Source: an uncultured Rhodospirillales bacterium (GTDB taxonomy: Bacteria; Pseudomonadota; Alphaproteobacteria; Rhodospirillales; CALINB01). From it: a stretch of DNA of 38,534 nt. The position numbers and the translations under genes are program-made. The notes beneath the pieces were generated by a model. That model worked only from the letters and a program-made list of their open reading frames with translations, was not told where the DNA came from and did not search any database. The DNA lies in NCBI GenBank assembly GCA_938045325.1, contig CALINB010000129.1, positions 1 to 38,534 on the forward strand, read 5' to 3'. Of this stretch, positions 1 to 38,534 are shown in pieces (the first letter of the stretch is position 1; every line of letters begins with the position of its first letter).

Positions 1-2
1 CA

Positions 3-941
3 AAGTTATTACTACCAGGACTGATTGTTTATGTTGCTTGGCGCTATCATGTTAGCCAGCATTTTCCTTACGGTGAGTTTTCTCTTTTGCCTTATGAAAA
101 ATGGCTCATCGGCGATGCATTTAATATCCTCGGTAGGATGGCCTCAATTGCCTTAAAAAAAACACCATATTTTCTTGTCATGTTGGCCATCGCATTTTTA
201 GCCATTCGAAGCTTATTCTTGACAATCGGCCCGGCTGAACGATTATTTATTTTAGTCGCATCTGTATTTTTAGGATTCAATTTCTTTCTTTGGTTGATGT
301 ATATCGCCGCTTTTGGTGTGGGTGAAGGACTCCGAGCGGCATCGTTTTGGCGATATAATACTCAATTAGGATTATTGGCCGTAACAGGTGCTGCATATGG
401 GTTGGCGATGTTATGGAAACAGCATTCTTCAGCCCTGTTCGATAATCGCCAAAAATTACTCAAAGCCCTTACCAGTTTACCGGTTATTCTGGTTCTTGCG
501 TTACCGTTTGCCTTGCATCAAAAACTTCGGTTTGACGTCAGGCCGCAAAAAGATCATATGCGGGATGTCGGTCAAGAGCTTGCGAATTACTTACCGAAAA
601 ATTCAATGATTAATATTGTCGATCTACACGGCAATGGATTTACCGGAAAGGTGTTAATATATGAATTAACGGCTGCGGCCATTCATAAACAAATCAAAGT
701 TCCGGTCGATCTCAGAGTACAATTCGGTATTAAAACACCTGAACAGTTTGAAAACTTGTTAAAAAAATTTCTATCAACGTATATGTGGATTCATCAGCCG
801 CTTCCCCTGATTGAGACGACGCTCGGCATCAAATTAGCGCCATACGCTTCGCATTTGTTGAAACGGAAAAACGGCACATGGGATCATATAAAATCCTGGC
901 CCTATAAAGGGTATAAAGATCCTCATAGCCTGCCCGATTAA
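3..941 (+). CDS. Multi-pass membrane protein, GT-C-like (5' end outside window)
   Basis: The reading frame is open from the first complete codon at position 3, so this is the C-terminal part of a longer protein. A TTG at 87 could be mistaken for a start, but coding character continues upstream of it. The visible part has several hydrophobic helices in its first ~130 residues, joined by short polar loops, then a soluble C-terminal domain of about 160 residues. This layout is like large membrane glycosyltransferases (GT-C fold) or other polysaccharide membrane proteins, but I see no diagnostic motif and name no function. It lies tail to tail with the methyltransferase at 946, with a 4-base gap, at the edge of a polysaccharide locus. 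The DNA is markedly AT-richer than genes after 1.9 kb, which hints at transfer. Confidence 0.7.
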   Translation, partial: KLLLPGLIVYVAWRYHVSQHFPYGEFSLLPYEKWLIGDAFNILGRMASIALKKTPYFLVMLAIAFLAIRSLFLTIGPAERLFILVASVFLGFNFFLWLMYIAAFGVGEGLRAASFWRYNTQLGLLAVTGAAYGLAMLWKQHSSALFDNRQKLLKALTSLPVILVLALPFALHQKLRFDVRPQKDHMRDVGQELANYLPKNSMINIVDLHGNGFTGKVLIYELTAAAIHKQIKVPVDLRVQFGIKTPEQFENLLKKFLSTYMWIHQPLPLIETTLGIKLAPYASHLLKRKNGTWDHIKSWPYKGYKDPHSLPD

Positions 942-945
942 ATAC

Positions 946-1815
946 TTAATCGGGCTTGCGAGCCTCGCACAACAAAAACAGCCCGAGACCGTTGCCAATC
1001 AATTTTATCAGCGGACGGGGGTAAATTTTATAGAAAATCCGGTAAAGCGGATGGCTGTATTTCTGGCTTAAGGGCATGTTCAACAAATCACCGACGCCGA
1101 GTTGTTTTCTAATCGACGTAACCTCAAAACCATGCTTTTGCATCATTTCCTTAAATTCAGAAGGCGTATATGTTTTCGTCCCCGGTGATTCGAGATGGTT
1201 GAAAATGACATCTTTTTGAGATTGAAACGGCCGGCCCTTTAAAAGGGCATGACGAATCCATAATAAAATTCCCGTCATGGAAAACGTTGCATACACCATT
1301 AGCTTCGTTGTGCCGCCGGGCTTCAAGACCCGGTAAATTTCATCCAGGCATTTTTCAGTATCGGGCGAATGGTGAATAACGCCATAGGAATAAACCAAAT
1401 CGAATGAATTATCGTCTAAGGTCAAGTTTTCCGCATCGGCCGTCTTGAGGGCATATTGGTTTTCCAAATACCCTTTCAGGGACAAACGTTCCCGGGTTAA
1501 CTCAATAGCCGCCTGCGTCAAATCAAGACCCGTAGCCTTGGCGCCGCTTTGAACCCAATTTTCAAAATCAGCACCGGCCCCAACGCCAATTTCTAAAACC
1601 TTTTTATTTTTATAATTTTCAAACCTGGCAAATGTCTTGATGAATGGCTCAACGGCATATCTGCTGCGCGAAATATTTTCAAAAAAAGCAAGCCGCTCAT
1701 TATTTTCGGCATCGCCAATGGCAAACCGCGTGCCACATGGTTCTTCCTCCCAGTGCTGTTTAACTGATTGTTTCAAGCCGGAAGGGCTATCAGTGAGCGA
1801 AGAATTTTGGACCAT
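946..1815 (-). CDS. Class I SAM-dependent methyltransferase (Methyltransf_11 type)
   Basis: This 289-residue protein has the Rossmann-fold SAM-binding motif I, VLEIGVGAGADF, at residues 73-84. An acidic residue of motif II lies near residue 95 (ATGLDLTQAA). A post-motif segment, DLVYSYGVIHHSPD, and then YRVLKPGG are typical of the UbiE/Methyltransf_11 group. The methyl acceptor cannot be read from sequence; in this setting a sugar or lipid-linked glycan is plausible. It is transcribed opposite to the rest of the cluster and shares the 99-base gap at 1816-1914 with asnB as a divergent promoter region. Upstream of its ATG I see no strong ribosome binding site. Its base composition is AT-rich like the gene at 3-941, so both may have arrived together. 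Confidence 0.85.
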   Translation of the reverse strand: MVQNSSLTDSPSGLKQSVKQHWEEEPCGTRFAIGDAENNERLAFFENISRSRYAVEPFIKTFARFENYKNKKVLEIGVGAGADFENWVQSGAKATGLDLTQAAIELTRERLSLKGYLENQYALKTADAENLTLDDNSFDLVYSYGVIHHSPDTEKCLDEIYRVLKPGGTTKLMVYATFSMTGILLWIRHALLKGRPFQSQKDVIFNHLESPGTKTYTPSEFKEMMQKHGFEVTSIRKQLGVGDLLNMPLSQKYSHPLYRIFYKIYPRPLIKLIGNGLGLFLLCEARKPD

Positions 1816-1914
1816 AATAATTTTAATCTTTGTAATATTTTTATCTTAGTGTGCAATTCTATAAGCACACAAGCTATTCGGCAAAATTGAAACTGTAGGC
1901 ATCTAACAAACATT

Positions 1915-3777
1915 ATGTGCGGAATCGCCGGATCAACGAAAACAAACGATATGGCCTTAAAAGCCATGCAGCAAAGCTTGGCCCACCGCGGGCCGGATGG
2001 GGCCGGCCAATGGCTGGAGCCGGATAATACGGCGGGCCTAACCCATACGCGGCTTAAAGTCATCGACTTATCGGAGGCCGCCGCCCAGCCCATGGCATCG
2101 GCCGACGGGCGCTACGTGCTGACCTACAACGGCGAGATCTATAATTTCAAAGAACTGCGCCAGGGCCTTGAGGCCTCCGGCGTGCGGTTCCGTTCGCAAA
2201 GCGATACGGAAGTTCTCTTGGAGCTTCTCGTCCGCGAAGGCCACGATGCCCTGCAAAAGCTCGTCGGCATGTTTGCTTTCGCATTGTGGGACAAGCAAAC
2301 CCGCACGTTGCTTCTGGCCCGTGACCGTCTCGGCATTAAGCCCCTGGTCTATGCGCCTTTACCCGGCAACAACATTGCGTTTGCCTCGGAAATCACAGCC
2401 CTTTGCACCCATCCGGATGTAGACCGCGCGATCGATACCGACGCGGTTTCGGAATACCTCGCGTGCCTTTACGTGCCCGCCCCGCGCACGATTTACCGCG
2501 GCATTCGAAAATTGCCGCCCGGGCACATCTTACGCTGGCAAAACGGTGACACAACCATTGAGCCCTATTGGCAAGCGCAGTTTGACGGCGCGACAATGCT
2601 TTCAGTTGATGAAGCCACCGAGGAATTAATGCCGGCCGTCCGCCAAGCCGTTACCGACCGGCTGGTATCCGATGTACCCCTCGGTTGCTTTCTGTCCGGC
2701 GGAATCGATAGCTCGATTATCGCGGCCATCATGGCGGATGAGGCAAAGCGTACCGGTGCACCGCCGGTCAAAACATTTACCATGACCTTCGATGAAGCGG
2801 CCTATGACGAACGGAATAATGCGAAACGTGTGGCCGGCCACATCGGCAGTGAACATACGGAATTACCCGCTTCGCCATCGCTTGTCGATTTACTTGATGA
2901 TTACGTTACCGCATTCGGCGAGCCATTCGGCAATCCGACGGCGCTTTTAGTTCATGATCTTTCTCGCAAGGCTCGTGAGCATGTCACGGTGGCCTTGGTC
3001 GGCGATGGCGGTGATGAAGTGTTTGCCGGTTATCCTCGATATCAAGGCGGTCTGTTGGCCCACCGATATCGAAAAATCCCACAATGGTTGCGCAAAGGTG
3101 TGATTGCGCCCATGGCATCATGGATCCCCGAGAGCTCAAGCGGCCGCCACGGCTTTCGGCGAGCGAGGGAATTTTTAACCGGCGCTAATTTACCCGACGC
3201 AGCCATGTATGCTTCTTGGGTCGAATACTTTAATCCATCCGAGCGCCAACAACTTTTAAATTCCAAGGCCCCGCCGTCACGGCCAATCGAAATGCTGTAC
3301 CGGAAAGCGCCATCACTAGACGTTTTAGACGCTATGCAGCAAACCGACCTTCAATCTTTTCTGCCTGGCAACCTATTGGCTTACGGCGATGCCATGAGCA
3401 TGCGCCATTCACTCGAATTGCGACTGCCACTGATTGATCACCGGCTGATCGAGACCGTTAGTAAGCTCTCGCCTGAACTACGCGTTCAAGGTGGTTTAAA
3501 GTTTTTGCTTAAAAAAATCGCCGCACGCCTATTACCGCCGGACATCGCGTCGGCACCCAAGCGAGGCTTCAATCCGCCCATGGGCGTCTGGCTCAAATCC
3601 AGCCTTAAAGATATGGTTACCGAGCGCCTGAGGCCGTCGAATCTATCCGCGCTGGGGCTGGACCCCGCACCCGTCTCGCGTCTTTTGGATGAATTCCAGC
3701 AGGGCCGACGCGATCATAGCCTAAAGATATGGGCCCTTTTAGTGCTGGAAACCTGGCACACGCAATCCGGCCGTTAA
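1915..3777 (+). CDS. asnB: Asparagine synthase (glutamine-hydrolysing), AsnB family
   Basis: A 620-residue class II amidotransferase. The protein begins Met-Cys-Gly-Ile, so Cys2 is the N-terminal nucleophile of the glutaminase domain (about 1-210); this fixes the start even though the ribosome binding site is weak. The ATP-pyrophosphatase motif SGGIDS is at 261-266, followed by a synthetase domain. Family members make asparagine from aspartate and glutamine, but copies in polysaccharide clusters often amidate uronic acid or amino-sugar carboxyls. The length is greater than E. coli AsnB (554) and closer to the amidotransferases of extracellular-polysaccharide loci. It opens the rightward run that continues with the sugar-1-phosphate transferase 65 bases downstream. 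The fold and chemistry are clear; the true acceptor is not. Confidence 0.93.
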   Translation: MCGIAGSTKTNDMALKAMQQSLAHRGPDGAGQWLEPDNTAGLTHTRLKVIDLSEAAAQPMASADGRYVLTYNGEIYNFKELRQGLEASGVRFRSQSDTEVLLELLVREGHDALQKLVGMFAFALWDKQTRTLLLARDRLGIKPLVYAPLPGNNIAFASEITALCTHPDVDRAIDTDAVSEYLACLYVPAPRTIYRGIRKLPPGHILRWQNGDTTIEPYWQAQFDGATMLSVDEATEELMPAVRQAVTDRLVSDVPLGCFLSGGIDSSIIAAIMADEAKRTGAPPVKTFTMTFDEAAYDERNNAKRVAGHIGSEHTELPASPSLVDLLDDYVTAFGEPFGNPTALLVHDLSRKAREHVTVALVGDGGDEVFAGYPRYQGGLLAHRYRKIPQWLRKGVIAPMASWIPESSSGRHGFRRAREFLTGANLPDAAMYASWVEYFNPSERQQLLNSKAPPSRPIEMLYRKAPSLDVLDAMQQTDLQSFLPGNLLAYGDAMSMRHSLELRLPLIDHRLIETVSKLSPELRVQGGLKFLLKKIAARLLPPDIASAPKRGFNPPMGVWLKSSLKDMVTERLRPSNLSALGLDPAPVSRLLDEFQQGRRDHSLKIWALLVLETWHTQSGR

Positions 3778-3842
3778 TGCCCAACCGGGCTCAAATCGAT
3801 CTGGCTTTGCCGCCGGATCACCGTTGGCTATAAACTTCAGCT

Positions 3843-4865
3843 ATGGCTGACCTTATCCAGGCACACCTCCCCATATTCTTATTCATTGTCTTGCTCGCAA
3901 GCTGGCTTGGCACGGGGGCCGTTCTGTATGTCGCACGGCGCAGAAAAATCCTCGCACATCCGAACGAACGATCAAGCCATGCCATACCGACACCCACCGG
4001 CGGCGGCCTTGCCGTTATTGTGATTTCGATCATGGCTTGGCACCTTATCAGCAACAACGCGGGCACACCTTATCACTTTGCGGCGCTGATCGTCGCAACA
4101 GTCGGCATTGCGGCTATGTCATTCGTCGACGACCTTCGCAGTTTGCCAATTACGATTCGTCTGGCCGTTCAAATATTTGCCGTAACATATGTGCTGCAGG
4201 CAACGCCGGCATCCGTCGTTTACTTCGGCGGCTTTCTCCCGCCCGTTTGGGACCTCCTATTTGCCGGTATTCTTTGGCTGTGGTTTATCAACCTCTTTAA
4301 TTTCATGGATGGAATCGACGGTATCGCCGGCGTTGAAACCATCTCCATTGGTTGCGGCATTAGCGGCGTCGTGCTACTGGCCGGCTTAAGTCCGGCGCTT
4401 GGATGGCTAAGCTTAATATTCATCTCGGCCACCATCGGCTTTCTTTGGTGGAATTGGCACCCGGCAAAAATATTTTTAGGGGATGTCGGCAGTATTCCTT
4501 TGGGCTTTATATTCGGATGGCTGTTATTGATGTTGGCGGCCGAGGGTCAGTGGCCCGCTGCTGTCATTCTATCTTTATATTATTTAACGGATGCGACATT
4601 AACCTTGCTCTCCCGGGCCTTGCGCGGCCAAAAAATTTGGCAAGCTCACAAGAAGCACTTTTACCAACGCGCCGTTCAACGCGGTCTCAGTCATGCACAT
4701 GTTTCAACGGTTGTCCTAATTGGCAATGCCGGTCTTATTTTCTGCGCAATGTTTTCCGTTATTTATCAGCCCTGGCTGCCATTGCTGGGCGCTGCTGTCA
4801 TTACGGCGCTGCTGCTGGCCTATTTGAAATTTCAAAGACCGAAAGCGGCCGGAGATGCTTCGTGA
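3843..4865 (+). CDS. Polyprenyl-phosphate HexNAc-1-phosphate transferase, WecA/WbpL/MraY family (GT4)
   Basis: A 340-residue integral membrane enzyme with about ten hydrophobic helices. Such enzymes start glycan assembly by moving a sugar-1-phosphate from a UDP-sugar to undecaprenyl phosphate at the cytoplasmic face. The family's acidic loops are present: FVDDLRSLP near residue 94, NFMDGIDGIAG near 153 and FLGDVGSIPLGF near 212. The histidine-rich cytosolic loop HKKHFYQR lies near 269. The neighbouring SDR and CapD-like genes favour a WbpL/WreU-type enzyme using a 6-deoxy-HexNAc (QuiNAc or FucNAc) rather than plain GlcNAc; that specificity is inference. Its TGA stop overlaps the GTG start of the next gene by four bases, suggesting translational coupling. 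Confidence 0.92.
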   Translation: MADLIQAHLPIFLFIVLLASWLGTGAVLYVARRRKILAHPNERSSHAIPTPTGGGLAVIVISIMAWHLISNNAGTPYHFAALIVATVGIAAMSFVDDLRSLPITIRLAVQIFAVTYVLQATPASVVYFGGFLPPVWDLLFAGILWLWFINLFNFMDGIDGIAGVETISIGCGISGVVLLAGLSPALGWLSLIFISATIGFLWWNWHPAKIFLGDVGSIPLGFIFGWLLLMLAAEGQWPAAVILSLYYLTDATLTLLSRALRGQKIWQAHKKHFYQRAVQRGLSHAHVSTVVLIGNAGLIFCAMFSVIYQPWLPLLGAAVITALLLAYLKFQRPKAAGDAS

Positions 4866-6133
4866 GAATTTTATTTTTTTCCGATAATTTCCCGCCGGAA
4901 ACCAATGCCGCCGCCACCCGTGTTTACGAACGGGCCTGTTATTGGGCCCAGTGGGGACACGACGTCACGGTTATTACCTGTGCGCCAAACTTTCCGCAGG
5001 GAAAAATTTTCGAGGGCTATCGGAACCGGTGGTATCAAGTCGAAGACCTGTCCGGTATTCGCGTGGTGCGCGTAAAGACATTTATCGCCGCAAATGCCGG
5101 CGTGTTTCTACGCACACTCGATTTTCTAAGTTTCCTAATATCCGGTTTTACGGCAGCACTTTTTGAAAAAAAACCCGATGTCGTCGCTGCGACATCACCG
5201 CAGTTTTTTGCCGCGGTTGCCGGTTGGGCTGCGGGTGCGGTACGACGTGTACCTTTTGTATTTGAACTCGGTGATCTTTGGCCCGAATCTATTGCCGCCG
5301 TCGGCGCCATGAAGCCGAGTCTTTTGTTGCGCTGGGTCGAAAAATTTGAATTGTTTTTATACCGCCGTTCAGCAGCCGTCGCGGCTTTAACGAATAACTT
5401 TAAAATAAATCTGGTCGACAGAGGCATTGATCCCAACAAAATTGCGGTCGTGATCAACGGCGTCGATACATGGCGATACAAGCCTCAACCACGTGACCAA
5501 GCATTGGCGCATGAATATGGCCTTCATCATGAATTTATCATCGGATACGTCGGCACCCATGGCATGGCACATGGATTGAGAAATGTTTTGGATGCCGCGG
5601 CACTTTTAAGCCCGGCCGATAATGTCCGTATTCTGCTTGTTGGTGCCGGCGCCGAACGGGAAGAACTGATTCGTGACGCAAAACGCCGAAATATCGATCG
5701 AATCGTATTTATTCCGCCACAGCCGAAAGAGCGGATGCCGGATGTTTGGAGTCTTTGCAACGTTGCGCTCGTCCATCTGCGCGACCACCCCGCGTTTGCC
5801 AGCGTCATACCCTCAAAAATGTTCGAAGCCATGGCTATGGGCCTACCAATACTGCTCGCCGTACCGGATGGCGAGGCCCGCCAAATACTCGAGGCGGATA
5901 AGGCCGGTATTTGGGTCGAACCAGAAAACCCGCAAGCTTTGGCCGAGGCGATGCTGTCGTTTTACCGTGATCAAGGCGCATATCAGGCCTACGCAACAGC
6001 CAGCCTGGCTGCTGCGCCGGGTCATAGCCGGGAACAACAGGCCAAAGATATGCTGCGAGTTCTTGAACTTGCCGCGCAAGGAAACGGCGCGCAGGCCGGC
6101 GCCCAAACCTCATCAGAAACGAGCGCCGAATGA
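4862..6133 (+). CDS. Glycosyltransferase family 4 (WbuB/WcaI-like)
   Basis: The best start is the GTG at 4862, inside the previous gene's stop (GTGA overlap). It gives 423 residues beginning VRILFFSDNFPPE, the usual first strand of GT-B enzymes of this family. The frame is open further upstream to 4403, but that part is out-of-frame reading of the preceding transferase gene and is not real. The N-terminal acceptor domain is followed by a C-terminal nucleotide-sugar domain with FIIGYVGTHG and an EX7E-like region, SKMFEAMAMGLP near residue 318. It probably adds the second sugar to the lipid-linked primer made by the gene upstream. It ends in an ATGA overlap with the SDR gene at 6130. Donor and acceptor are unknown. 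Confidence 0.9.
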   Translation: MRILFFSDNFPPETNAAATRVYERACYWAQWGHDVTVITCAPNFPQGKIFEGYRNRWYQVEDLSGIRVVRVKTFIAANAGVFLRTLDFLSFLISGFTAALFEKKPDVVAATSPQFFAAVAGWAAGAVRRVPFVFELGDLWPESIAAVGAMKPSLLLRWVEKFELFLYRRSAAVAALTNNFKINLVDRGIDPNKIAVVINGVDTWRYKPQPRDQALAHEYGLHHEFIIGYVGTHGMAHGLRNVLDAAALLSPADNVRILLVGAGAEREELIRDAKRRNIDRIVFIPPQPKERMPDVWSLCNVALVHLRDHPAFASVIPSKMFEAMAMGLPILLAVPDGEARQILEADKAGIWVEPENPQALAEAMLSFYRDQGAYQAYATASLAAAPGHSREQQAKDMLRVLELAAQGNGAQAGAQTSSETSAE

Positions 6134-7095
6134 GCCGTGTTCTTGTCACCGGCGGTAACGGTTTTGTCGGGCAATCGCTCTGTCCGGCTTTAATCAATGC
6201 CGGATATCAAGTTCGTATCTCGACACGAATTTCGGAAAAAATAACGTCCGATCAAAATATCGATTCACTCTCGACCGGCGATATCGGGCCCGAAACCGAT
6301 TGGACTTGGGCGCTCGATAACGTCGATATGATTGTGCATCTTGCCGGGCGCGCCCACGTCATGCGCGAAACCGCAGCCGACCCGTTAGCGGCGTTTCGTG
6401 AAACCAATGTCGAAGGAACAATTAAGTTAGCCGAGGCCGCCGTTCGAAAGGGTATTAAACGGTTTGTTTTTATCAGCAGCGTCAAAGCCGTTGGCGAGCA
6501 AACGCATGATCACCCATTTCAGGAAACTGAGCCGCCGGCGCCGGAAGATGCTTACGGGAAAAGTAAATGGGAGGCCGAGCAGGCGTTATCTGAAACCGTA
6601 AAAGGCACGGGGCTGGAAACGGTTATTCTCAGGCCGCCCTTAATTTACGGCCCCCATGTCAAAGGCAACTTTGAAACGCTTTTATCCGTTTGCTCAAAAA
6701 ATATTCCCTTGCCTTTAAGGGCGGTAACCAATCAACGCAGCTTGATCTTCGTGGGAAATTTAACCGATGCCATTTTGAAATGCCTCGCACATGATAAGGC
6801 GGCGGGCGAAACATTTTTTGTTCGGGACGATGGCAATCCGTCGACGGCAGAACTCATTTGTGCCATCGCTGAAGCCTTCGGTGTCCCGGCACGGCTATTA
6901 CCGGTGCCGCCGGCCCTATTACGCCTGGGCGGTCGGTTAACGGGCCGCAGCGCCATGATCCGGCGCCTCACCGAATCTCTCGTTATCGATGACGGCAAAA
7001 TCCGTTCGCTTCTGGGGTGGAGGCCGCCTCATTCCATGGTAGAAGGAATGGCGCAAACAACATCCTGGTACCAATCAATGCGTTCAAACGGCTAG
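6130..7095 (+). CDS. NAD-dependent epimerase/reductase (extended SDR, WbpV/WreQ-like)
   Basis: A 321-residue extended short-chain dehydrogenase. The nucleotide-binding motif TGGNGFVG is at residues 7-14 and the catalytic Tyr-Lys pair YGKSK at 142-146. The length matches nucleotide-sugar 4-epimerases and 4-reductases. Lying directly before a CapD/WbpM-like 4,6-dehydratase and after a WbpL-like transferase, it fits the reductase that turns a UDP-4-keto-6-deoxy-HexNAc into UDP-QuiNAc or UDP-FucNAc, the role reported for WbpV in Pseudomonas and WreQ in Rhizobium. That assignment rests on context; a UDP-hexose 4-epimerase is the main alternative. The start overlaps the preceding stop (ATGA), so it is likely coupled to the glycosyltransferase gene. 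Confidence 0.88.
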   Translation: MSRVLVTGGNGFVGQSLCPALINAGYQVRISTRISEKITSDQNIDSLSTGDIGPETDWTWALDNVDMIVHLAGRAHVMRETAADPLAAFRETNVEGTIKLAEAAVRKGIKRFVFISSVKAVGEQTHDHPFQETEPPAPEDAYGKSKWEAEQALSETVKGTGLETVILRPPLIYGPHVKGNFETLLSVCSKNIPLPLRAVTNQRSLIFVGNLTDAILKCLAHDKAAGETFFVRDDGNPSTAELICAIAEAFGVPARLLPVPPALLRLGGRLTGRSAMIRRLTESLVIDDGKIRSLLGWRPPHSMVEGMAQTTSWYQSMRSNG

Positions 7096-7133
7096 AATAC
7101 CAGCCGTATAATTTTCGTAGGACGACAATAGTC

Positions 7134-9029
7134 TTGAAACGTTTCTTACCGACTTCCCAACGCAGTATTCTTGTATTCGCCCATGATGTCGTGATGACGT
7201 TCGTTGCTTTTGTTGTCGCAATGTATTTACGCGTCGGTGAAGATTTTATTTATTATTCCCTGGATCTTAGGCTCACCAGCGCATCGGCCATGACCATCAT
7301 TGCCGCGGCCGTGTTTTTATTTAGCGGTCTTTACCGTGGTGTATGGCGATATGCTTCGCTCAACGATTTGCTCGGCATTGTTCGCGCTGTAACCATAGCA
7401 ACGCTGATTTTTATCTTAATAATATTTTTATGGCAGCGGTTGACTGAATTACCGCGGTCCGTACCGTTCATTAATTGGTTTATTCTGATTACGCTTTTGG
7501 GCGGCCCCCGGTTTATATACCGCCTACTGAAAGACCGCCGTTTTGACTTTACGCTACGGACAACTGCAACGCCGTTGATACCCGTTCTTCTCGTCGGCGC
7601 CGAAGACGGTGCGGAATTATTCATCCGGGACATGGCCCGCGCCGCTGACGCCAATTACGAAGTCGTCGGCATAATCGCCGAACGAGAATCACGCGTCGGC
7701 CGGCAGATCCATAATGTCGAGGTGCTCGGAACGATAGACAACATTGAGGCCATCGTCGATGACTTGAAATCCCGCGGAATATCACCTCAACGACTTGTTT
7801 TAACGAAGGACGATATTCAGGGAACGACGGTCCGTGACTTACTCGAACGCGCGAGCGATCTCGGTATGACCATGGCCCGGCTTCCGCGGTTGACGGATTT
7901 TAAAAGCGGATTCGACGATAAAATTGACGTTCGGCCTGTCGATGTCGAGGACTTACTCGGTCGCCCTCAAAAAGTTTTAGACCGCGAAGCCATGGGACAG
8001 CTTATCAAAGGACGGCGGATACTGGTTACCGGTGCCGGCGGCAGCATCGGCAGCGAGTTGGTGCGGCAAATCTGCAGCTTCGAACCAGACCTCATCATAT
8101 TGCTCGATTATGGTGAATTTAATTTATACACCATCGATATGGAGGTCGCTGAGCACTGGCCGCACCTTCGGCACGAGGCTGTATTAGCCGATGTCCGGGA
8201 TCAGCATCAAATTGAACAAATATTTTCCGACGCAAAACCTGAACTTGTGTTTCATGCCGCCGCCCTAAAGCACGTCCCCCTCGTCGAAGCGAACCCCTTT
8301 GAAGGGTTCATGACCAACGTTATCGGCACGGCGAATATCGCCAGGGCCTGCCGCGATAACGGTGTAGCAGCCATGGTCCAAATCTCGACCGATAAGGCCG
8401 TCAATCCCAGCAGTATTATGGGCGCCACAAAACGAATGGCGGAAGCCTATTGCCAGGCACTGGATATCAGTCTCGAACAACCAAGCGCGACACGCTATAT
8501 CACTGTTCGTTTCGGCAACGTCTTAGGATCGACGGGGTCGGTTGTTCCGTTATTTCAAAAGCAGCTTCAAAATGGCGGGCCGTTGACCGTAACGGACGAA
8601 AACATGACCCGATACTTTATGACCGTCCGTGAAGCGGTTGAGCTTGTCCTGGAGGCCTCGGCCCTGGGATACGGTGATCATGCCCATCAAGGTAAAATAT
8701 TCGTCCTCGATATGGGTGAACCCGTGCGCATCATCGACCTTGCCCGGCAAATGATCCGGCTTGCCGGCCTCACACCGGATGAGGACATCAAAATCGACAT
8801 CATTGGCCAGCGCCCCGGTGAAAAGCTGTTTGAAGATATGTTCCATGAACAAGAACAATTGGTCCCGACACGTTACCAAGGCATTCTCTTGGCTGCGCCG
8901 CGCACCGTCGACCTTGCCGATATTGATCGGGTCCTATCAACAATTAAAGCCACCGGCAAACGGCACGATCAAGGTCAACTTACGGCTTTAATCCAAAAAA
9001 TTGTGCCTGAGTACCAGCCGACTCAATAA
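7134..9029 (+). CDS. UDP-HexNAc 4,6-dehydratase, membrane-bound CapD/WbpM/PglF family
   Basis: This two-part protein has four N-terminal transmembrane helices, a CoA-binding-like Rossmann domain, and a C-terminal SDR dehydratase domain. The SDR domain has TGAGGSIGSE at about 299-308 and the M-x3-K active-site variant MGATK (Met429, Lys433) that marks this family instead of Tyr-x3-Lys. Such enzymes convert UDP-GlcNAc to the 4-keto-6-deoxy sugar. I place the start at TTG 7134, preceded by AGGA 11 bases upstream, giving 631 residues. An in-frame ATG at 7017 would overlap the SDR gene by 79 bases and add a non-conserved-looking tail. It probably feeds the SDR and the WbpL-like transferase just upstream. 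The exact start is uncertain; the family is not. Confidence 0.92.
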   Translation: MKRFLPTSQRSILVFAHDVVMTFVAFVVAMYLRVGEDFIYYSLDLRLTSASAMTIIAAAVFLFSGLYRGVWRYASLNDLLGIVRAVTIATLIFILIIFLWQRLTELPRSVPFINWFILITLLGGPRFIYRLLKDRRFDFTLRTTATPLIPVLLVGAEDGAELFIRDMARAADANYEVVGIIAERESRVGRQIHNVEVLGTIDNIEAIVDDLKSRGISPQRLVLTKDDIQGTTVRDLLERASDLGMTMARLPRLTDFKSGFDDKIDVRPVDVEDLLGRPQKVLDREAMGQLIKGRRILVTGAGGSIGSELVRQICSFEPDLIILLDYGEFNLYTIDMEVAEHWPHLRHEAVLADVRDQHQIEQIFSDAKPELVFHAAALKHVPLVEANPFEGFMTNVIGTANIARACRDNGVAAMVQISTDKAVNPSSIMGATKRMAEAYCQALDISLEQPSATRYITVRFGNVLGSTGSVVPLFQKQLQNGGPLTVTDENMTRYFMTVREAVELVLEASALGYGDHAHQGKIFVLDMGEPVRIIDLARQMIRLAGLTPDEDIKIDIIGQRPGEKLFEDMFHEQEQLVPTRYQGILLAAPRTVDLADIDRVLSTIKATGKRHDQGQLTALIQKIVPEYQPTQ

Positions 9030-9122
9030 AATTTTATCCCCGCACTTAGACTCTGGAACGATGCCGGACGCCCTGTTATACCGATAGATGTTACCCCTTC
9101 GCTCCATTCCAAGGTGTCATCG

Positions 9123-10694
9123 ATGTCCATCCCTATCCGCCGCGCGCTTATTTCCGTTTCCGACAAAAACAACCTTCTTGAATTCGGCCAGTTTCTCCAT
9201 GAGAACGGTGTCGAGATTCTATCCACCGGCGGTACGGCAAAGGCCCTACAAGACGGCGGCGTCCCCGTTAAAGAAGTCGGTGATCATACTGGGTTTCCGG
9301 AAATGCTTGACGGCCGGGTTAAGACGCTACATCCGGTCGTGCACGGCGGCTTGTTGGGTATTCGTGGTAATGCCGATCACGAAAAAGCCATGAGCGAACA
9401 CGGGATCGATCCCATCGATTTACTCATCGTCAACCTCTATCCGTTTGAAGCGACCGTCGCGAAGGGTGCTGATTTTGATACCTGCATCGAAAACATTGAT
9501 ATTGGCGGTCCGGCGCTCATTCGCGCGGCATCGAAAAATCATGCCTTTGTCACCGTTGTCGTCGAAGCGGAAGATTACGAGCGCGTCATGACGGCCATGA
9601 AAGATAATAAAGGCGCGACAACGCCTGAATTGCGCAAAGAACTGGCTGCCAAGGCCTACGCCCGGACCGGCGCCTATGACGCCGCTATTGCAACCTGGTT
9701 CAGCAAAGAACTTGATGATCCATTTCCAGCCCGCGCCGTTTTTGCCGGCGAGCGGCAACAAATCCTGCGCTACGGTGAAAACCCACATCAAAAGGCCGCC
9801 TTTTATACCGGCGGCGATGCGCGCCCGGGCATTGCCACGGCCGAGCAACTTCAAGGCAAGGAGTTGAGTTTTAATAATCTCAACGACACCGATGCGGCCT
9901 TCGAGCTGGTCAGTGAATTTACCGGCACGGCCTGCGCGATCATCAAGCACGCCAATCCCTGCGGCGTCGCTCTGGGAGACTCGCAAAAAGACGCGTATCT
10001 CAAAGCGCTCTCTTGTGATCCCGTCAGCGCCTTTGGCGGCATCATTGCCCTGAACGAAACGCTTAACGGGGAAACGGCCGAAGAAATCGCGAAATTATTT
10101 GCCGAAGTTATTATCGCCCCGGACGTAGATCAGGACGCCCGGAAAATACTCGCCGAGAAAAAGAATTTACGGGTCTTAACAACCGGCGCCATGCCCGACC
10201 CGGCAGCCACCGGTCTCAACATTCGTAATCTGGCGGGTGGCTATCTAATACAAAGCCGTGACGATGCAGTGGCACCTGAGGACCTCAAGGTCGTCACCAA
10301 GCGCGCGCCGAGCGAATCTGAAATGGCGGACCTGCGGTTTGCCTTCATTGTTTGTAAGCATGTGAAGTCCAATGCCATTATTTACGTCAAAAATGGCGCC
10401 GCCGTGGGAATTGGTGCGGGGCAAATGAGCCGGATCGATTCATCGAGCATCGCTGCCTGGAAGGCACAGGAAGCCTCCGAGGCCGCCGGCGAAAAAGAAA
10501 GCCGGGCGATTGGTTCCGTGGTCGCATCGGATGCATTTTTCCCCTTTGCCGACGGCCTTCTCGCCGCCGCCGACGCCGGCGTCACCGCCGTCATTCAACC
10601 CGGCGGTTCGGTGCGCGACGAAGAAGTGATTGCGGCGGCCGACGAAAAAGGGCTCGCCATGGTGTTTACCGGCATGCGTCACTTCCGGCATTAA
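9123..10694 (+). CDS. purH: Bifunctional purine biosynthesis protein PurH (AICAR transformylase / IMP cyclohydrolase)
   Basis: A 523-residue protein catalysing the last two steps of IMP synthesis: formylation of AICAR with 10-formyl-THF, then ring closure. The N-terminal MGS-like cyclohydrolase domain (about 1-195) has the conserved [13 protein letters not shown]. The transformylase domain has [11 protein letters not shown] and the Lys-His catalytic pair in IKHANPCG near residue 275. I prefer the ATG at 9123, eight bases after AAGG at 9111-9114, over the GTG at 9114 that lies inside that ribosome binding site. The gene stands after the polysaccharide locus with a 93-base gap and probably has its own promoter. 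It ends in a strong terminator, so it is likely monocistronic. Confidence 0.97.
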
Positions 10695-10713
10695 ATTCTA
10701 GAACCCATTTGAG

Positions 10714-10745
10714 AAAAACCGCGGCAGAACAGTCGCGGTTTTTTT
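10714..10745. terminator. Bidirectional rho-independent terminator between purH and the SIS gene
   Basis: A perfect 10-bp stem (AAAAACCGCG at 10714-10723 with CGCGGTTTTT at 10734-10743) and a 10-base loop. A T run continues to 10745. The left arm starts with five As, so the reverse transcript also ends in a T run. It can serve both purH and the leftward gdh-MFS-SIS unit. Confidence 0.92.
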
Positions 10746-10762
10746 ATGCCTTCAAAAGACGC

Positions 10763-11383
10763 CTAAAATTTCCGCTGTTGGATTAGGTCCTCCGCCATCT
10801 GCTTTTGACGGATAAATTGGGCCAGAATGTGCATCAAGGATTGATGAATATCCTCGATAACGCCGTAGTTGTCACTGCCGACATGAATATTCACATCTGC
10901 AAGCTTTGCCGTCCGACCCCCCTCAAACCCGGTTAAGGATACGACAGACAACCCCTTATCCCGTGCCCAAGTTGCGGCGCGTACGACGTTTTCCGAATCA
11001 CCCGACGAACTGATCGTCATCAAGACATCGTCTTTTTGGCCCAGCGATTCGATCTGATACACAAATACATCATCGTAAGAAATATCGTTGGCGATGGCGG
11101 TAATGGTTTCGATATTCGTGCTCAACGAAACGACACGCGGCAGCATATCGGTATCGGTGCGAATAAGCTTAAGATGATCGCAAATCAAATGATTCGATAT
11201 GGCCGCCGAGCCGCCGTTGCCGCATACGTATAATGTCGCGCCTTGGCCATAGGCTTTTTCTAATATTGCCGCAGCGGCCGCCAGCTTCGTACGTTCAACA
11301 GATTTGGCCGCAGCTTTGAGCTGATCGAAATAAGCATCGCTATAAGCGGCGATGTCGGGAAATTTTTGGTCGGGAAATGTCAT
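10763..11383 (-). CDS. SIS-domain sugar-phosphate isomerase, GmhA-like
   Basis: A 206-residue single SIS-domain protein, close in size to GmhA (about 192), which converts sedoheptulose 7-phosphate to D-glycero-D-manno-heptose 7-phosphate. The phosphate-binding loop CGNGGSA is at 54-60, a second Ser/Thr loop ISSSGDSENV at 124-133 and the C-terminal helix around EDIHQSLMHIL at 177-187. Histidines at 65 and 180 are at places comparable to GmhA metal ligands, but the segment after GNGGS (AAISNHLICDH) differs from the E. coli enzyme. The substrate could therefore be another ketose or aldose phosphate. It is the last gene of a leftward unit, seven bases after the transporter gene and before the 10714 terminator. 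The link with glutamate catabolism upstream is not obvious. Confidence 0.8.
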   Translation of the reverse strand: MTFPDQKFPDIAAYSDAYFDQLKAAAKSVERTKLAAAAAILEKAYGQGATLYVCGNGGSAAISNHLICDHLKLIRTDTDMLPRVVSLSTNIETITAIANDISYDDVFVYQIESLGQKDDVLMTISSSGDSENVVRAATWARDKGLSVVSLTGFEGGRTAKLADVNIHVGSDNYGVIEDIHQSLMHILAQFIRQKQMAEDLIQQRKF

Positions 11384-11390
11384 GAAAAGC

Positions 11391-12674
11391 CTATTTTTTA
11401 ATATCGCGCACCGTCAGCAGCAATAATAACCCAATTCCGAAAAATACAAGAATCGTCGCCATGCCGATCCGTTGACTATCAGCCATGGCCGTCACCCAGC
11501 CCAGCAGGGCCGGCCCCATAAAGGCTGTCGCTTTGCCTGACAAGGCATACAGGCCGAACATTTCGTTACGTACGTCGGGCGGTGTTAGGTGCGTCATCAT
11601 GGACCGGCTGGCCGCCTGGGCCGGCCCGACAAAAATGCCAAGCGGCATGGCAAGAATCCAAAACCAGGTTTTCGACGGTGCCAGCAACACAGCCGTGCTC
11701 AAAACAATCAACGCGGATACGGCGATCATAATGGTTTTTTTTGAGCCCAACGCATCATCGACCCAGCCGAACGCGGCGGCCCCAAGACCCGCCGTGACAT
11801 TGAGCGCGATGCCAAATACAATTAATTCGGAAAACCCCATGCCGAATGTACCGGCGGCGTAAATGCCGCCAAATGCGAATAATGTCGTCAAACCATCGGC
11901 ATAAAACATACGGGCAATTAAAAAACGGACAATTTGAGCGTAATCGCGAAGGCGCCGGATCGTTGCGATAAACTCACAAAGCCCCCGGCGGACAGCAGCG
12001 GTTACCGAAAGGCCGCTGGCCGGCGCATCGGGCGTGTACAGAAAAAGTGGTATCGAAAAAACTGCGAACCAAACGGCAACCAACAATGCCGTGGCACGGA
12101 TGGGTTCCGATGCCGATTTATCAAGCCCGAACAAAGCCGGGTCGGGTTGCACGAATAAAACCAGCGCGACGGCAAGGCACAGCAATCCACCGGCATACCC
12201 GAGCCCCCAACCCCAGCCCGATATGCGCCCGGTCAACGGCTTCGGTGCGATGTCGGCCAACATAGCGTTGTAAAAGACCATGCCCATCTCGAAGGCATAA
12301 TTGGCAAGGGCCACAAAGAATAATACCCAGATGATGTCCGACGGATCGGGGCGGGTGAACCACAACATCGCGGTCGCGATGACGCAAATAAACGTCAGTA
12401 CGGCGATCCACGGTTTACGCGCACCGGCATGATCGGCGATAGCGCCCAGGACCGGGCCCGTAACGGCGACCGCTAATGCCGATGCGCTGATAGCGTAGCC
12501 CCACTGTTCCGTTCCCGAAACAGGATCGGCAGCCACAGCCTTGGTGAAATAGGCTGCAAAGACAAACGTTGTTATGACGGTGGGAAACGCCGAGTTTGCC
12601 CAATCATACAAACACCAGCCGATAATCCCGCGGGTCTGACTGCTTGTTTGGTCTAACGGACGTTCGCTGCTCAC
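11391..12674 (-). CDS. MFS transporter of the UMF1 / Atg22-like family
   Basis: A 427-residue protein with about 12 transmembrane helices. The opening segment, GWCLYDWANSAFPTVITTF, is the hallmark of the Atg22/UMF1 group of the major facilitator superfamily, whose bacterial members lack settled substrates; yeast Atg22 exports amino acids from the vacuole. The start is GTG at 12674. An ATG two bases upstream is in another frame and stops at once. It follows the glutamate dehydrogenase gene by 12 bases and precedes the SIS gene by seven, so the three are probably cotranscribed. Amino-acid efflux or uptake linked to glutamate metabolism would fit, but this is inference from neighbourhood only. 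Confidence 0.88.
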   Translation of the reverse strand: MSSERPLDQTSSQTRGIIGWCLYDWANSAFPTVITTFVFAAYFTKAVAADPVSGTEQWGYAISASALAVAVTGPVLGAIADHAGARKPWIAVLTFICVIATAMLWFTRPDPSDIIWVLFFVALANYAFEMGMVFYNAMLADIAPKPLTGRISGWGWGLGYAGGLLCLAVALVLFVQPDPALFGLDKSASEPIRATALLVAVWFAVFSIPLFLYTPDAPASGLSVTAAVRRGLCEFIATIRRLRDYAQIVRFLIARMFYADGLTTLFAFGGIYAAGTFGMGFSELIVFGIALNVTAGLGAAAFGWVDDALGSKKTIMIAVSALIVLSTAVLLAPSKTWFWILAMPLGIFVGPAQAASRSMMTHLTPPDVRNEMFGLYALSGKATAFMGPALLGWVTAMADSQRIGMATILVFFGIGLLLLLTVRDIKK

Positions 12675-12686
12675 ATCGCGTACTGC

Positions 12687-15600
12687 TTATTTAGCCGCCA
12701 TGTCGGAAAGCGCCCGGAGCTGACGGCTGGCCACGGCCACCATCGATAAGTCCGTCAATCCGGACGAACGTAATTCCGTCAATAGCTGCTGGGTTTGCTC
12801 AACGGCTTCGCGATTTTGTTTTGACCAATCCTCAATCGCTTTATTCGGTGCGGTCCCATTTTTGGCGCCGTTCAACACATGATTGCTAATCGAAAGCTGA
12901 TGACCATTGATTTCCTCGATCAAGGCTTCAGCCGCGAGTCTCTGCCAGTGATTTTGCGCATCCAAATTCTCGGCGGCGGCACGAAAGCGGCCCAGCGCGA
13001 ACAGCGAGCCAACAAGGTAATACAGCTGCGCGACTTTCGGCACAGAAAGTTTCCGTTGGGTTGCAACGCGCACGATGTCACTCGCGGCAAACAGATTAAC
13101 CAAACCGCTGACTTGCATCGCTAATTTTTCGGGCACGCCCTTATCGGTATACGGCTTACTGCGCGCCTTCACATCTTTTATGTAATGAGCCGGCATAGCC
13201 TTCTTCATATCATTCAGCAGCGTACAAACGCCGTCTTGATATGTTTCGACATGTTTGCCGATGTCGAGCGGCCGATCACCGTTCCGTAGAAACCATAAAG
13301 TGGCCCAATCCACCAGATGATTAATGTCATCCAGCATTTCGTTTTGAATTGTCGCTGGCACTTTGTTGTCGAGATCCTCAATCGCAAACCAAAGTTCGTC
13401 CAACATGAAGACATGCCGCGTGATGGTAAAGGCCCGGACGATTTCCGCCGGCGACATGCCTGTCCGTTCGATAAACCGCGTGACGAACGTTTCCCCGACA
13501 CGATTAACCATGCTGTTGGTCACCACAGTCGCGATAATCTCGCGGCGCAAACGGTGACTGGCGATATCTTTGGAAAATCGTTTTTGTAGCGCCGTGGGGA
13601 AATACTCTTCCAAATCGCCGCTGAGGAACGGATCGTCCGGCACGTCCGAATTCAACAGCGCGGCATATAGCCAGTTCTTGGAATAAGACAGCAAAACGGA
13701 AAGCTCGGGTCGCACTAGACCTTGATTCGACTGCCGCCGTTCGCCCAAAGTCTCGTCATCCGGCAGATATTCGACACCGCGGTCAAGATCCGCTTCTTTT
13801 TCCAGAACCCGCATAAGTCGAATTTGATCGTCCAGCGCCTGCACACCCTGGCTTTGCGAGAGTGTCATGGCCTGGCCCTGCAGGTAATTATCCTCCAGAC
13901 ACAGATCGCCGACTTCGTTAGTCATGCTGCCCAACAGCTTCGTGCGTTCGGATTTTTTAAGCCGCCCGGCGTTAATCGCCGAATCGATCAAAATTTTGAT
14001 GTTGACCTCATGGTCGGAGCAATCAACGCCTGCCGAATTATCGATGGAATCGGTATTGATCCGCCCACCCTCAAGCGCATACTCAATCCGGCCCCGCTGC
14101 GTCGTACCCAGGTTGGCCCCTTCGCCGACAACCTTGGCCCGGACATCCTCGCCATTCACCCGGTTGCCGTCGTTTGCCCGGTCGCCTGCATCGGCATGGC
14201 TCTCGCCACTTTCTTTAATGTACGTGCCAATTCCGCCGAACCAGAGCAAATCGACTTCCGCCGACAACAGAACTTTAATTAAGTCATTCGGCGTCATCGA
14301 CGTTTGCGAAATGCCTAATACTTTTCGCATTTCCGCAGAGATGGGAATGGATTTTGCGCTGCGATCATAAATACCGCCGCCTTTTGAAATGAGTTTTTCG
14401 TTGTAGTCCGACCAGGAAGACCTTGGCAGATCAAACAGCCGCTTGCGCTCGGCCCATGTCTTCGCCGGGTCCGGATCGGGATCGAGGAAAATATGCAGGT
14501 GGTTGAATGCACCGACAAGTTTAATGTGTTTCGAAAGCAGCATGCCGTTGCCGAACACATCGCCGGACATATCGCCAACGCCGACCACGGTGAAATCTTC
14601 GTTTTGAATATCGGTGCCGATTTCACGGAAATGCCGTTTCACGCACTCCCAAGCCCCCTTCGCCGTGATACCCATTTTCTTGTGGTCGTAACCGACGCTG
14701 CCGCCGGAAGCAAAGGCATCCCCCAGCCAAAAACCGTAGTCCTCGGAAACGCCGTTTGCGATGTCGGAAAATGTCGCCGTGCCTTTATCGGCGGCGACAA
14801 CCAAATAAGGATCGTCGTCGTCATGACGGATAACATTTTTCGGCGGAATCACTTTATTGCCTTTTAGATTATCCGTGATATCGAGCAGACCGGAAATAAA
14901 CGTTTTGTAACAAGCGATACCTTCATTGATAAACGCTTCGCGGTCGCCGCCTCCCGGCGGTTGTTTTACGACAAACCCGCCTTTCGAGCCGACCGGCACG
15001 ATGACCGCGTTTTTAACTTGCTGGGCTTTGACCAATCCTAAAATTTCCGTTCGGAAATCTTCACGCCGGTCCGACCAACGCAACCCGCCCCGGGCAACGT
15101 TGCCAAAGCGAAGATGAATGCCTTCAACCTTGGGGCTATACACAAAGATTTCGCGCCAGGGTTTGGGTAACGGTAATTCGTCGATATTCCGCGAATTGAT
15201 TTTAATAGAAACATACGGTTTCGGATCGCCGTTACTGTCGGTTTGATAAAAATTCGTGCGCAACGCCGATTCGACAAGATTAATAAAACGACGCAGGATT
15301 CGATCCTCATCGGCGCTGACAACGGCATCCAAATTATCGGCAATTTTTTGCCGTAGGGTTACAATTTTCGTGTTCGTGCCCTTCGGCTGCTTAGCGTCGA
15401 ATTTTAACGAGAACAAATCAATGATCTGGCGCGTAATGGTTTTATTTTTAACCAGTGTTTGTTCCATGTACTGCTGCGAAAACGGAATTTTCGCTTGCAA
15501 CAAATATTTACAGAACGCCCGCAAAGCAACGACTTCCCGCCACTTTAATCCGGCCTCTAGCACCAAAGCGCTGAAGCCGTCACTCTCAACGACGCCCGCT

Positions 15601-17543
15601 TTCGTGCGGCTGAAAATATCTTTGAAGTTTTGCTCAACCTGATCGATATCGATATTGGAGCCACTACGCGCCTCCAAACCGAAATCATGAATCATAATAA
15701 TGTCATGGGATTTTCCGTCGGGACTAATCCGATGAGGCCGCTCGTCATTCACCTTGAGGCCCAAATCCTCAAGCATCGGTAATACATCCGATAAGGGAAT
15801 CGGTTCCCCGAAATTGTAAACCTTAAAACGCAATTCATGCGCCTGCATATCATCCGGCCGGTAAAGGCTCATGCCGATCGTGCCGCTATCAATAGCGTCT
15901 TCCATGACTGCGATGTCGCATGCTGCCATATCGCCATCAAACTGATCACGATAACTTCCTGGAAAAGCATTGCGATAATGATCAAGCAAGCTAATGCCGG
16001 GTTCTTCACCGAACCGATCAATCAGCGAATCCTGCAACTGATCGACCCAGTCACGGGCGACTTTAACCAACTCCCGTTCAACTTTACGGGCGTCGAATGA
16101 CGGAACTTGTCCCGGCTTTGTTCGAATATGAACCTGAAGGCGCGCAAGTGGCGACTCGCCGAACTGCGTAACGTGCGCCGATGCAATGCCATTGAAGGTG
16201 TCTTCAAGGATATCCTGCATTTTCAACCGCAGTGCCGTCGTATAACGCTCACGGGGAATATAAATTAAACAGGAAACGAATCTTTCGAAATCATCGCGGC
16301 GGACAAACAGTGCGATTCGCTGGCGATCTTGCAACCGTAAGATGCCAACACTGGTTTCCAATAAATGCGTTTCCGACACTTGGAACAATTCATCACGCGG
16401 GAAATTTTCAAGAATATTTTGCAGGGCTTTACCGGCGTGGCTCGCCGTCGGATAGGCGGCACGCACAAGCACGTTTTGCATTTTACGGCGCAAAACGGGA
16501 ATATCTTGTGGGTTCAAACTATAGGCGGATGACGTGAACAGGCCGATAAACATACGCTGGCCGATAATATTACCTTTTGCATCAAGCCGCTTAATGCCGA
16601 TCACGTCCATATGGGCCGGCCGGTGAACCGTGGATATGGCGTCCGCTTTTGCAATCGTTAAAAGATCATGCGGTTCACTGGCGCTGGCTTTCGGCCGGTC
16701 CGGCAAGGAAGCCATCACGCTAAGTTCATTAAATTCCTCGCGTGATTCATTTTTCAGAACGCCAAGGCCGGTTCCCTTGTCCGCCGTAACCTTTGCGTTT
16801 TTACCGCTGCCTTTAAAACTGTATTCCCGGTAACCCAAAAACGTGTAGTGGTTATCATAAATCCAGCGCAAAAAATCCCGCACCTCGCCGATTTCTTCGA
16901 CAGGCAATTCCGCCGGATGAACTTCCAGCTCATCGATGATGGCACACATTTTTGTGCGCATTTGACCCCAATCATCCACGGCCAAACGGATATCTTTTAA
17001 AATTAATTCAATTTGATTTTTGATCTCGGCGAGCTTCTCGCGCGGCTGCTCGTTGATCTCGAAACGCATAAACGATTCGTTAGTGCCTTTGTCGCTGGTT
17101 TCGCCGCGTTCAAGAACATTGATCAGCGTGCCGCTGGCATTGCGCTCGCAGCAATAGATCGGATGGATAACAAGATGAACGATCAGTCTCAAATGATTAA
17201 GCGCCGCCGTCGTCGAATCGACAAGAAACGGCATGTCATCATTCACAACTTCGATGACGGTGCGCGGCTGCGACCATTTGTAATCTTTTGCCGATGGGTT
17301 ATAGACCCGGACAATCGGCTTGTTTTTCGTGCGCTTTGCCGCAAATTTATAGTGAGCGTATGCCGCGCCGATAAGGCTATTGGTGGATTCTTCCTCTATA
17401 TCCTGGAGCGAGACGTCCGTGTAATAACAGTTGAGAAAAGGCAAAAAAGAAGCCGCCTTCTTGGCCCCAAGTTGCTTTTTCGCCTCGCTGACCAAGCGTG
17501 CACTTAGCACAGCGAGTTTCTCTTGTTCGATATTGCGAGGCAT
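12687..17543 (-). CDS. gdhB: NAD-specific glutamate dehydrogenase, 180-kDa class (GDH-180)
   Basis: At 1618 residues this matches the large GDH class first known from Streptomyces, Pseudomonas and Caulobacter. It oxidatively deaminates glutamate to 2-oxoglutarate with NAD, mainly for catabolism. Roughly 800 N-terminal residues (regulatory, ACT-like in this class) precede the catalytic core. The core starts with GGLRWSDRREDFRTE near residue 818, continues with the lysine-containing VPVGSKGGFV, and has a nucleotide-binding region with FGNGM and VGVGDMSGDV. A long helical C-terminal domain follows. GAGGG lies nine bases before the ATG. It heads a leftward unit with a UMF1 transporter and a SIS protein. 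The frame is intact, with no stop or shift along 4.9 kb. Confidence 0.97.
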   Translation of the reverse strand: MPRNIEQEKLAVLSARLVSEAKKQLGAKKAASFLPFLNCYYTDVSLQDIEEESTNSLIGAAYAHYKFAAKRTKNKPIVRVYNPSAKDYKWSQPRTVIEVVNDDMPFLVDSTTAALNHLRLIVHLVIHPIYCCERNASGTLINVLERGETSDKGTNESFMRFEINEQPREKLAEIKNQIELILKDIRLAVDDWGQMRTKMCAIIDELEVHPAELPVEEIGEVRDFLRWIYDNHYTFLGYREYSFKGSGKNAKVTADKGTGLGVLKNESREEFNELSVMASLPDRPKASASEPHDLLTIAKADAISTVHRPAHMDVIGIKRLDAKGNIIGQRMFIGLFTSSAYSLNPQDIPVLRRKMQNVLVRAAYPTASHAGKALQNILENFPRDELFQVSETHLLETSVGILRLQDRQRIALFVRRDDFERFVSCLIYIPRERYTTALRLKMQDILEDTFNGIASAHVTQFGESPLARLQVHIRTKPGQVPSFDARKVERELVKVARDWVDQLQDSLIDRFGEEPGISLLDHYRNAFPGSYRDQFDGDMAACDIAVMEDAIDSGTIGMSLYRPDDMQAHELRFKVYNFGEPIPLSDVLPMLEDLGLKVNDERPHRISPDGKSHDIIMIHDFGLEARSGSNIDIDQVEQNFKDIFSRTKAGVVESDGFSALVLEAGLKWREVVALRAFCKYLLQAKIPFSQQYMEQTLVKNKTITRQIIDLFSLKFDAKQPKGTNTKIVTLRQKIADNLDAVVSADEDRILRRFINLVESALRTNFYQTDSNGDPKPYVSIKINSRNIDELPLPKPWREIFVYSPKVEGIHLRFGNVARGGLRWSDRREDFRTEILGLVKAQQVKNAVIVPVGSKGGFVVKQPPGGGDREAFINEGIACYKTFISGLLDITDNLKGNKVIPPKNVIRHDDDDPYLVVAADKGTATFSDIANGVSEDYGFWLGDAFASGGSVGYDHKKMGITAKGAWECVKRHFREIGTDIQNEDFTVVGVGDMSGDVFGNGMLLSKHIKLVGAFNHLHIFLDPDPDPAKTWAERKRLFDLPRSSWSDYNEKLISKGGGIYDRSAKSIPISAEMRKVLGISQTSMTPNDLIKVLLSAEVDLLWFGGIGTYIKESGESHADAGDRANDGNRVNGEDVRAKVVGEGANLGTTQRGRIEYALEGGRINTDSIDNSAGVDCSDHEVNIKILIDSAINAGRLKKSERTKLLGSMTNEVGDLCLEDNYLQGQAMTLSQSQGVQALDDQIRLMRVLEKEADLDRGVEYLPDDETLGERRQSNQGLVRPELSVLLSYSKNWLYAALLNSDVPDDPFLSGDLEEYFPTALQKRFSKDIASHRLRREIIATVVTNSMVNRVGETFVTRFIERTGMSPAEIVRAFTITRHVFMLDELWFAIEDLDNKVPATIQNEMLDDINHLVDWATLWFLRNGDRPLDIGKHVETYQDGVCTLLNDMKKAMPAHYIKDVKARSKPYTDKGVPEKLAMQVSGLVNLFAASDIVRVATQRKLSVPKVAQLYYLVGSLFALGRFRAAAENLDAQNHWQRLAAEALIEEINGHQLSISNHVLNGAKNGTAPNKAIEDWSKQNREAVEQTQQLLTELRSSGLTDLSMVAVASRQLRALSDMAAK

Positions 17544-17734
17544 CGCTTATTTCCCTCTATATTGTTAGAAGTCAGCTCCGGGCCTCATCCCCAGGTGTTG
17601 AATTTAATCCTAAACCATTACGGAAAAATGATAAAGATTTCATATATTTCCGCTAACATCGGGCTATCATCGGGAAAACCCACAAATAGGGGCGTCGCCG
17701 AAACAGACGGCAATCAGCAAACCGGGGAAGAGCC

Positions 17735-18097
17735 ATGACCTTAGAGCCTAAAAACGGCGAAACAGCGCTTCAAAATTGGATGTTTGCGCGGTTGCCGGCC
17801 GACATATTTGAATCGCTATCGAAACGACAAAAACAGGCCCTGCATGAAGCCGTTACCGGCACCGCCGAGGGGCCCCCCGTCAATATTCGCCTATCGATCC
17901 CGTTTTGGAGCCGCCGGTTTTACATTACGGTCCTGAGCGGCGTAGAAAAACGGAGCGGTGACCGGCGCCGGCATGAGCGCGCCCGTTACCCACTCCGGAC
18001 CGTCGCGAATTTCTTTTTTGCCATCGGGTTTGCCGTCGCGTTTTATGCGATCGCTTTGGTTGCGCTGGCGTTGTTTTCGTCCGTGCTTGAAGTTTAG
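17735..18097 (+). CDS. Small membrane protein of unknown function
   Basis: A 120-residue protein I do not recognise. GGGGAAG is placed well before its ATG. The first ~85 residues are soluble and mixed in charge. They contain the strongly basic stretch SGDRRRHERARYPLR, and a single hydrophobic helix of about 25 residues follows near the C-terminus (residues 90-116). That predicts an inner-membrane anchor with the N-terminal part in the cytoplasm by the positive-inside rule. It diverges from gdh across 191 bases and converges with the dehydrogenase gene at 18094. Its TAG stop and that gene's TAA stop overlap on opposite strands. Codon use resembles its neighbours and supports a real gene. No function is proposed. 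Confidence 0.68.
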   Translation: MTLEPKNGETALQNWMFARLPADIFESLSKRQKQALHEAVTGTAEGPPVNIRLSIPFWSRRFYITVLSGVEKRSGDRRRHERARYPLRTVANFFFAIGFAVAFYAIALVALALFSSVLEV

Positions 18098-19215
18098 GCC
18101 GGCGTTTGAATTAATTGCTCAATCGAGTTCAGCACCGTGGCGGTGACCGTTTCCGTACGATCCGTGCCGCCGAATTCAGCGGTTTTAATTTTACCGCCCT
18201 TGAACGTTTCAATGACGGCACGCTCTAACAATGAGCCCGCTTGAACGAGGGCGTCATTATTATGCCGCGTTCCCAGCCAATCGAGCATCATGGATGCCGA
18301 TAACAACATTGCCGTCGGATTGGCTTTGCCGCTGCCGGCAATGTCCGGTGCGCTGCCGTGAGCGGGCTGAAACATAGCGTGGTCATGACCAATATCGCCG
18401 GAAGGGGCAAACCCCATACCGCCGACAAGCGACGCCGCCAAATCGGACAGGATATCACCCATTAAATTTTCTGCGACGATGACATCGTACTGCCAAGGGG
18501 CGCGCACGAGATTGAGCGCCATCGCATCGACATAAACTGATTCCGTTTCAATATCCGAAAATTGGGTGGCCCGGTCGTTAAAAATTTCCCGGAAGAACGC
18601 CATCGTATTCAAAACATTGGCTTTATCGACACATGTCAGCTTGCCTGCAAAGCCCTGCTCTTTTCGGGTCCGTGCCAAATTGAATGAGAAATCGAACACT
18701 CGTTCCGATGCAGCGCGTGTAATAACGCAGCGATCGATTGCACGTTCGTTATCTTCACGAACACCTTTTGTGAAGTCGGCAAACATGCCTTCGGTCTGTT
18801 CCCGAATGAGCACAAAATCAATTTCCTGCGCGCGCGGATCGGATAAAGAAACCGGGACCCCCGGAATGCTACGCACTCGGCGCACGCCGGCAAACAATTC
18901 AAGCGCCATGCGCAAATCAATCTGCGGGTTAATTTCTGTGCCGTCGGGCTTTCGCACCTCGGGCAAACCCATGGCACCAAACAATATTGCATCCGTGGAT
19001 TTAACCGCCGCCCAAGTTTCGGCGGGCAGCTCTTCGCCGGTATCCCGGTAATGCCCGGCCCCGCCGACACAATCCTGAAATTCAAACCGAAAGCCGTCCA
19101 GTTGTACGGATAACTGCTCAAGGATATTTAGGCACGGCGGTATGATCTCGGGACCGATGCCATCGCCCGGCAAGACGGCAATGTTGTACGAAGGGGTATT
19201 GGCTGTTTCAGTCAT
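18094..19215 (-). CDS. Isocitrate/isopropylmalate dehydrogenase family protein (LeuB/TtuC-like)
   Basis: A 373-residue metal-dependent decarboxylating dehydrogenase. It has the N-terminal LPGDGIGPEI, the substrate-binding arginine region (DLRMALELFAGVRRVR, then FVLIREQTEG), Lys in CVDKANVL, and the Asp-rich metal site GDILSDLAASLVGG. The NAD-binding end is QPAHGSAPDIAGSGKANP. Family members act on 3-isopropylmalate, isocitrate, homoisocitrate, tartrate or D-malate. ENLMGDILSDLAAS differs from the DNLFGDILSDEAS of authentic LeuB, so a tartrate/D-malate-type or undetermined substrate is at least as likely as leucine synthesis. No leuA, leuC or leuD is nearby. It is divergent from the branched-chain-type ABC operon, sharing the 351-base region at 19216-19566. 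Confidence 0.88.
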   Translation of the reverse strand: MTETANTPSYNIAVLPGDGIGPEIIPPCLNILEQLSVQLDGFRFEFQDCVGGAGHYRDTGEELPAETWAAVKSTDAILFGAMGLPEVRKPDGTEINPQIDLRMALELFAGVRRVRSIPGVPVSLSDPRAQEIDFVLIREQTEGMFADFTKGVREDNERAIDRCVITRAASERVFDFSFNLARTRKEQGFAGKLTCVDKANVLNTMAFFREIFNDRATQFSDIETESVYVDAMALNLVRAPWQYDVIVAENLMGDILSDLAASLVGGMGFAPSGDIGHDHAMFQPAHGSAPDIAGSGKANPTAMLLSASMMLDWLGTRHNNDALVQAGSLLERAVIETFKGGKIKTAEFGGTDRTETVTATVLNSIEQLIQTPA

Positions 19216-19402
19216 AGGGCTTTCGCCACTGTACTCTATATGGCGTGATTGTAACGCAGCTCCCAGACGTTATCGCGATAGACACAACAAGCGAATTTAA
19301 ACCAATATCTTGATCGGTTTGATTTTGCATGGGCGTACTTATGAAACAAACAATTTCGTGGCGTCAAATTTTGCGATTTTATCGATTTCGGCTGTTGAAG
19401 TC

Positions 19403-19526
19403 TGGCGCCAAGCATAGCAAAATCAAACACATAAGATGCCGACTGAATGATCCATTCAGGAATTTATGTGGAGCGCTCAAAACGGCCATCATGAATTTCA
19501 GATGTCAGGCGCAGAGAGTGGCGCCA
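19403..19526. repeat. Two direct copies of the palindrome TGGCGCCA, 116 bases apart
   Basis: The octamer TGGCGCCA followed by AA or AG occurs at 19403-19410 and again at 19519-19526. Each copy is self-complementary, so each could bind a dimer, and the spacing is close to eleven helical turns. Both sit upstream of the transporter operon. GC-rich octamers can recur by chance in such DNA, so this is suggestive only. Confidence 0.35.
19443..19459. promoter_or_regulatory. Inverted repeat CTGAATG-ATC-CATTCAG, candidate operator
   Basis: Perfect 7-bp arms at 19443-19449 and 19453-19459 surround a 3-base centre. The size and symmetry suit a dimeric regulator, and the site is 108 bases before the binding-protein start codon. 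No regulator gene is adjacent, so the binding protein is unknown. Confidence 0.45.
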
Positions 19527-19566
19527 AAAACGCATCACCATAAACGCAATGAGGGAGGATTAACTC

Positions 19567-20811
19567 ATGCACAAAGTACTTAAATCAATGCCGGTTGCTG
19601 TCGCCGGCTTAACGGCCATCAGTTTGCTGACGGCCCCAACGGTCCAAGCCAAAGTCGAAGGCGACACAATCATTCTGGGCTCAGCCATTTCATTCACCGG
19701 GAAATACTCAACCAACGGTATTCATGCCAAAAACGGTTATGACTTGGCCGCAAAAAAAATTAATGAAGCTGGTGGCGTCAAAGTCGGCGGCAAATCCTAC
19801 AAGTTAAAAATTAAATATTATGACGACGAATCGACCCCGGCCCGGACGGCTCAACTTTTAGAGCGCCTGGTCAAACAGGACGGCGTTAAGTTTTTCTTAG
19901 GCCCGTACAGTTCTGCAACGACGAAAGCGGCGGCGCCGATAATTGAAAAATACAAGGTGCCGATGGTTGAGGCCGAAGGCGCTTCACGCTCCTTGTTTAC
20001 AAAAGGCTACCGCTATTTATTCGCCGTTCTTTCAACGTCCGAACAATACTTGGCAAGCTCGATTGCCTTAGCCGCTGAGCTCGCACCAAAACTCGGCAAA
20101 AAGGCGGTCGATATTAAAGTTGCGATGTCGTTTGAAAATGATCCGTTTTCTCTCGATGTGCGCGCCGGTGTCGTTGAGGACGTCAAACGCTACGGCATGA
20201 AGGTGGTCATCGACGATAAAATGCCGCGCGATCTCTCGGATATCTCGCCGACATTGCGTAAAGTTCAAGCGGTAAAACCGGATGTTTTGGTTATCTCTGG
20301 TCACTCTAAGGGCGCAGCGACGGCGGCACGGCAAATCAAAGAGCTGAAAATTGATGTACCGATGATCGCCATGACTCACTGCGAAGCGGCAAAAATCGTT
20401 AAAAAGTTCGGCAAGTCGGTCGATGATTTCCTGTGCCCGACGCAATGGGCGGAAACGCTAAGTTATAAAGACGGGCTGTTCGGTTCGGCCGCCGACTACG
20501 ACAAGCTTTTTAAAGACACATATAAAGGTTACAAGAACGTGCCGTATCAATCGGCGCAAGCCTCCGCCGCTGTGCAGGTTTGGAAAGACGCCCTCGAGCG
20601 GGCCAACTCGTTTGATCCGAAAAAAGTCCGCGACGCCCTTTCCGCCACAAATATGAAAACCTTCTACGGCAACATCAAATTCTCCAAGGCCGGCAATAAT
20701 ATTGCCAAGCCGATGGTGCTGCGCCAAATACAAAACGGAAAGTATCGCGTTGTTGCGCCGTCCAAATGGGCGTCCCATCCCGTGAACTTCCCGCGTAAAG
20801 CAAAAGACTAA
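19567..20811 (+). CDS. livK: Branched-chain amino-acid-type ABC transporter, periplasmic binding protein
   Basis: A 414-residue periplasmic binding protein of the LivJ/LivK type (Peripla_BP_6). A classical signal peptide occupies about residues 1-28, with the basic start MHKVLK, a hydrophobic core and VQA before the likely cleavage point. The mature part shows the two-lobed receptor pattern, with ILGSAISFTGKYSTNG near its start and the conserved FLGPYSSATT in lobe one. It captures the solute and delivers it to the membrane permeases encoded 89 bases downstream. The ligand may be leucine, isoleucine or valine, but this family also binds other amino acids, amides, urea and aromatic acids. A strong hairpin after the gene probably raises its expression relative to the permeases. 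Confidence 0.92.
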   Translation: MHKVLKSMPVAVAGLTAISLLTAPTVQAKVEGDTIILGSAISFTGKYSTNGIHAKNGYDLAAKKINEAGGVKVGGKSYKLKIKYYDDESTPARTAQLLERLVKQDGVKFFLGPYSSATTKAAAPIIEKYKVPMVEAEGASRSLFTKGYRYLFAVLSTSEQYLASSIALAAELAPKLGKKAVDIKVAMSFENDPFSLDVRAGVVEDVKRYGMKVVIDDKMPRDLSDISPTLRKVQAVKPDVLVISGHSKGAATAARQIKELKIDVPMIAMTHCEAAKIVKKFGKSVDDFLCPTQWAETLSYKDGLFGSAADYDKLFKDTYKGYKNVPYQSAQASAAVQVWKDALERANSFDPKKVRDALSATNMKTFYGNIKFSKAGNNIAKPMVLRQIQNGKYRVVAPSKWASHPVNFPRKAKD

Positions 20812-20828
20812 GAAGTAAGCCCAATGAT

Positions 20829-20853
20829 CGCCCCCGCCCTCGTGGTGGGGGCG
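20829..20853 (+). other. Stable intercistronic hairpin after the binding-protein gene
   Basis: A 10-bp GC-rich stem with one G-U pair (20829-20838 with 20844-20853) and a 5-base loop. No T run follows, so full termination is unlikely. Such hairpins after binding-protein genes commonly protect the upstream mRNA from 3' decay or reduce downstream transcription, which suits the higher demand for the receptor. Confidence 0.7.
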
Positions 20854-20899
20854 CATCGTTTCGGGATGGCGAACACGGCAAAATTATAAGGGGCGCTTC

Positions 20900-21802
20900 A
20901 TGCTCGGGAACCTTCAGTTATTGATTGCGGCACCGGCGTTGAATGTTCAGCTACTGCTGGACGGCATTCTCATTGGCGCCGTTTTTGCCTTGTCAGCCTA
21001 CGGCCTCGCCCTCGTCTGGGGCGTGATGAATGTTAAAAATTTAGCCCAGGGTGATTTTGTAATCTTCGGCGGCTATCTTGCCTGGTGGCTGCAAAAAACT
21101 TTCGGCATCCACCCGATTTTCATGATGCCCGTCGTTATGGCGTTGTTGTTCATTTTCGGCTGGATCATGTATGTGCTTATCATCCGCTGGGTAATCGACC
21201 GCGATCTTTTTACCTCTTTGCTGGCGACATTCGGCATCGCTTTTGTTCTTCAACAACTTCTCAACCTTGCCTTCGGCCCGGAAATCCAAACGGCCAATTC
21301 AGGTATGCAAACCCGCACGTTGTTCAGCACCGTTTCGGTTGCGGAAATCAAAGTGGTCTCGTTTATTCTGTGCTGCATTTTAGCCGCCCTCATCGTTGCC
21401 TTTATGAAGCGAAGCCGCATGGGACAAGCCATTCGCGCAACCGCGCAGGACCCGCGCGCGGCCCGCATCATGGGCATCGACACGGAACGGGTGTACGCCT
21501 TTACCTATGCGCTGAACGCTGCCATTTGCGGTGCCGCCGGCGTGTTGATCGCCATGATTTGGGTCATTCAGCCGTTTTACGGCATTACCCATTCGATCCG
21601 GTCGTTTGTTATCGTCACCGCCGCCGGTCTCGGTAATTTACCGGGCGTCATTGTTTCGGCTCTCGGCCTCGGCGTGATCGAACAATTCGGCGGCTTCGTA
21701 TTGGGTGCCGAGTTCCAACAGGTCGCCGTCGTCGGCATGCTGCTGATCGTACTAATCTGGCGGCAGCATCAAATGCGTAAATTGCGTCAGGTGGTGCAAT
21801 GA
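20900..21802 (+). CDS. livH: ABC transporter permease, LivH type
   Basis: A 300-residue inner-membrane permease with about eight hydrophobic helices. The N-terminal LLLDGILIGAVFALSAYGLA and the cytoplasmic coupling region around IRATAQDPRAARIMGID (about residues 175-195) are typical of LivH proteins, which contact the ATPases through an EAA-like loop. It pairs with LivM to form the translocation path. AAGGGG lies shortly before the ATG. Its last four bases overlap the start of livM (ATGA), so the two subunits are probably made in equal amounts by coupled translation. The family is clear; the solute is set by the binding protein. Confidence 0.95.
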   Translation: MLGNLQLLIAAPALNVQLLLDGILIGAVFALSAYGLALVWGVMNVKNLAQGDFVIFGGYLAWWLQKTFGIHPIFMMPVVMALLFIFGWIMYVLIIRWVIDRDLFTSLLATFGIAFVLQQLLNLAFGPEIQTANSGMQTRTLFSTVSVAEIKVVSFILCCILAALIVAFMKRSRMGQAIRATAQDPRAARIMGIDTERVYAFTYALNAAICGAAGVLIAMIWVIQPFYGITHSIRSFVIVTAAGLGNLPGVIVSALGLGVIEQFGGFVLGAEFQQVAVVGMLLIVLIWRQHQMRKLRQVVQ

Positions 21803-22890
21803 GCCGTTTTCTCAAAGGTGTCGACAGTTTTGAAACAAACGAGCGCAAGCAGCTGCCGTTTTATATCGGCCTTGTCGGCTTCGGACTGATCGCACCGTTC
21901 CTGTTTCCAAATTACTTGTTTCAGATCGCCATCCTTTGGATCATGATTTTGTTCGCCCAAACTTGGGACACCATGGGCGGGCAGATGGGCTACAATTCGC
22001 TCGGTAACATTTTCTTTTTCGGCGCCGGGATGTACATCTCCGCCATCGTGCAGGTCGGCCTCGTTTATGATGTCGGCGTTTACACATCCGCCGCGGGGGC
22101 GGGTAAGGCGTCCTTCACGCCTGAACAGTACTATCAGGGCATTATTTACGGCACCCTCGCGGCCGCGTTTGGCTCAGCCCTCCTCGCGCCCATATTAGGA
22201 CTCATTATGTTCGGCCTTAGGGCCGCTTACTTTGCAATCGGCACCCTTGGTATCGCGCTGGCAGCCGGTGAACTATTCGGTGCTTGGCAATGGGTCGGAG
22301 GTGGTGGTGGCATCGCCATGCCGGTGCACCCGGGCACGGCGGATGCCCGTGCGGAGTTTTTCTATTGGTTCAGTTTTGGCGCCGCAGTCATTACATTCCT
22401 CGCGCTCAAAAGGCTTTATCAAACCCGTTTCGGCCTCGCCATTAACGCGATTCGCGACGATGAAGATAAAGCCGAGGCGCTTGGTGTTCACACATTGCGT
22501 CATAAAATCGTCGCCTGGTCCGTCTCGGCATTTTTCCTCGGCATCTCGGGCGCCATTTTCGGCAACATGACCGGCTTCATCGAACCCCTCGAAGTCGCCT
22601 TCCCGACCGTCACCTTCGGTATCTTTATGGTCGCCATGCCGCTCCTGGGCGGCAAAGGAACTCTGTGGGGTCCAGTCATGGGCGCCATCGTGTTTCACTT
22701 GGTGAAGGAAGTGACATGGACCTACCTTTTGGGCTGGCAGTGGGTCGCGCTCGGTATGATCATCATCATCACTGTCGTGTTTTTCCAACAAGGCATCATG
22801 GGCTGGATGAAAGAAAAATGGCCCGAAAAATTCGGCGTCGTCATCGATCAAACCGCAACCGAAGCACGCAATAAGGGAGCCGCGGAATGA
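21799..22890 (+). CDS. livM: ABC transporter permease, LivM type
   Basis: A 363-residue permease with about nine to ten hydrophobic segments, the partner of LivH. The conserved region AINAIRDDEDKAEALGV (around residues 213-230), which binds the ATPase, and the following FFLGISGAIFGNMTGFI are typical of LivM. A periplasmic-looking insertion of about 25 residues near residue 95 (starting YDVGVYTSAAGAG) lies between early helices and may vary among relatives. The start overlaps livH by four bases and the end overlaps livG by four. All four membrane and ATPase genes are thus continuously coupled. Confidence 0.95.
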   Translation: MSRFLKGVDSFETNERKQLPFYIGLVGFGLIAPFLFPNYLFQIAILWIMILFAQTWDTMGGQMGYNSLGNIFFFGAGMYISAIVQVGLVYDVGVYTSAAGAGKASFTPEQYYQGIIYGTLAAAFGSALLAPILGLIMFGLRAAYFAIGTLGIALAAGELFGAWQWVGGGGGIAMPVHPGTADARAEFFYWFSFGAAVITFLALKRLYQTRFGLAINAIRDDEDKAEALGVHTLRHKIVAWSVSAFFLGISGAIFGNMTGFIEPLEVAFPTVTFGIFMVAMPLLGGKGTLWGPVMGAIVFHLVKEVTWTYLLGWQWVALGMIIIITVVFFQQGIMGWMKEKWPEKFGVVIDQTATEARNKGAAE

Positions 22891-23633
22891 CGTCATCCGT
22901 GATCGAGGTCGACAACGTTTCGAAAGCCTTCGGCGGCGTCATTGCCAACAAGGAAATTTCGCTGACCGTGCCAAACGGCAAAATCACCGGCTTGATCGGT
23001 CCTAACGGTTCGGGCAAAACGACGCTGTTTAACTCCATCGTCGGTTATCACCCCATTGATGACGGCTCGATTAAATTCGAAGGAAACGAAATATCGACGA
23101 TGCGCGTTCAGGAAATTGCACGCCTCGGATTGATCCGCACATTCCAGCAAACGCGGATCTTCTCCAAAATGAACTGTATCGATAACCTGCTGATTTCGAT
23201 CCCGCATCGCACGGCAACTTTCAAGGACATGTTCAGGTCTTACGATCCGGAAACGCTCGACAAAGCCGAGGCATTGCTGGAATTCGTCGGATTGTATCAA
23301 AAACGGTTCCTGATCGCCGGCGAGTTGTCGTTCGGCCAACAACGCCTGCTCGAGTTCGCGACGGCGCTGATGAACGAGCCGAAAGTATTATTGTTGGACG
23401 AGCCGACCGCGGGCATCAACCCGACACTTATCAACGGTCTCATCGACCGCTTGAAACGCGCCAACACGGATTTCGGCATTACGCTGTTTGTGATTGAACA
23501 CAACATGCGGGTCATCATGAACCTGGCCGAAAATATTTATTGCCTGGCGCATGGTGAATTATTGGCGCATGGCACGCCTGATGAAATTCAAAATGATCAG
23601 CGCGTAATCGACGCTTATTTGGGGGCGCACTGA
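22887..23633 (+). CDS. livG: ABC transporter ATP-binding protein, LivG type
   Basis: A 248-residue ATPase. It has Walker A GPNGSGKTT near residue 37, a Q-loop in RTFQQTRIF, the signature LSFGQQRLLEFA and Walker B VLLLDEPTAG. The switch histidine is in VIEHNM and the C-terminal end carries the LivG-type extension (HGTPDEI...VIDAYLGAH). It forms a heterodimer with LivF below the LivH-LivM pore and powers import. The signature reads LSFGQ rather than the usual LSGGQ, which is common in LivG proteins. It overlaps livM by four bases and livF by one. Confidence 0.95.
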   Translation: MTSSVIEVDNVSKAFGGVIANKEISLTVPNGKITGLIGPNGSGKTTLFNSIVGYHPIDDGSIKFEGNEISTMRVQEIARLGLIRTFQQTRIFSKMNCIDNLLISIPHRTATFKDMFRSYDPETLDKAEALLEFVGLYQKRFLIAGELSFGQQRLLEFATALMNEPKVLLLDEPTAGINPTLINGLIDRLKRANTDFGITLFVIEHNMRVIMNLAENIYCLAHGELLAHGTPDEIQNDQRVIDAYLGAH

Positions 23634-24496
23634 TGGCTGAATCACGCGCCGGCGGCTATCATATCGGGTCTGTCGATACGGTCATCTCGGTCGAGGAAGT
23701 CGACCGCCAGGCCCGCCAACTTGCCGAGCCGATTCCGATTGAAAAAATCGGATCGCTCGCGAACAACAAGCCCTATGTAACCATCAGCGGCTTGAATGCA
23801 GGTTACGGCAAGATGGAGATCCTGCACGATTTCAATTTGCAGGTCGCGAAAGGACAGTCGCTGTGCCTGATCGGTCCGAACGGCGCCGGCAAATCAACAA
23901 TCCTGCATTCGATTTACGGTTTTACGAACATCTTTAACGGCACCATCACAATTGAATCTGATGCCGGACCGCGCGAAATCACCGCTCTAAGTCCGAATCA
24001 AAAACTCAAGGAAGCCGGTATCGCTTATATCCTACAGGACAAATCCATCTTTCCGAGCATGACGGTCGAGGAAAATCTCTGGATGGGCGGCTTTTTGATG
24101 GATAGCCCCACGCAAGCCAAAGAGGCGGCCGAGAAGGTCTTCGCCAAATACGACCGTCTAGCGGCACGGCGCACCCACCAGGCCAAGGTCCTCTCGGGCG
24201 GTGAACGGCGCCTGTTGGAAATTTCACGCGCGCTCGTCATGGAGCCGGATGTTTTGCTCGTGGACGAGCCGTCCATCGGGCTTGAACCGCGCTTTATCGA
24301 TTTGGTGTTTGAAATTCTTGACGACTTGCAACGCAACGAAGGCAAAACCATCATCATGGTCGAGCAGAACGCCAAGCGCGGACTCGAGTTTGCCGATCTC
24401 GGCTATGTGCTGGTATCGGGCGAATTGGCCATGGCCGATAAAGGAAACGACCTGCTCGAAAACCCGGATGTCGGGCGCCTTTTCTTAGGCGGTTAA
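23633..24496 (+). CDS. livF: ABC transporter ATP-binding protein, LivF type, with N-terminal extension
   Basis: A 287-residue ATPase, about 50 longer than standard LivF. The ATPase domain starts near residue 48 (PYVTISGLNAGYGKMEIL) and has Walker A GPNGAGKST, signature LSGGERRLLEI, Walker B VLLVDEPSIGL and the switch histidine position replaced by Gln in MVEQNA, as is usual for LivF. The preceding 47 residues are polar and acidic with no known motif; the segment from VISVEEVDRQARQLAEP looks helical. The ATG at 23633 shares one base with the livG stop, so translation here is likely, but an inner start cannot be excluded. The gene ends three bases from the convergent MFS gene. Confidence 0.93.
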   Translation: MAESRAGGYHIGSVDTVISVEEVDRQARQLAEPIPIEKIGSLANNKPYVTISGLNAGYGKMEILHDFNLQVAKGQSLCLIGPNGAGKSTILHSIYGFTNIFNGTITIESDAGPREITALSPNQKLKEAGIAYILQDKSIFPSMTVEENLWMGGFLMDSPTQAKEAAEKVFAKYDRLAARRTHQAKVLSGGERRLLEISRALVMEPDVLLVDEPSIGLEPRFIDLVFEILDDLQRNEGKTIIMVEQNAKRGLEFADLGYVLVSGELAMADKGNDLLENPDVGRLFLGG

Positions 24497-24499
24497 GCC

Positions 24500-25756
24500 C
24501 TATTCCCGGTCCATCGTGAAAAGCGCCAACGGGCCGATGGCAACAAACACGGCCATAGCCCCAAATGCGATGAGCCATGCTTGCGGCTCATTCTCACCGC
24601 CCGCCACATCGAGGACGGCACCAAATACGAACGGCATGATGAACGCGGCACTAAAAGCAAGCATCGCATGCACCGCCATAGAAGCGCCATGCCGGGCCGG
24701 TTCGGCGCGCGCGAGCAGCCCTGCATTGATGATGCCGGAGTCGGCAGTCACGATAAAACCGTAGAAACACGCAATCACAAACACGATGACGAACGTGGCC
24801 TCGACGGACAGCGCAAGCGCAATCCCGGTTGCTGCCGATAAAGCCATGATGGCCATGATAACAACGCGGCGGTTGATATGTTGTGAGAGCTTGCTCGCCA
24901 GCAGGATCGCCGGCAGGCCGAGAGCCGTCATGATGGAAGCAACCGCCGGCGGCGCGAGATCGAATTGGAAATTCAGCGAGGCTTGATTTGAGGCCGCAAA
25001 AACCAAGAGTGCCACGATCCAAGCCCGCATCACCGCGGATTCGCCGTTATGTACGGCATAAGCAATCGAATGGACGAGCGCGCGGCGATTTTGCAGGACC
25101 GGCCTGAAATCGAAAATGGGGCGTGACTCAAGTGAATGTTGCCGGGGTTTTGGGTGAACGAAAAGTACAACCATGATCAATCCGATAAAGGGGCCGACCG
25201 CTAATAATTGGAACGCGCCGCGCCAACCGAAAGCATCGGCCAACACACCCGTCAGTGAAAACGAGATACTGACGCCGACGGTAAATGTTGCGGTGAAAAT
25301 CGCAGCGGCATGATCTCGTTGCTCCGCGGGCACACGTTCGTTAAGCGCCTTCAGGCCCGGCATATACATGCCGGCAAACCCGACCCCTTGCAGGCCCCAC
25401 CACACACTCGCACTCACAAGACCCACGGCGGTGTATGCGAATCCAATCGGCGCGATCATGCTGACAAATAGTCCGAATAGAATAACCCGGCGCGCATCAA
25501 TACGGTCCGTGAGCGCCGAAAGGATCGGCACGCTCGCGGCATACCCCGCGAAATAAACACCGCTGATCCAACCAGCGGCTGTATTCGATAGCCCCCATTC
25601 GGCCTTGAACGTCGGCAGTAACGCCGGATAGGCGACGATGCCGATCATGCCGAGAACCGTCGCGCTGAACATTACTGCGATGAGCCCGTTAGCCGGTAAG
25701 GTCTTCATGGGAATCGTCGCAAGGCCATGAGGTATCCGCTTTTTCGAATGCCGCAT
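24500..25756 (-). CDS. MFS transporter
   Basis: A 418-residue major facilitator protein with 12 predicted helices. It has the MFS motif A-like loop ALTDRIDARRVILFG between helices 2 and 3, in about the expected place. The start is uncertain: ATG 25756 gives a basic 16-residue leader, while ATG 25708 begins MKTLPANGLIAVMF just before helix 1 and is equally plausible; neither has a good ribosome binding site. It lies 36 bases downstream of tRNA-Gly on the same strand. A run of seven Ts follows the tRNA, so readthrough from the tRNA promoter may be limited. The substrate is unknown, and the nearby ABC operon runs the other way. Confidence 0.85.
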   Translation of the reverse strand: MRHSKKRIPHGLATIPMKTLPANGLIAVMFSATVLGMIGIVAYPALLPTFKAEWGLSNTAAGWISGVYFAGYAASVPILSALTDRIDARRVILFGLFVSMIAPIGFAYTAVGLVSASVWWGLQGVGFAGMYMPGLKALNERVPAEQRDHAAAIFTATFTVGVSISFSLTGVLADAFGWRGAFQLLAVGPFIGLIMVVLFVHPKPRQHSLESRPIFDFRPVLQNRRALVHSIAYAVHNGESAVMRAWIVALLVFAASNQASLNFQFDLAPPAVASIMTALGLPAILLASKLSQHINRRVVIMAIMALSAATGIALALSVEATFVIVFVIACFYGFIVTADSGIINAGLLARAEPARHGASMAVHAMLAFSAAFIMPFVFGAVLDVAGGENEPQAWLIAFGAMAVFVAIGPLALFTMDRE

Positions 25757-25792
25757 TTTATGCCGGAAGCAACAACCATTGGGGCAAAAAAA

Positions 25793-25867
25793 TGGAGCGG
25801 GCGATGAGATTCGAACTCACGACTTCAACCTTGGCAAGGTTGCGCTCTACCCCTGAGCTACGCCCGC
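25793..25867 (-). tRNA. glyT: tRNA-Gly (anticodon GCC)
   Basis: Read on the reverse strand, the acceptor stem GCGGGCG pairs perfectly with CGCCCGC. The D arm contains TAGCTCAGGGGTAGAGC. The anticodon loop is TTGCCAA, giving anticodon GCC for glycine codons GGC and GGU. The T arm contains GTTCGAATC. The discriminator is T and the 3' CCA is encoded at 25793-25795. The structure is complete, and a T run follows at once. It stands alone, with no other tRNA in the window. Confidence 0.97.
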
Positions 25868-25919
25868 CCAAACCGCGGATATGGGAACCTGATTGAGGTT
25901 TTCATGCGGTGGGGCGCCG

Positions 25920-25947
25920 ATGATACGCCAAGCGGCCTAGTTTGCAA
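25920..25947 (-). promoter_or_regulatory. Candidate sigma-70 promoter for tRNA-Gly
   Basis: On the reverse strand TTGCAA (25942-25947) and TATCAT (25920-25925) are separated by 16 bases. Transcription would begin near 25912, about 45 bases before the mature tRNA. Both boxes differ from consensus at one or two positions. Confidence 0.42.
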
Positions 25948-25987
25948 GTGATTTACACAGCCCCTGCTATAGCCTTATTTTGCCGGG

Positions 25988-26509
25988 ATGACGATCGGCC
26001 AACAATCTCCCGCACATGCCACGCCCGACGATTTGTTCGCCCGCCTGCAGGCCCTTGGGATCGAGACCAAGACCGTCCGCCATGCGCCCGTCTTCACCGT
26101 TGAGGAAAGCAAGGCCCTGCGCGGACAACTGCCCGGAGGCCACTGTAAATCACTGTTTTTAAAGGATAAAAAGGGAAAATTTTGGCTCGTGGTCACGCTT
26201 GAGGACAGCCGAATCGACTTAAAGCGTCTCGCCCAACAACTCGGCGCAGGCCGGCTATCTTTCGGCAAGCCCGAGGCCATGAGAGACCTGCTCGGTGTCG
26301 AACCGGGCTCAGTCACGCCGTTTAGCGTGATCAATCCCAGCGCGGTTTCGGTCCAGATTATTCTTGAAGAACGGATGCTCAGCCAAAGACCCTTGCATTA
26401 TCACCCCTTGCTTAACGATCAAACGACGGCCATAGAGCCAGAAGATTTGGTACGCTTTATCCGGGCCTGCGGCCACGCGCCCCAGATCCACGCGCTGGCG
26501 GTATCGTAA
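25988..26509 (+). CDS. Prolyl-tRNA deacylase-like editing protein (YbaK/ProX family)
   Basis: A 173-residue single-domain protein of the YbaK/aminoacyl-tRNA deacylase fold. Such free-standing proteins hydrolyse mischarged Ala- or Cys-tRNA(Pro) in the cytoplasm. The substrate-pocket segment HAPVFTVEESKAL is at 32-44 and the conserved lysine in GGHCKSLFLKDKKG is Lys54. The C-terminal half contains GSVTPFSVINPSAVSVQIILE, typical of the ProX/PrdX subgroup, which suggests Ala-tRNA(Pro) as substrate. It reads away from the tRNA-Gly gene. The ribosome binding site before the ATG at 25988 is weak. The family is clear; exact tRNA specificity is inferred. Confidence 0.9.
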   Translation: MTIGQQSPAHATPDDLFARLQALGIETKTVRHAPVFTVEESKALRGQLPGGHCKSLFLKDKKGKFWLVVTLEDSRIDLKRLAQQLGAGRLSFGKPEAMRDLLGVEPGSVTPFSVINPSAVSVQIILEERMLSQRPLHYHPLLNDQTTAIEPEDLVRFIRACGHAPQIHALAVS

Positions 26510-26646
26510 GGGGCGTTAAACGCCAAGACCCTTGCGGTCTCTTTGAAAACCAACCATTTATGGTATCACAGCCATTACAAAACCGGCCCTGAACCGCTCA
26601 TCAGGCGAAATGAAAACATTATACTGAGGACAAGGAAGTAGACATC

Positions 26647-27573
26647 ATGGCGCTGATACTCGACCCCAACCAAGCAGGTGATCCGCAACAGGCCGGCGCG
26701 GCACCCGGTGATGTGATCAAGGACAGCGACACGGCAAATTTCATGGCCGATGTCATCGAGGCCTCGAAACAAACGCCGGTGATCGTCGATTTTTGGGCGC
26801 CATGGTGCGAGCCCTGCAAACAACTCGGACCGGCACTCGAGAAACTCGTCGTGAATGCCGGCGGCCTGGTAAAGCTCGTTAAAATCAACATTGATGAGAA
26901 CCAAGATCTTGCCGGGCAGATGCGTATCCAATCAATCCCGGCCGTTTATGCATTTAAGAATGGCCAGCCTGTCGATGGTTTTATGGGCGCGGTCCCGGAA
27001 AGTCAGCTGCGCGCCTTTATTGATAAATTGCTGGGTGAGGCACAATCTCCGATTGATGCCGCCCTCGATCAGGCGCAGCAACTGGCCGAGGCCGGTGAGG
27101 CCGATCAGGCTCAAGCGCTATACGAACAAATTCTCGGACAAGATCAGGACAATCCCAAAGCCCTGACCGGCCTCATTCGTCTCGCCATCAGCCGGGGCGA
27201 TATGGACCGGGCAAAATTCATCATTGAACAGCTTAGTACTGAACTAAAACGCGATACGGATATAGCCGGGGCAATCTCCATGGTCGAGCTGGCCGAACAA
27301 ACCAGCGATACCGGCGACGTGCAATCATTACGCGACAAAGTATCGGCCGATGAAAACGATCATCAGGCACGTTTTGATTTAGCCATGGCTCTTTATGCTC
27401 ATGGCGATAACGAAAACGCCGTTGAACAATTACTGGAATTGATTCGCCGCAACCGCCAGTGGAACGAAGAAGCGGCACGCATTCAGCTTCTTAAAATCTT
27501 TGAGGCCTTGGGGCCAACAGATCCTTTGACCGACTCAGCACGGCGGCAATTATCATCAATTTTGTTTTCATAA
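26647..27573 (+). CDS. cnoX: Thioredoxin-domain/TPR protein, CnoX (YbbN)-like
   Basis: A 308-residue cytoplasmic protein. An N-terminal thioredoxin domain (about 22-130) has the redox motif WAPWCEPC with Cys54 and Cys57. TPR-like helical repeats follow from about residue 140 to the end, with QAQALYEQILGQDQDNPKAL as the first clear repeat. This matches CnoX, a redox-linked holdase that works with GroEL against chlorine or oxidative stress. E. coli CnoX has lost one cysteine (SQHC), whereas both are kept here, so oxidoreductase activity is likely retained. The motif is WCEPC instead of the thioredoxin WCGPC. AAGGAAG lies before the ATG. Its stop shares one base with the next start, so it is coupled to the LON-N gene. 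Confidence 0.9.
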   Translation: MALILDPNQAGDPQQAGAAPGDVIKDSDTANFMADVIEASKQTPVIVDFWAPWCEPCKQLGPALEKLVVNAGGLVKLVKINIDENQDLAGQMRIQSIPAVYAFKNGQPVDGFMGAVPESQLRAFIDKLLGEAQSPIDAALDQAQQLAEAGEADQAQALYEQILGQDQDNPKALTGLIRLAISRGDMDRAKFIIEQLSTELKRDTDIAGAISMVELAEQTSDTGDVQSLRDKVSADENDHQARFDLAMALYAHGDNENAVEQLLELIRRNRQWNEEAARIQLLKIFEALGPTDPLTDSARRQLSSILFS

Positions 27574-28235
27574 TGACCGAACAAATTCATTCCGCTGACT
27601 TACCTGTCGAACTTCCGATTTTTCCATTAACCGGCGTCCTGCTGTTACCCCACGCACAATTGCCATTAAATATTTTTGAACCGCGCTACTTAGCCATGAC
27701 CGAAGACGCTCTCGCCAAAGGCCGTTATATCGGCATGATCCAACCGCAGGAGGCGGCGGAAGAAAATAATCAGGAGAACCCGGGTGTTTATAAAACAGGA
27801 TGCGCCGGGCGTATCATTTCTTTTTCCGAATCCGGTGGCGGACGTTTTTTGATTACGTTGCTGGGCGTTTGCCGGTTTCAAATCACGGAAGAACTCGGGC
27901 TCGTCAAGGGCTACCGTCGGGTTCGAGCTAATTATGAATCTTTCATAGGCGATCTTAAGGCTAATGATGAAAATTTGCCTGGCCGCGATGAGCGCCTTAA
28001 AACCGTTCAATCGTATCTGGCATTAAAAAACATCAATGCCGATTGGTCGTCTATCGAAAACGCGCCTGATGAGCCTTTGGTTAACTCTTTGGCAATGATG
28101 TGCCCGTTTGCACCTAGTGAAAAACAAGCCCTTTTAGAATGTTCTGGCCTTCAGGAGCGAAGCACTTTATTGATGTCTCTCATGAATATGGCCGTGCATG
28201 ACAAACATGAGGGCCCGGCAACCCAGACGCATTAA
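27573..28235 (+). CDS. LON N-terminal-domain protein (no protease domain)
   Basis: A 220-residue protein consisting only of the LON substrate-binding (PUA-like) domain. It opens with ELPIFPLTGVLLLPHAQLPLN and IFEPRY, the hallmark of this domain, and contains GCAGRIISF and LLGVCRFQI. There is no AAA ATPase and no serine-lysine peptidase region, so it is not the Lon protease but a stand-alone relative common in Proteobacteria, whose role is not established. Its start overlaps the CnoX-like stop by one base. A role in handling unfolded clients with CnoX is a reasonable guess from linkage but is not shown by the sequence. Confidence 0.9.
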   Translation: MTEQIHSADLPVELPIFPLTGVLLLPHAQLPLNIFEPRYLAMTEDALAKGRYIGMIQPQEAAEENNQENPGVYKTGCAGRIISFSESGGGRFLITLLGVCRFQITEELGLVKGYRRVRANYESFIGDLKANDENLPGRDERLKTVQSYLALKNINADWSSIENAPDEPLVNSLAMMCPFAPSEKQALLECSGLQERSTLLMSLMNMAVHDKHEGPATQTH

Positions 28236-28272
28236 AGGCAATCGTTTTATTCGAACCCAATGAGACAAAACC

Positions 28273-28455
28273 ATGAGTGGACGTGAAATCGATCCGAAAT
28301 TACTTGAAATTCTTGTCTGTCCCGTGACCAAACAACCGCTCGATTACGATCAGGAAAACCAAGAACTCATCAGTAAAAAAGCTGGTCTCGCCTTTCCGAT
28401 CAGTGACGGCATACCGATAATGTTGATAGACGAAGCGCGCACCATTAAAGACTGA
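28273..28455 (+). CDS. Trm112 family protein
   Basis: A 60-residue protein with the Trm112/YcaR pattern [17 protein letters not shown] near the start and [16 protein letters not shown] at the end, the usual size for bacterial members. Eukaryotic Trm112 activates methyltransferases and binds zinc through four cysteines; here only Cys16 remains, so zinc binding as in that protein is unlikely. Bacterial relatives often lack the zinc site. It lies 37 bases after the LON-N gene and 49 before the DUF971 gene, probably in one transcript. Its methyltransferase partner, if any, cannot be seen. Confidence 0.9.
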
Positions 28456-28504
28456 GCGCCGTTTAATAAAGTCATTTAAATTTTTGTATGAAGGCTAACC
28501 GTCC

Positions 28505-28873
28505 ATGACGTTGGTGCAAAAAGCGATACCTTTGGAAATTCGTTATAATAAAGAAGAACGGATTTTAGAGGTCGATTTTGATGACGGTCACATGTTTTCT
28601 TTTCCCGCTGAATTTTTACGCGTTGAAAGCCCCTCCGCCGAAGTACAAGGGCATTCGTTTGCCGAAAGGCGCTTCATCGGCGGCAAAATCAATGTCGGTA
28701 TTACGGCAATCGAACCCGTCGGCAATTACGCCGTTCGCATTTGTTTTGACGATAATCATGACACCGGTATTTATTCATGGGAAACACTGCATGATTACGG
28801 TGTTCGCCAAGAAGAGCTTTGGCATCGTTATCTTCAGGAAATTAAATCCAGAAATATCAGCCGCGAGCCCTGA
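28505..28873 (+). CDS. DUF971 protein (gamma-butyrobetaine hydroxylase-like N-terminal domain)
   Basis: A 122-residue protein matching the DUF971 domain, also found as the N-terminal zinc-binding-like domain of gamma-butyrobetaine hydroxylase. Conserved-looking features are LEVDFDDGHMFSFPAEFLR, VGNYAVRICFDDNHDTGIYS and the C-terminal LHDYG region. Stand-alone bacterial copies are often found with iron-sulphur or Mrp-type genes, but their function is not firmly known. AAGG precedes the ATG. Its last 17 bases overlap the end of the convergent ubiH-type gene, so the two transcripts have complementary 3' ends. It closes the rightward run that starts with the CnoX-like gene. Confidence 0.88.
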   Translation: MTLVQKAIPLEIRYNKEERILEVDFDDGHMFSFPAEFLRVESPSAEVQGHSFAERRFIGGKINVGITAIEPVGNYAVRICFDDNHDTGIYSWETLHDYGVRQEELWHRYLQEIKSRNISREP

Positions 28874-30104
28874 GGGATTCGCCGCGCATTAACTTCGGCA
28901 CATCACCCGCCAAGCCCATGGCGCTGCCCATGAATATTTTTTTCAAAGGCGGCAGTTTATTGACGATGGCAAGACCCGCATCTCGCGCCAGTTTTAACGG
29001 TTGTAAATTGTTAGAGAATAATCGATTCAATCCATCCGTCATGGCCAGCATCAAGGTATTATCAAAACGGCGCCATCGTTCGTATTTTTCGAGTACGGGT
29101 TCAAGGCCGTAATCAAGGCCTAATTGCCTGGCGTCATAGATCACTTCCGTTAAGGCCGCCGCGCCGCGCCAGCCCAGGTTCAAACCTTGACCGGCGATGG
29201 GATGCATTCCATGCGCCGCATCGCCGATGAGTGCCAGGCGGTTATCAACGTAACGGTGCGCATGTTGTAGAGATAATGGAAACGACCAGCGTGGCCCAAT
29301 GACGCTAACGCCACCCAAAAAATCACCGAAACGTTTTTTCAGTTCAGCAAGAAAAGCATCGTCATCAAGCTGCATAATCGCCGGTGCGGTTACATCGCTT
29401 TCAACCCAAACCAACGATGAGCGGTCACCGCGTAAAGGTAAGATGGCAAATGGGCCAACCGGTAAAAAATGTTCGTGGGCGATATTGTGGTGCGGCTTTT
29501 CATGTTTCACCGAACAAACGATGCCGGTTTGTTTATATTGCCATTGTGTAACCCGAATGCCGGCCTCAGCCCGGATGCGCGAACGCCGGCCGTCCGCCGC
29601 AATCAATAAGGGCGCTTCTATTGTGATTCCGCTTTTCAATGTTACGGATGCTTGACCGCTATTTCGTGAAATTTTTTCTATTGTCGCCGGGGCATGAAAT
29701 TCGACATTTGAATTTTTGTTGAGTGTACCGTAAAGCGCTTTTCGGATATGGCGGTTTTCAACCATATAGCCGAATGGTACATCACCAAGCTCACGATGAT
29801 CGTAATGCAAAAAGAACGGCTGTTTCGCTTCGGAAACGCGAATATCTTCGATAGCGCAAGCTTCGGATGCCATTGCCGACCATAAACCGATAGCGTCCAA
29901 AAACCGCTGCGAGGCCAAAGCGACGGCTGACGCGCGGCCATCAAAACGGCCATCGAGCCAGTCTTGCGGATTACCGCGATCGACGACCGCCACGTGCAGG
30001 CCAAGACCCGCCAACGACTGGGCGAGGGCGCCGCCGACCAGTCCACCGCCGACAATAATGGCGTCTGCGCTAACGCGTGCGGCTAAATTTTGTCCTTGTG
30101 CCAT
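28857..30104 (-). CDS. ubiH: FAD-dependent ubiquinone-ring hydroxylase, UbiH/UbiF/COQ6 family
   Basis: A 415-residue flavoprotein monooxygenase. The FAD-binding GGGLVGGALAQSLA is at about 19-32, the ADP/DG motif LLIAADGRRSRIR in the middle, and the second FAD motif GDAAHGMHPIAGQGLNLG near 292-309. These are diagnostic of the UbiH/UbiF/VisC/COQ6 group, which hydroxylates the aromatic ring during ubiquinone synthesis at the inner membrane. Alphaproteobacteria use one to three such enzymes with different ring positions, so UbiH, UbiF, UbiI or UbiL activity cannot be separated here. It converges with the DUF971 gene, overlapping by 17 bases. Its promoter should lie in the AT-rich region after 30105. 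Confidence 0.9.
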   Translation of the reverse strand: MAQGQNLAARVSADAIIVGGGLVGGALAQSLAGLGLHVAVVDRGNPQDWLDGRFDGRASAVALASQRFLDAIGLWSAMASEACAIEDIRVSEAKQPFFLHYDHRELGDVPFGYMVENRHIRKALYGTLNKNSNVEFHAPATIEKISRNSGQASVTLKSGITIEAPLLIAADGRRSRIRAEAGIRVTQWQYKQTGIVCSVKHEKPHHNIAHEHFLPVGPFAILPLRGDRSSLVWVESDVTAPAIMQLDDDAFLAELKKRFGDFLGGVSVIGPRWSFPLSLQHAHRYVDNRLALIGDAAHGMHPIAGQGLNLGWRGAAALTEVIYDARQLGLDYGLEPVLEKYERWRRFDNTLMLAMTDGLNRLFSNNLQPLKLARDAGLAIVNKLPPLKKIFMGSAMGLAGDVPKLMRGESLRARG

Positions 30105-30591
30105 GCCCCGTCATCGCTCTTTAACCGCCTGCTGTCCAGGTAAATCCGCGATCTCAATACATTTCCGTGACAAATTTACATCACTCATCGGAAAAAGTAT
30201 CGGGCAACTTTCGTAATCATCATGGGTCTTTGGTCTATATATAGTTATATACTGTCTTAGATCCCTGAAAGAACGATGTTTTTTTGATAGAAATTTTTAA
30301 AACTTCTAAATATTGAGATTGCCTAATAAATAATCACATAAAACAAGTTGCTTTTAATTTAATCAATATTATGCCAATTTCTGTTTAGCTTATTGCGGAG
30401 ATTCTCTGTAAGTCCATGATTGTAAATAGATATTAAATTTTGCCTGTTTGGCACGGCAATTGATATATTCATGAGTGGTTATAAGCGAACGTTTACGAAA
30501 TTCCGCGATACACACATCAATCGCCGGTTTTAAAGGACAAGGCCGGCACCGCAACAAACAACCGATCGTTAAGATCAATGGAGGGTTGAAC
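30105..30591. promoter_or_regulatory. AT-rich divergent region between ubiH-type gene and TorF porin
   Basis: 487 bases with no credible gene. An open frame from 30475 runs into the porin, but its first 39 codons look non-coding. The region is very AT-rich, especially 30230-30440. It contains the inverted repeat TATATA-GT-TATATA at 30238-30251, the sigma-54-like element at 30449-30464, and GGAGGG (30580-30585) before the porin ATG. I found no clear NtrC palindrome in it. Confidence 0.6.
30449..30464 (+). promoter_or_regulatory. Sigma-54-like promoter of the TorF porin gene
   Basis: TGGCACG (30449-30455), four bases, then TTGAT (30460-30464). The -24 half matches consensus exactly and the spacing is exact; the -12 half has GA where GC is usual. 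Transcription would begin near 30475, giving a leader of about 117 bases. Adjacency to glnK-amtB supports nitrogen control by NtrC, which is inferred. Confidence 0.6.
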
Positions 30592-31329
30592 ATGAAGAAA
30601 ACATTTTACGCTGCTGCATTTACGATGGCCTTAGCGCTGCCTGTTGCAGCCAATGCAGCCGAACCTATTCTCACTAAAAAAGACCTCGCCGGTGGTGAGT
30701 TCTCCGGCAGCGTCGCGCTGGTCAATAATTATTTGTTCCGTGGTATTGAGCAATCCGGCGGCATCCCCGCGTTGCAAGGCGACATCGGATATACTCAACC
30801 GATCGGTCCGGTCAGCCTGAGCGTGGGTGCCTGGGGATCGAATGTTGATTTCAATGATGGCGACGAGGCCTCGATTGAAATCGATTACACCATCGGACTC
30901 AGCGGCGAGTTCAAAAAGGTCAGCTGGGGAGTCGGCGGTATTTATTACTCCTACCCCGGTGCGGCCAGTTCCTTGAACTACAATTTCTGGGAGATTTACG
31001 GCACCTTGGGTTATGACTTTAAAGTCTTCGCCGCCGATATTGGCCTGAATTATTCACCCGATAACTTCGGCAGCTCGGGCGATGCAGTCTATTACTCCGG
31101 TAATATCACTGTGCCGGTCGGCAAGCACCTCGATCTCGGCGTGCACCTCGGATATCAAACCATCGATGACAACACGGCTTTCGGTGCCGATGACTATTTT
31201 CATTATGAAATCAGCGCGACGACGAATATTGCCGGCCTTGATATCAAACTTGCTTGGAACGATACCGATCTCAGCGAATCACAATCCGATACGGGTAAAT
31301 TCCTGATCTCGGCCTCGAAGTCCTTCTAA
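30592..31329 (+). CDS. TorF-family putative outer-membrane porin
   Basis: The start at 30592 follows GGAGGG by six bases and gives 245 residues. A signal peptide covers about 1-22 (MKKTFYAAAFTMALALPVAA, then ANA before AEP). The mature part begins with FSGSVALVNNYLFRGIEQSG, the conserved start of the TorF/TIGR02001 family. It continues as alternating amphipathic segments ending in an aromatic residue (KSF at the C-terminus), as expected for an outer-membrane beta-barrel. The family is called a putative porin; the solute is unknown. It lies just before glnK-amtB with its own sigma-54-like promoter and terminator, so it may help ammonium or small nitrogen compounds cross the outer membrane. That role is inference. 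Confidence 0.88.
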   Translation: MKKTFYAAAFTMALALPVAANAAEPILTKKDLAGGEFSGSVALVNNYLFRGIEQSGGIPALQGDIGYTQPIGPVSLSVGAWGSNVDFNDGDEASIEIDYTIGLSGEFKKVSWGVGGIYYSYPGAASSLNYNFWEIYGTLGYDFKVFAADIGLNYSPDNFGSSGDAVYYSGNITVPVGKHLDLGVHLGYQTIDDNTAFGADDYFHYEISATTNIAGLDIKLAWNDTDLSESQSDTGKFLISASKSF

Positions 31330-31412
31330 GGAAATAACGGCACACAGAACAACGAATTGTTCAGCCCTTCCCCGGCGATGCCAAAATTCGGATAATCGGG
31401 GTAATTCCAATT

Positions 31413-31443
31413 AAACCGCGTGCTTAGGCACGCGGTTTTTTTT
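31413..31443 (+). terminator. Rho-independent terminator after the TorF porin
   Basis: A perfect 11-bp stem (31413-31423 with 31428-31438) with loop TTAG and a T run to 31443. It is 84 bases after the porin stop and separates the porin transcript from glnK-amtB. Confidence 0.95.
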
Positions 31444-31468
31444 ATGGGCATGAAAAAAAATTTAAATG

Positions 31469-31489
31469 ATTAATAATTAGGCTATTAAT
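31469..31489. promoter_or_regulatory. AT-rich inverted repeat upstream of glnK
   Basis: ATTAATA (31469-31475) and TATTAAT (31483-31489) form perfect 7-bp arms with a 7-base spacer. It is about 108 bases before the -24 element of glnK, a normal distance for an enhancer site. It does not match the usual NtrC consensus, and AT-rich DNA gives such repeats easily. Confidence 0.3.
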
Positions 31490-31576
31490 TTTTAATGGTT
31501 AAATTTTAGTCATATTTTATTCATCATTTTGACTGCCCATCCCAAAAATTAATTTTTTATCGTTATATAACAATAA

Positions 31577-32074
<498 letters not shown>

Positions 32075-32096
32075 AGGAATAAGGAGGATCGTCACG

Positions 32097-33416
32097 ATGC
32101 GTTTATTTTATAAATCACTGTGTAAACCTATGGGCCTGATGGCCTTTATCTGGACAGCATTGCTGCTCAGCATGGATACGGCACTGGGCGCCGAAGCAAA
32201 ACCGAAATTGGATTCGGGCGACACCGCCTGGATGCTGACGTCAACGGCACTTGTGCTTTTGATGACCATACCCGGCGTTGCTTTTTTCTACGGCGGCATG
32301 GTGCGAAAGAAAAACTTACTCACTACCGTTATGCAAAGCTTTGCCCTTACATGTTTGATGTCCATCATCTGGATGGTCATCGGCTATTCGTTAGCATTCG
32401 GTAACGGCGGCGGTTTTAATGCCTTCGTCGGCGGCTTGGATAAAATGTTCCTAAGCCATATGACCACCGATACCTTAAACGGAACAATTCCTGAATCGGT
32501 GTTTGTTATTTTCCAAATGACGTTTGCCATCATCACGCCCGCGCTTGTTTGTGGCGCCTTCGCCGATCGTATGAAATTTTCTGCCATGCTGCTGTTCCTC
32601 GGCGCCTGGTCGATTATCGTGTATGCGCCCGTTACGCACTGGGTCTGGGGCGGCGGTTTTCTCGGCAGCCACGGCGTTCTCGATTTCGCCGGCGGTACGG
32701 TCGTGCACATTAACTCCGGTATTGCCGGGTTGGTTGCCGCCATCGTGCTTGGTAAACGCTACGGCTACAAAACCGAAAATATGGCGCCGCATAACCTGGC
32801 CTTGAGCGTCGCCGGCGCGGCGTTCTTGTGGGTCGGCTGGTTCGGCTTTAATGCCGGTTCGGCTCTTGCCGCCAACGGTGGAGCGGGCATGGCCATGGCC
32901 GTGACCCAAATTGCGACAGCCGCCGCCGCGATGGCATGGCTATTTGCCGAATGGATCCTGCGTGGCAAACCGAGCGTGCTCGGTATCGTGTCCGGCGCCG
33001 TTGCGGGCCTCGTCGCGATTACGCCGGCAGCCGGGTTCGTTGATCCCATGGGGGCGCTCATTCTTGGCGCCGTCGCCGGTATCGTTTGTTTCTGGGCATC
33101 GGTGTACCTCAAAAATATGCTCGGTTATGACGACTCGCTCGATGTCTTCGGCATCCATGGTGTCGGCGGCATTGTCGGAGCCCTCTTAACCGGGGTATTC
33201 GCCGTCAAAGCCATCGGTGGTACATCCGGCTTGCTCGAAGGCAATCCTGGACAGGTCTTAATTCAGCTCGAAGGTATCGTTGCCACCATCCTGTGGTGCG
33301 CGGTCGCAACCTTCGTCATCCTCAAAATCGTCGACGGCCTTGTCGGCTTGCGTGTCGATGAGGAAACGGAGATCGAGGGCCTCGACCTCAATCTCCATGG
33401 AGAGACTGTCCAATAA
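32097..33416 (+). CDS. amtB: Ammonium transporter AmtB
   Basis: The ATG at 32097 follows AAGGAGG by nine bases, giving 439 residues; the open frame upstream from 32016 overlaps glnK and is not used. A signal peptide covers about 1-31. The mature protein has eleven helices starting at DTAWMLTSTALVLLMTIPG, with FFYGGMVRKKN early on. The two pore histidines are at residues 204 (VVHINSG) and 354 (FGIHGVGG), exactly 150 apart as in E. coli AmtB (168 and 318). It carries ammonium across the inner membrane and is gated by GlnK. The operon is probably switched on under nitrogen limitation. Confidence 0.96.
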   Translation: MRLFYKSLCKPMGLMAFIWTALLLSMDTALGAEAKPKLDSGDTAWMLTSTALVLLMTIPGVAFFYGGMVRKKNLLTTVMQSFALTCLMSIIWMVIGYSLAFGNGGGFNAFVGGLDKMFLSHMTTDTLNGTIPESVFVIFQMTFAIITPALVCGAFADRMKFSAMLLFLGAWSIIVYAPVTHWVWGGGFLGSHGVLDFAGGTVVHINSGIAGLVAAIVLGKRYGYKTENMAPHNLALSVAGAAFLWVGWFGFNAGSALAANGGAGMAMAVTQIATAAAAMAWLFAEWILRGKPSVLGIVSGAVAGLVAITPAAGFVDPMGALILGAVAGIVCFWASVYLKNMLGYDDSLDVFGIHGVGGIVGALLTGVFAVKAIGGTSGLLEGNPGQVLIQLEGIVATILWCAVATFVILKIVDGLVGLRVDEETEIEGLDLNLHGETVQ

Positions 33417-33431
33417 ACCACTAGGGAAACG

Positions 33432-33480
33432 GCGGTTGGGCCAGGCTCGGTACAAACAAGGCCCAACCGCTTCTTCCCAA
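33432..33480 (+). terminator. Long-loop inverted repeat after amtB
   Basis: An 11-bp perfect stem (33432-33442 with 33470-33480) encloses a 27-base loop, 15 bases after the amtB stop. Only a mixed TTCTTCCC follows, so by itself it is a poor terminator. It may protect the amtB mRNA end, with termination at the next hairpin. Confidence 0.6.
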
Positions 33481-33510
33481 CTTATTCCTAGCGTGTCCCT
33501 CATAAAACTT

Positions 33511-33541
33511 GGCCGGAAGATTTCTCTTCCGGCCCTTTTTT
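33511..33541 (+). terminator. Rho-independent terminator of glnK-amtB
   Basis: A perfect 10-bp stem GGCCGGAAGA / TCTTCCGGCC (33511-33520 with 33525-33534), a TTTC loop and six Ts after one C. It is 94 bases after the amtB stop and is the clear end of the nitrogen operon. Confidence 0.95.
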
Positions 33542-33667
33542 GTGCCAAAAAATTAGATATTGCCCTCGCTTGTGATTTTTATGTCCCGACATTAGACTGC
33601 GCGCCAATTCTATTTTGGCGGCCTCCGCTCATTTTAATCAATTCGACGAGCGCAACCTGAAACCTTA

Positions 33668-34867
33668 ATGTCTATGTTAAATCCCCGGCTCGATCAGCTA
33701 ACCGATTTCCCGTTTGACCGTTTGCGGACGTTGTTGGAATTCGAAACGCCGCCGGGCGATATGACGCCGATTGACTTATCCCTCGGCGGGCCGATGCACG
33801 AACCGCCGAAAATTCTCGCACAGGAAATCGCGGCTAACGCGAACGGATGGGGTCGTTACCCGCCCATGGACGGTACGCCTGGTTTCTTAAGCGCAGTCTC
33901 GAATTGGCTATGCCAACGCTACGGCTTGCCCGGCGATACGTTTGAAGAGGCCGGCATGATCTTGCCAGTCGCCGGTTCGCGCGACCCGCTTTATATGCTG
34001 GCGGCGGTTTCGGTACCTGAAGATCAGCCGGGCGAAAAGCCGGTCGTTCTAATGCCTAACCCGTTTTATCACGTTTATGAAGCGGCGGCGATTATGGCCG
34101 GTGCCAAACCGGTTTTCGTGCCGGCCACAGCAGAAAATGATTACCTGCCGGACTATGCCGGACTTGATCAAAAAATTTTGGAACGTACCGCACTTGTATT
34201 CCTCTGCACCCCGTCAAACCCACAGGGAAAAACCGCCGACCTTGATTACATGGTATCGTTGATCAAGCTTGCCCGAAAATATCATTTCAATATCGCGTTC
34301 GATGAATGTTATTCGGAAATTTACGATAAGGAGCCGCCACCCGGCGGCTTACAGGCGTGCGCCAAAATCGATCAGGGCTTTAACAGGGTTGTCGTTTTTA
34401 ATTCACTTTCAAAGCGCTCAAGCGCGCCGGGATTGCGCGCAGGCTTCATGGCAGGCGATCCGGCCTTGATGAAAAAAATGCGTCTTGTTCGAACCTATGG
34501 CGGAGCGACCGTTCCCCTGCCCATTCAGGCCGCGAGCGCCGCCCTGTACGGGGACGAAAAACATGTCGAGGCCAACAGGGCGCTCTATCGAAAGAAGTTC
34601 GATATTGCCGAAGAGATTCTCGGCAACCAGTTCGGTTTTTATCGTCCCGACGGCGGGTTTTTCCTGTGGCTCGATGTTGGCGATGGTGAAGCGGCAACCA
34701 AACAGTTATGGTCCGAAGCGGGCCTTAAAGCCCTGCCGGGCGCCTATTTATCGCGCCCCGACGACGCCGGCGAAACCCCTGGCTCCCGCTACATTCGCTT
34801 GGCCTTAGTCCATGACGTCGAAACCACAAAAAGCGCTATGAGACGGCTCGCCGACACCCTTCGTTAA
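33668..34867 (+). CDS. dapC: Class I/II aminotransferase, probable succinyldiaminopimelate transaminase (DapC-like)
   Basis: A 399-residue PLP enzyme of fold type I. It has PNPFYHVYEAAAIMAGA, the substrate segment CTPSNPQGK, the cofactor-binding DECYSEIYD and the Schiff-base lysine Lys249 in NSLSKRSSAPGLRAGF. The opening, LNPRLDQLTDFPFDRLR, is typical of DapC-type enzymes, which transaminate N-succinyl-2-amino-6-ketopimelate in lysine and peptidoglycan synthesis. The ribosome binding site is weak, and a second Met at 33674 is possible. It stands 251 bases after amtB behind a strong terminator, so it has its own promoter, and 35 bases before ftsK. The aminotransferase family is certain; the exact substrate is inferred. 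Confidence 0.85.
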   Translation: MSMLNPRLDQLTDFPFDRLRTLLEFETPPGDMTPIDLSLGGPMHEPPKILAQEIAANANGWGRYPPMDGTPGFLSAVSNWLCQRYGLPGDTFEEAGMILPVAGSRDPLYMLAAVSVPEDQPGEKPVVLMPNPFYHVYEAAAIMAGAKPVFVPATAENDYLPDYAGLDQKILERTALVFLCTPSNPQGKTADLDYMVSLIKLARKYHFNIAFDECYSEIYDKEPPPGGLQACAKIDQGFNRVVVFNSLSKRSSAPGLRAGFMAGDPALMKKMRLVRTYGGATVPLPIQAASAALYGDEKHVEANRALYRKKFDIAEEILGNQFGFYRPDGGFFLWLDVGDGEAATKQLWSEAGLKALPGAYLSRPDDAGETPGSRYIRLALVHDVETTKSAMRRLADTLR

Positions 34868-34902
34868 GGTCTTGGTAATTCGAATCTTGTACATCATTTG
34901 CC

Positions 34903-37413
34903 ATGGCGCGAACGATGAACAGGGCTGGATCCGGCGGTATTTTGCCAGACGGAACGATTGAATTTTTCAAGCGCCGCCTCAGCGAAGCAGGCGGCCTTGG
35001 ACTGATGGGCTTATCGCTTGCCCTTATCGCCGCGCTCGCAACGTTCTCGCCATCAGACCCATCCTTTAATACCGCAACAGCGGACTCTATACAAAATGTC
35101 CTCGGCCTGTTTGGTGCCTATACCGCCGATATTCTTCTGCAAACATTTGGGGTCGCTTGCTTGATTCCTTCGATCGTTTGTTTGGCCTGGGGTTGGAAAA
35201 TCATGACTCACAAACCAATCCATTTATTTTGGATGCGGTTCGTGCTTTTAGCCATCGCTGTTTTTAGCATCAGCACGGCATTAGCGGCGATGCCCATGCC
35301 GGACATGTGGCCGTTCGGTGTCGGCCTCGGTGGTGTCTTCGGCGGATTGTTGATGCCGAAATTGGTTTCGTTAACGCAACTTATTCATCCTGTCTTCAAC
35401 GACGTTGGTATCGGTGCCTTTATGATGATCATCGGTATCGCATCATTCTTCACCGCGTTGAACATCGCCTGGTCCGAATGGCATGCCGGCATGCACGGCG
35501 TGACGACAGGTGTTCAAAAGGGCATTCAGGGAAGTGTTCAGGGTATTTCGGCCTTAAGTGCCCATATCGGTGATCGTACCAATTTGTCATCGTATTCCAT
35601 TAAAGATACGATTGCTGCGCCGATCACGGGCATCTTTAAAAAGCCGTTGCGCTTTCTTTGGCCATTTAAAATTTCTTTTTCTGTTCAGCGCCGTGATGGC
35701 ACTGGCCGGCATGAACCGGTTTTCGGCGAGCAGGCGAACACTGATCTAGAAAACGTGCCGGCAAGCACAACCGCAGAATCAACGGCCGCCGTTAAGGCGA
35801 AGGCGCCGTCTGATTTGGTGGCCCCCATGCTGCAAAAAGTGAAAACCGGACGCCGCGAAGCCGAGGCCCGTCAAGGCAAGCTGAAATTATCCGGGCAGGA
35901 AGAACATCAAATTCCGCCGTTCGATTTGCTCGAAGCGCCCGACACGTCGGTAAAAAGCAGTCGGCTCAGCCAAGACGCCTTGCAGCAAAACGCTGTGATG
36001 CTTTCAAACGTGTTGGAAGAATTCGGCGTGCGTGGCGAAATCATCAAAGTCCGTCCCGGCCCCGTGGTCACGCTTTATGAACTTGAGCCCGCACCCGGCA
36101 CAAAAACATCCCGCGTCATCGGCTTAGCCGACGATATTGCACGCTCCATGAGCGCGGTTTCCGTGCGCGTCGCTGTCGTGCCGGGTCGCAACGCCATCGG
36201 TATCGAGCTACCGAATGTCGAGCGAGAAATGGTTTATTTGCGAGAAATCCTCGCCTCCGACTCCATGGACAAAGTTTCGGGCAAGCTCAACCTTGCGCTT
36301 GGTAAGGATATCGGCGGCAAACCCATCATCCCGGATCTGTCGCGCATGCCACATTTGCTGATCGCCGGCACAACGGGTTCCGGTAAATCGGTCGCGATCA
36401 ATACTATGATCTTGTCGCTGCTATATCAGCTGCCGCCGGATCAATGCAAAATGATCATGATCGATCCGAAGATGTTGGAGCTTTCCGTCTATGAAGGCAT
36501 TCCGCATTTGATCACACCGGTTGTCACGGAACCCGGCAAGGCCGTCATGGCGTTAAAATGGGCGGTCCGCGAAATGGAAGAGCGCTACCGGCTGATGTCA
36601 CACATCGGTGTTCGGAACGTTGCGGGCTACAACAAACGCATCGCCGAGGTGAAAAAGAAAGGCGAAGAGCTGACTCGCAAAGTGCAAACCGGGTTCGATG
36701 AAAACGGCAAGCCGGTGTTTGAAGAACAACCCTTGAGCATGGACCCGCTGCCGTTGATCGTCGTCATCGTCGACGAGATGGCCGACCTCATGCTGGTCGC
36801 GGGCAAGGATATTGAAGCAGCCGTTCAACGCCTAGCACAAATGGCGCGCGCCGCCGGTATTCATCTCATCATGGCGACGCAACGCCCATCGGTCGATGTG
36901 ATCACCGGCACGATTAAGGCGAACTTCCCGACACGGATCAGCTTCCAGGTCACCTCGAAAATCGACAGCCGCACCATTTTGGGCGAACAAGGTGCCGAAC
37001 AACTGCTCGGCCAAGGCGACATGCTGTTTATGGAAGGCGGCGGGCGCATCACTCGGGTACACGGCCCATTCGTTTCGGATGAAGAGGTCGAGCACATCGT
37101 CAACTTCCTGAAAGAACAAGGCGAGCCGACGTATCTTGAAGAAATTACCGCCGAGGCTCCCGAGGCCGCAACCGGCCTGCCGGGCAGCACAAGTGAGAAA
37201 TCCGGCGATGAGCTTTATGACGAAGCTGTCGCCCTGGTTGCACGGGAAAACAAAGCCTCGACAAGTTTCATTCAGCGCCATCTGCAAATCGGTTATAATC
37301 GAGCCGCGCGCATTATCGAGCGTATGGAAAAGGAAGGTGTTGTCAGTGAAGCAAACCGCGTGGGGCGCCGCGAAGTTCTTATCGGTCAAGTCGGCGAACT
37401 GGTTTCGCCTTAA
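34903..37413 (+). CDS. ftsK: DNA translocase FtsK
   Basis: An 836-residue septal DNA pump that clears the terminus region and activates XerCD recombination at division. The N-terminal domain has four transmembrane helices within about residues 30-200. A shortened linker (about 220-350) is followed by the alpha domain (MLSNVLEEFGVRGEIIKVRP) and the RecA-like motor, with Walker A GTTGSGKS at 489-496 and Walker B VVIVDEMADLM near 620. The C-terminal winged-helix gamma domain from about residue 768 (ARENKASTSFIQRHLQIGYN) recognises KOPS sequences. The length matches alphaproteobacterial FtsK and is far shorter than the 1329 residues of E. coli. The frame runs into the lolA-like gene, which appears to start inside it. 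Confidence 0.97.
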   Translation: MARTMNRAGSGGILPDGTIEFFKRRLSEAGGLGLMGLSLALIAALATFSPSDPSFNTATADSIQNVLGLFGAYTADILLQTFGVACLIPSIVCLAWGWKIMTHKPIHLFWMRFVLLAIAVFSISTALAAMPMPDMWPFGVGLGGVFGGLLMPKLVSLTQLIHPVFNDVGIGAFMMIIGIASFFTALNIAWSEWHAGMHGVTTGVQKGIQGSVQGISALSAHIGDRTNLSSYSIKDTIAAPITGIFKKPLRFLWPFKISFSVQRRDGTGRHEPVFGEQANTDLENVPASTTAESTAAVKAKAPSDLVAPMLQKVKTGRREAEARQGKLKLSGQEEHQIPPFDLLEAPDTSVKSSRLSQDALQQNAVMLSNVLEEFGVRGEIIKVRPGPVVTLYELEPAPGTKTSRVIGLADDIARSMSAVSVRVAVVPGRNAIGIELPNVEREMVYLREILASDSMDKVSGKLNLALGKDIGGKPIIPDLSRMPHLLIAGTTGSGKSVAINTMILSLLYQLPPDQCKMIMIDPKMLELSVYEGIPHLITPVVTEPGKAVMALKWAVREMEERYRLMSHIGVRNVAGYNKRIAEVKKKGEELTRKVQTGFDENGKPVFEEQPLSMDPLPLIVVIVDEMADLMLVAGKDIEAAVQRLAQMARAAGIHLIMATQRPSVDVITGTIKANFPTRISFQVTSKIDSRTILGEQGAEQLLGQGDMLFMEGGGRITRVHGPFVSDEEVEHIVNFLKEQGEPTYLEEITAEAPEAATGLPGSTSEKSGDELYDEAVALVARENKASTSFIQRHLQIGYNRAARIIERMEKEGVVSEANRVGRREVLIGQVGELVSP

Positions 37414-38083
37414 CCGAATTTTTCCATCATTCCGACGGATTGCGATCGGCTTACGGGCCGGATTCTTGTTTGTGTGCTTGACACTTTTAAGCCTGTCCGC
37501 CGCGCAGGCAGATCAACTGGCCAAGCTGACATCACAAGACCGCGCCGACATCAAGCGTATTGAGGCCTACCTCAATGAGCTTTCGACCGTGGCGGCTCGA
37601 TTCCTGCAGGTGTCGTCCAGCGGCGGTTATGCCGAGGGGCGCCTCTATATTTCCCGGCCCGGCAAAATGCGCATCGATTACGCACCGCCTTCAAAGATTG
37701 AAATCGTCGCCGACGGCAAATCGCTGATCTATCACGATAAGGAACTCGAGCAGATTTCCCATATCGATCTCGCCGATACCCCGGCAAATATCCTGCTGCA
37801 AAAGAACATCCGCTTCACCCACGGCCCGTTACGGGTCCGAAATGTCACCCGCAGCCCAGGCATTGTGCGCCTTAGCGTGTTTAAGAAGGAAGATCCCGAA
37901 GAAGGCGTCGTGACGCTGGTATTCAGCGATAAACCGCTGACGTTAAAGAAATGGGTCATCACGGACGCCCAGGGCGTGGTCACGACAGTCTCCCTGCTGC
38001 GCTCGCGCTTTAGCGTGCCGATCGATCCGAAAATATTCAAATTCGAGGATCCTGATTACGAGCTTTACCGCGACGACACGTAA
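37346..38083 (+). CDS. lolA: LolA-like outer-membrane lipoprotein carrier protein
   Basis: A periplasmic carrier of the LolA/LolB fold that ferries lipoproteins from LolCDE to the outer membrane. Visible features are FLQVSSSGGYAEGRLYISRPGKMRIDY, typical of the first strands of LolA (shown only in part: FLQVSSSGGYAEG, RPGKMRIDY), the segment KIEIVADGKSLIYHD, and C-terminal LSVFKKEDPEEGVVTLVFSD. The hydrophobic stretch GFLFVCLTLLSLSAAQA before DQ is the signal peptide core. I chose GTG 37346, preceded by AAGGAAGG, which gives 245 residues and a basic N-region, overlapping ftsK by 68 bases. A TTG at 37466 would cut the basic part off. ftsK-lolA order is common in Alphaproteobacteria. The start is uncertain, the family fairly sure. 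Confidence 0.87.
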   Translation: MKQTAWGAAKFLSVKSANWFRLNRIFPSFRRIAIGLRAGFLFVCLTLLSLSAAQADQLAKLTSQDRADIKRIEAYLNELSTVAARFLQVSSSGGYAEGRLYISRPGKMRIDYAPPSKIEIVADGKSLIYHDKELEQISHIDLADTPANILLQKNIRFTHGPLRVRNVTRSPGIVRLSVFKKEDPEEGVVTLVFSDKPLTLKKWVITDAQGVVTTVSLLRSRFSVPIDPKIFKFEDPDYELYRDDT

Positions 38084-38104
38084 TCCTTTTTCGCCACCAA
38101 AAAA

Positions 38105-38110
38105 TATAAT
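38105..38110 (+). promoter_or_regulatory. Consensus -10 box after lolA
   Basis: A perfect TATAAT, 21 bases after the lolA stop. No good -35 box lies at 16-18 bases upstream. Transcription would start near 38117 and run into the hairpin-rich stretch, not into any gene on this strand. Confidence 0.4.
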
Positions 38111-38116
38111 GACAAA

Positions 38117-38365
38117 AACGGTGCTGACTATGCCGTTGAAAAATTTTGGGATTCCGTCGACACATGCAGTTGCCGCATGGCAGATGTGTATTGGACCCCT
38201 GGACAAATGACAAAGGCCACACCATTTGTTCTTCAGATGGAATGGTCCGGTTCGCACCGGATTCGGACCACTCAGGGATGGATTTTAACAATCCAGACCC
38301 GAAGCTCTGTCAAAAGAGCACCGAGCGCCCGGCCCTCCCCCCTAGCCGGGCGCGCGTCATTTAGG
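38117..38365 (+). ncRNA. Candidate structured non-coding RNA, unidentified
   Basis: The 322 bases between lolA and the leftward gene at 38406 hold no convincing protein. They form a run of local hairpins: 38117-38121/38133-38137; ACACAT 38160-38165 with ATGTGT 38184-38189, enclosing TGCC/GGCA; a 9-bp stem 38201-38209/38223-38231 with one G-U pair and one unpaired T; TGGTCCG 38243-38249 with CGGACCA 38264-38270; TGGATT 38279-38284 with AATCCA 38290-38295; GCTCT 38304-38308 with AGAGC 38315-38319; and a 9-bp GC-rich stem 38325-38333/38345-38353. It does not match tRNA, tmRNA, RNase P or SRP RNA motifs that I know. It could also be a structured 3' UTR of lolA. Exact ends are guesses. Confidence 0.4.
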
Positions 38366-38405
38366 CGCTAGACATTTGTTTTTAAAAGAAAAAATTTGAG
38401 TAAAT

Positions 38406-38534
38406 TTATTCCGCAAGAACAACGATATCCATCGGCGTGTTTACCCCGCCTACCGCGCGCCGAAACAACGTTCGGTGGTGCGGTTTCGCCTCATAACCCT
38501 GCTGTTCGGCAATGGCGTACGTTTTCGCGGTGGC
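38406..38534 (-). CDS. Unidentified protein, C-terminal 42 residues only (5' end outside window)
   Basis: Read leftward from the window edge, a frame is open for 42 codons to a TAA at 38406-38408. The residues include TAKTYAIAEQQGYEA and end VNTPMDIVVLAE. Codon use is like the rest of the window, with GC-rich third positions, which supports a real gene. I do not recognise the family. It converges on the lolA-like gene, and no clear terminator hairpin with a T run lies just beyond its stop on this strand. Confidence 0.55.
   Translation of the reverse strand, partial: ATAKTYAIAEQQGYEAKPHHRTLFRRAVGGVNTPMDIVVLAE

Follow-up and report, generated by a model that had tools for sequence, protein, structure and literature searches.

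The stretch of DNA discussed here, which we call the window, is 38,534 nt long and was taken from a 2.5-Mb draft genome, the sole representative of its family among the comparison genomes. Our subject is the region 3' of lolA (38084–38405). Many relatives have an OmpR-type response regulator converging on this region from the other side; the window has a different gene there, and the final 42 residues of its product gave no match in Pfam, NCBIfam or PHROG. Neither frame of 38084–38405 matches a known protein family, which agrees with an earlier note on this DNA that had seen no plausible protein there. The sole Rfam match in the window at the curated threshold is a tRNA gene (25796–25867, − strand). 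The features to which we refer are these, with hairpins numbered H0 to H3 and set beside the stem-loops (SL) of RusT, a Caulobacter RNA described below:

34903–37413: ftsK, upstream of lolA (Pfam FtsK, 5.6e-73)
37499–38083, + strand: lolA (Pfam LolA, 5.1e-24; stop codon 38081–38083), the segment compared with relatives
38105–38110, + strand: TATAAT with no matching −35, unlikely as the RNA's promoter
38163–38188, + strand: conserved upstream box CATGCAGTTGCCGCATGGCAGATGTG, a predicted transcription-factor site present as a motif in relatives, with TGCA-N6-GCAT at 38165–38178 (about −70 to −57)
38199–38204, + strand: predicted −35, CTGGAC (family consensus CTTG..), from the relatives' motif, with a 17-nt spacer
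38222–38227, + strand: predicted −10, CCATTT (family consensus C[CT]ATNT), from the relatives' motif
38235–38361, + strand: predicted small RNA of about 127 nt, its start placed from the −10 and its end from H3 (fold −59.9 kcal/mol, four hairpins)
38243–38270, + strand: hairpin H0 (RusT SL1 position), TGGTCCGG..TCGGACCA, from the fold and compensatory changes in relatives
38268–38364, + strand: match to model R2 (52.2 bits, E 3.8e-8 across the whole genome)
38275–38299, + strand: hairpin H1 (RusT SL2 position), loop TTAAC, from the alignment, model match and fold
38300–38323, + strand: hairpin H2 (RusT SL3 position), from the alignment, model match and fold
38325–38353, + strand: hairpin H3, a terminator-like 9-bp stem with loop CCTCCCCCCTA, from the sequence and alignment
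38406–38534, − strand: 3' end of the convergent gene (42 aa in the window)

The elements on which the earlier note had built its case are all present in the sequence: the TATAAT; the 9-bp GC stem of H3 (GCGCCCGGC/GCCGGGCGC at 38325–38333/38345–38353); and a GGTCC (38244–38248) with two possible partners, GGACC at 38193–38197 and, as TGGTCCG/CGGACCA, the arms 38243–38249/38264–38270. The strong structure that it described is equally real. The + strand of 38084–38405 folds at −106 kcal/mol, well beyond shuffled sequence (z −4.67; 0 of 100 shuffles equally good), and the − strand folds less well (z −2.95).

Relatives of LolA were identified within the order, some of them fetched by name from Rhodospirillales, and the regions 3' of lolA were compared. 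A DNA similarity search against 40 relatives matched nothing to the window RNA, because the comparison set contains no close relative. What many relatives do have in common 3' of lolA is a hairpin array: a first hairpin such as GGATGG-TTCCCCTG-CCATCC, a short second hairpin, and GCGCCCGGY-..CCCCCC..-RCCGGGCGC followed by T. Of 317 genomes examined from the order, 224 match a seed model (R1) built from eight such arrays, in a training set that included the window. The earlier note had called for an alignment of relatives downstream of lolA, and such an alignment, of 99 copies, reveals covariation: 20 of 23 pairs have changed on both sides in ways that preserve pairing, 96% of cells are paired, and the covariation score is 0.425, versus 0.202 when shuffled and at most 0.115 when slid. 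A further model (R2) was made from 77 relatives with the window left out; these had been collected through matches to R1, which included the window, so the R2 test is nearly, but not fully, independent. The next-best R2 match in the window genome, after that listed above, reaches 27.7 bits. Two weak matches there, L167:1092-1190 on contig C350 and L166/L204 on C127 (27.7 and 22.9 bits), are terminator-like hairpins with C6–C7 loops followed by U-runs, and may be further C-rich-loop RNAs or plain terminators.

In a sample of the class, R2 matches 36 of 190 genomes with an E of at most 0.001. Across 249 genomes sampled from the phylum, matches outside the alphaproteobacteria number just three, none above 36.5 bits; the noise level was therefore set there, and class-level hits weaker than about 38 bits were set aside except where lolA is adjacent. 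Among the 23 loci fetched from outside the order, 12 have lolA nearby, in some cases followed by xth, and the order lolA–RNA–xth recurs in other orders of the class (e.g. locus L188). In six alphaproteobacterial loci (L190, L191, L196, L198, L199 and L201) another conserved hairpin takes the place of the 5' hairpin; its loop holds seven or eight consecutive C (for example GCGTTGCCCCCCCGCTTGC) and looks like a third C-rich loop. One genome, G105, has two copies of lolA, and 3' of each lies a strongly matching copy of the RNA (L056 and G105:C115:6437-6529; 88.7 and 83.7 bits), reflecting either duplication or a mixed assembly.

The predicted RNA has a median length of 120 nt in relatives. Their H0 carries a GCAA-type loop, and compensatory changes occur in three of its four pairs. 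C-rich loops are the hallmark of H1 and H3: runs of at least three C occupy the H1 loop in 74 of the 77 relatives, and runs of at least four the H3 loop in 76, whereas only 4 of the 77 have a run of at least three in H2. The window copy diverges from this pattern: H1, with loop TTAAC, has lost the C-run, and H3 keeps CCTCCCCCC. In most relatives U-runs come after H3, but the window has GCGTCATTT there, a poor U-run, and the 3' end of the window RNA is therefore uncertain.

Upstream of the core, the relatives share two further elements. These emerged from a motif search of 94 upstream regions from which the lolA codons had been removed; a motif obtained from regions still holding those codons was the LolA C-terminus. 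One element is a box, caTgc-N7-gCatggC-G-NN-aTgc, that begins about 100 nt ahead of the core. The other, a motif of width 34, is a −35/−10 pair, cTtG..-N17-C[CT]AtnT, that ends about 36 nt ahead of it. Both lie at a nearly fixed distance, with log-likelihoods 4 to 6 times those of shuffled sequence. TGC-N7-GCA occurs in 42 of the 94 regions versus 1.2 expected, and the box is retained in copies of the RNA that are unlinked to lolA (e.g. L101 and L105). With its −10 at 38222–38227, the window RNA is predicted to start near 38235. The TATAAT that the earlier note had taken for a promoter has no partner −35 on the + strand, and the conserved −10 is found some 115 bases further downstream. In Sinorhizobium meliloti, LsrB binds TGCA-N6-GCAT upstream of nfeR1, at −72 to −57 (PMC10746234), and motif and position together suggest that the window box is the site of a LysR-type regulator. 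Chance alone would yield TGCA-N6-GCAT about two times in a stretch of the window's length, and so the weight of the box comes from its position and conservation.

Known RNA families offer partial likenesses. The earlier note had proposed a covariance search of Rfam, and at gathering level this was empty for the window RNA and for 20 relatives. Three matches fall below threshold (6C, anti-hemB and alpha-r14), all of them on 3' hairpins with C-rich loops. Anti-hemB (Burkholderia RNA 7, RF02837) has the lowest E of the three (0.014) and a similar terminator-like GC stem with a C-rich loop; its score, however, is 21.4 bits against a cut-off of 49.5, its alignment is restricted to the H3 region, and membership was rejected. 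6C RNA (RF01066), a family of other bacteria, resembles the window RNA in its two hairpins, of which one carries six consecutive C in the loop, and was rejected at 23 bits against a cut-off of 47. CC2171 (RF01867) matches in 84 of 385 genomes, and hence is no marker of Caulobacter.

The closest counterpart is RusT (CCNA_R0199) of Caulobacter crescentus, an Hfq-bound RNA of 118 nt encoded on lolA's strand between lolA and xth (PMC11005374). RusT has four stem-loops, of which the second contains the seed (nt 45–57) and the fourth is the terminator; it represses outer-membrane transporters, as shown in Caulobacter by loop mutation and compensation, is tied to iron starvation, and is reported under NtrX (PMC11005374). 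Its authors report homologs in Caulobacteraceae only (PMC11005374), and in the literature searched we found no report of it in orders beyond that of the Caulobacteraceae. The window RNA, likewise, lies directly downstream of lolA on the same strand, and has four predicted hairpins, the last terminator-like, albeit with a weak U-run, within a comparable length (about 120–127 nt). In relatives, the H1 loop lies at roughly the same distance from the start as the SL2 seed of RusT. This second-hairpin loop is C-rich in nearly all of them, as counted above, but the window has lost the run. The two differ in other respects, too: RusT is followed by xth, whereas the window has the convergent gene and no xth, a matter of context that we treat as not essential to the RNA; and a TGC-N7-GCA box lies upstream here, whereas RusT is reported under NtrX. 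Hfq binds RusT, and the window genome has an hfq gene (109.6 bits). By locus and anatomy, we take the window RNA to be of the RusT type. The earlier note's description of the RNA as undescribed is thus correct in so far as it is absent from Rfam, but overlooks an RNA in Caulobacter with the same locus and build.

That the locus encodes a conserved regulatory small RNA some 125 bases long, standing alone 3' of lolA and served by a promoter of its own, is very probable. The main competing explanation is that the hairpins are merely the 3' UTR and terminator of lolA, guarding the end of the mRNA, stopping transcription and perhaps being cut to yield a 3'-derived small RNA. In most genomes the RNA does lie 90–350 nt after lolA on the same strand, and H3 is terminator-like, with U-runs after it in most relatives. 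Among 90 genomes for which both are listed, 72 have the RNA no more than 400 nt past lolA and on its strand, 5 have it one gene further on, and 13 have it elsewhere, some of these possibly owing to split contigs; among the 96 fetched loci, 81 have lolA on the RNA's strand and upstream of it, at a median of 154 nt. Copies complete with upstream box and promoter stand away from lolA, however, in seven genomes (G122, G149, G153, G158, G160, G161 and G313), or one gene further on, in the five just counted, and separation of the RNA from lolA in several genomes argues that it is not a lolA 3' UTR. The promoter motifs, moreover, are kept at their nearly fixed distance, and terminators have no need of conserved C-rich loops. 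We consider this explanation improbable. The earlier note had left the choice between a stand-alone small RNA and a structured lolA 3' UTR; the former is upheld by covariation in 77–99 relatives, the match to the held-out model, the conserved promoter elements and the unlinked copies, and the latter is not favored.

Two other explanations carry much less weight. Membership in alpha-r14 (the NfeR1/cuckoo RNAs, RF02344, which repress mRNAs through anti-Shine-Dalgarno loops of CCUCCUCCC) is suggested by C-rich loops on several hairpins, an alphaproteobacterial sigma70 promoter, a TGCA-N6-GCAT box at the same distance (−72 to −57) and the weak Rfam match. That match, however, scores 17.5 bits against a gathering score of 58.8, which already refutes membership at Rfam's threshold. 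CCUCCUCCC, present in three hairpin loops of those RNAs, is in no loop of the window RNA; alpha-r14 has no match in the window genome; R2 reaches at most 26.9 bits on ar14-like loci; and these occupy another locus, lolA being within the fetched flanks of none of the nine. We regard membership as very unlikely. The remaining proposal, less likely still, is the two-state GGTCC switch of the earlier note, a cis-acting switch or attenuator. Both pairings can indeed be drawn, but the arm at 38193–38197 lies in the promoter, upstream of the start that conservation indicates, and would therefore be absent from the RNA. Nor does a gene follow on the + strand, and the alternative pairing falls outside the conserved core.

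We consider it likely, then, that the locus as a whole encodes a RusT-type small RNA that acts in trans, with a sigma70-type promoter of its own between lolA and the next gene. What we infer of its transcription, start and end, regulator, Hfq binding and targets, from the sequence, its conservation and covariation, synteny, the upstream elements and the hfq gene, is as follows. The sigma70-type promoter would drive the RNA under an activator or repressor bound to the palindromic TGC-N7-GCA box some 60–70 bases upstream of the start; our best guess is a LysR-type factor such as LsrB/OxyR. The transcript would fold into four hairpins, ending at the GC-rich H3. The C-rich loops that it exposes, those of both H1 and H3 across the family but chiefly that of H3 in the window species, would, assisted by Hfq, pair with the G-rich ribosome-binding regions of its target mRNAs and lower their translation. 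By the Caulobacter precedent, targets might be outer-membrane transporters, and the cue iron starvation. Only one TonB-dependent receptor was detected in the window's draft genome, however, and so the main target class of RusT can hardly be the main one here; the targets must, in part, differ. Complementarity of the H3 loop to the receptor gene amounts to −19.6 kcal/mol, a level reached by 1.3% of all stretches, and among window genes the best start-region site lies inside, or at the end of, an upstream gene.

RusT might be a branch of an ancient small RNA of the alphaproteobacteria that has stayed next to lolA in several orders and carries a pair of C-rich seeds (in the second and terminator loops) and a LysR-linked palindromic box; the window lineage would have dropped the first seed and come to rely on the terminator loop. 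To us, the case for this history is evenly balanced. Reports of RusT are confined to Caulobacteraceae, and the family described here spans most genomes of a large order together with further alphaproteobacteria. It is missing from Rfam and, if confirmed, its model could be used for annotation. The RNA would then rank among the widely kept small RNAs of the class, and whether control of the envelope or of metals through this RNA is ancestral would become testable.
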